Below, piece after piece: positions 1-42,417 of a stretch of DNA of 42,417 nt. This DNA is from Betaproteobacteria bacterium. Its GTDB lineage: Bacteria; Pseudomonadota; Gammaproteobacteria; Burkholderiales; SG8-39. The first letter of the stretch is position 1. Every line of letters starts with the position of its first letter. A program made the position numbers and the translations under genes. The DNA lies in the NCBI GenBank assembly GCA_004298325.1, contig SCUF01000175.1, positions 1 to 42,417 of the forward strand. Reading direction: 5' to 3'. Under the pieces are notes generated by a model that was not told the DNA's origin, made no database searches, and was given only the letters and a program-made list of their open reading frames with translations.

Positions 1-1
1 G

Positions 2-448
2 CAGGCGCTGTACCAGGGGCAGGCGCTCACGGCGCGCAATGCCGAAACCCAGCGCGCGCTCGAACGCGCGGCGCGTGAAGAGGAAGACCACCTCGCCTGG
101 AGCGCCGATCGCGTGCACGAGCTGGGCGGCCGACTCAGTCTGTTGAACCCGCTCTGGTACGCCGGGTCGCTTGCCCTCGGCGTCGCCACAGGCGCGCTCG
201 GCGACCGCTGGAACCTCGCCTTTCTGGCGGAAACCGAACAACAGGTCGAAGACCACCTGACAGGGCATCTGGCCGAGCTTGCGCCGGCCGATGGCCGCAC
301 GCGCGCGATCGTCGAGCAGATGCGCGTCGAGGAGGCGGCGCACCGGGCCACGGCGCGATCGCTCGGCGCCGCCGAATTGCCGACACCGGCCAAGAAGGCC
401 ATGCGGCTCATGGCGCGGGCGATGACGACCCTCGCCTATCGCATCTAG
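2..448 (+). CDS. coq7: Demethoxyubiquinone hydroxylase (COQ7 family), 3' part; start lies outside the window
   Basis: The open frame continues upstream of the ORF track ([13 protein letters not shown]...). [29 protein letters not shown] and [11 protein letters not shown] fit COQ7 di-iron motifs. Confidence 0.9.
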
Positions 449-451
449 TTC

Positions 452-1774
452 CTAGGCGGGTGCCAGCACGTAACTCTGCACCGGCTGCTGGAATCCCTTC
501 AGTTTCAGGGTCTCTCCCGGCCGCACCGCGTCGCGCCAGGATTCCGCCGCCACCAATTCGATGGTTCGCTGATCGAGCAGCACCTCGCCGTGCTCGGCCT
601 CCGAACACAGACGCGCAGCCAGATTCACTGCCGGTCCGACCGCCGTGTACTCCAGGCGCGACGCGGCACCGATCACGCCTGCCGTGACGTAGCCGCTGGC
701 GACGCCTACGCCGACGCCGAGGCGCAGGTCCGCGTCCGACCACCGGTCGCTGAGGGCGACGCCCAGATCGCGGATGCGCTTCGCCAGCTCGAGCGCGCGC
801 CGGGCGTGGTCTTCGAAGGCAATCGGCGCGCCGACGAGGATCAGCACGCCGTCGCCCGCCTGGTCCTTGATCGTGCCGCCCGAAGCGGCCGCCGCGGTGC
901 CCACGGCGTCGTAGTACTCGCGCAGGATGCGGATCACTTTCTTCGACGAGGTGGCCTCCGAAAAGGCGGTGAAGCCGCGCAGGTCGCAATACACCACGGA
1001 AAGTTCCAGCGTGCGCTCATCCGTGGCGCTCTTCAGGCCGCGCGCGCGCACCATCTCCGCCACCTGGGGCGCAAGGAAGCGCGACAGGAATTGCGCGCGG
1101 CGGCCCTGCGTCACGTGGTATTGCACCGCGCCGACCAGGAAGATCAACAGCCCGATCGCGGTGCCGAGCGGCGCCTGCTGTGCCGGCAGCACGAGGCCCG
1201 ATGCCATGAACGGCGCTCCGCCGAGAAACGCCAGCATGCGCAAAGACTCCGCGCGGTCGGGGCGGCGATTGAGCAGCAGCAGTCCGGAAAAACTGCCCAA
1301 TGCGAGCGAGACCAGAAGCGGCGCCGCAAACAGCCAGAACCAGGGGCGCGACGTCCCGGCGCGTGCGGCGTACAGGTCGCCGATGAAGTGCTCGTGGCGG
1401 TGCTCCGGAAAGGCGAGCGCAATCAACCAGTACAGGCCGGCGAGGACCTGGGCGATGCGAACCAGACGGTCGGGCCCAGCGGTCTTGAGATTGCGGGCCG
1501 GTACCGTGCGCCTGACCCGGAGCAGCCACTCGTAAGCGAAAAAGAATGCCAGCGTCTCGGGGAGAGCGAACAGGCCGCCCCAGGCCGGAATGCCTCCGCG
1601 GCGCGCCCAGGGGCCTTCGACGAGAACGGTGACCGCGATCGACAGGCCGATCGAAACCAGGAACAGCGCAAGCGCCCGGCTGGTGGGCGAATTGCGGTCA
1701 GCCAGGATGAAAGCGAGTGCCATGCCCAGGGCAAGCAGGGCGGTAATGACGTGGGGTGTGGTATCGAACGGCAC
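452..1774 (-). CDS. Membrane-anchored class III adenylate/guanylate cyclase
   Basis: Hydrophobic N-terminal half. C-terminal cyclase domain VVYCDLRGFTAFSE...GGTIKDQAGDGVLILVGAP...YTAVGPAVNLAARLC. Confidence 0.9.
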   Translation of the reverse strand: MPFDTTPHVITALLALGMALAFILADRNSPTSRALALFLVSIGLSIAVTVLVEGPWARRGGIPAWGGLFALPETLAFFFAYEWLLRVRRTVPARNLKTAGPDRLVRIAQVLAGLYWLIALAFPEHRHEHFIGDLYAARAGTSRPWFWLFAAPLLVSLALGSFSGLLLLNRRPDRAESLRMLAFLGGAPFMASGLVLPAQQAPLGTAIGLLIFLVGAVQYHVTQGRRAQFLSRFLAPQVAEMVRARGLKSATDERTLELSVVYCDLRGFTAFSEATSSKKVIRILREYYDAVGTAAAASGGTIKDQAGDGVLILVGAPIAFEDHARRALELAKRIRDLGVALSDRWSDADLRLGVGVGVASGYVTAGVIGAASRLEYTAVGPAVNLAARLCSEAEHGEVLLDQRTIELVAAESWRDAVRPGETLKLKGFQQPVQSYVLAPA

Positions 1775-1893
1775 GCACCGATGTTACTCCGGGCAGCTTG
1801 CGTGGGCCCGTGGGCGCGACGACAATCCGGGGTTCGCGGCGGGCCGGGAGAGGACTGCAGCTGCCGGCCGCGCCAGGGAGACAAGGAACGGTC

Positions 1894-3120
1894 ATGGCAT
1901 CGGGACGCAAAGACGGACGCATTCTCATCTACGGCCACGATACCTTCGGGCTCGGGCACCTGCGGCGCTGCCGCGCGATCGCGCATTCGCTGGTCGAGCG
2001 CTTCAAGAATCTTTCGGTGTTGATCCTTTCGGGATCGCCGATCATCGGCAGCTTCGATTTCCGCGCGCGGGTGGACTTCGTGCGCATCCCCGGCGTGATC
2101 AAGCTGCGCAACGGCGAGTACACCTCGCTCAATCTGCACCTCGACATCGAGCAGATGCTGTCGATGCGTGCCTCGCTTATCCGCCACACGGCCGAAATCT
2201 TCGATCCCGACATCTTCATCGTGGACAAGGAGCCGGTGGGCTTGCGGGGCGAGGTGCTCGAGACGCTCGAGATGCTGAAGAAACGCGGCACGCGGCTGGT
2301 GCTCGGGTTGCGCGACGTGATGGACGAACCGCGCCTGCTGGTGCCGGAGTGGGAGCGCAAAAACGTGCTGCCGGCGCTGCGCGATATTTACGACGAGATC
2401 TGGATCTACGGCCTGCCGCAGATCTGCAAGCCGCTCGAAGGCATCTCGCTGCCGCTGAGCGTGCGGCAGAAGATGGTCTACACCGGCTATCTGCATCGCG
2501 AAGTGCCCACCGATGGCGCGCCGCCGCGGCTGCCCGAGATCACGCGCAGCCCGTATCTGCTGGTGACCACCGGTGGCGGCGGCGACGGCGAGAGCCTGGT
2601 CGAGTGGGTGCTGCGCGCCTACGAACACGACCCGCTGCTGCCGTATCCGGCGCTGTTCGTGCTCGGACCCTTCATGCAGCCGGAACGGCAGGCCGAATTC
2701 CTGGATCGGGCGGCGCGCCTGAAGCGCGTCGACATGATCACCTTCCACAGCCACCTCGAGACGCTGGTGGCGGGCGCCGCCGGCGTGGTGGCGATGGGCG
2801 GCTACAACACCTTCTGCGAGGTGCTGTCGCTCGACAAGCGCGCGCTCATCGTGCCGCGCACCGCGCCACGGCTCGAGCAATACATCCGCACTTCGCGCGC
2901 GACCGCGCTCGGCTTGGTGAACATGCTTGCGGACGACGGCCGCTACGACGGCGCCGCGATGGCGGCGGCGCTGCGCCAGATGCCGCGCCAGAACCGGCCT
3001 TCGGCCGTGGTCGTCCCCGGCTTGCTCGAAGGACTGCCCAACGTGTCGCGACTGGTCGCGCCGTGGATCGAGAAGTCGCAGGAAGCTGCGCTGCCGCAGT
3101 CGCGGACGCATTCGGCCTAA
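1894..3120 (+). CDS. MurG-like (GT-B fold) glycosyltransferase family protein
   Basis: ILIYGHDTFGLGHLRRCRAIAHSL N-terminus; GGGGDGESL and AMGGYNTFCEVLSLDKRALIVPR as in GT28 C-terminal domains. ATG at 1894. Confidence 0.8.
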   Translation: MASGRKDGRILIYGHDTFGLGHLRRCRAIAHSLVERFKNLSVLILSGSPIIGSFDFRARVDFVRIPGVIKLRNGEYTSLNLHLDIEQMLSMRASLIRHTAEIFDPDIFIVDKEPVGLRGEVLETLEMLKKRGTRLVLGLRDVMDEPRLLVPEWERKNVLPALRDIYDEIWIYGLPQICKPLEGISLPLSVRQKMVYTGYLHREVPTDGAPPRLPEITRSPYLLVTTGGGGDGESLVEWVLRAYEHDPLLPYPALFVLGPFMQPERQAEFLDRAARLKRVDMITFHSHLETLVAGAAGVVAMGGYNTFCEVLSLDKRALIVPRTAPRLEQYIRTSRATALGLVNMLADDGRYDGAAMAAALRQMPRQNRPSAVVVPGLLEGLPNVSRLVAPWIEKSQEAALPQSRTHSA

Positions 3121-3124
3121 GCCG

Positions 3125-4396
3125 ATGGGCGCACCGCGGCCGGGCCGCGTTGCGGTCGTCCTGAAGGGCTATCCGCGGCTTTCCGAGACTTTCATCGCGC
3201 AGGAGATCGCGGCGCTCGAGCGCCATGGCCTCGAGATCCTGATCGTGTCGCTGCGCTTTCCCACCGATCGGCGCACGCATCCGGTGCACGCCGAGATCCG
3301 CGCGCCGCGCCTCTACCTGCCGGAATACCTCTACCGCGAGCCGTTGCGCGTGTTGCGCGCGTGGTGGCGCGTGCGCCGCTGGCCCGCGTACCGCCAGGTG
3401 CGCGCGCTCTGGCTCAAGGACCTGGCGCGCGACCCGACGCCTAACCGGGGCCGCCGTTTCGGCCAGGCCCTGGTGCTGGCGAGCGAGTTGCCACCGGATG
3501 TGAGGCAGCTGCACGTGCATTTCCTGCATACGCCGGCTTCGGTGACGCGCTACGCCGCTGCGTTGCGCGGAATTCCGTGGACCGCCTCGGCCCACGCCAA
3601 GGACATCTGGACCACGCCCGATTGGGAGAAGCGCGAGAAGCTGCAGGCTTGCGAATGGCTGGTGACCTGCACGGCGGCGAACTTCACGCACCTTGCGGCT
3701 CTCGCGCCGCAGGGGCGGGTCGAGCTGGTGTATCACGGCCTCGACCTGGCGCGCTTCCCGCCGGCGCCGGTGTCGCTGCGCGCGCGCGACGGCACTTCGC
3801 CCGACGATCCGGTGGTCGTGCTCTCGGTCGGGCGCCTGGTGGAAAAGAAGGGCGTCGATGTCCTGCTGCGCGCGCTGGCGCTGCTGCCGCGCACCTTGCA
3901 CTGGCGGTTCGTTCAGGTGGGTGGCGGCCCCTTGCGGCGTGTGCTCGAGTCACAGGCGCGCGCGCTCGGCATCGCTGACCGAGTCAGCTGGCGCGGCGCA
4001 TTGACACAGGATGCGTTGCTGCGCGAATACCGTGCTGCCGACATCTTCGCGCTTGCCAGCCGCGTGGCGAGCGACGGCGACCGCGACGGTCTGCCCAACG
4101 TCCTCATGGAAGCCCAGAGTCAGGAACTGCCCTGCGTCGCCAGCAATATCTCGGGCATTCCCGAGCTGGTCGAGCCGGGCGTCACCGGGCTGCTGGTGGC
4201 CCCGGAATCGGCCGAGGACCTTGCCCAGGCCTTGCAGTCGCTGATCGCCGATCCCTCGCAGCGACGTGCGCTGGGACAGGCTGGCCGTGCACGGGTCACG
4301 GCGCGTTTCGGTCTGGAGAGCAACGTGGTGCGATTGGCGGCGAAGTTTGGCCTGCCTGCGGCGCCTGCTGCCGTCGCCCGCGCTGCAGTGGGATAG
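3125..4396 (+). CDS. GT4-family glycosyltransferase
   Basis: VVLSVGRLVEKKGVDVLLRAL...GLPNVLMEAQSQELPCVASNISGIPELVEPGVTGLLV. Confidence 0.9.
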   Translation: MGAPRPGRVAVVLKGYPRLSETFIAQEIAALERHGLEILIVSLRFPTDRRTHPVHAEIRAPRLYLPEYLYREPLRVLRAWWRVRRWPAYRQVRALWLKDLARDPTPNRGRRFGQALVLASELPPDVRQLHVHFLHTPASVTRYAAALRGIPWTASAHAKDIWTTPDWEKREKLQACEWLVTCTAANFTHLAALAPQGRVELVYHGLDLARFPPAPVSLRARDGTSPDDPVVVLSVGRLVEKKGVDVLLRALALLPRTLHWRFVQVGGGPLRRVLESQARALGIADRVSWRGALTQDALLREYRAADIFALASRVASDGDRDGLPNVLMEAQSQELPCVASNISGIPELVEPGVTGLLVAPESAEDLAQALQSLIADPSQRRALGQAGRARVTARFGLESNVVRLAAKFGLPAAPAAVARAAVG

Positions 4397-4404
4397 CGCC
4401 GTTC

Positions 4405-5562
4405 ATGCGTATCGCGTTCTATGCGCCGCTCAAGGCGCCGTTGCATGGCACCCCCTCCGGCGATCGCCGTGTCGCGGAGCTGCTGGTGCTGGCGCTGAGG
4501 CAAGCCGGCCACAGCGTCGAACTGGCATCGGAATTTCGCAGCCTCGACCTGCTGGGCGATGTGCAACGGCAAGCAGCGCTGCGCGAGCAGGGCATCGCAC
4601 TCATGCGGCAACTCGTCGCGCGCTGGCAGTGCGGCCCGGCCGGCGAGCGGCCGCAGCTGTGGCTGACCTACCACGTCTACTACAAGGCGCCGGACTGGCT
4701 CGGTCCCGGCGTCTGCCGTGCGCTCGGAATTCCCTATGTGATCGCAGAGGCTTCGTTTGCGCCGAAGCGCGCGGGCGGTCCCTGGGCGATCGGCCATGAA
4801 GCCGCTCGCGAGGCCATCGCGCGCGCCGATCTGTTGCTGGCGCCGACGCGGCATGACCTCGCCTGCCTGCGGCCGCTCGTGGCGCAGCCGGAACGGATCC
4901 TTCACTTGCCGCCGTTTCTGGATCGACTGCCGTTTGCGGCCGCCCGGCGCGCGCGCGATGCGCGCCGTCTGCAGCTGGCGATGAGGCACGAACTCGACGC
5001 GACCCTGCCGTGGATCGTGGTTGCCGCGATGATGCGCCCGGGAGACAAACTGGCCTCGTATCGGGAGCTGGCGGCGGCACTGGAACTGCTGGCGGATCTG
5101 CCGTGGCAGCTGCTGGTGGCAGGTGACGGTCCGGCGCGCGCCGAGGCAGCCGGGATGCTGGAGGCGGCAGCGCCGGGGCGCTTGCGCCTTCTGGGGGAGT
5201 TGGCGGGCGCCGATCTGGCGGCAGTGTACGCGGCGGGGGATCTTTGCATCTGGCCCGCCGTCAACGAGGCCTATGGGATGGCCATGCTCGAGGCGCAGGC
5301 GGCGGGCGTGCCGGTCGTTTCCTGCGCGCTGCGCGGCGTGCCGGACGTGGTCTGCGACGGCGAAACCGGGCTTCTCGCCCCGCCGGGAGACCCGGCAGCT
5401 CTGGCGGCACTCGCGCGGTGCCTGCTGCTCGATCCAGCGCGGCGCCATGCAATGGGTCAGCGCGCATCTGCATGGATCCGCAGCGAGCGCAGTCTCGAGA
5501 CCGCGGCACACCGGCTGGATCAGGCCTTGGCCAGAGTCTTCGCGCAGACGGGCGCCCATTGA
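4405..5562 (+). CDS. GT4-family glycosyltransferase
   Basis: LCIWPAVNEAYGMAMLEAQAAGVPVVSCALRGVPDVVCDGETGLLAPPGDPAAL. Confidence 0.88.
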   Translation: MRIAFYAPLKAPLHGTPSGDRRVAELLVLALRQAGHSVELASEFRSLDLLGDVQRQAALREQGIALMRQLVARWQCGPAGERPQLWLTYHVYYKAPDWLGPGVCRALGIPYVIAEASFAPKRAGGPWAIGHEAAREAIARADLLLAPTRHDLACLRPLVAQPERILHLPPFLDRLPFAAARRARDARRLQLAMRHELDATLPWIVVAAMMRPGDKLASYRELAAALELLADLPWQLLVAGDGPARAEAAGMLEAAAPGRLRLLGELAGADLAAVYAAGDLCIWPAVNEAYGMAMLEAQAAGVPVVSCALRGVPDVVCDGETGLLAPPGDPAALAALARCLLLDPARRHAMGQRASAWIRSERSLETAAHRLDQALARVFAQTGAH

Positions 5563-6734
5563 GCCGCAGGCGCATCTTCATTTACACCCAGCACCTGCTC
5601 GGCATAGGCCACTTGCGGCGGGCGGTGACGCTGGCACGCGCAATGGTGGCGGCCGGACTCGATGTCACCTTCGTGAGCGGCGGGTTCGACGTGCCGGGGT
5701 TTTCGCTCGCGGGCGCCCGCTGGATCCAGCTGCCGCCCGCGGGCGCGCTCGACGAACGATTCAGCGTGCTGGTCGGCGCGCAGGGCCATCCGGTTGACGA
5801 TGCCTGGCGCGCGCGCCGCAGCAAAGCTTTGCTCGCGGCTTGGCGTGCGGCGGATCCGCACCTGATGCTGCTGGAACTGTTTCCGTTCGGCCGGCGGCAG
5901 ATGCGCTTCGAGATCCTGCCCTGGCTGGAGCAGGCACTCGCCGCTGCGCGACGGCCGGTCATCGTCTCGTCCGTGCGCGACGTGCTGGGAGGCGGCCAGC
6001 GCGACCCGTCGCGCCAGGACGAAATGCTGGCGACTTTCGAGCGCTTTTTCGACCACGTGCTGGTGCACGGAGATCCGCGCTGGCTGCGATTCGACAGGAC
6101 CTTCCGGCACGCGGCTGCACTGGGCGAGCGGTTGCACTACACCGGCTATGTGGTGGATCGCGATGAGTCGCCGCAAGCGGCGTCCAACGCCGGCCTGGGG
6201 GAAGTCGTGGTGTCGGCTGGCGGCGGTGCCGTTGGGGCGACGTTGCTCGAGACGGCGATCCGCTGCAGGCCTCGAACCACGCTCGCGGCAAGGACGTGGC
6301 GCGTACTGGCCGGTGTGAACGTTGCGCCTGCGGCCTGGTCGCAACTGCAGGCGCTTGCCACCGAGCTCGGCGAGGGCCGCGTCATCGTGGAGCGATCGCG
6401 CGAAGACTTTCGCACGCTGTTGAAGAATTCCTCGCTCTCCATCAGCCAGGCTGGCTACAACACCCTGATGGAGATCCTCGACGCGGGCGCGCGCGCCGTC
6501 GTCGTGCCCTTTGCGGGAGGCGCGGAGACGGAGCAGACGCTTCGCGCCCGGACGCTCGCTGCAAGCGGCCGGGTCGAGTCGGTCGACGAGGCCAGTCTCA
6601 CGCCAGCCACGCTCGCGGCGGCCGTGGACCGGGCCGCCAGCCGGGAGCGTCCGCCGCGCGGCGGGGTCGATCTCGAAGGCGCGCGCAGGAGCGCACAGCT
6701 GATCGCGGGATGGGCGGAGCGAGTGGCGTGGTGA
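5559..6734 (+). CDS. Second MurG-like glycosyltransferase family protein (TTG start overlapping the upstream stop)
   Basis: RRIFIYTQHLLGIGHLRRAVTLARAMVAAGLDVTFVSGG...ISQAGYNTLMEILDAGARAVVVPFAGGAETEQ. Paralogous in layout to 1894..3120. Confidence 0.78.
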   Translation: MSRRRIFIYTQHLLGIGHLRRAVTLARAMVAAGLDVTFVSGGFDVPGFSLAGARWIQLPPAGALDERFSVLVGAQGHPVDDAWRARRSKALLAAWRAADPHLMLLELFPFGRRQMRFEILPWLEQALAAARRPVIVSSVRDVLGGGQRDPSRQDEMLATFERFFDHVLVHGDPRWLRFDRTFRHAAALGERLHYTGYVVDRDESPQAASNAGLGEVVVSAGGGAVGATLLETAIRCRPRTTLAARTWRVLAGVNVAPAAWSQLQALATELGEGRVIVERSREDFRTLLKNSSLSISQAGYNTLMEILDAGARAVVVPFAGGAETEQTLRARTLAASGRVESVDEASLTPATLAAAVDRAASRERPPRGGVDLEGARRSAQLIAGWAERVAW

Positions 6735-7501
6735 ACGCCATATGGCAGGCGTTTGCCGACGAATGTGCGCGCTGGCACGACTTGGGGCGCAAGGTCGAGT
6801 TCTGGTGGCGCGACGACGACGCGACGCAACCGGTCCCGGCGCTCCTGCGCCTGTTGGCACTGGCGAAGTCGGCGGCGGTTCCGGTGGCGTTGGCCGTGGT
6901 GCCGGAGGCGGCGACGGCGGCGCTGTGCACCGGCCTGAGTGGCGCCGTCAGCCTGTTGCAGCATGGGGTCGATCACCGCAACCGTGCCGCGGCGGGCGAG
7001 CGCAAGTCCGAGTTTACCGATCATGAACCACTGGAAACGGCGCTGGCCCGGCTGGCCCGGGGACGCGGGCAGCTGCAGGCGTTGAGCGAAGGACAATCGC
7101 TCGATGTCCTGGTCCCGCCCTGGAATCGATTGTCGCGGCAGTTGATCGCGCAGCTGCCGCGCGTTGGTCTCAGCGGGCTGAGCCGATACGGTGCACGGGA
7201 CGCGATCAGTGCCGCGCAGGGCCTGCGGCAGCTCAATACCCATGTGGACATCATTGCGTGGAACGCCGGGCGCGGCTTTGTGGGCGAGGAAGCGGCGCTG
7301 GCGCAGGCGGTGCGGCATCTTGCTGCGCGCCGCAATGGCTTTGCCGATTCCAGCGAGGCGACCGGCTGGCTGACGCACCATGCTTGTCACGACGAGGCGG
7401 CGTGGCGTTTTCTCGGAGAATTGTTGGACGTCACGCGCAGCTTGCCGGGTGTGCGGTGGATCGACGCGCGTGTTTTCTTCGCCGGCCGGGCGAACGCATG
7501 A
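6731..7501 (+). CDS. Polysaccharide deacetylase-like protein
   Basis: WWRDDDATQPVPALLRLLALAKSAAVPVALAVVP, LLQHGVDHRN and LVPPWNRL resemble NodB-like motifs. GTG start inside the upstream stop region. Confidence 0.65.
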   Translation: MNAIWQAFADECARWHDLGRKVEFWWRDDDATQPVPALLRLLALAKSAAVPVALAVVPEAATAALCTGLSGAVSLLQHGVDHRNRAAAGERKSEFTDHEPLETALARLARGRGQLQALSEGQSLDVLVPPWNRLSRQLIAQLPRVGLSGLSRYGARDAISAAQGLRQLNTHVDIIAWNAGRGFVGEEAALAQAVRHLAARRNGFADSSEATGWLTHHACHDEAAWRFLGELLDVTRSLPGVRWIDARVFFAGRANA

Positions 7502-7983
7502 TTCGCCAGCACCGCTATGGGCGAAGTGCTCTCGCGCTCGAAGGCGCGCAGGGACTGGCGGGACTCGCGGTCGCCCTGGGCCTGCTGCTCACGACGCGGC
7601 CGGCCGGACCGGTCATCTGGGTGCTGGCTGCGGCCGCCGGCCTGTTCCTCGTATACTTCGGCCGGGCAGTCGTTCGCTCTCTGACCCGAATCGAGCTGGA
7701 CGAGCGGAGCATCCGGGCTTGGGGACCGCTGGAGACGGTCATTCCGTGGGATGAGATGCGCTCGCTGCGGCTCAATCATTATTCGACGAAAAGCGATCGT
7801 TCTGGGGGATGGATGCAGCTTGACGTGCGCGGTGCGCGGCGTTCGATCCGCGTCGACTCGAGCCTCAACGATTTCGCCGCACTGGCCGCCGCCGCCGGGC
7901 GCGAGGCCCTGCGGCGTGGCGTGCCGCTCGACGAGCGCACGCGTCTCAACCTCGACGCACTCGGCATCGCGCTCCATGGCTGA
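7498..7983 (+). CDS. Small membrane protein with a PH-like C-terminal region
   Basis: Two hydrophobic helices, then RIELDERSIRAWGPLETVIPWDEMRSLRLNHYSTK. ATG overlaps the upstream stop. Confidence 0.55.
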   Translation: MIRQHRYGRSALALEGAQGLAGLAVALGLLLTTRPAGPVIWVLAAAAGLFLVYFGRAVVRSLTRIELDERSIRAWGPLETVIPWDEMRSLRLNHYSTKSDRSGGWMQLDVRGARRSIRVDSSLNDFAALAAAAGREALRRGVPLDERTRLNLDALGIALHG

Positions 7984-9865
7984 CGTACTCGCGATTCGCG
8001 ACCTCAAGGTCTATCTCGACGTCGACGCCGGCACAGTGCGCGCGGTGAACGGGGTTTCGTTTCGCGTGCCCGCCGGCCGCACGGTCGCGCTGGTGGGCGA
8101 ATCGGGATCCGGGAAATCGATCCTGGCGCAGGCGGTGATGGGAATTCTGCCGCGCGTGGCGCGCGTCGAGAGCGGCGAGATCCTGTTTCAGGACCCCGAT
8201 CGCGGCGGCAGCGTCGTCGACATTGCCAAACTCGATCCGGATGGCCTGCCGATGCGCTGCATCCGGGGCGGGCGCATCTCGATCATCTTCCAGGAACCGA
8301 TGACCGCGCTGTCGCCGCTGCACACCATCGGCAACCAGATCGGCGAGGCGCTCGCGCTGCACCGCGACCTCGGCGCGGCGCAGCGCCGCGAAGCCGTGTT
8401 GGAGATGCTGCGCCTGGTGGGATTCCCGGATCCCGTCAAGGCCGAGCACACCTATCCCTTCGAGCTCTCGGGCGGGCTGCGGCAGCGCGCGATGATCGCC
8501 GCGGCCCTGGTGTGCCGGCCGGCGCTGCTCGTTGCCGACGAGCCGACGACCGCGCTCGATGTCACGATCCAGGCGCAGATCCTGCAACTGGTGCAGCAGC
8601 TGCAGGGTGAGCTGCGCATGGCCGTCCTGATGATCACGCACGATCTGGGCATCGTCGCCAACATGGCGGACGAGGTCGTGGTGATGTATCACGGCAAGGT
8701 GATGGAGGCGGGGCCGATCGAGGACATCTTCCGCGACCCGCGCCATCCCTACCTGAGGGCGCTGATGCGCGCGGTGCCGCGCTTCAACATGGCGCCGGGC
8801 GAGCGGCTGACGCCGATCCGCGAGGCGCGCGCCGTGACCGACCACCTGGCATCGGGGCGCGGGCGGCCGCAGGCCGACAACAAGGCCGAAGGTCCGTTGC
8901 TCGCGGTGCGCAACCTGAGCAAGCGATTCGTCACGCGTCACGCCGGCTGGTTCGGAAGCCAGCCGGCCAGCCAGATCCTGGCGGTGGACGACGTCAGCCT
9001 GGAGGTCAACGCCGGCGAGTGCCTCGGGGTGGTCGGCGAATCGGGCTGCGGCAAGACGACCACCGCCAAGATGATCATGCGCGCGATCGCGCCGGACAGC
9101 GGCGAGATCGTGTTCCGCGACCACGGCACGCCGCGCAACGTGCTGGCGCTGCAGGGCGCCGAGCTGTTTGCCTACCGGCGCAAGGTGCAGTTCGTGTTCC
9201 AGGACCCGTTCAGTTCGCTCAATCCGCGCATGACCGCCTACGACATCGTCAGCGAACCGCTGGTGATCCACCGCATCGGCGACGCCGACGAGCGTTTTGC
9301 GCGCGTCAAGGAACTGATGGCGCTGGTGGGGCTCGACGTCCGCTTCCTGCGGCGCTACCCGCACAGCTTCTCGGGCGGTCAGCGCCAGCGCATCGGCATC
9401 GCGCGCGCGCTGGCGCTGGGGCCCGAGCTGCTGCTGTGCGACGAACCGGTCTCGGCGCTCGATGTGTCCGTGCAGGCGCAGGTATTGAACCTCCTGCTCG
9501 ACCTGCAGGATGCCCTGCACCTGACCTACATCCTGATTTCCCACAACCTCGCGGTCGTCAATTATCTGGCCGACCGGGTGGCGGTCATGTGTGCAGGGCG
9601 TCTGGTCGAGCTGGCGCGCCACGAAGAGCTGTTCCGGCGCCCGGTGCATCCCTATACGCGCGCGCTGTTTGCCGCCGTGCCCGACCCCGACCTCGACCGC
9701 AAGCTCGACTTTACCGCGCTCATGGAGGGCAAGGCATCGAATCCGGCTGCGTGGCCGGCACCGTTTCGCCTCGACGGATCGAGGCGTCTCGGCATGCTCG
9801 ACCTCGGCGACGGCCACCTGGTGCGCGCCAGCGAGAACGCCGACCTCGCGGAGCTGAGGGCGTGA
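7976..9865 (+). CDS. Peptide ABC transporter ATP-binding protein, two fused ATPase domains (YejF/GsiA-like)
   Basis: Two Walker A ([17 protein letters not shown]), two signatures ([16 protein letters not shown]) and two Walker B ([24 protein letters not shown]). Confidence 0.95.
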
Positions 9866-11757
9866 CGCTGAGGCGCGTGGCACTTGCGGCTGCAGCCGTC
9901 GCGTTGTGGTCGCTGGCCCGCGCGGCGTTTTCGGCCGAGTACGTCGAGACGCCGATGCTGAAGGACGACGTCGAGGCGGGAAAGCTGCCGCCCGTCAGCC
10001 AGCGCGTGCCATGGGCACCTCTGGTCGTGGGCCTGGGAGGCGCATCGACGGCGCCGGGGCGGCAGGGCGGCACGCTGAACATGCTGATCGGCCGCGCCCG
10101 TGACGTGCGCATGCTGGTGGTCTATGGCTACGCGCGCTTGGTCGGCTACGATCGCAGCCTGGCCATCGTTCCCGATATTGTCGAGAGTTTCGAGGTGCGC
10201 GAAGGGCGCGAATTCACGTTCCGCCTGCGCAAGGGCCACAAGTGGTCCGACGGCCATCCGTTCACGGCGGAGGATTTCCGCTACTACTGGGAGGATGTCG
10301 CCGGCAACCGCGAGCTGAGTCCGACCGGCCCGCCGCGCGATCTTCTGGTCGAAGGCGAGGCGCCGCAGTTCGAGGTGCTGGACCTGACTACGGTGCGCTA
10401 CACCTGGTCGAAGCCGAACCCGGATTTTCTGGCGAACCTGGCGGGCGCGTCCTCGCTGTTCATCTACCGTCCAGCGCATTATCTGCGCCGGTTCCACAAG
10501 AAATACGCGAAGCAGGTCGCCGAGGCCGACGCCAAGGGTACTGCGAAGCGCAAGTGGTCGCAGGTCCACAACCGGCTCGACAACCTGTATCAGTTCGACA
10601 ATCCCGACCTGCCGACGCTGCAGCCCTGGATGAACACCACGCGACCGCCGGCCGACCGTTTCGTCGCGCTGCGCAATCCGTTCTTTCACCGCGTCGACGC
10701 CAACGGCCGCCAGCTGCCCTACATCGACCGGGTCGTGCTGGCGGTGGCCGACTCCAAGCTGATCCCGGCCAAGACCGGCGCCGGTGAAGCCGACCTCCAG
10801 GCGCGCGAGCTCCAGTTCAACAACTACACCTTCCTGAAGCAGAACGAGAAGCGCAACAACTTCCGCACCCTGCTGTGGCGCACCGGCACCGGCTCGCAGT
10901 TCGCGCTGTATCCGAACCTCAACGTCAACGACCCGGTATGGCGCAAGCTGCTGCGCGACGTGCGCTTCCGGCGCGCATTGTCGCTGGCGATCGACCGTTC
11001 GCTCGTCAACCACGTGGTGTACTTCGGCCTCGGCACGGAGGCGAACAACACGGTGCTGCCGGAGAGTCCGCTGTTCAGGGAGCGCTACCAGAAGCGCTGG
11101 GCGACCTATGACCGCAAGGCGGCCAACCGGCTGCTCGACGAGATCGGCCTGAAGCGCGGCGGCGATGGCGTGCGCCGATTGCCGGACGGCCGGCCGCTCG
11201 AGATCATCGTCGAGACGGCCGGCGAAGGCACCGAGCAGAGCGACATCCTCGAGCTGGTACGCGAGACCTGGCGCGAGGTCGGCATCATGCTTTTCACCAA
11301 GCCGTCGCAGCGCGAGAATTTCCGCCAGCGCATCTTCTCGGGCGAGACCGTGATGTCGGTCTGGGGCGGGCTGGAGAACGGCATCCCGACCGCCGACATG
11401 AGTCCCGAGATGCTCGCACCGACCAGTCAGCAGCAGCTGCAGTGGCCCAAGTTCGGCCAATTCGTCGAGACGGGCGGCAAGTCGGGCGAGCGCGTCGACA
11501 TCCCCGAAGTTCGGGAATTGGCACGGCTGCTCGTCACCTGGTACCGTAGCGCCGAGCGCGCCGAGCGCGACCAGATCTGGCATCGCATGCTTGACATCCA
11601 CGCCGAGCAGCAGTTCGTCATCGGGGTCGTGTGCGGCGTGCCGCAACCGGTGGTGGTGCGCAATTCGCTCATGAACGTGCCGGAGCGCGGTGTCTACAAT
11701 TGGAATCCGGGCGCGTTTTTCGGCATGTACCGGCCGGACACGTTCTGGTTCAAGTGA
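9862..11757 (+). CDS. Peptide ABC transporter substrate-binding protein, family 5
   Basis: Signal peptide; FTFRLRKGHKWSDGHPFTAEDFRYYWEDV; VRFRRALSLAIDR. GTG overlaps the ATPase stop. Confidence 0.92.
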   Translation: MTLRRVALAAAAVALWSLARAAFSAEYVETPMLKDDVEAGKLPPVSQRVPWAPLVVGLGGASTAPGRQGGTLNMLIGRARDVRMLVVYGYARLVGYDRSLAIVPDIVESFEVREGREFTFRLRKGHKWSDGHPFTAEDFRYYWEDVAGNRELSPTGPPRDLLVEGEAPQFEVLDLTTVRYTWSKPNPDFLANLAGASSLFIYRPAHYLRRFHKKYAKQVAEADAKGTAKRKWSQVHNRLDNLYQFDNPDLPTLQPWMNTTRPPADRFVALRNPFFHRVDANGRQLPYIDRVVLAVADSKLIPAKTGAGEADLQARELQFNNYTFLKQNEKRNNFRTLLWRTGTGSQFALYPNLNVNDPVWRKLLRDVRFRRALSLAIDRSLVNHVVYFGLGTEANNTVLPESPLFRERYQKRWATYDRKAANRLLDEIGLKRGGDGVRRLPDGRPLEIIVETAGEGTEQSDILELVRETWREVGIMLFTKPSQRENFRQRIFSGETVMSVWGGLENGIPTADMSPEMLAPTSQQQLQWPKFGQFVETGGKSGERVDIPEVRELARLLVTWYRSAERAERDQIWHRMLDIHAEQQFVIGVVCGVPQPVVVRNSLMNVPERGVYNWNPGAFFGMYRPDTFWFK

Positions 11758-11764
11758 GCACGCC

Positions 11765-12790
11765 ATGCTGAGCTACACCGTTCGCCGCCTGCTCATCATG
11801 ATCCCGACGCTGCTCGTGATCAGCTTCGTCACCTTCAGCATCATCAAGCTGCCGCCGGGCGATTTCCTGTCGAACCAGATCGCCGAGCTGCAGAGCCAGG
11901 GCGACCGCGCCGCAATGGAAAAAGTGGAATTCCTGCGCAAGCAGTACGGGCTCGACAAGTCTTTCCTCGAGCAGTATGCGGTCTGGGTGGGCCTGTGGCC
12001 GGGTGAGCGGGGCTTTTCCGGGCTGCTGCAGGGCGACTGGGGCTGGTCGTTCGAGTACGATCTTCCGGTCGGGCAGGTGGTGGGCGATCGCATGCTGCTG
12101 TCGCTGATTCTCAATTTTTCGGTGGTCCTGTTCACCTGGGCGATCGCGTTCCCGATCGGCGTATACGCCGCTACGAACCAGTACAGCTGGGGCGACCACG
12201 GCCTGACCCTGCTGGGCTACGTCGGTCTGGCGACGCCCAATTTCCTGTTCGCGCTGGTGCTGATGTATTTCGCCAACGTCCAGTTCGGGCTTTCCATCGG
12301 CGGCATCATGGATCCCGAGTATCTGGGGCGGTCCTGGAGCTGGGCGAAGTTCGGCTCGGTGCTGACGCACCTGTGGATCCCGGTGATCGTGATCGGCACC
12401 TCGGGCACGGCGGCGATGATCCGGCGGCTGCGCGCCAATCTGCTCGATGAGCTGCAGAAGCAGTACGTCGTGACGGCGCGCGCGCGCGGCGTGCCGCCGC
12501 TGCGGCTGCTGCTGAAATACCCGATGCGCATGGCGCTCAATCCGTTCATCGCCGACATCGGCAACCTGCTGCCGAGCGTGATTTCCGGGTCGGCGATCGT
12601 CGCCGTGGTACTTTCGCTACAGACCTCCGGGCCGATGCTGCTCGAGGCGCTGCGCAGCCAGGACCAGTACCTGGCGGGCTCGTTCCTGATGTTCCTGTCG
12701 CTGCTCACGGTGATCGGAATGTTCATTTCCGATCTGCTGCTGGCGGCGCTCGATCCGCGCATCCGGCTGACCGGGGGAGCCGCCAAGTGA
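11765..12790 (+). CDS. Peptide ABC transporter permease (DppB/YejB-like)
   Basis: MLSYTVRRLLIMIPTLLVISFVTFSIIKLPPGD; RARGVPPLRLLLKYPMRMALNP. Confidence 0.94.
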   Translation: MLSYTVRRLLIMIPTLLVISFVTFSIIKLPPGDFLSNQIAELQSQGDRAAMEKVEFLRKQYGLDKSFLEQYAVWVGLWPGERGFSGLLQGDWGWSFEYDLPVGQVVGDRMLLSLILNFSVVLFTWAIAFPIGVYAATNQYSWGDHGLTLLGYVGLATPNFLFALVLMYFANVQFGLSIGGIMDPEYLGRSWSWAKFGSVLTHLWIPVIVIGTSGTAAMIRRLRANLLDELQKQYVVTARARGVPPLRLLLKYPMRMALNPFIADIGNLLPSVISGSAIVAVVLSLQTSGPMLLEALRSQDQYLAGSFLMFLSLLTVIGMFISDLLLAALDPRIRLTGGAAK

Positions 12791-13956
12791 GCAGCTCCGG
12801 GCGCGCGGGCGCGATCGAGCATTACGTCTCCACCGAGCCGTTCGATCCGCAGGCGACCGAATGGCTCACGCCGGAGCAGGAGCGGTTCTATCGCGCCTCG
12901 CAATGGAAGATCATGTGGTGGAAGTTCCGGCGCCACCGTATTGCCGTGATTTCCGGGGTGATTCTGCTGCTGTTTTACGCCTCGATCCTGGTGAGCGAGA
13001 TCCTCGCGCCCTACCACCTGCACACGCGCGACACGCGCCATATCTACGCGCCGCCCCAGGAAATCCACCTGGTCCACGAGGGGCGGCTGGTGGGGCCGTT
13101 CGTGTACGGCTACAGCATGCGCCTCAACATGGTGTCGCTCAAACGCGAGTACACGCCGGACCGCGCCAAGGTGCAGCCGCTGCGGTTCTTTTGCCTCGGC
13201 GACGAGTACCGCTTCTGGGGTCTGATCGAGGGCAGTTTCCACCTCGTCTGCCCGGCCGAAGGCGGTACGCTGTACCTGCTCGGGACCGACCGGCTCGGAC
13301 GCGATCTGCTGTCGCGCATCATTTATGGCACGCGCATCTCGCTTACCGTGGGATTGCTCGGCATTCTGGTGAGCTTCGTCATCGGCATTACGCTGGGGGG
13401 CATATCGGGTTACTACGGGGGCTGGATCGACAATCTGATCCAGCGCTTCATCGAAATGGTGCGTTCATTTCCGGAGTTGCCGCTGTGGATGGCGCTGTCG
13501 GCCGCGCTGCCCGTGAACTGGAGCCCGGTGCTCGTGTATTTCGGCATCACCATCATTCTGGGGCTGCTCGACTGGCCGGGCCTGGCGCGGGCGGTGCGCT
13601 CGAAACTGCTGGCGCTGCGCGAAGAGGACTTCGCCTCGGCCGCGGTGCTCATGGGCGCAGGGCCGGGGCGCGTCATCGGCCGACACCTGCTGCCGAGCTT
13701 CGCGAGCCATCTGATCGCCTCGGCGACGCTGTCGGTGCCGGGCATGATCCTCGGCGAGACGGCGCTGTCCTTTCTCGGGCTGGGCTTGCGTCCCCCCGTG
13801 ACGAGCTGGGGTGTGCTGCTGAACGAGGCGCAGAACATCAACGCGGTGGCGCTTTACCCCTGGATCATGATGTCGGTCGTCCCGGTATTCGTGGTGGTGC
13901 TGGCGTTCAATTTCCTCGGTGACGGATTGCGCGACGCCGCCGATCCCTACAAGTAG
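12787..13956 (+). CDS. Peptide ABC transporter permease (DppC/YejE-like)
   Basis: LLGTDRLGRDLLSRIIYGTRISLTVG; ILGETALSFLGLGLRPPVTSWGVLL. Confidence 0.94.
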   Translation: MSSSGRAGAIEHYVSTEPFDPQATEWLTPEQERFYRASQWKIMWWKFRRHRIAVISGVILLLFYASILVSEILAPYHLHTRDTRHIYAPPQEIHLVHEGRLVGPFVYGYSMRLNMVSLKREYTPDRAKVQPLRFFCLGDEYRFWGLIEGSFHLVCPAEGGTLYLLGTDRLGRDLLSRIIYGTRISLTVGLLGILVSFVIGITLGGISGYYGGWIDNLIQRFIEMVRSFPELPLWMALSAALPVNWSPVLVYFGITIILGLLDWPGLARAVRSKLLALREEDFASAAVLMGAGPGRVIGRHLLPSFASHLIASATLSVPGMILGETALSFLGLGLRPPVTSWGVLLNEAQNINAVALYPWIMMSVVPVFVVVLAFNFLGDGLRDAADPYK

Positions 13957-13960
13957 TGGT

Positions 13961-14794
13961 TCAGCGGATCTTGCGCAACCACAGACTGCTTTCGCGCGCT
14001 CCGGCGACGAGCGGCAGCCGGCTCAAAGTTCCCTGGCGCAGCCACTCCGGGTGCCTCGCCATCACGTAGGCACTGGCGAACTCGATCGCGTAGGCGCCGC
14101 TCGCGACCAGCGCCGCAACCGCAAGCTGCTCGTTGTAGCCGCGCCAGCCCCAATCGGCCGGGTAGTCGTGCGGCAAGAAGACATCGTGGAAATGCACCAG
14201 GACGCCGGCGGGCAGGGCGGGCAGCACGCGGTTGACGAGGTGATCGACGTCGGTTCCCGGCATCAGTACGTGGCTGGAATCGATCACCAGGAAGTCATTC
14301 GCCTCGAGCGTTGCGAAGGGCGCCGGCCCGGCGTCCTGCACGGGCTTGCGGATGGTCTCGACCTCGAGCCTGTCGAGGCTTGCGCGCGGCGCGGGATCGA
14401 TCGCGGTGACGCGCGTCCTGCACGCCGCATCCCGCACGGCTCGCGCAAGAAAGCGCGTCGAGTGGCCCGAGCCGACTTCCACGACACGGCGGGGTCGGCG
14501 GCGGCGCACCATCGCATAAGCGGCGGCGGCATCGAGCCGCGGGAACCAGTCCTGGTTCCAGCGCGGTGCCGGCGGCGGTTCGCCGCCCAGGCGCTCGAGC
14601 GCGGCGGCGCATTCTTCGATGGCCACGCGATGCGCTGCCATGGCCTCGTCGGCAGCCTGCATGCAGGTGGCGATCGCCGAATACGGCGCCAGGCTGCCGG
14701 GCTTCGCGAGCTGGCTGGCGCGGCGGTAGGGTAGGTAAAAGCCGCGTCGCGCGAATCCCAGCGCGGTCAGCACGGCATCGATCGTTCGGTTCAT
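13961..14794 (-). CDS. Class I SAM-dependent methyltransferase
   Basis: RRVVEVGSGHSTRFLARAV...VTAIDPAPR...DFLVIDSSHVLMPGTDVDHLV. Confidence 0.8.
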   Translation of the reverse strand: MNRTIDAVLTALGFARRGFYLPYRRASQLAKPGSLAPYSAIATCMQAADEAMAAHRVAIEECAAALERLGGEPPPAPRWNQDWFPRLDAAAAYAMVRRRRPRRVVEVGSGHSTRFLARAVRDAACRTRVTAIDPAPRASLDRLEVETIRKPVQDAGPAPFATLEANDFLVIDSSHVLMPGTDVDHLVNRVLPALPAGVLVHFHDVFLPHDYPADWGWRGYNEQLAVAALVASGAYAIEFASAYVMARHPEWLRQGTLSRLPLVAGARESSLWLRKIR

Positions 14795-14953
14795 GGCAAC
14801 TGCGCCGTGCCGTGTCCGCGCGATCCGCGTGCGCCCAACCGGATTTCAGCGGTCATGACCCGACTATAACGGATCGACTGCCGCGGGCCGTGCAAAGCCC
14901 GCAAGGAACGGTAATATCGGGGTCGCTTGGGGGGGGGCGCGGAAACGCCGCAG

Positions 14954-17668
14954 ATGGAACGCAGCCTGTTCGGGTACATCATTCGTTACAGCAAGCGGGA
15001 TCAGCTCCTGATCGTGCCGCTCGTCGTCGCCTCGATGGTGCTGTACTTCCTGTCGCTCGATCTGCCCAAGACCATCATCAACGAGCCGATCCAGGGCAGG
15101 CGCTTTCCCGACCCCGAGTCGACCGTCTCGTTCCTCGGCATCGCGCTCAGGCTGCCCGAATTCATCGGCGGCGACTGGCGGCTGTTCGACGGCTTCGTGC
15201 TGGAGCGCATGCCCTATCTGTTCGCACTCACGCTCGCCTTCCTGCTGCTGATCGTTGCCAACGGCCTGCTCAAGTACCAGATCAACACCATGAAGGGGTG
15301 GATGGGCGAGCGCATGCTGCGGCGCCTGCGCTACGCCCTGTTCGATCACATCCTGCGTTTTCCGCTGGCGCGCTTCCGGCGCGTAAAGTCGGCCGAACTC
15401 GCCACCATGATCAAGGACGAGGTCGAGCCGCTGGGCGGGTTCGTCGGCGAGGCCCTGATCACGCCGCTGTTCCTTGGCGGCCAGGCGCTCACCGCGCTGC
15501 TGTTCATCCTTTATCAGCATGTCTATCTGGGCATGATCGCCCTGGGCATGGTGGCGGTGCAGGCCGTGATCATCCCGAAGATGCGCCGACGCCTGCTCAC
15601 GCTCGCCAAGCAGCGCCAGTTGACCGCGCGCCAACTCGCCGGGCGCATCGCGGAGGTCTCGGACGGCATCGTGGAGATCCACGCCCACGACACCTCGAAT
15701 CACGAACGCGCGGACATCGCGGCGCGGCTCGGCCGCATGTTCCGCATCCGCTTCGAGTTCTACCAGCGCAAGTTCATGATCAAGTTCGTCAACAACTTCC
15801 TGTCGCAGCTGACGCCGTTCCTGTTCTACTCCGTCGGCGGCTACCTGGTCATCGTCGGCAAGCTCGACATCGGCGCGCTGGTGGCGGTCATCGCGGCATA
15901 CAAGGACCTGCCCACGCCGGTGAAGGAGCTGATCGACTGGGACCAGCAGCGGCTCGACGTGCAGATCAAGTACACGCAGGTGATGGAGCAGTTCATGGTG
16001 GAGAACCTGGCGCCACGGACACTGCATGAGGTGATCGACCGGCCGCTGCTGCCGCAGCACGGCAAGATCTGCGCCAGCAACCTGTCGCTGGTCGACGAGT
16101 CGGGCAGCAAAGTGGTGGACGGCGTGTCGTTCGAGGTCGGCCTGGACGCGCATGTGGCGATCGTCGGGCGTCCCGACAGCGGCCGCAGCGAGCTGGCGCA
16201 GCTATTGGCGAGACTCGTGCCGCCCTCCAGCGGCACCGTGTCGATGGGCGACATCGACATCACGCGGGCGCCGGAGGCCGTGACCGGACGCGCCATCGCC
16301 TACGTCGGGCCATCGTCCTATCTGTTTCCGCTCAGTGTGCGCGAGAACCTGCTGTACGCGCTCAAGCATCGGCCGGTGCGAGAAGCGGTGTACGAAGGCG
16401 AAGAGCTGCGCGAACGGGAGTTTCAGTTGCGCGAGGCGGCGCGCACCGGCGGCACGTCGCTGGACATCGGCGCCGACTGGACAGATTACGAATCGGCCGG
16501 CGTGGCGGACGCCGATGCGCTGGAGAACCGCGTCCTGGAGTCGCTCCGGATCGTAGAGATGGAAGAACCGATGTTCGAGCGCGGGCTGCGCAGTGCAATT
16601 GCCCCCGATCGCAGCACGGAACTGCGCGAACTGCTGCTCGGTGCGCGCGAGGCGATGCGCGAGCGTCTGGCCACGCTCCACATGGAGGACTGGGTCGAGC
16701 GCTTCGATCCGGCGCGCTATAACCGCAACGCCACGCTGGCCGAAAACCTGCTGTTCGGCGCGCCCGTCGGCAAAGCCTTCGACATCGAGAACCTGGCGCA
16801 GAACCCCTACGTGGCGCAGGTCCTGGAAGAGACCGGCCTGACCGGCGACCTGCTGGCGGTCGGCCACCAGCTCGCCGGCACCATGGTCGAGCTGTTCAGC
16901 GACCTGCCGCCGGGACATGAATTCTTCGATCAGTTCAGCTTCATCCGTCACGAGGATCTGCCCAACGTCAAGGCGATCCTTGCGCGGGTCACGGAATTCG
17001 GCCTGACGCGCATCGACCCGGCCGATCGCAGCCAGCTGCTGGCGCTGCCGTTCAAGCTGATCTCGGCCCGGCACCGCCTGGGTCTGATCGACGAAGCGCT
17101 CGAAGGCCGGGTGCTGGAGGCGCGCCGCTATTTCGCGACGCGCCTGCCGGGAACGCTGCGGCATGCGGTGGAGTTCTTCGATCCTACGCGCTACACCAGT
17201 GCGGCGTCACTGCAGGACAACATCCTGTTCGGCAAGATCGTCTCCGGCCAGGCAGACGCGGCGCAGCGCGTCGGCGGGCTGATCCGCCAGGTCCTCGACG
17301 AGCTCGGCCTGCGGCCCCTGGTGGTGAAAATCGGGCTCGATTACCAGGTCGGCGTCGGCGGCGCACGTCTGCCGGTCGCGGACCGGCAGAAGATCGCGCT
17401 GGCGCGTGCGATCCTGAAGCGCCCGGCGGTGCTGATCCTCGACCAGGCCCTGGGCGTGCTCGACCCGGCCTCGCAGTCGGTCGTCAGCGCGCGGCTCGCC
17501 GAACATCGCAAGGGTGCGGGGATCGTCTGGGTGGTACAGCGCGTCGACGCCGCCGAGCAGGCACAACATGTGCTTGTTCTGGAGCGCGGGCGCCTCGTCG
17601 AGCAGGGCACTTTCGACGAACTCAGGAAACGCAATGGCGCGTTGAACCGGCTACTCAAGGAAGGCTGA
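14954..17668 (+). CDS. ABC-exporter-like protein: N-terminal transmembrane domain plus an expanded, degenerate ATP-binding domain
   Basis: TM domain with LPKTIINEPI...KGWMGERMLRRLRYALFDHILRFPLARFR; degenerate Walker A (GRPDSGRS) and Walker B (AVLILDQALGVLD). ATG at 14954. Confidence 0.88.
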   Translation: MERSLFGYIIRYSKRDQLLIVPLVVASMVLYFLSLDLPKTIINEPIQGRRFPDPESTVSFLGIALRLPEFIGGDWRLFDGFVLERMPYLFALTLAFLLLIVANGLLKYQINTMKGWMGERMLRRLRYALFDHILRFPLARFRRVKSAELATMIKDEVEPLGGFVGEALITPLFLGGQALTALLFILYQHVYLGMIALGMVAVQAVIIPKMRRRLLTLAKQRQLTARQLAGRIAEVSDGIVEIHAHDTSNHERADIAARLGRMFRIRFEFYQRKFMIKFVNNFLSQLTPFLFYSVGGYLVIVGKLDIGALVAVIAAYKDLPTPVKELIDWDQQRLDVQIKYTQVMEQFMVENLAPRTLHEVIDRPLLPQHGKICASNLSLVDESGSKVVDGVSFEVGLDAHVAIVGRPDSGRSELAQLLARLVPPSSGTVSMGDIDITRAPEAVTGRAIAYVGPSSYLFPLSVRENLLYALKHRPVREAVYEGEELREREFQLREAARTGGTSLDIGADWTDYESAGVADADALENRVLESLRIVEMEEPMFERGLRSAIAPDRSTELRELLLGAREAMRERLATLHMEDWVERFDPARYNRNATLAENLLFGAPVGKAFDIENLAQNPYVAQVLEETGLTGDLLAVGHQLAGTMVELFSDLPPGHEFFDQFSFIRHEDLPNVKAILARVTEFGLTRIDPADRSQLLALPFKLISARHRLGLIDEALEGRVLEARRYFATRLPGTLRHAVEFFDPTRYTSAASLQDNILFGKIVSGQADAAQRVGGLIRQVLDELGLRPLVVKIGLDYQVGVGGARLPVADRQKIALARAILKRPAVLILDQALGVLDPASQSVVSARLAEHRKGAGIVWVVQRVDAAEQAQHVLVLERGRLVEQGTFDELRKRNGALNRLLKEG

Positions 17669-17688
17669 CCGCTGGCTGGAGGTGAACT

Positions 17689-18141
17689 ATGTCCTTGGAC
17701 CAGGAAGTCGAAATGATGCGGCAGATCCCGCTTTTCAGCCGGATCGCACCGGCCATGCAGAAGCTGCTCTGCTTTGGCAGCGAGCGTCTGACCTATGATC
17801 CCGGCCAGGTTCTCGTCAAGGTGGGCGACATGGCGGACGCGGCCTACGTCATCATCGAAGGTCAGGCGGAAGTCTCAGTGCCGAGCCAGCGCGGCACCGT
17901 GGTCGTCAACACCATGGGAAAGAACGAGGTCATCGGCGAGATCGCAATCTTCGTCGACCTTCCGCGCACGGCGACGGTCACCGCGATCACGAAAGTCGAG
18001 GTCCTGCGCATTTCGAAGGACCTGTTCATCAACGTGGTGCGGCAGAATCCGGACGCCGCCATCGAACTGATCAGGATCCTCGCGATGCGCCTGGTCAACA
18101 CGACGCAGCAGTTGATCAAGAACACGGCCGGTGCGAAGTAG
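17689..18141 (+). CDS. Single-domain cyclic-nucleotide-binding protein (Crp-like sensor domain, no HTH)
   Basis: IPLFSRIAPAMQKLLCF...GDMADAAYVIIEGQAEVSV...GEIAIFVDLPRTATVTAITKVEVLRI. ORF ends shortly after the domain. Confidence 0.9.
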   Translation: MSLDQEVEMMRQIPLFSRIAPAMQKLLCFGSERLTYDPGQVLVKVGDMADAAYVIIEGQAEVSVPSQRGTVVVNTMGKNEVIGEIAIFVDLPRTATVTAITKVEVLRISKDLFINVVRQNPDAAIELIRILAMRLVNTTQQLIKNTAGAK

Positions 18142-18164
18142 GGCGCGCCGGCCACGCGGTCGCG

Positions 18165-18584
18165 TCAGCCCTCGACGATCTCGAAGTCCTGCGTGACGGC
18201 GGCGGTCTTGGCGAGCATGATCGAGGCCGAGCAGTATTTTTTGTGCGACAGGCGAAGCGCGTTTTCGACCAGGGCCGGCTTGAGGTCGCGTCCGCGAAGG
18301 ATGAAGTGCATGTGGATGCGGGTGAACACCTTGGGATCGGTCGCAGCGCGCTCGGCCTGCAGCCGCACCTCGCAAGCGGTGACCTGTTGCCGGCTGCGCT
18401 TCAGGATCAGCACCACGTCGTAGGCCGTGCAGCCGCCCGTGCCAAGAAGCACCATTTCCATGGGACGCGGCGCGAGGTTGCGCCCGCCGCCCTCCGGGGC
18501 GCCATCCATAGCGGCGAGATGCCCACTTTCCGTTTCGGCCACAAAGGACATGCCGTCACCGCTCCAGCGCACCGTGCATTGCAT
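18165..18584 (-). CDS. OsmC family protein
   Basis: PMEMVLLGTGGCTAYDVVLILKRSRQQVTACEV; ALRLSHKKYCSASIMLAKTA. Confidence 0.9.
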   Translation of the reverse strand: MQCTVRWSGDGMSFVAETESGHLAAMDGAPEGGGRNLAPRPMEMVLLGTGGCTAYDVVLILKRSRQQVTACEVRLQAERAATDPKVFTRIHMHFILRGRDLKPALVENALRLSHKKYCSASIMLAKTAAVTQDFEIVEG

Positions 18585-18675
18585 GTCAGGCTCGAACCGA
18601 AGTCACGATCATGCGCTGCAGCGAAATAGATCCATGGCAACGTCTGTCGCTTTCCACCAAAGAGTTCGTAATTTT

Positions 18676-18708
18676 TAAATCTATCATGAGATCAATAAGT
18701 TAGATTTA
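18676..18708. repeat. 8-bp inverted repeat TAAATCTA-(17)-TAGATTTA
   Basis: Arms at 18676..18683 and 18701..18708, in the AT-rich gap upstream of osmC and rplM. Confidence 0.6.
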
Positions 18709-18753
18709 TTTTCGAGCGCTTTTGCTCCGCTGTCGACTGGCCAATTCTAATTA

Positions 18754-18782
18754 TTGCACTGCACCATCTATTGGCGTATGCT
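18754..18782 (+). promoter_or_regulatory. Candidate sigma70 promoter for the sRNA: TTGCAC-17-TATGCT
   Basis: -35 at 18754..18759 and -10 at 18777..18782, with a 17-nt spacer. Confidence 0.6.
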
Positions 18783-18789
18783 GCATTCT

Positions 18790-18860
18790 AGCTTCAATAC
18801 TCTTCCACCCTCCTCCTTTGGTGGATTGGGCGCAGCCCTCGCAGGTTGCGCCTTTTTTTT
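18790..18860 (+). ncRNA. Candidate ~70-nt sRNA with an anti-Shine-Dalgarno loop
   Basis: Sits between the promoter above and a strong terminator. Hairpin 1 TCCACC(18804..18809)/GGTGGA(18820..18825) has loop CTCCTCCTTT. No plausible coding content. Confidence 0.65.
18829..18860 (+). terminator. Intrinsic terminator GGCGCAGCC-CTCGCA-GGTTGCGCC-T8
   Basis: 9-bp stem (one G-U pair), 6-nt loop, then eight T. Confidence 0.85.
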
Positions 18861-18874
18861 GTTCCAACAAGGGT

Positions 18875-18903
18875 TTGACCGTGGTTTCGCAGTGCAATAA
18901 AAT
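18875..18903 (+). promoter_or_regulatory. Sigma70 promoter of rplM-rpsI: TTGACC-17-TAAAAT
   Basis: -35 at 18875..18880 and -10 at 18898..18903; ATG of rplM at 18931. Confidence 0.75.
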
Positions 18904-18930
18904 TTCGCGTTTTTCGCAATCAGGCAAGGC

Positions 18931-19359
18931 ATGAAAACCTACACGGCCAAGGCCGGCGAAGTAAAGCAGCACTGGTACCTTGTCAACGCCCAAGGCAAGG
19001 TGCTGGGGCGGCTCGCGTCGCAGATTGCCACGCGCTTGCGGGGCAAGCACAAGCCCGAGTACACACCTCACGTGGATACCGGCGACTTCATCGTCGTGGT
19101 CAACGCGGCGCAGGTGCGGGTGACCGGGCGCAAGGCGCTTGACAAGTCCTATGTCCGGCACACGAATTACCCGGGCGGCATCCGGGAAACATCATTCGCC
19201 AAGCTGCAGGTCAGCCATCCGACGCGCGCACTCGAAAAAGCGGTGAAGGGGATGCTGCCCAAAGGGCCTCTCGGCTACGCCATGCTGCGCAAGCTCAAGG
19301 TGTACGCCGGCCAAAGCCATCCGCACTCGGCGCAGCAGCCGACCGCACTGGAGATCTGA
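18931..19359 (+). CDS. rplM: 50S ribosomal protein L13
   Basis: [75 protein letters not shown]. Confidence 0.98.
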
Positions 19360-19360
19360 C

Positions 19361-19753
19361 ATGGTGGGTGACTACTACTACGGCACCGGACGGCGCAAGA
19401 GCGCTGTGGCGCGTGTCTTCCTCAAGCCGGGCAAGGGCCAGATTGTGGTCAACGGCAAACCGGTGGACGAATTCTTCACCCGGGAGACCGGCCGCATGAT
19501 CGTGCGCCAGCCGCTCGATACCACCAAGAACCTGGCCAGCTTCGACATCTCGGTGAACGTGTACGGCGGCGGCGAGAATGGTCAGGCCGGCGCCGTGCGG
19601 CATGGAATTGCGCGCGCACTGATCGAGTATGATGCGGCGCTCAAGCCGGCGCTGAAGGGCGCCGGGCTGGTAACGCGCGATGCGCGCGAGGTGGAGCGAA
19701 AGAAGGTCGGCTTTCACAAGGCGCGGCGGCGCAAGCAGTTCTCGAAACGCTGA
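19361..19753 (+). CDS. rpsI: 30S ribosomal protein S9
   Basis: [30 protein letters not shown]-terminal [17 protein letters not shown]. Confidence 0.98.
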
Positions 19754-19773
19754 TCGGTACACAAGCAATGCGA

Positions 19774-19796
19774 AGCCGCCCGCGGGCGGCTTTTTC
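19774..19796 (+). terminator. Intrinsic terminator after rpsI
   Basis: AGCCGCCCGCGGGCGGCT perfect palindrome followed by a T run. Confidence 0.8.
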
Positions 19797-19871
19797 TATT
19801 TTGGGCGCTTGGCCATGGTGCCGGCCCAGTGGCGGACGGTGCCGGTTTCGACGTCGGACGGGTGACTCTTC

Positions 19872-20912
19872 ATGATCAAGGCAGGCATAGTCGGCGGCAC
19901 CGGGTACACAGGCGTGGAACTGCTGCGCCTGTTGGCGCAGCATCCGCAGGTCGAACTCAAGGCGATCACCTCGCGCAAGGAGACCGGTACGCCGGTCAGC
20001 GCGATGTTTCCCAGCCTGCGCGGGCGCGTGTCGCTGGCGTTCAGCGAACCCGGCAAGGCGCCGCTCAGGCAGTGCGACGTGGTGTTCTTCGCCACGCCCA
20101 ACGGCGTCGCCATGGGAGAGGCGCGTGCCTTGGTCGACGCCGGCGTCCGGGTCATAGACCTGTCGGCCGATTTCCGCATCAAGGACGTCCTCGAATGGGA
20201 GCGCTGGTACCGCATGAAGCACGCCGCCCCCGAGCTCGTGGCGCAGGCCGTGTACGGCCTGTGCGAGGTGAACCGCACGGCGATCCGCACCGCGCGGCTG
20301 GTGGCCAATCCCGGTTGTTACCCGACGTCGGTGCAGCTCGGTTTCCTGCCGCTGGTGGAAGCCGGCGCCGTCGACCTCGATCATCTGATTGCGGATGCCA
20401 AGTCCGGCGTATCCGGGGCCGGCCGCAGGCCTGAGCAGCATCTGCTGTACGCCGAAGCCGCGGACAATTTTGCGGCCTATGGCGTCATGGGGCACCGGCA
20501 TTGGCCGGAGATTCGACAGGGACTGGCGCAGATCGCCGGACGCGACATCGGCTTGATTTTCACCCCGCACCTGGCGCCCATGCTTCGCGGCATCCATGCC
20601 ACGCTGTACGCGCGGGTGACGCGGGAGGCGAATTTCCAGGCACTGTTCGAGCAGCGTTACGCGGCCGAACCCTTCGTCGACGTGATGCCCGCCGGCAGCT
20701 ACCCGGACACGCGCTCGGTGCGCGCCGCGAATCACTGCCGCATCGCGGTGCACCGACCCAGCGAAAGCGCGCGCCGAGCCGACACGCTGGTGGTGCTCGT
20801 CGTCATCGACAATCTCGTCAAGGGCGCCTCCGGACAGGCAGTGCAGAACATGAACATCATGTTTGGGCTCGCGGAGGCAAGCGGTCTGGAGCAGCTACCG
20901 GTGGTGCCGTGA
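19872..20912 (+). CDS. argC: N-acetyl-gamma-glutamyl-phosphate reductase
   Basis: [70 protein letters not shown]. Confidence 0.97.
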
Positions 20913-21667
20913 ATGCGGCTCGGCTTTGGAAGCTGCGCCAGCGATTCGGCATCGCGGCGCCCAGGGTCGCCGTGCGCACGCATGTGCCGTGGTACCTGCG
21001 TTGGCTGGCGCTGGCCTTGCTGCTGGCGTTCTCAGCGGCGCTCGCGGCGTGGATGTACGACGCCGGGCGGCGTTTCGCCGGCTTCGATCGCAGCGAAGTC
21101 GACCGGGAGATGGCTGCCTTGCGGCGCGATCTCGCGGCTGGCCGCGAACAACTCGAGCGCCTCGGGAAGCTGGCCAATGCCGCGGAAAGCAAGATCTCGA
21201 TCGAGCGCGTGGCGCAGCAGAATCTTGCCCGGCAGGTGCGCGCTCTCGAGGGCGAGAATGCGCGCCTGCGCGAGGAACTGGCGGTATTCGAGCGCACGCT
21301 CTCGGCGGACCCGAAATCGTCTCCTCCGCTAGCCATTCAGCGCTTCAAGGTCCAACCGGAGCTGCTGCCGGGGGAGTACCGCTATCACCTACTGGTGCTT
21401 GCCCCGGGTGTGCGGGCCGGCGAGTTCCAGGGGCGCTACGAGCTGCTCGTCAGCCTAGCCCAGGACGGCCGCAATGTTATGATGGTTCTGCCAGAGGCCG
21501 GTGGCGCAGGAGCGCAGCAGGGGTTCAGGCTGGCGTTCAAGCGCTTTCAGCGCGTCGAGGGGACGTTCCGCGTGAACCCGGCTGCGCGAGTCGAATCGGT
21601 GCAGGTGCGCGTCTATGAGAGCGGCTCGGGGCAGGCGCGAGTAACGCACACCGCCAAACTGGGCTAG
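20909..21667 (+). CDS. Membrane-anchored coiled-coil protein (DUF6776-like)
   Basis: One TM helix, then a heptad-like region ([22 protein letters not shown]...[21 protein letters not shown]) and a beta-rich C-terminus. GTG overlaps the argC stop. Confidence 0.65.
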
Positions 21668-21676
21668 GGAGGACAC

Positions 21677-22069
21677 ATGTTCCGCAGGGAGAGCAAGCCG
21701 CAGAACCGGATTGACAGCCTGATCGGCGCCACGACGCGGATCGAGGGCAATCTGTTTTTCAGCGGTGGATTGCGCGTCGACGGCACCGTGCGCGGCAATG
21801 TCGCCGCCTTGCCCGACCAACCCGGGACCCTGGTGCTCTCGGAACAGGGGCGCATCGACGGCGAGGTGCAGGCCGCGCACGTGGTCATCAACGGCACGAT
21901 CAACGGGCCTGTGCACGCCTCGGAAACGCTCGAACTTCAGGCAGGATGCCGGGTCAAAGGCGATGTCCACTACAAGAGCATCGAGATTGTAAAAGGCGCG
22001 GTCGTCGAGGGGCGCCTGGTCCATCAGGCCGCTGAGGCCAAGCCGGCTGGACTCAAACTCGCATCCTGA
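21677..22069 (+). CDS. Bactofilin (polymer-forming cytoskeletal protein)
   Basis: [29 protein letters not shown]...[24 protein letters not shown] beta-helical repeats. Confidence 0.92.
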
Positions 22070-22151
22070 ACCGCATGCCGTTCGGAATGCCCCCTTTGAC
22101 CCCACGGGAAAGCTCGTAGCAGAATTTCACATTGCCCATCAGGAGCCGCAC

Positions 22152-22502
22152 ATGAATGCCGCAGTAGAAATGCCCGCACCGCTGATCTTCACCGATAACG
22201 CCGCGGGAAAGGTCAGGCAGCTGATCGAGGAGGAAGGCAACCCGGACCTCAAGCTCCGCGTATTCGTCAATGGCGGCGGCTGCTCCGGCTTCCAGTACGG
22301 CTTCACCTTCGACGAGATGCAAAACGACGACGATACCGTGATGCAGAAGAACGGCGTCACGCTGCTGATCGATCCGATGAGCTACCAGTACCTGGTCGGC
22401 GCCGAGATCGACTATCAGGAAGGCCTCGAAGGGGCGCAGTTCGTGATCAAGAATCCGAACGCGACCACCACCTGCGGCTGCGGTTCGTCCTTCTCCGCCT
22501 GA
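22152..22502 (+). CDS. erpA: Iron-sulfur cluster insertion protein ErpA
   Basis: [36 protein letters not shown]-terminus. Confidence 0.96.
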
Positions 22503-22515
22503 TCCAGGGTCCGCC

Positions 22516-23610
22516 TCAGGCGGGATAGATCGCGCCGAGCACGCGGGCACCGCGCGCCCCGGTGACCGCAGGAATGTTGGCAGGCTTGCCGTTCACCGCC
22601 TGCATCGCCAGCCAGGCAAAGGCCACCGCCTCCACCTGCTGCGGATCCAGGCCGTACTGACTGCTCGATTCCACCTGCGCCGGCTCCAGCAGCATCTGCA
22701 TCCGGCGCATCAGCATCCGGTTTCGCGTGCCGCCGCCACAGGCGATCACACGCTGGGCGCTCAAGCCCGCAAGCTGCAGGGCCGCGGCGGCGCTGCGCGC
22801 CGTAAGTTCGAGCAGCGTCGCCTGCACGTCCTGCGGCGCGGCGCCTGCAGGAAGCTCGCGGCGTAGCCAGGCCTCGCCGAACATTTCGCGTCCCGTGCTC
22901 TTTGGCGGCGGCGCAGTGAAATAGGGCGCGCCCAGCCATGCATCGAGCAGTGGCTCCATCACACTGCCGCCGCTCGCCCAGGCACCGTCACGGTCGCAGG
23001 GCATGCCCAGATGCCGTGCCGCCCACAGGTCCATCAGGCAGTTGCCGGGGCCGGTGTCGAAGCCAGTCACGTGACCTTCGCGCGACAGCAGCGTCAGGTT
23101 GGCGATGCCCCCCAGGTTGAGCACGGCGCGATCTTCGCCATGCTTTGCAAAGACTGCGGCATGGAACGCCGGTACGAGCGGTGCACCCTGGCCGCCCGCA
23201 GCGACATCCCGGCTGCGGAAGTCGGCGACGACGCGCAGCGCAGTGAGTTCGGCGAGCAGTGCCGCATTCCCGATCTGCACCGTGTAACCCAGGTCGGGGC
23301 GGTGGCGCACCGTCTGGCCGTGACAACCGATGGCGACAACGTCCCGCCGTGCAATGCCGGTACCTTCCAGCACCGCGGCAACCGCTGCCGCGTAGCGGCG
23401 CGCCAGTTCGTTGGCCATGTTGGCGGCACGACCGAGATCGTCAGTGCCGGGTGCCGCGAGCGCGAGCAACTCCGCGCGCAAACGATCCTCGAAGGGCAGG
23501 TGAGCGTGCTTGACGACACGCGGCATGCGCTCGGAAAAATCGACCAGCGCCGCGTCGACCCCGTCGAGGCTGGTCCCCGACATCAGGCCGACGTAAAGCC
23601 CCGAGGTCAC
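22516..23610 (-). CDS. anmK: Anhydro-N-acetylmuramic acid kinase
   Basis: YVGLMSGTSLDGVDAALVDF; DTGPGNCLMD; VIACGGGTRNRMLM. Confidence 0.96.
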   Translation of the reverse strand: MTSGLYVGLMSGTSLDGVDAALVDFSERMPRVVKHAHLPFEDRLRAELLALAAPGTDDLGRAANMANELARRYAAAVAAVLEGTGIARRDVVAIGCHGQTVRHRPDLGYTVQIGNAALLAELTALRVVADFRSRDVAAGGQGAPLVPAFHAAVFAKHGEDRAVLNLGGIANLTLLSREGHVTGFDTGPGNCLMDLWAARHLGMPCDRDGAWASGGSVMEPLLDAWLGAPYFTAPPPKSTGREMFGEAWLRRELPAGAAPQDVQATLLELTARSAAAALQLAGLSAQRVIACGGGTRNRMLMRRMQMLLEPAQVESSSQYGLDPQQVEAVAFAWLAMQAVNGKPANIPAVTGARGARVLGAIYPA

Positions 23611-24887
23611 TCGAGCAGGGCGACCTGACCGCCGCTGGCGAGAAGATTGAGCCGGGCCGCGAGCGGCTGCGCCTGGCCCGCAAACCGGGCCATTTCGCCT
23701 GCCGGCACAGGCAGTGCGGCGGGCAGCGCAATGGCGAGCGGGTTGCGCGCTTCGCCCGCGACTTTGAACTCGTAGTGCAGGTGCGGGCCCGTGGCCCAGC
23801 CGGTCTGGCCGACAAATCCGATGATGTCGCCTTGCGCGACGCGCGCGCCTTTGCGCACGCCGCGGCCGAAACCGCCGAGATGCGCATAAAGCGTCGCGTA
23901 TTGTCCCTGATGGCGCAGCACGACGACGTTGCCGTAGCCGCCCTGCCGTCCCGCGAATTCGACCGTCGCATCGCCGACCGCGCGCACCCGCGTGCCCGAC
24001 GGGGCAGCATAATCGACGCCGCGATGCGCGCGCCAGTTCTGCATGATGGGATGACGGCGCATGCCGAACGCGGAACTGACACGCGAGAATTCGAGCGGCG
24101 AGCGCAGAAACGCCTTTCTCAGGTTCTTGCCGTCCGGCGCGTAATAGCCGCCGCTCCTGCCGTCGACGCCGGCATACCAGACGGCGCGAAAAGTGCGGCC
24201 CTGATTGACGAATTCGGCCGCCAGGACGCGCCCGGAGCGCACCGACAGGCCGTTGTGCGCGTGCGTCTCGTAGACCACGGCGAAGCGATCGTTCTGCCGC
24301 AGGTCGCGATGGAAGTCGATGTCGCCAGCGAAGATCTCGGCGACCTGGATGGCGATTGCGTCGGGGAGGCCGGCCGCGTCGGCGGCCGCGAACAACGACG
24401 AGCGGATGACCCCCGAACTCATGGCAACCCGCGTTTCGATCTCGGCGCGCTGTTCATTCGCCGAAAATCCGGTATCGCTGCGCACGATCAGCACCAGCGT
24501 GTCGCGGGGGCCGAGAAAGTCGATGCTCTGCAGCTCGCCGTCCGGGCCGATGCTTGCCGTGACCGCAGTTCCGGTCCGCAACTGGCGCAGTTGCGCCAGC
24601 CGCTGCAGCGAGTGTGTTTCGCTTTCGCTGACGCCCAGGCGGGCGAGCAGGCCTGCCAGCGTGTCGCCGCGCTGGAAACGTTCCTCGCGGATATAACTCG
24701 CCGGGTCCGGCATGACGCCGTCAAGCGGCTGGAGCACCAGCGGTTCGGCCCGAACGGGACGCGGAATTTCAGCGTCACGCACGGGCGCAATCGTGGCAAA
24801 GGCGGCGAGCACGCCCGACAGCACCAGCCCGGCAAGCGCTCCGGCGCGTGCGATGCGCACTCTGACTGTGTGTCCTGCGCGATCCAC
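23607..24887 (-). CDS. M23 family metallopeptidase
   Basis: [39 protein letters not shown]...[15 protein letters not shown]...[10 protein letters not shown]; intact HxxxD and HxH. Confidence 0.95.
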
Positions 24888-24984
24888 TATTCGGCTAAAA
24901 TGCTTTCTTATTCAGGTGCCTGCGGATCGTCCTCCCCCGCGGCTGCCGCGGAGTGTAGCAAAGATTCCCCACCCTGCAAACGAC

Positions 24985-26184
24985 ATGGTGCCGATCGCCG
25001 AGGCCTTGGAGCGCATCAAGCGCGGCTGCGACGAGCTGATCGTCGAGGAAGACCTGGTCCGCAAGCTGAAGACCGGCCGGTCGCTGCGCGTCAAGCTGGG
25101 GCTCGACCCCACCGCGCCGGACCTGCATCTCGGCCACACGGTGGTGATCAACAAACTGCGCCATTTCCAGGAATTGGGCCACACGATCCAGTTCCTGATC
25201 GGCGATTTCACCGGCATGATCGGCGACCCTACGGGCAAGAACCAGACACGACCGCCGCTGCAGCGCGAGGCGATTCTCGCCAATGCGCAGACCTACCGTG
25301 CGCAGATGTCGAAGATCCTGGATGCCGAAAAGACCCAGGTGCTGTTCAACTCGGAGTGGTCCGACAAGCTGGGCGCCGAAGGCATGATCCGCCTGGCCTC
25401 GCGCTACACCGTGGCGCGCCTGCTCGAGCGCGACGATTTCTCGAAGCGCTTCCGGGGCGGCCAGCCGATCGCGGTGCACGAGCTGCTCTATCCGCTGATG
25501 CAGGGCTACGACTCGGTGGCGATGAAGGCGGACGTCGAGCTGGGCGGCACCGACCAGAAGTTCAACCTGCTGGTCGGTCGCGAGCTGCAGCGCGACTTCG
25601 GTCAGGAGCCGCAGTGCATCCTGACCATGCCGCTGCTGGAAGGGCTCGACGGCAAGGAGAAGATGTCGAAGTCGCTCGGCAACTACGTCGGCATCGCCGA
25701 GCCGCCCCAGGAGATCTTCGGCAAGCTGATGTCGATTTCCGACGGCATGATGTGGCGCTACATCGAGTTGCTGTCCTTCGAGCCGCTGGCGACCGTGCGC
25801 CTGTGGCGCAAGGAAGTGGCGGACGGGCGCAACCCGCGCCAGATCAAGGTGCTGTTTGCAAAGGAGATCGCGGCGCGCTTCCACGGTCACGCGGCGGCCG
25901 AGCGCGCGCACGCCGAGTTCGAGCAGCGTTTCCGGCACGGCGCGCTGCCCGAGGACATGCCCGAGTTCAGCCTGAACGCGCCGCTAGGCGGCTTGGCAGT
26001 GGCGCAGCTGCTGAAGCAGGCGGGGCTGGTGCCGAGCGTCACCGAGGCGGTCCGGCTGATCGAGCAGGGCGGCGTGCGGCTGAACGGCGAGCGTCTCGCC
26101 GACAAGGCGCTGCGCCTCGCGCCGGGCGAAACCGTGGTGGCGCAGGTGGGCAAGCGCAAATTCGCGCGCGTGCGGGTGCAATGA
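24985..26184 (+). CDS. tyrS: Tyrosyl-tRNA synthetase with S4 domain
   Basis: [21 protein letters not shown] (HIGH-like); [14 protein letters not shown] (KMSKS); C-terminal S4 [22 protein letters not shown] at 24985. Confidence 0.95.
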
Positions 26185-26270
26185 CGCTCGAGTACGAGTC
26201 CAGGCGCGCCACCCTGCGCCTTCGGAAGCCCCGCGCGGCATCGTGGCACGGCTGGAACGAGTGCGCTTCG

Positions 26271-26299
26271 TTGACAGGGTCAGACAGGGCTCCTAACAT
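26271..26299 (+). promoter_or_regulatory. Sigma70 promoter TTGACA-17-TAACAT upstream of the first dctP
   Basis: -35 at 26271..26276, -10 at 26294..26299. Confidence 0.7.
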
Positions 26300-26341
26300 C
26301 TTTTTTCCACCACGTCCTGAAGAACCAAACCGAGGAGAGCA

Positions 26342-27502
26342 ATGATGCGAACCGCAATCAGGAAATCCCTTGCGCTGACCGCGATCGGGGCCGCGCTGGG
26401 CTTCGCCGCCCAGGCCGGCGCGCAGGCGCCCGCCGCCAGCGGGCCCAAGACCCTCAAGATGCAGTCCACCTGGCCGGCGAGCCTGACGCTGCAGGATAAC
26501 TTCAAGATGTTCGGCGAGCGGGTGGACAAGCTGACGGGCGGCCAGCTCAAGATCGAGGCCATGGCTGCGGGCCAGGTGGTGCCGGCATTCGAAGTACTGG
26601 ACGCCACCCACAAGAAAGTGCTCGACGGCGCGCACGCGGTTTCCTATTACTGGGTCGGCAAGCAAAAGGCGGCGACGCTGTTTTCCTCGACCCCGGCAGG
26701 TCCGTTTGGCATGGATCACATGGATTTCCTGGGCTGGATGTACGAGGCGGGGGGCCTCGACATGTACTGGGACCTGTATCAGAAGGAGATGAAACTCAAC
26801 GTCATCGCCTTCCCGATCCTGCCCTCGAGCCCGCAGGCGTTCGGCTGGTTCAAGCGGCCGATCAAGAACCTCGCGGACTTCAAGGGCATGAAATGCCGCC
26901 AGACCGGCATCGTGGCCGAGATCTTCACCAAGATGGGCATGGCCACGGTCAACATGCCGGGCGGGGAGATCGTGCCGTCGGCGCAGCGCGGCGTCATCGA
27001 TTGCGCCGAGTGGGTCGGCGGCGTGGAGGACCTGAGGCTCGGCCTGCCGCAGGTGTTCAAGTACCACTACGTTCCGGGCATGCACGAACCGAGCGTGATC
27101 GGCGAACTGCTCATCAATGCCGACGTCTGGAAGGGACTGCCCGTGCAGCAGCAGGAAGCGATCCGCTCCGCCACCACCGAGACGCTGGTGCGCTGGTGGG
27201 TGAGATGGCAGAAGCAGAACGCCGACGCGATCGAGGAGATGCGCACCAAGCACGGCACGCAGATCCTGCGCACGCCGCCCGACATCCTGATCGCCTTCCT
27301 CAAGGCGTGGGACGAAATCGCGAAGGAGGAGTCGGCGAAGAACCCGTTCTTCAAGAAAGTGCTCGACTCGCAGCGCGCCTACGCCGCCAAGGTGGTGCCG
27401 GCGAAGCGCTTCATGAATCCGCCGTATTCGTTCGCGGCGAATTACTATTGGCCGGAGGACGTGAGGAAAGGCTCGGCGAAGGGCACGGCGAAGAAGAAGT
27501 AA
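26342..27502 (+). CDS. TRAP transporter substrate-binding protein (DctP family), copy 1
   Basis: Signal peptide; EVLDATHKKVLDGAHAVSYYWVGKQ; GMKCRQTGIVAEIFTKMG; GVIDCAEWVGG. Confidence 0.95.
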   Translation: MMRTAIRKSLALTAIGAALGFAAQAGAQAPAASGPKTLKMQSTWPASLTLQDNFKMFGERVDKLTGGQLKIEAMAAGQVVPAFEVLDATHKKVLDGAHAVSYYWVGKQKAATLFSSTPAGPFGMDHMDFLGWMYEAGGLDMYWDLYQKEMKLNVIAFPILPSSPQAFGWFKRPIKNLADFKGMKCRQTGIVAEIFTKMGMATVNMPGGEIVPSAQRGVIDCAEWVGGVEDLRLGLPQVFKYHYVPGMHEPSVIGELLINADVWKGLPVQQQEAIRSATTETLVRWWVRWQKQNADAIEEMRTKHGTQILRTPPDILIAFLKAWDEIAKEESAKNPFFKKVLDSQRAYAAKVVPAKRFMNPPYSFAANYYWPEDVRKGSAKGTAKKK

Positions 27503-27522
27503 GCGGGCGTTTTTCGCGCGAG

Positions 27523-27554
27523 GAAAGGGCGGCCGCGGCCGCCCTTTCGTTTTG
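27523..27554 (+). terminator. Intrinsic terminator after dctP copy 1
   Basis: GAAAGGGCGGCCGCGGCCGCCCTTTC perfect 26-nt palindrome followed by GTTTTG. Confidence 0.75.
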
Positions 27555-27583
27555 TTGACCCTGAATAACCAAGCGTGTACCCT
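27555..27583 (+). promoter_or_regulatory. Candidate promoter TTGACC-17-TACCCT upstream of dctP copy 2
   Basis: -35 at 27555..27560, -10 at 27578..27583, directly after the terminator. Confidence 0.5.
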
Positions 27584-27621
27584 GCATTTCGCTTTGCGAA
27601 ACCACCACAGGGAGGGGAGAC

Positions 27622-28749
27622 ATGAAGCGCTTCATCGCAGCAACCGGCGCCCTGGTCGCGTCGGCGTTCGTCGCGGCCGGCGCGCACGCGCAGGCGGTCA
27701 ATCTCAAGATGCAGGCGACGTGGCCTGCGAGCCTGACACTTTACGAGAATTTCACCTATTTTGCCGATCAGGTCGGGAAAATCTCCGGCGGCTCGCTGAA
27801 AATCGAGGCAATGCCGGCCGGCCAGGTGGTGCCGGCTTTCGAAGTGCTCGACGCCACGCACAAGAAGGTGCTCGATGGGGCGCACGCGTGGTCGGGCTAC
27901 TGGGTCGGCAAGAACAAGACGGCGATCCTGTTTACCGGCGGCCCGGGCGGGACCTTCGGCATGGACTTCACCGACGCCATCGGCTGGATGCACCACGGCG
28001 GGGGCATCGACCTGGCGCAGGAATTCTTCCGCGACCAGCTCAAGCTGAACGTCTTTTGGCATCCGATCCTGCCTGCGGGGCCGCAGGCCTTCGGCTGGTT
28101 CAAGCGGCCGATCAAGAACTTGGCCGACTTCAAGGGGATGAAGTGCCGCCAGACCGGCATGGCGGCGGAAGTGTTCCAGCGCATGGGCATGCAGACCGTG
28201 AACATGCCGGGCGGCGAGATCATCCCGGCGGCGCAGCGCGGCGTGATCGATTGCGCGGAGTGGATCGGCGGCGAGGAGGACAGGCGCCTCGGCTTCCAGA
28301 ACGTCTGGAAGTACCACTACACGCCGGGCATGCACGAGAACGTCACCATCGGCGAAATCCTGATCAACGGCGACGTCTGGAAGGGGCTCTCGCCGGCGCA
28401 CCAGGAGATCATCAAGACGGCGGCCAACGCGACGTTCCTGATCTGGCACGCGAAGTGGCAGCGGCAGAACGCCGACGCGCTCGCCGAGCTGCAGGAAAAG
28501 TACGGCGTGCGCATCCTGCGCACGCCCCCCGAGATCCTGATCGCGTTCCTCAAGACCTGGGACAAGATCGCGGCGGAAGAGTCGGCGAAGAACCCGTTCT
28601 TCAAGAAGGTGCTCGACTCGCAGCGCGCCTACGCCGCCAAGGTGGTGCCGGCGAAACGCTTCATGTTCCCGCCGTATTCGTTCGCGGCCAATTACTACTT
28701 CCCTGAGACCGGCGCCAAGCCGGCCGCCAAGGCAAAGGCCAAGAAGTAG
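27622..28749 (+). CDS. TRAP transporter substrate-binding protein (DctP family), copy 2
   Basis: Close paralog of copy 1: EVLDATHKKVLDGAHAWSGYWVGKN; GMKCRQTGMAAEVFQRMG; SQRAYAAKVVPAKRFM. Confidence 0.95.
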   Translation: MKRFIAATGALVASAFVAAGAHAQAVNLKMQATWPASLTLYENFTYFADQVGKISGGSLKIEAMPAGQVVPAFEVLDATHKKVLDGAHAWSGYWVGKNKTAILFTGGPGGTFGMDFTDAIGWMHHGGGIDLAQEFFRDQLKLNVFWHPILPAGPQAFGWFKRPIKNLADFKGMKCRQTGMAAEVFQRMGMQTVNMPGGEIIPAAQRGVIDCAEWIGGEEDRRLGFQNVWKYHYTPGMHENVTIGEILINGDVWKGLSPAHQEIIKTAANATFLIWHAKWQRQNADALAELQEKYGVRILRTPPEILIAFLKTWDKIAAEESAKNPFFKKVLDSQRAYAAKVVPAKRFMFPPYSFAANYYFPETGAKPAAKAKAKK

Positions 28750-28762
28750 CTGAGCAGTGTCG

Positions 28763-28795
28763 AAACGGGGGCGGTGTTCCGCCCCCGTTTTGCGT
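28763..28795 (+). terminator. Intrinsic terminator/attenuator between dctP copy 2 and dctQ
   Basis: AAACGGGGGCGG-TGTT-CCGCCCCCGTTTTG: 12-bp stem. Confidence 0.75.
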
Positions 28796-28814
28796 TTGCA
28801 GGGAGACGATCCGG

Positions 28815-29366
28815 ATGGAGCAGTTTTCGTCGCAGCTGATCTTCGTCACCAAGAAGATCGACTGGTTCACCGACCTGACCGGCACCTGGGTCGCGTGGCT
28901 GAACGTGCCGCTGATGGCGATCGTGAGCTACGAGGTGTTCGCCCGCTATCTGTTCGATGCGCCGACCATCTGGTCGTTCGACCTCACGTACATGCTTTAC
29001 GGCGCGATCTTCATGCTCGGCGCGGCCTACGCGCTGCATAAGGGCGCGCATATCCGGACCGACTTCTTTTTCGAGCGCTGGTCGATCCGCACCAAGGGCG
29101 TGATCGATTCGGTCGCCTACATCGTATTCTTCTTTCCCTCCATCTTCGTCTTCCTGCTGGTGAGCGGCGCCGAGGGCTGGTACGCGTTCGAGATCAACGA
29201 GACCTCCGAGCAGACGCCTTGGCGGCCGATCCTGTGGCCGTTCAAGATGGTGGTGCCGCTCACCTGCGTACTGCTGCTCGTCCAGGGCGTGTCGGAGGCC
29301 ATCAAGAGCGTTTTCGCCGCACGCACCGGCGTCGAGCTGGAGCACAAAGAGAAAGTGGAAATCTAG
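28815..29366 (+). CDS. TRAP transporter small permease (DctQ)
   Basis: Four hydrophobic segments; YLFDAPTIWSFDLTYMLYGAIFMLGAAYALHKGAHIRTDFFFERW. Confidence 0.92.
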   Translation: MEQFSSQLIFVTKKIDWFTDLTGTWVAWLNVPLMAIVSYEVFARYLFDAPTIWSFDLTYMLYGAIFMLGAAYALHKGAHIRTDFFFERWSIRTKGVIDSVAYIVFFFPSIFVFLLVSGAEGWYAFEINETSEQTPWRPILWPFKMVVPLTCVLLLVQGVSEAIKSVFAARTGVELEHKEKVEI

Positions 29367-29369
29367 CCG

Positions 29370-30890
29370 ATGACCGGTCTTGCGCTCTTGGGGCTGGTCA
29401 TGCTGGTGGTGATGATCGGCACGATCTTCATCGGCTTTCCGATCTCCTTCACGCTGCTCTTCCTCGCGCTCACGTTCGGCTATTTCGGCCTCGGCGAGGT
29501 GGTCTTCAGCCTGGCGTACTTCCAGACCATCGGCATGATGAAGGAGGAGTTGCTCGCCGCCGTGCCGCTGTTCATCTTCATGGGTTTCCTCACCGAGCAG
29601 GCGGGGCTGATGGAACGGCTGTTTCGCGCCTTCCGCGACCTGCTCGCGCCGATCCGCGGTTCGCTGTTCGCGGTCGTGATCCTCACTGCGGCGGTCTTCG
29701 CGATGGCCACTGGAATCGTGGGCGCTGCGGTGACGGTGCTGGGCATCATGGCGAGCCCGATCATGGTCAAGACCGGCTACGACGGGCGCCTATCGGCGGG
29801 CGCGATCACCGCCGGCGGAACGCTGGGCATCCTGATCCCGCCATCGGTGATGCTGATCGTCATGGGTCCGGTACTGGGGGTGTCGGTGGCCGACCTGTAC
29901 GCCTCGGCATTCGGTCCCGGCATGCTCCTCGCGGGCCTGTATTTGAGCTACCTGCTCGGTCGCGCCTTCTTCAACCCGAAGCTCGGACCGCCGGTGCCGA
30001 AGGAGGAGCGCATCCATGGCGCCGGCAGAATCCTGAGCGAGGTTGTGTTCGGCGTTGTGCCGCTCCTCGGCCTGATCGCGGCGACTTTGGGATCGATTCT
30101 TGCGGGCCTCGCGACTCCGACTGAAGCGTCGGCGATCGGGGCGCTGGGAGCGTTTATCCTGGCTGCTGCTTACCGCAAGCTCACGTACGCCGGCATCCGC
30201 CAGGCAGTGCTGTCGACCACTGCGACATCGAGCATGGTGCTGCTGCTCGCGGTGACCTCCAACATCTTCGGCGCAGTTTTCGCGCGGCTCGGCACAGCGA
30301 ACTGGATCACCGAGACCATGCTCGCGCTGCCGCTGCCGCCCGTGGCGATGCTCATCATGGTGCTGGTGCTGATTTTCCTGCTCGGCTGGCCGTTCGAGTG
30401 GCCTGCGATCATCCTGGTATTCCTGCCGATCTTCTATCCCGTCATGGAGGCCCTGAAGCCTGCTCTGGGCGTCTCGCTGGGCATACCCACGGACATGGTG
30501 ATGGTCTGGTTCGGCGCCCTGGTCGCGGTGACCCTGCAGACGGCATTCCTGTCGCCGCCCGTGGCGATGTCGGCTTACTATCTGCGCCAGGTGGTGAAGG
30601 AATGGTCGCTCGCGACGATCTACAAGGGCATGTTCGAATTCATGATCCTGCAGGTAATCGCGATTGCGCTGATGGTGACATTTCCGGCGATCGCGACCAA
30701 GTTTCCGGAAGCGCTGCGAGCGGAGTCGGCGGCCATCGAGGCCGAGGAAGTGGACGACAGCATGAACCGGCTGGAGGCCGATCCGGCCGAACAGATGAAG
30801 GAGGGTTACGAGGAGGGCGAGGTGGAGGAGAAGGGCGAGGGCGACCCGCTGGAGCAGGACGATCTGTCCAAGGCGGGAAAGAAGAGGTAA
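29370..30890 (+). CDS. TRAP transporter large permease (DctM), with an acidic C-terminal tail
   Basis: AAVPLFIFMGFLTEQAGLMERLF; GGTLGILIPPSVMLIVMGPVLGVSVADLY; tail EAEEVDDSMNRLEADPAEQMKEGYEEGEVEEKGEGDPLEQDDLSK. Confidence 0.94.
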   Translation: MTGLALLGLVMLVVMIGTIFIGFPISFTLLFLALTFGYFGLGEVVFSLAYFQTIGMMKEELLAAVPLFIFMGFLTEQAGLMERLFRAFRDLLAPIRGSLFAVVILTAAVFAMATGIVGAAVTVLGIMASPIMVKTGYDGRLSAGAITAGGTLGILIPPSVMLIVMGPVLGVSVADLYASAFGPGMLLAGLYLSYLLGRAFFNPKLGPPVPKEERIHGAGRILSEVVFGVVPLLGLIAATLGSILAGLATPTEASAIGALGAFILAAAYRKLTYAGIRQAVLSTTATSSMVLLLAVTSNIFGAVFARLGTANWITETMLALPLPPVAMLIMVLVLIFLLGWPFEWPAIILVFLPIFYPVMEALKPALGVSLGIPTDMVMVWFGALVAVTLQTAFLSPPVAMSAYYLRQVVKEWSLATIYKGMFEFMILQVIAIALMVTFPAIATKFPEALRAESAAIEAEEVDDSMNRLEADPAEQMKEGYEEGEVEEKGEGDPLEQDDLSKAGKKR

Positions 30891-30912
30891 ACAGCACGTG
30901 CTCCCAGACTCG

Positions 30913-30941
30913 ACGCCGGGCTTGGCCCGGCGTTATTTTTT
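30913..30941 (+). terminator. Intrinsic terminator after dctM
   Basis: ACGCCGGG-CTTGG-CCCGGCGT followed by TATTTTTT. Confidence 0.8.
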
Positions 30942-30946
30942 CGGCC

Positions 30947-32098
30947 ATGACATTCGACTTCGATACGCCGGTTGAGCGCGCCGGCACCTGGAGTGCGCGC
31001 TGGGAGAAATACGCCGGGCGCGACGTGATTCCGCTCTGGGTCGCCGACACCGATTTTCGCGCACCACCGGCGGTGCTGGAGGCGATGCACGCGCGCCTCG
31101 GGCACGGCGTGATGGGATACACCGCGCCGCCGGACGAGCTGCGCGCGGCGATCGTGGCGCGCATGCAGCGCTTGCATGGCTGGCGCATCGAGCCCGGCTG
31201 GATCGTGTTTCTGCCCGGTGTCGTGCCGGGACTTCATCTGGCGGCGCGCCATCTGATGACCTCCGGCGATCACGCTCTGCTGCCGACGCCGCTTTACCAC
31301 CACTTCAAGCGTGCGCTGGAGCTGGCGCAGCGCGTGCACACCGAAGTGCCGCTCGTGCTGCAGGCGGGCCGCTGGGTATTCGACGAGGAGCGGCTCGCGG
31401 CGAGCGTGCAACCGCAGTCCCGCCTGCTTTACCTCTGCAATCCGCAGAATCCCGGCGGCACGATCTTCACGCGCAGCGAGCTCCAACGCCTGGCCGATTT
31501 CGCCCTGCGCCACGACCTGTGGATCTGCTCGGACGAGATCCATTCCGAAATCCTGCTCGACGCGGGCAAGCCGCACGTCCCGGTCGCGAGTCTCGCGCCC
31601 GAAATCTCGCGCCGCAGCGTCACGCTCAACTCGCCCAACAAGGCGTTCAACTTCCCGGGCGCCGGCTGTGCCTGGGCGATCATCGAAGACGAGCGCCTGC
31701 GCGCGGCGTTTGCCGCGGATCATCACGCCACGATCCACGACCCTTCGGTGTTCGGCTTCATCGGTGCGCTGGCGGCGTACCGCGAAGGCGATGGCTGGCT
31801 CGCCGCGCAACTCGCTTACCTGCGCCAGCGCCGCGATCAGCTGGAGCAGTCGATCGGCACGCTGCCCGGGCTGGCGATGGCGCACGTCGAGGCGACCTAT
31901 CTTGCCTGGATCGATTGCGCGGGCCTCGACGTGCCTGACGCGCACGCCCTGTTTCTGCAGCACGGCGTGGCGCTGTCACCTGGCGCGCAGTTCGGCGACG
32001 CGCGCTTCGTGCGCCTCAATTTCGGCACTCAGCGCGCGCGTCTGGCGCTGGCGCTGGAGCGGATCGCCTCGGCGGTTTCGAGCACGCGCTCGAGGTGA
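30947..32098 (+). CDS. MalY/PatB-type PLP-dependent aminotransferase (putative C-S lyase)
   Basis: MTFDFDTPVERAGTWSARWEKY; LYLCNPQNPGGTIFTRSEL; ICSDEIHSEILLD; LNSPNKAFNFPGAGCAW. Confidence 0.94.
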   Translation: MTFDFDTPVERAGTWSARWEKYAGRDVIPLWVADTDFRAPPAVLEAMHARLGHGVMGYTAPPDELRAAIVARMQRLHGWRIEPGWIVFLPGVVPGLHLAARHLMTSGDHALLPTPLYHHFKRALELAQRVHTEVPLVLQAGRWVFDEERLAASVQPQSRLLYLCNPQNPGGTIFTRSELQRLADFALRHDLWICSDEIHSEILLDAGKPHVPVASLAPEISRRSVTLNSPNKAFNFPGAGCAWAIIEDERLRAAFAADHHATIHDPSVFGFIGALAAYREGDGWLAAQLAYLRQRRDQLEQSIGTLPGLAMAHVEATYLAWIDCAGLDVPDAHALFLQHGVALSPGAQFGDARFVRLNFGTQRARLALALERIASAVSSTRSR

Positions 32099-32625
32099 GG
32101 ATCGGTCACGCCGAGCGCGTACATGTGCTCGAGCGTGTTGCGGATGTAGTCGGTGCAGCGGCCGCGCTGGCCAATGCCCTGGGCGACCAGCCGCGCGCGG
32201 CTGTGCACATCCAGTTCACGCGCGAACTGGGGATGCCGCTGATCGGCGACGAACGCGAGTGCGCGCACCCGCACACCGTGCGCGATTCGCACCGGCACCA
32301 ATCTTGCCTCGTAGACACGGCGCTGCATCTCGCGCTGCCAGAGGGCGGCCAGCACGCGGCGCACGCGCGCTGCAGGAATGCGAAACGCCATCCCCCAGCA
32401 CGAGCCGCCCCGGCACAGCCCCATCACCAGCCCGGGGCGCCGCTGCGTGCCGCGGTATCGCGTCGACAGGATGCACAGCGCGCGATGATAACCGCGAAGC
32501 AAGGCGACGCTTTTCTCGACGCAGCGAAAACCCGGCGACCACATGAGCGAGCCGTAGCCGAACACCCAGAGGTCTCCGCGCGGTCGCTGTTCCGCAATCT
32601 GCACCCTGTCCATCGCGGACGGCAT
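32029..32625 (-). CDS. ChaC-like gamma-glutamylcyclotransferase
   Basis: LWVFGYGSLMWSPGFRCVEKSVALLRGYHRALCILSTRYRGTQRRPGLVMGL; CTDYIRNTLEHMYALG. Confidence 0.88.
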   Translation of the reverse strand: MPSAMDRVQIAEQRPRGDLWVFGYGSLMWSPGFRCVEKSVALLRGYHRALCILSTRYRGTQRRPGLVMGLCRGGSCWGMAFRIPAARVRRVLAALWQREMQRRVYEARLVPVRIAHGVRVRALAFVADQRHPQFARELDVHSRARLVAQGIGQRGRCTDYIRNTLEHMYALGVTDPHLERVLETAEAIRSSASARRAR

Positions 32626-32663
32626 TATAGAATCGCCGCCGGAGATCGAATCGCGCACCAAGG

Positions 32664-33206
32664 GTGAAACCTGGCATGGCCGCACTCGACTGGCCGCAGC
32701 AAGTCCATCGCGCACTCAAGGAGGCGGGGGTACGCCTGGTTGCGTATGTGCCCGACGCCGGGCACAAGCGGCTGATCGAGCTGTGCCACGCAGACGCCGC
32801 GATGCGCGCCGTGACGCTGGCGACGGAGGAAGAGGGGATCGGCCTTGCGGCGGGCGCCTGGCTGGGGGGTGCGCGCAGCGCTTTGCTCATGCAATCGAGC
32901 GGCGTCGGCAATTGCATCAACGCGCTCGGCATGGTGCGCGAATGCCGGTTCCCGCTGGTGATGCTCGTCACGCTGCGCGGCGAATTCGGCGAATTCAATC
33001 CCTGGCAGGTGCCGATGGGGCAGGCGACGCCGGCGGTGCTGGAGGCGATGGGCGTGGTGGTGCAGAAGGTGGCGGCGGCGAACGAGGTAGCGCCGACGCT
33101 GGCCGCCGCCGCGCGGCTCGCATTCGACAGCTATGCGGCGGTGGCCATTCTCGTCTCGCAACGCGTCATCGGCATCAAGAGTTTCCACGAACAGGCCGCG
33201 CAATGA
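32664..33206 (+). CDS. ThDP-binding decarboxylase, PYR-domain (alpha) subunit, sulfopyruvate/phosphonopyruvate decarboxylase-like
   Basis: VAYVPDAGHKRLIEL...TLATEEEGIGLAAGAWLGGARSALLMQSSGVGNCINAL. Confidence 0.82.
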   Translation: MKPGMAALDWPQQVHRALKEAGVRLVAYVPDAGHKRLIELCHADAAMRAVTLATEEEGIGLAAGAWLGGARSALLMQSSGVGNCINALGMVRECRFPLVMLVTLRGEFGEFNPWQVPMGQATPAVLEAMGVVVQKVAAANEVAPTLAAAARLAFDSYAAVAILVSQRVIGIKSFHEQAAQ

Positions 33207-33793
33207 AGGCGACCCTGCACCGGCGCGAAGTCGTTCGCACGTTGCTGGCCGAGCGCGGTGAGCTGCTGGTCGTCTCCGGGCTCGGTTCGACCTCTTGGGA
33301 TTGCACGGCCGCGGGCGATTCGCCGCTCACGTTTCCGCTCTGGGGTGCGATGGGCGTCGCCGCCATGACCGGCCTCGGGCTGGCACTGGCGCAGCCCAGG
33401 CGCCGCGTACTGGTGATCACGGGGGACGGCGAGATGCTGATGGGATTGACCTCGCTTGCCACCATTGGCGTGCAACGGCCGCGCAATCTGGCGCTCGCCG
33501 TCATCGACAACGAGCGCTACGGCGAAACGGGCATGCAGGCGACGCACACGGCGCACGGCGTCGACCTTGCGGCGATCGCGCGCGGCTGCGGCTTCGATGC
33601 CGCGCAGGTCGTCTGGCGGGAATCCGGCCTGAAGGCGGCCTGCCGCCGGCTGCGGGCCGGCGCCGGACCCGTCCTCGTGCAGATCAAGGTGGTTCCGGAG
33701 AAGCTGCCGCTGGCCCTCCCGCCCCGGGAAGGGGCCCTGCTCAAGGCGAGGTTCCGGCGCGCTTTGCTGGGGGCGGCAATGGACTCGGCCTGA
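33203..33793 (+). CDS. ThDP-binding decarboxylase, PP-domain (beta) subunit
   Basis: VLVITGDGEMLMGLTSLATIGVQRPRNLALAVIDNERYGETG (GDG...DN motif). ATGA overlap with the alpha subunit. Confidence 0.85.
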   Translation: MKATLHRREVVRTLLAERGELLVVSGLGSTSWDCTAAGDSPLTFPLWGAMGVAAMTGLGLALAQPRRRVLVITGDGEMLMGLTSLATIGVQRPRNLALAVIDNERYGETGMQATHTAHGVDLAAIARGCGFDAAQVVWRESGLKAACRRLRAGAGPVLVQIKVVPEKLPLALPPREGALLKARFRRALLGAAMDSA

Positions 33794-33876
33794 GCCCGGC
33801 CCGTCAACCGGATCGGGACGGCCGCGTTATTCGCTGCGGTTCCCTCTTGAACCGCACCCCTCTGGAGGATTTGAGA

Positions 33877-34164
33877 ATGATGATCAAGAAACTGCTCGCG
33901 ACCCTGGTCGCTTCGGCGTTTGCCGCATCGGTCTTTGCCCAGGCGCAACCCGCCACCAAGGCAACCCCTGCAACCCCGGCGGCTCCGGCGACCCCGGCTG
34001 CGGCCGCGCCCGCTGCGAAGGCGACCCCGGCGACACCCGCCGTGAAGGCGGAACCTGCCAAGCCGGTGAAAGCCGCTGACGCGGGCGACAAGACCAAGAC
34101 CAAGGCCAAGGCCAAAGGCAAGACCAAGCCCAAGAAGAAGTCGAAGGACGAAAAGAAGTCCTGA
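33877..34164 (+). CDS. Small exported Ala/Pro/Lys-rich low-complexity protein
   Basis: MMIKKLLATLVASAFAASVFAQAQ signal-peptide-like; then ATPATP/KATPATPA repeats and a Lys-rich tail. Own terminator. Confidence 0.75.
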   Translation: MMIKKLLATLVASAFAASVFAQAQPATKATPATPAAPATPAAAAPAAKATPATPAVKAEPAKPVKAADAGDKTKTKAKAKGKTKPKKKSKDEKKS

Positions 34165-34180
34165 GCCAGGCATCACCGTG

Positions 34181-34207
34181 AAAAACCCGGCCTAGTGCCG
34201 GGTTTTT
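34181..34207 (+). terminator. Intrinsic terminator AAAACCCGGC-CTAGT-GCCGGGTTTTT
   Basis: 10-bp stem with flanking A/T tracts. Confidence 0.85.
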
Positions 34208-34535
34208 CATTTCTGGAATGTGGGTGGCCGCACGGCTGTTCTCGCGTGAGATCACTGTGTAAGATGAATTCTCATTTACGCACCCGCATGCGGATCCTCG
34301 AACGCCTGATCTGCCGCAGTACCCGCTCGCTGGCGGTGACGATCGGTTTTGCGCTGGCCGGCCCCTCACGGCGCCGCCCCGGTGCGCACTCCGACGGCCC
34401 CCGGACGACGACTCGAAGCTGCGCACCGATCCTTCCCGCCCGCCTGTTCGCTCCCTGCAGTCCACACTTCCTTCCCGCAGCTGCCGGCGCCACTGTCCGG
34501 TGCGGGCATTCCATCGTCCGAAAAGGAGAGCCATC

Positions 34536-35627
34536 ATGGATCGCCGAACCTTTCTGAGCGCTTCCATCGCGGCGACCGCCGCAAGTGCCCTGCCCTGGCG
34601 CGAGACCGCAGCCAGCACCGGAGAATGGCGCAGTTACGAAGTGACGACCCGAGTCGCGATCCGCAACGCGCGCGGCGGCGCGCGCGCCTGGATTCCGCTG
34701 CCGATGACCGATGACTCGCCATGGCAGATCGCGCTCGGCAACAGCTGGAGCGGAAATGCCTCCCAGGCGCGGATTCATGCCGACGGCAAGTACGGCGCGG
34801 CGATCCTCGCCGCCGAGTGGCGCGATGGCGAATCGGCACCCGTGATCGAGGTGAGCAGCCGATTCAAGACGCGCGACCGGGTCACGGATTTCACGCGCCC
34901 CGACCCGAGGGCGGAACGGCTCGCGCCTGCCGAGGTGGCGTTCTACACCGCACCCACCGAGCTCATTCCGACCGACGGTATCGTCCGGGAAACCGCGCAT
35001 GAGATCGTGAAGGGCGCGAAGAGCGACATCGAAACGGCGCGTGCGATCTATGATTGGGTGGTCGAGAACACCTTTCGCGATCCCAAGACCCGCGGCTGCG
35101 GCTGGGGCGACATCAAGGCGATGCTGGAGACTCGCAACCTTGGCGGCAAGTGCGGCGACCTGAATGCATTGTTCGTCGGTTTGGCGCGCGCGGCAGGCGT
35201 GCCGGCGCGCGACGTCTACGGCATCCGGATCGCGCCGTCGCTCCACGGCTACCGCAGCCTTGGCGTCGGTGCTCCCGTCATCAGCAAGGCGCAACACTGC
35301 CGTGCGGAGTTTTTCGCCCGGGGCTTCGGCTGGGTCCCGGTGGATCCTGCTGATGTGCGCAAGGTGGTGCTCGAGGAACCGCCCGCCAATCTCAAGATCG
35401 ACGACCCGAAGGTGGTCGCGGCGCGCAAGCGCCTGTTCGGCAGCTGGGAAATGAACTGGCTCGCGTACAACATGGCGCACGACGTCACGCTGCCTGGCGC
35501 CACGGTGAAAGGGCCCAGGCTGCCCTATCTCATGTACGTCAATGGTGAAACCGGGGGCGAGCGCCTCGACCCGCTCGAGCCCGACGGTTTCCAGTACGAA
35601 ATTCTCACCAGCGGAGTCAGGGCCTGA
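34536..35627 (+). CDS. Transglutaminase-like domain protein with Tat-type signal
   Basis: MDRRTFLSASIAATAASALPWRETAA; RGCGWGDIKAMLETRNLGGKCGDLNALFVGLARAAGVPARDVYGIRI; RAEFFARGFGWVPVDPADV. Confidence 0.88.
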   Translation: MDRRTFLSASIAATAASALPWRETAASTGEWRSYEVTTRVAIRNARGGARAWIPLPMTDDSPWQIALGNSWSGNASQARIHADGKYGAAILAAEWRDGESAPVIEVSSRFKTRDRVTDFTRPDPRAERLAPAEVAFYTAPTELIPTDGIVRETAHEIVKGAKSDIETARAIYDWVVENTFRDPKTRGCGWGDIKAMLETRNLGGKCGDLNALFVGLARAAGVPARDVYGIRIAPSLHGYRSLGVGAPVISKAQHCRAEFFARGFGWVPVDPADVRKVVLEEPPANLKIDDPKVVAARKRLFGSWEMNWLAYNMAHDVTLPGATVKGPRLPYLMYVNGETGGERLDPLEPDGFQYEILTSGVRA

Positions 35628-36124
35628 CGCGTCGACCGTGGCTCGCCGCAGCGCTTGCGCTGATTGCGGGCGTGGCAGTCGCGCAGGATCTCAGACCTTG
35701 GGGCGGCGGCGCGACGCCACCGCTCGCGCTTTCCGACCTGCAGGGAACGCCGCACCGCCTCGACGCCTATCGCGGCAAGGTCGTGCTGGTGAATTTCTGG
35801 GCCACCTGGTGCGAGCCCTGCCGTGAGGAAATGCCGGGTATCGAGCGCCTGCGGGCGTCGCTCGCGGGGCGGCCCTTCGCCGTGCTCGCGGTGAATCTGG
35901 CCGAACCGCCGTCCCGCATCCGCGCTTTCCTCGAAAGGATGCCGCTCGGCTTCCCGGTGCTGCTCGACCACGACACGACGGCGGCGAAGGCCTGGAAGGC
36001 CCGTGTGCTGCCTGCCAGTTTCCTGATCGACGCCGACGGTAGAATTCGCTATTCGCACGTCGGGGAAATCGATTGGTCGCAGGAACACGCGCGGCGCGCG
36101 GTCGCCGCTTTGCTGCCGCGCTGA
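35624..36124 (+). CDS. TlpA-like thiol-disulfide oxidoreductase (probable CTG start)
   Basis: VVLVNFWATWCEPCREEMPGIERL CxxC motif. The signal peptide reads back in frame to CTG at 35624. Confidence 0.82.
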   Translation: MTRRPWLAAALALIAGVAVAQDLRPWGGGATPPLALSDLQGTPHRLDAYRGKVVLVNFWATWCEPCREEMPGIERLRASLAGRPFAVLAVNLAEPPSRIRAFLERMPLGFPVLLDHDTTAAKAWKARVLPASFLIDADGRIRYSHVGEIDWSQEHARRAVAALLPR

Positions 36125-36894
36125 TCCTGGCGGCAGTCGCAGCGGGTGCGCGCGCCCAGGACGACGAGATACGGCCGCCGTTCGTCACGACGCCGGACGA
36201 GGTCGTGGAGCGGATGCTGGCGCTCGCCGGCACGCGCGCCGACGATTTCGTCATGGATCTCGGCTCGGGCGATGGCCGTATCGTGATCGCGGCGGCAAGG
36301 AAGTTCGGTGCGCGCGGGCTCGGCGTCGACATCGATCCGAAACTGGTTGCGCTGTCGCGCGAAAACGCGCGCCGCGCCGGCGTCGAGGCGCTCGCCCGCT
36401 TCGAAGAGCGCGACGTGCTCGCCACCGATCTTGCGCCGGCCACGGTGGTGACGATCTACCTGCTGCCCTGGCTGGTCGACCGGCTGCAGCCGAAGCTGAT
36501 GCACGAGCTGAATCCGGGAGCGCGCATCGTGGCGCACGCCTTCGCCATGAAGGGCTGGAAGCCGGATCGCAGCGAGCACTTGCGCGTGGTGCGGCCCGAG
36601 CGCGGCCAGAGCGGCGAGAGCAGCCTGTTCCTGTGGACCGTGCCGGCAGAGGCCCGCGGCCACTGGCGCGCCGGCGACTGGCAGCTGCGCGTGCACCAGA
36701 ATTTCCAGGAGATCGAAGTCGAGTTGACCGCGGGCGGCGCCCCCCTGGCGGTTCGGGCGGCGAAGCTGGAGGGGCGCGCGATCGGCTTTTCGGGGCCGGA
36801 GTTCGCGTTTCGCGGCCGCGTCGAGGGCAGCGCGATCCAGGGCGAGCTCACACGCGGGATCAGGACCGAACCGATCACCTTCCGGAGGGATTGA
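36073..36894 (+). CDS. Exported or membrane-anchored class I SAM methyltransferase
   Basis: RRFAAALILAAVAAGARAQ signal-like; VMDLGSGDGRIVIAAARKFGARGLGVDIDPKLVALSRENAR. Confidence 0.8.
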   Translation: MVAGTRAARGRRFAAALILAAVAAGARAQDDEIRPPFVTTPDEVVERMLALAGTRADDFVMDLGSGDGRIVIAAARKFGARGLGVDIDPKLVALSRENARRAGVEALARFEERDVLATDLAPATVVTIYLLPWLVDRLQPKLMHELNPGARIVAHAFAMKGWKPDRSEHLRVVRPERGQSGESSLFLWTVPAEARGHWRAGDWQLRVHQNFQEIEVELTAGGAPLAVRAAKLEGRAIGFSGPEFAFRGRVEGSAIQGELTRGIRTEPITFRRD

Positions 36895-36895
36895 G

Positions 36896-37207
36896 ATGAA
36901 TGCGCGCACCCCCGACGAATCGGACGTATGGGAAGCGCTGCGCACGGTCGTCGATCCGGAGGTCGGTGAAAACGTGGTCGAGCTCGGCCTGGTTTATCGC
37001 GTGCTGTGCGCGCCGGGGCGCGTCGAAGTGGATCTCACCATGACTTCGCCGGCCTGCCCGCTGGCGGGGTCGATCGCCGAGGACGCGGAACACGCGGTGC
37101 GCGGCGCCTGCGACGAGGCGCACGAGGTGTGCGTCGCAATCGTCTACGAGCCGCCGTGGACACCCGAGCGCATGAGCGAGATCGCCCGCAAGCGCTTCGG
37201 CTGGTAG
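36896..37207 (+). CDS. DUF59/MIP18-family metal-sulfur cluster assembly factor
   Basis: VWEALRTVVDPEVGENVVELGLVYRV...VDLTMTSPACPLAGSIAEDAEHAV. Confidence 0.9.
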   Translation: MNARTPDESDVWEALRTVVDPEVGENVVELGLVYRVLCAPGRVEVDLTMTSPACPLAGSIAEDAEHAVRGACDEAHEVCVAIVYEPPWTPERMSEIARKRFGW

Positions 37208-37230
37208 TCCTGGTCGGCCCGCGCGGCGCC

Positions 37231-38631
37231 TCAAACGACCTTGCCGGGATTCATCAGCCCCTGCGGATCGAACGTGCGCTTGATGCGGCGCATCAGTTCG
37301 AGTTCGAGCGGCGCCTTGTGGCGCGCCAGTTCCGCGCGCTTCAGCTGCCCGATGCCGTGTTCTGCGGAGATCGAACCGCCGAGCGCGGCCACCGTATCGT
37401 AGACGACGCGGTTGACCTCCTCACGGCGGTCGATCAGCGCCGCCGTCGCGGCCGCGTCCGCCATGCCGACGTTGTAATGCAGGTTGCCGTCGCCGACGTG
37501 GCCGAAGATGAAGCTCTGCACGCCGGGAAAGCGCGCCGCAAGCGCAGCTTCGGCCTGCTCGACCAGCGCCGGAATGCGCGATACCGCAACCGCGACGTCG
37601 TGCTTGACGTTGGCGAATTGCGCCTCGGGAATCGTCTCGCGGATGCGCCAGAGCGCCGCGGCCTGGGACTGGCTCGCGGCGATCGCGGCGTCGCGCAGAT
37701 CGCCGAGCTGCGCGCCCTCGGCCAGGGCGGCTTCCAGTCTCGCCTGCAGCGATTCGAACGTGCCGCTATCCTCCAGCTCGGCGAGCACGTACCAGGGATG
37801 CGGCGCGCCGAGCGGATTTGCCAGCGCAGGGGTATGCACCAGCGCGGCTTGCAGACAGCGGTGCGAAACGAGCTCGAAGGCGCTGATGCATTCGCCGAGT
37901 CTCGCGCGCAGCCGCGCCAGCAATCGCACCGCGCCGAGCGGGCTATCGACGGCGATCCACGCGGTGGCGCTCGCGCTCGGCCTGGGCCGCAACCTGAGCG
38001 CCGCGGCGGTGATCACGCCGAGCGTGCCTTCGGCGCCGAGGAACAGCTGTTTCAGGTCGTAACCGGTATTGTCCTTGCGCAGCGTGCGCAGCCCCTGCCA
38101 GACGCTGCCGTCCGCGAGCACCACCTCGAGTCCGAGCACCTGCTCGCGCGCGTTGCCGTAGCGCAGCACGTTGACGCCGCCGGCGTTGGTCGAGAGGATG
38201 CCGCCCAGCTGGCAGCTGCCTTCGGCCGCGAGCGAGACGGGGAAGCAGCGCCCTGCGGACTCGGCGGCCTGCTGGACCTGCGCCAGCACGCAGCCCGCCT
38301 CCGCAGTGAGCGTGTCGTCGATGGCATCGAGCGCGCGGATCCGATTCATGCGCGCGAGCGACAGCACCAACTCGCGCCGGGCGCCGGTCGGCACCGAGCC
38401 GCCGGCGAGCCCGGTATTGCCGCCCTGCGGCACGATGGCCACGTATTCGCCCGCGCAGAGCTTGATCACCGCGGCGACTTCGGCAGTGCTGGCGGGACGC
38501 ACGACGCATTCCGCAGCGGCGTGAAATTGCCGGCGCCAGTCCGTGAAATAGGCTGCGGTGTCGCGGCCGGCGGTCAATACATTGGCAGCGCCGATGGCTG
38601 CGGCGAGCGCGTCGAGAAAATTCCGGGGCAT
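37231..38631 (-). CDS. FAD-binding oxidase, GlcD/D-2-hydroxyacid dehydrogenase type
   Basis: YVAIVPQGGNTGLAGGSVPTGARRELVLSLARMNRI; LGGILSTNAGGVNVLRYGNAREQVLGLEVVLADG; GHVGDGNLHYNVG; EHGIGQLKRAEL. ATG at 38631. Confidence 0.94.
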   Translation of the reverse strand: MPRNFLDALAAAIGAANVLTAGRDTAAYFTDWRRQFHAAAECVVRPASTAEVAAVIKLCAGEYVAIVPQGGNTGLAGGSVPTGARRELVLSLARMNRIRALDAIDDTLTAEAGCVLAQVQQAAESAGRCFPVSLAAEGSCQLGGILSTNAGGVNVLRYGNAREQVLGLEVVLADGSVWQGLRTLRKDNTGYDLKQLFLGAEGTLGVITAAALRLRPRPSASATAWIAVDSPLGAVRLLARLRARLGECISAFELVSHRCLQAALVHTPALANPLGAPHPWYVLAELEDSGTFESLQARLEAALAEGAQLGDLRDAAIAASQSQAAALWRIRETIPEAQFANVKHDVAVAVSRIPALVEQAEAALAARFPGVQSFIFGHVGDGNLHYNVGMADAAATAALIDRREEVNRVVYDTVAALGGSISAEHGIGQLKRAELARHKAPLELELMRRIKRTFDPQGLMNPGKVV

Positions 38632-38677
38632 GATTCTTGACGCTGATTCTCGCACACCGTAAGTTGCACCGAACCCG

Positions 38678-39853
38678 ATGACGCTGCTCGCCCAGCTCTG
38701 GATTGCCGTCTTTCTGGCCCTGACGCCGGCAATCGCGCGCGCCCAGGCGCCGGTGGTGGTCGGCGCGGTGGTGTCGCAGTCGGGCATCCTCGCCGACCTC
38801 GCCGCGGATCTGAGGAAGGCGCTGTTGCTGTGGCAGGAGGACGCGAATGCCGCGGGCGGTCTGCTTGGCCGGCGCGTCGAATTGCGCCTGCTCGACGACC
38901 GTTCCGAATCGGGCTCGGTGCGTGCGCTTTACGAGCAGCTCATTCGCGACGACCGTGCCGACCTGCTGCTCGGGCCGTTAGGCTCCGCGGCGACGCTGGG
39001 TGCCGCGGCTGCGGCCGAGGCTGAACGACGGGTGCTGCTCAACACCAGCGGGGCGGCGCGCGCCGCCCAGCGCGCCGGATTTCGCTATGTGTTCCAGGTG
39101 CCGGCGCCGTTCAGCGAGTACGGCACGGCTGCGCTGCAGCTTGCGCGACGCATGGACTACCGCCGCGTCCTGATCGTCGCGCGCAACGACCCGGTGGCAC
39201 GCGAAATGGCCGACGGAGCGCTGGCTGCGTCGCCGGCGCTGGGCTTGCAGGCGACGCTCGAGCTCTACGCCCCGCGAACCGATGACTTCGCGCCGATCCT
39301 CGGCAAGGCGCGGGCGAGCGGGGCGCAGGCCTGGATCACCTTCGGACTGGCAACGGACGCGGCGCAGATGGTGCAGGATTTTCGCCGCCTAGCCTATGCG
39401 CCTGCGATGTTCGTCGCCCAGGGCGCAGCCGATACGCAGTTCGTCAAGCGGCTGGGACAGGATGCGGAGCAGGCGATGGGCCTTTCGCCGTGGGAGCGGA
39501 CCCTGCGAACTCGCGGCAACTCGCGCTTTGTCGAGGGTTACCTGCGCAAGTGGTCGGCCGAACCGACGGCGCTCGCCGCGCAAGGCTACGCCGCGGGGAA
39601 AGTGCTCGAGGAGGCCGTGCGGCGCGCCGGCTCGCTCGAGCAGGAGACGCTGCGTGCCGCGCTCGCTGCGCTGCGCACCGAGACGCCGCTCGGCGGCTAC
39701 GAGGTGGATCACGGTGGCGGGCAGCGCGCCGCCCGGCCGCTCCTGGTGCAGATCCAGAATGGCCGTCGCGAAATCGTGTGGCCCGAGTCTTTCGCCACCG
39801 CGAAATGGCAATTGCCGTATCCTCGCTGGGAGGAGCGCGGGATCCTGAGATAG
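38678..39853 (+). CDS. ABC transporter substrate-binding protein, LivJ-like
   Basis: Signal peptide; VVVGAVVSQSGILADLAADLRKALLLWQEDANAAGGLLGRRVELRLLDDRSESGSVRALYEQLI. Confidence 0.88.
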   Translation: MTLLAQLWIAVFLALTPAIARAQAPVVVGAVVSQSGILADLAADLRKALLLWQEDANAAGGLLGRRVELRLLDDRSESGSVRALYEQLIRDDRADLLLGPLGSAATLGAAAAAEAERRVLLNTSGAARAAQRAGFRYVFQVPAPFSEYGTAALQLARRMDYRRVLIVARNDPVAREMADGALAASPALGLQATLELYAPRTDDFAPILGKARASGAQAWITFGLATDAAQMVQDFRRLAYAPAMFVAQGAADTQFVKRLGQDAEQAMGLSPWERTLRTRGNSRFVEGYLRKWSAEPTALAAQGYAAGKVLEEAVRRAGSLEQETLRAALAALRTETPLGGYEVDHGGGQRAARPLLVQIQNGRREIVWPESFATAKWQLPYPRWEERGILR

Positions 39854-39857
39854 GGAG

Positions 39858-40763
39858 ATGCCGATGCCGTTCTACCGTTCATTTCTGTTCGCCCCCGGGA
39901 ATCATCCACGTCGCGTCGAAAAGGCGTTCACGCTCGGCGCCGACGCGGTCATCCTCGACCTGGAGGATTCCGTGCCCGTTTCCGACAAGCCCGCGGCACG
40001 CAAGCCGGTGGCAGCCGCGCTGGCGGCGAGCGCGCGCGCGCAGCGCCAATGCCGTGGCTATGTGCGCGTCAACGCGATGGCGACCGCGTTCTGCTTTGCT
40101 GATCTGCTCGAAACGGTGGACCGGGGTGTCGACGGCGTCGTGCTGCCGAAGGTGGAGAGCGCCGCCGATCTGCACGCGATCGACTGGATGCTCGCCAACC
40201 TGGAGCGCGAGCGCGGGCTCGACGTGGGTTCGCTCGACCTGATGCCCATCGTCGAGACCGCGGCCGGCATTGCCCGTATCGATCGCATCCTTCAGGCGCG
40301 CAGACTCAAGCCCTACGCGGGCGTCTGGCGCGTGCGCCGTGTTGCCTTCGGCGCCGGCGACTACAGCCACGACCTGGGGCTTTCGCCGACTCACGAAGAG
40401 CCGGAACTGTCGCACGCGAGGGCGCGCCTGGTGCTCGCCTCGCGCGTGGCCGGGCTCGAAGCACCGATCGACAGTCCCTGGTTTCATTTCAAGGACCGCG
40501 AGGGTTTCCGGCGCGCGCTCGGGCGCAGCCGGCGCAGCGGATTCCAGGGCAGACTCTGCATCCACCCGGACCAGGTGGCCGATGCCAACGATGGCTACGG
40601 CCCCACCGTGGAGGAAATTGCCGAGGCCGAGCGCATCGTCGCGGCGTTCCGGGCGGCCGAGGCCGCGGGCTCGGCAGCGATCGAGGTCGACGGGCAGATG
40701 GTCGATTATCCGATCGTGCGCCGTGCCGAGCGGCTGCTGAAGGCGCTCAAGGGTGAGGCGTAA
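39858..40763 (+). CDS. HpcH/HpaI aldolase / CitE-like CoA ester lyase
   Basis: RSFLFAPGNHPRRVEKAFTLGADAVILDLEDSVP; GVDGVVLPKVESAADL; LMPIVETAAGI; GRLCIHPDQV. Confidence 0.93.
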   Translation: MPMPFYRSFLFAPGNHPRRVEKAFTLGADAVILDLEDSVPVSDKPAARKPVAAALAASARAQRQCRGYVRVNAMATAFCFADLLETVDRGVDGVVLPKVESAADLHAIDWMLANLERERGLDVGSLDLMPIVETAAGIARIDRILQARRLKPYAGVWRVRRVAFGAGDYSHDLGLSPTHEEPELSHARARLVLASRVAGLEAPIDSPWFHFKDREGFRRALGRSRRSGFQGRLCIHPDQVADANDGYGPTVEEIAEAERIVAAFRAAEAAGSAAIEVDGQMVDYPIVRRAERLLKALKGEA

Positions 40764-41976
40764 CGGCGGCTGCGAGGCGGTCGAGCAGCCGTCCTTTCCC
40801 TGGCTGCCGCTCGCCGTCACGCTCGCCATTCAGACGCTGGTCGCCGTCGCCGTCTATTGCGCGCCGGTGATGGCGCCCGTCGCGGCACGCGAACTGCAGC
40901 TGCCGCCGAGCGCGATCGGCTGGTTCATCGCCATCGTCTACCTCGGTTCCATGGTCGGTTCGGTCACTGCGGGCGGCTGGGCGGCGCGCTTCGGACCGAT
41001 CCGCGTCAGCCAGGTCGGGCTCGCACTGTGCCTGGCGGGCCTGGGATTGGCGGCATCCGCCGTGCTGCCGCTGGTGATTCTGGGCGCGTTCGTCGTCGGC
41101 CTGGGCTACGGACCCTCGACTCCGGCCAGTTCGCAGATCCTGATGCGCGCCTCGCCGCCATCCAGCATCGCATTCACCTTTTCGATCAAGCAGACCGGCG
41201 TACCGCTCGGCGGCGCCATCGCCGGCGTGGCCGTGCCCGCGCTCGTCTTGGCAGCAGGCTGGCGCAGTACCGCGATCGTGATCGGCCTGGCTTGCCTCGC
41301 GCTGGCACTCGCGATCGAGCCTTGGCGCGGCCGTTACGATCGCGCTCTCGACGCGCGGGCGCCGCTGTCGCTGGTGGCGGCTGCTGCACCCGTGCTGCTG
41401 GTGCTGCGCGCGCCGAACCTGCGGCAGATGGCGCTCACCTCGTTCGTGTACGGCGGCGTGCAGATCACGCTCGTCACGTACCTGGTGACGTTCCTGACGG
41501 AGAGCTTCGCCCTGACGCTGGTGCTCGCGGGATTGGTGATGTCGGTTTCGCAGCTCGCCAGCGTTGCCGGGCGCGTGCTTTGGGGCGTGCTGGCAGACCG
41601 CGTGCTCGCGCGCCGCACGATGCTCGCATGGCTCGGATTCGGGATGGGCGCTTGCGCCCTGGCAACGCTCGCGGCGTCGGCGCTATGGCCGGCCTGGCTG
41701 CTGTTCGTGTTCGCCGCCGTCTTCGGCGCGACTGCGGTGGGATGGAACGGCGTCTATCTCGCCGAGGTGGCGCGCCGTGCGCCGGCAGGCAAGATCAGCG
41801 AAGCCACAGGCGGCTGCCTGTTCTTCACCTTTCTCGGCGTCGTCGTCACGCCGCCGGCGTTCAACGGGGTTCTCGCGCTGTCGGCGAGCTATCCCTTGGC
41901 CTACGCGGCGTTCGGCGTGCCGGCGCTTGCCGTCGGTGCCTGGCTGCTCGCGGTGCGGCCCGCGGCGACGCGCTGA
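40753..41976 (+). CDS. MFS transporter
   Basis: About 12 hydrophobic segments; GSVTAGGWAARFGPIRVSQVGLALCLAGLG; RVLWGVLADRVLARRTML. Confidence 0.9.
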   Translation: MRRNGGCEAVEQPSFPWLPLAVTLAIQTLVAVAVYCAPVMAPVAARELQLPPSAIGWFIAIVYLGSMVGSVTAGGWAARFGPIRVSQVGLALCLAGLGLAASAVLPLVILGAFVVGLGYGPSTPASSQILMRASPPSSIAFTFSIKQTGVPLGGAIAGVAVPALVLAAGWRSTAIVIGLACLALALAIEPWRGRYDRALDARAPLSLVAAAAPVLLVLRAPNLRQMALTSFVYGGVQITLVTYLVTFLTESFALTLVLAGLVMSVSQLASVAGRVLWGVLADRVLARRTMLAWLGFGMGACALATLAASALWPAWLLFVFAAVFGATAVGWNGVYLAEVARRAPAGKISEATGGCLFFTFLGVVVTPPAFNGVLALSASYPLAYAAFGVPALAVGAWLLAVRPAATR

Positions 41977-42006
41977 AGCCGCGGTCCGCGGACATAGAAT
42001 CGCGTC

Positions 42007-42417
42007 ATGCGTGATGTGATCGTGTTGCACGGCCTGTGGGTGCCGGGGCTGGTCATGTCGCCGCTCGCGGCGCGCCTCGCCCGCGAAGGGTTTCGCTGCC
42101 ACCTGTTTCGCTACGCGGGTCGGGACCATCCCCTGGAAGCGAACGCCGAGCGCCTGCTGCGTTTTGCGCGTGAGCGCGGACCGGCGCATTTCGTCGGTCA
42201 CAGCCTGGGAGGCCTGGTGATCCTTGAAGCACTCGCTGCAACGCCGGAAATGGCGGTGGGAAACGTGGTCCTGCTGGGAACCCCGGCGCGCGGCAGTTTC
42301 GCCGGGCGGCGATTCGCCGGACATCGCTTCGGCCGCTGGCTCCTGGGCCGCAGCGAGTCGCTCTGGCGCGAGCGCAGCGCCATTCGCTGGACGCGCACCG
42401 AGCCGCTCGGCGTGATC
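42007..42417 (+). CDS. Alpha/beta hydrolase, 5' part (truncated by the window end)
   Basis: MRDVIVLHGLWVPGLVMSPLAARLAREGF; HFVGHSLGGLVILEAL (GxSxG). Confidence 0.85.
   Translation, partial: MRDVIVLHGLWVPGLVMSPLAARLAREGFRCHLFRYAGRDHPLEANAERLLRFARERGPAHFVGHSLGGLVILEALAATPEMAVGNVVLLGTPARGSFAGRRFAGHRFGRWLLGRSESLWRERSAIRWTRTEPLGVI

Follow-up and report, generated by a model that had tools for sequence, protein, structure and literature searches.

A PhaR-type box in the promoters of RF02278 small RNAs suggests their control by carbon storage in Burkholderiales

Results

A diverged member of a known RNA family

The window, i.e. the whole stretch of 42,417 nucleotides that was analysed, carries on its forward strand a two-hairpin sRNA gene (18797-18859) between an osmC-like gene and rplM (Table 1). 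In cmscan this sequence matches Rfam family RF02278 with 50.5 bits (E = 2e-7), a marginal score given the gathering cut-off of 50 bits, and no other of the 4227 Rfam families searched reaches gathering score in the window. The first-pass annotation had proposed an sRNA gene here, possibly a member of the 'Betaproteobacteria toxic small RNA' family, and the match, the fold, the terminator and the covarying stems bear it out. Its sequence readings were also accurate: TTGCAC at 18754-18759, a 17-nt spacer, TATGCT at 18777-18782, CCTCCTTT at 18812-18819 and T8 at 18853-18860. The window encodes a diverged RF02278 copy, a new member of the family and not a new RNA. The CcsR/cuckoo type of alphaproteobacterial anti-Shine-Dalgarno (anti-SD) RNAs was rejected, since RF02278 is the only family matched at gathering score. 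One copy of RF02278 was found in the window's own genome, which is 88% complete.

Table 1. Features of the sRNA locus and of its surroundings in the window.
Feature	Positions	Strand	Basis
osmC-like gene, conserved upstream neighbour	18165..18584	-	Pfam PF02566; synteny in many relatives
Site of PhaR operator type, TTATTGCACTGCACCAT, which overlaps the -35	18751..18767	+	two mismatches to the R. eutropha PhaR motif YTKNTGCRNYGCANMAR (PMC12849132); matrix score 20.8
sRNA promoter, -35 TTGCAC, 17-nt spacer, -10 TATGCT	18754..18782	+	sequence; layout shared with congeners L044 and L046 and with the aligned genus
Predicted transcript, ~70 nt	18790..18860	+	promoter position, terminator and RF02278 match; start position inferred
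5' pairing tail, diverged (ATACTCTTCCA versus TGTCTCCTCCA in the family)	18797..18807	+	alignment; last 4 nt inside hairpin 1
Hairpin 1, TCCACC/GGTGGA, with SD-complementary loop CTCCTCCTTT at 18810-18819	18804..18825	+	fold; pairing in 99.6% of cells across 42 relatives
Hairpin 2, intrinsic terminator with T8 (18853-18860)	18828..18860	+	fold and terminator scan; compensatory changes in 6 of 8 pairs
Separate rplM promoter TTGACC-17-TAAAAT, 3' of the terminator	18875..18903	+	promoter scan; TTGACC and TAAAAT kept by 3 members of the genus
Weaker second PhaR-like site TTCGCAGTGCAATAA within the rplM promoter; function uncertain	18886..18900	+	score 12.7; present in congener G152, not in G151
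rplM, ribosomal protein L13, neighbour outside the sRNA unit	18931..19359	+	Pfam PF00572

RNA folding predicts two hairpins (-26.6 kcal/mol, z = -3.8), the second with a stem of 10 pairs (18828-18853) that was also picked up by the terminator scan. Compensatory changes among 42 aligned copies support both stems: 94% of cells are paired, against 33-43% when the stems are slid, and the covariation score is 0.37 against 0.05-0.12. The fold agrees with the earlier proposal that hairpin 1 presents a single-stranded SD-complementary loop. Two hallmarks of RF02278 are thus found in the window, namely the CU-rich hairpin-1 loop (CTCCTCCTTT) and the pair of hairpins of which the second is an intrinsic terminator. 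The third, a 5' tail TGTCTCCTCC complementary to ribosome-binding sites (RBS), is replaced by ATACTCTTCC. We take this as divergence within the family and not as exclusion from it, because 42 of 201 copies lack an intact tail and because score, structure, loop and synteny hold for the window copy.

Two RBS-complementary segments in the family

Sampling of the order found RF02278 in 100 of 150 genomes, as many as nine times in a single one; among the relatives, 27 of 41 have it. The consensus core of its copies is TGTCTCCTCCACCCTCCTCCTTTGGTGGATT. Tandem copies also occur: the genome with nine copies (G007, locus L055) has two of them ~380 nt apart. Outside the order, sub-threshold matches of about 29-49 bits were seen in 51 of the 194 genomes of a class-wide sample, and the RF02278 design may reach beyond Betaproteobacteria.

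The tail TCTCCTCC is found in 159 of the 201 copies. Tail and loop occur together in 125 copies; 34 have the tail but a loop that lacks CCTCC, 18 only the loop and 24 neither. Polynucleobacter-type copies (L112, L113, L131) retain the tail TCTCCTCC and have lost the SD-complementary loop, which reads ACCCAAACATAGGT. The window's genus is the reverse, since the tails of the window and of two congeners have diverged (ATACTCTTCC, TCTCTTTTCC and TGCTCTTCC) and the loop is intact in all three. The first-pass annotation had seen in the loop a mimic of the anti-SD, for CCTCCTTT is identical to what we take to be the 3' tail of 16S rRNA. A search of the window's own assembly, which is itself incomplete, did not turn up the exact tail GGATCACCTCCTTTCT. 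The single-stranded, SD-complementary character of the loop stands, but its role as the defining feature does not. Among the pairing sites of the family the loop is not the best conserved; copies with the tail but not the loop and copies with the reverse both occur, and therefore the 16S-like loop is one of two RBS-complementary segments and not the signature of RF02278.

A PhaR-type box at the promoter

Judged by consensus, the sRNA promoter is weak (7/12 by our own count) and it is absent from the output of the promoter scanner, but TTGCNN-17-TATNNT is retained in two congeners. Its -35 box doubles as a candidate PhaR operator, TTGCACTGCACCA (18754-18766). The two mismatches of the longer site to the Ralstonia eutropha motif lie in the flanks, outside the conserved centre, and the source paper of the motif tolerated up to three mismatches (PMC12849132). 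Under a matrix built from phasin promoters, this site scores best both in its 3-kb locus and in the whole 42-kb window. A perfect match to the PhaR motif at 37280 falls within a reading frame and was set aside as a probable chance hit. The window's own genome encodes phaR (G000:C317, E = 1e-31), a phasin with boxes and a phaC whose probable start has a box close by. The boxes of the phasin were seen with the published motif; a stricter pattern had passed over them.

When upstream sequences of sRNA copies were compared side by side, we found a recurrent TTGC-RNY-GCAMMA, and the same element lies roughly 50-180 nt upstream of the relatives' phasin genes, often twice. This element fits the PhaR motif YTKNTGCRNYGCANMAR of R. 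eutropha (PMC12849132) and the footprinted PhbF site TG[N]TGC[N]3GCAA of Herbaspirillum (PMC3206438). We trained a weight matrix solely on phasin upstream sites, ran it on 155 sRNA loci and called a box at a score of at least 10. Such boxes lie upstream of 53% of the sRNAs, where the remaining sequence of their loci would predict 4.6%. The box tracks phaR, being present in 57 of 80 phaR-positive and 6 of 27 phaR-negative genomes (Fisher p = 1.1e-5, optimistic as the genomes are related), and in 51 of 71 versus 3 of 19 once incomplete genomes are left out. Three of the six phaR-negative genomes scoring above 10 are incomplete assemblies. Among rplM-linked copies only, the counts are 42 of 49 phaR-positive and 1 of 7 phaR-negative (p = 3e-4, again optimistic for related genomes). 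Among named rplM loci, the box precedes rplM in 36 of 44 with the sRNA and in 2 of 34 without it (p = 4e-12, with the same optimism due to relatedness); the box therefore goes with the sRNA, not with rplM.

A TAnnnT follows TTGCNN at exactly 17 nt in 50 of 115 plus-strand boxes, compared with 1.4 per other offset. In these 50, therefore, the box is itself the -35 element. The box was found at 37 of 46 named loci, including those of Paraburkholderia, Herbaspirillum, Undibacterium, Glaciimonas, Cupriavidus gilardii, Limnobacter and Polynucleobacter. It is not universal: in phaR-positive genomes, 40 of 120 copies have none within 200 nt. Three loci of Burkholderia sensu stricto (L058, L059, L062) have no box at the rplM-linked copy (score 7.1), and their Paraburkholderia relatives retain it.

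Five copies (L271, L277, L284, L290, L292), from five genomes other than the window's and with 33-40 bits, thus below the cut-off, start 1-67 nt beyond the stop codon of a phasin reading frame (Phasin_2). Beside them lie a divergent phaR and, where examined, a downstream acetoacetyl-CoA reductase gene of the phaB type. These copies are possibly 3'-UTR-derived sRNAs of the polyhydroxybutyrate (PHB) cluster.

Discussion

The window element appears to be a gene for a trans-acting double-hairpin sRNA of RF02278. The RNA is known and what seems new is its promoter. The PhaR-type box in this promoter and in those of most relatives suggests that carbon storage switches the RNA on. PhaR leaves phasin promoters for the granule surface once PHB granules form. 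By the same principle, PhaR would bind the TTGC-RNY-GCA site that is also the -35 box and repress the sRNA promoter; in carbon excess PHB granules would form and titrate PhaR off the DNA to their surface, and the sRNA would then be made. Its exposed CU-rich segment would pair with the Shine-Dalgarno regions of a set of mRNAs, probably those for carbon uptake and catabolism, and block their translation. With the 5' tail decayed in the window's genus, pairing there would rely chiefly on the loop of hairpin 1. We put the probability of this reading as a whole, an RF02278 sRNA repressed by PhaR, induced by PHB granules and repressing mRNAs at their RBS, at about three in four. At the level of sequence, the regulatory link between PhaR and the sRNA is well supported. 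Counting against it, in Burkholderia sensu stricto the rplM-linked copy no longer has the box, yet ncS27 rises in glucose medium there. The weak consensus of the window promoter, the box in six phaR-negative genomes and the copies that lack one in phaR-positive genomes count against it as well.

One might instead keep the sRNA and its repression of RBS and assign the TTGC-RNY-GCA box to another regulator, or take it for a mere variant of the -35, so that PHB would have no part. The box at the window is a predicted PhaR site, and, besides its disappearance in Burkholderia sensu stricto, it is kept in some phaR-negative genomes. But a -35 element needs only TTGC and the GCAMMA half is conserved as well, and the motif fits footprinted PhaR sites and follows both the presence of phaR and the phasin promoters. 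We find this alternative unlikely.

Slightly less likely still is that the RNA acts globally, its loop copying the 16S tail to tune overall translation and its adjacency to rplM-rpsI coupling it to ribosome supply. The loop CCTCCTTT and the rplM synteny fit this idea. So do duplex energies with RBS regions in the window, which are -3.9 kcal/mol against -2.6 kcal/mol inside genes, an excess computed with loop and tail over 72 crude window reading frames and too modest to single out targets. Yet several rplM-linked copies have lost the loop and retained the tail, many copies lie away from rplM, the promoter carries a candidate operator for carbon storage, and deletion of the related S17 of Bordetella pertussis raised only about 92 genes (PMC11722255).

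The gene order osmC(-), sRNA(+), rplM, rpsI is kept in many relatives. The first-pass annotation had drawn from it a link with ribosome status, which we abandon: rplM has its own conserved promoter, many RF02278 copies are away from it, and the distance between the two ranges from 35 to 1020 nt among relatives. The rplM neighbourhood is inherited synteny. The RNA does lie on the same strand directly upstream of rplM and ends in an intrinsic terminator, but the same three observations, together with the conservation of two separate stem-loops instead of an alternative anti-terminator fold, make a cis-acting leader or attenuator setting read-through into the ribosomal operon very improbable, and we rejected it. 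As judged from sequence, the terminator and the rplM promoter would place the element outside the rplM mRNA, of which an L13 autoregulatory leader should be a part.

The closest known RNAs are ncS03, ncS05, ncS27 and ncS62 of Burkholderia cenocepacia, double-hairpin members of RF02278 with CU-rich unpaired stretches (PMC5688073). The window RNA shares with them the two hairpins, the CU-rich RBS-complementary unpaired segments, the intrinsic terminator and a score above the cut-off; it differs in being marginal, in its diverged tail and in the single copy found in its genome. Overexpression of ncS27 slowed growth and its silencing sped it up, and glucose medium raises ncS03, ncS05 and ncS27 4- to 8-fold, with levels also up in biofilm (PMC5688073). 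According to papers that cite its description, the family was named for clone toxicity in E. coli. S17S was not toxic to BL21 in exponential growth, so this toxicity is not universal.

Bordetella S17 depends on Hfq and represses BP2158 by pairing of its Site 1 at the ribosome-binding site, as compensatory mutations showed (PMC11722255). It has its core in common with the window RNA, and the promoters are alike, TTGCAY-17-TA together with a PhaR-type box. At the S17-type loci L006 and L008 the RNA lies beside coq7 with osmC nearby, L008 having in addition a glycosyltransferase gene downstream, and coq7 is near osmC at several further loci. The two RNAs look orthologous, because these neighbourhoods overlap with those of rplM-linked loci in other genomes. 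The promoters of L006 and L008 both contain a PhaR-type box; at L008, TTGCAT-17-TACTAT lies inside the box CTTGCATCGCACAAA, with the hexamers and spacing published for the S17 promoter. There are differences: RNase E cuts S17 from a precursor of 190 nt (PMC11722255), whereas the window RNA is predicted to be a direct transcript of ~70 nt. The tail of S17 (Site 1), which mediates its repression, is intact and that of the window copy is degraded, which counts against the reading proposed here.

The sequence of the operator and its placement at a promoter are those of the PhaR and PhbF regulons of R. eutropha and H. seropedicae. The published sites control PHB genes, and the parts of the sources consulted report no sRNA among them (PMC12849132, PMC3206438). 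We found no connection between RF02278 and PhaR in the open-access literature searched, whose scope means that absence is not proof. The proposed circuit has the logic of the Fur-RyhB type, in which a repressor reading a metabolite state stands over an RBS-pairing sRNA. The signal differs, a storage granule instead of iron.

We consider it probable, if a little less so than the reading of the window itself, that RF02278 is the RNA arm of a PHB granule-sensing PhaR regulon across Burkholderiales, in which granule status would set the level of an RBS-blocking sRNA and so restrain carbon uptake and growth. A PhaR-type operator at most RF02278 promoters supplies a concrete signal, PHB granules, and a regulator, both directly testable. 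If this is true, PhaR is a candidate for the repressor of S17 that was postulated, with no mention of PhaR, from the study of its promoter (PMC11722255), and in some lineages the RNA would have become a 3' product of phasin transcripts. It would also explain why RF02278 RNAs rise in glucose medium and in biofilm, and the PhaR regulon would extend from granule proteins to the post-transcriptional control of carbon metabolism.
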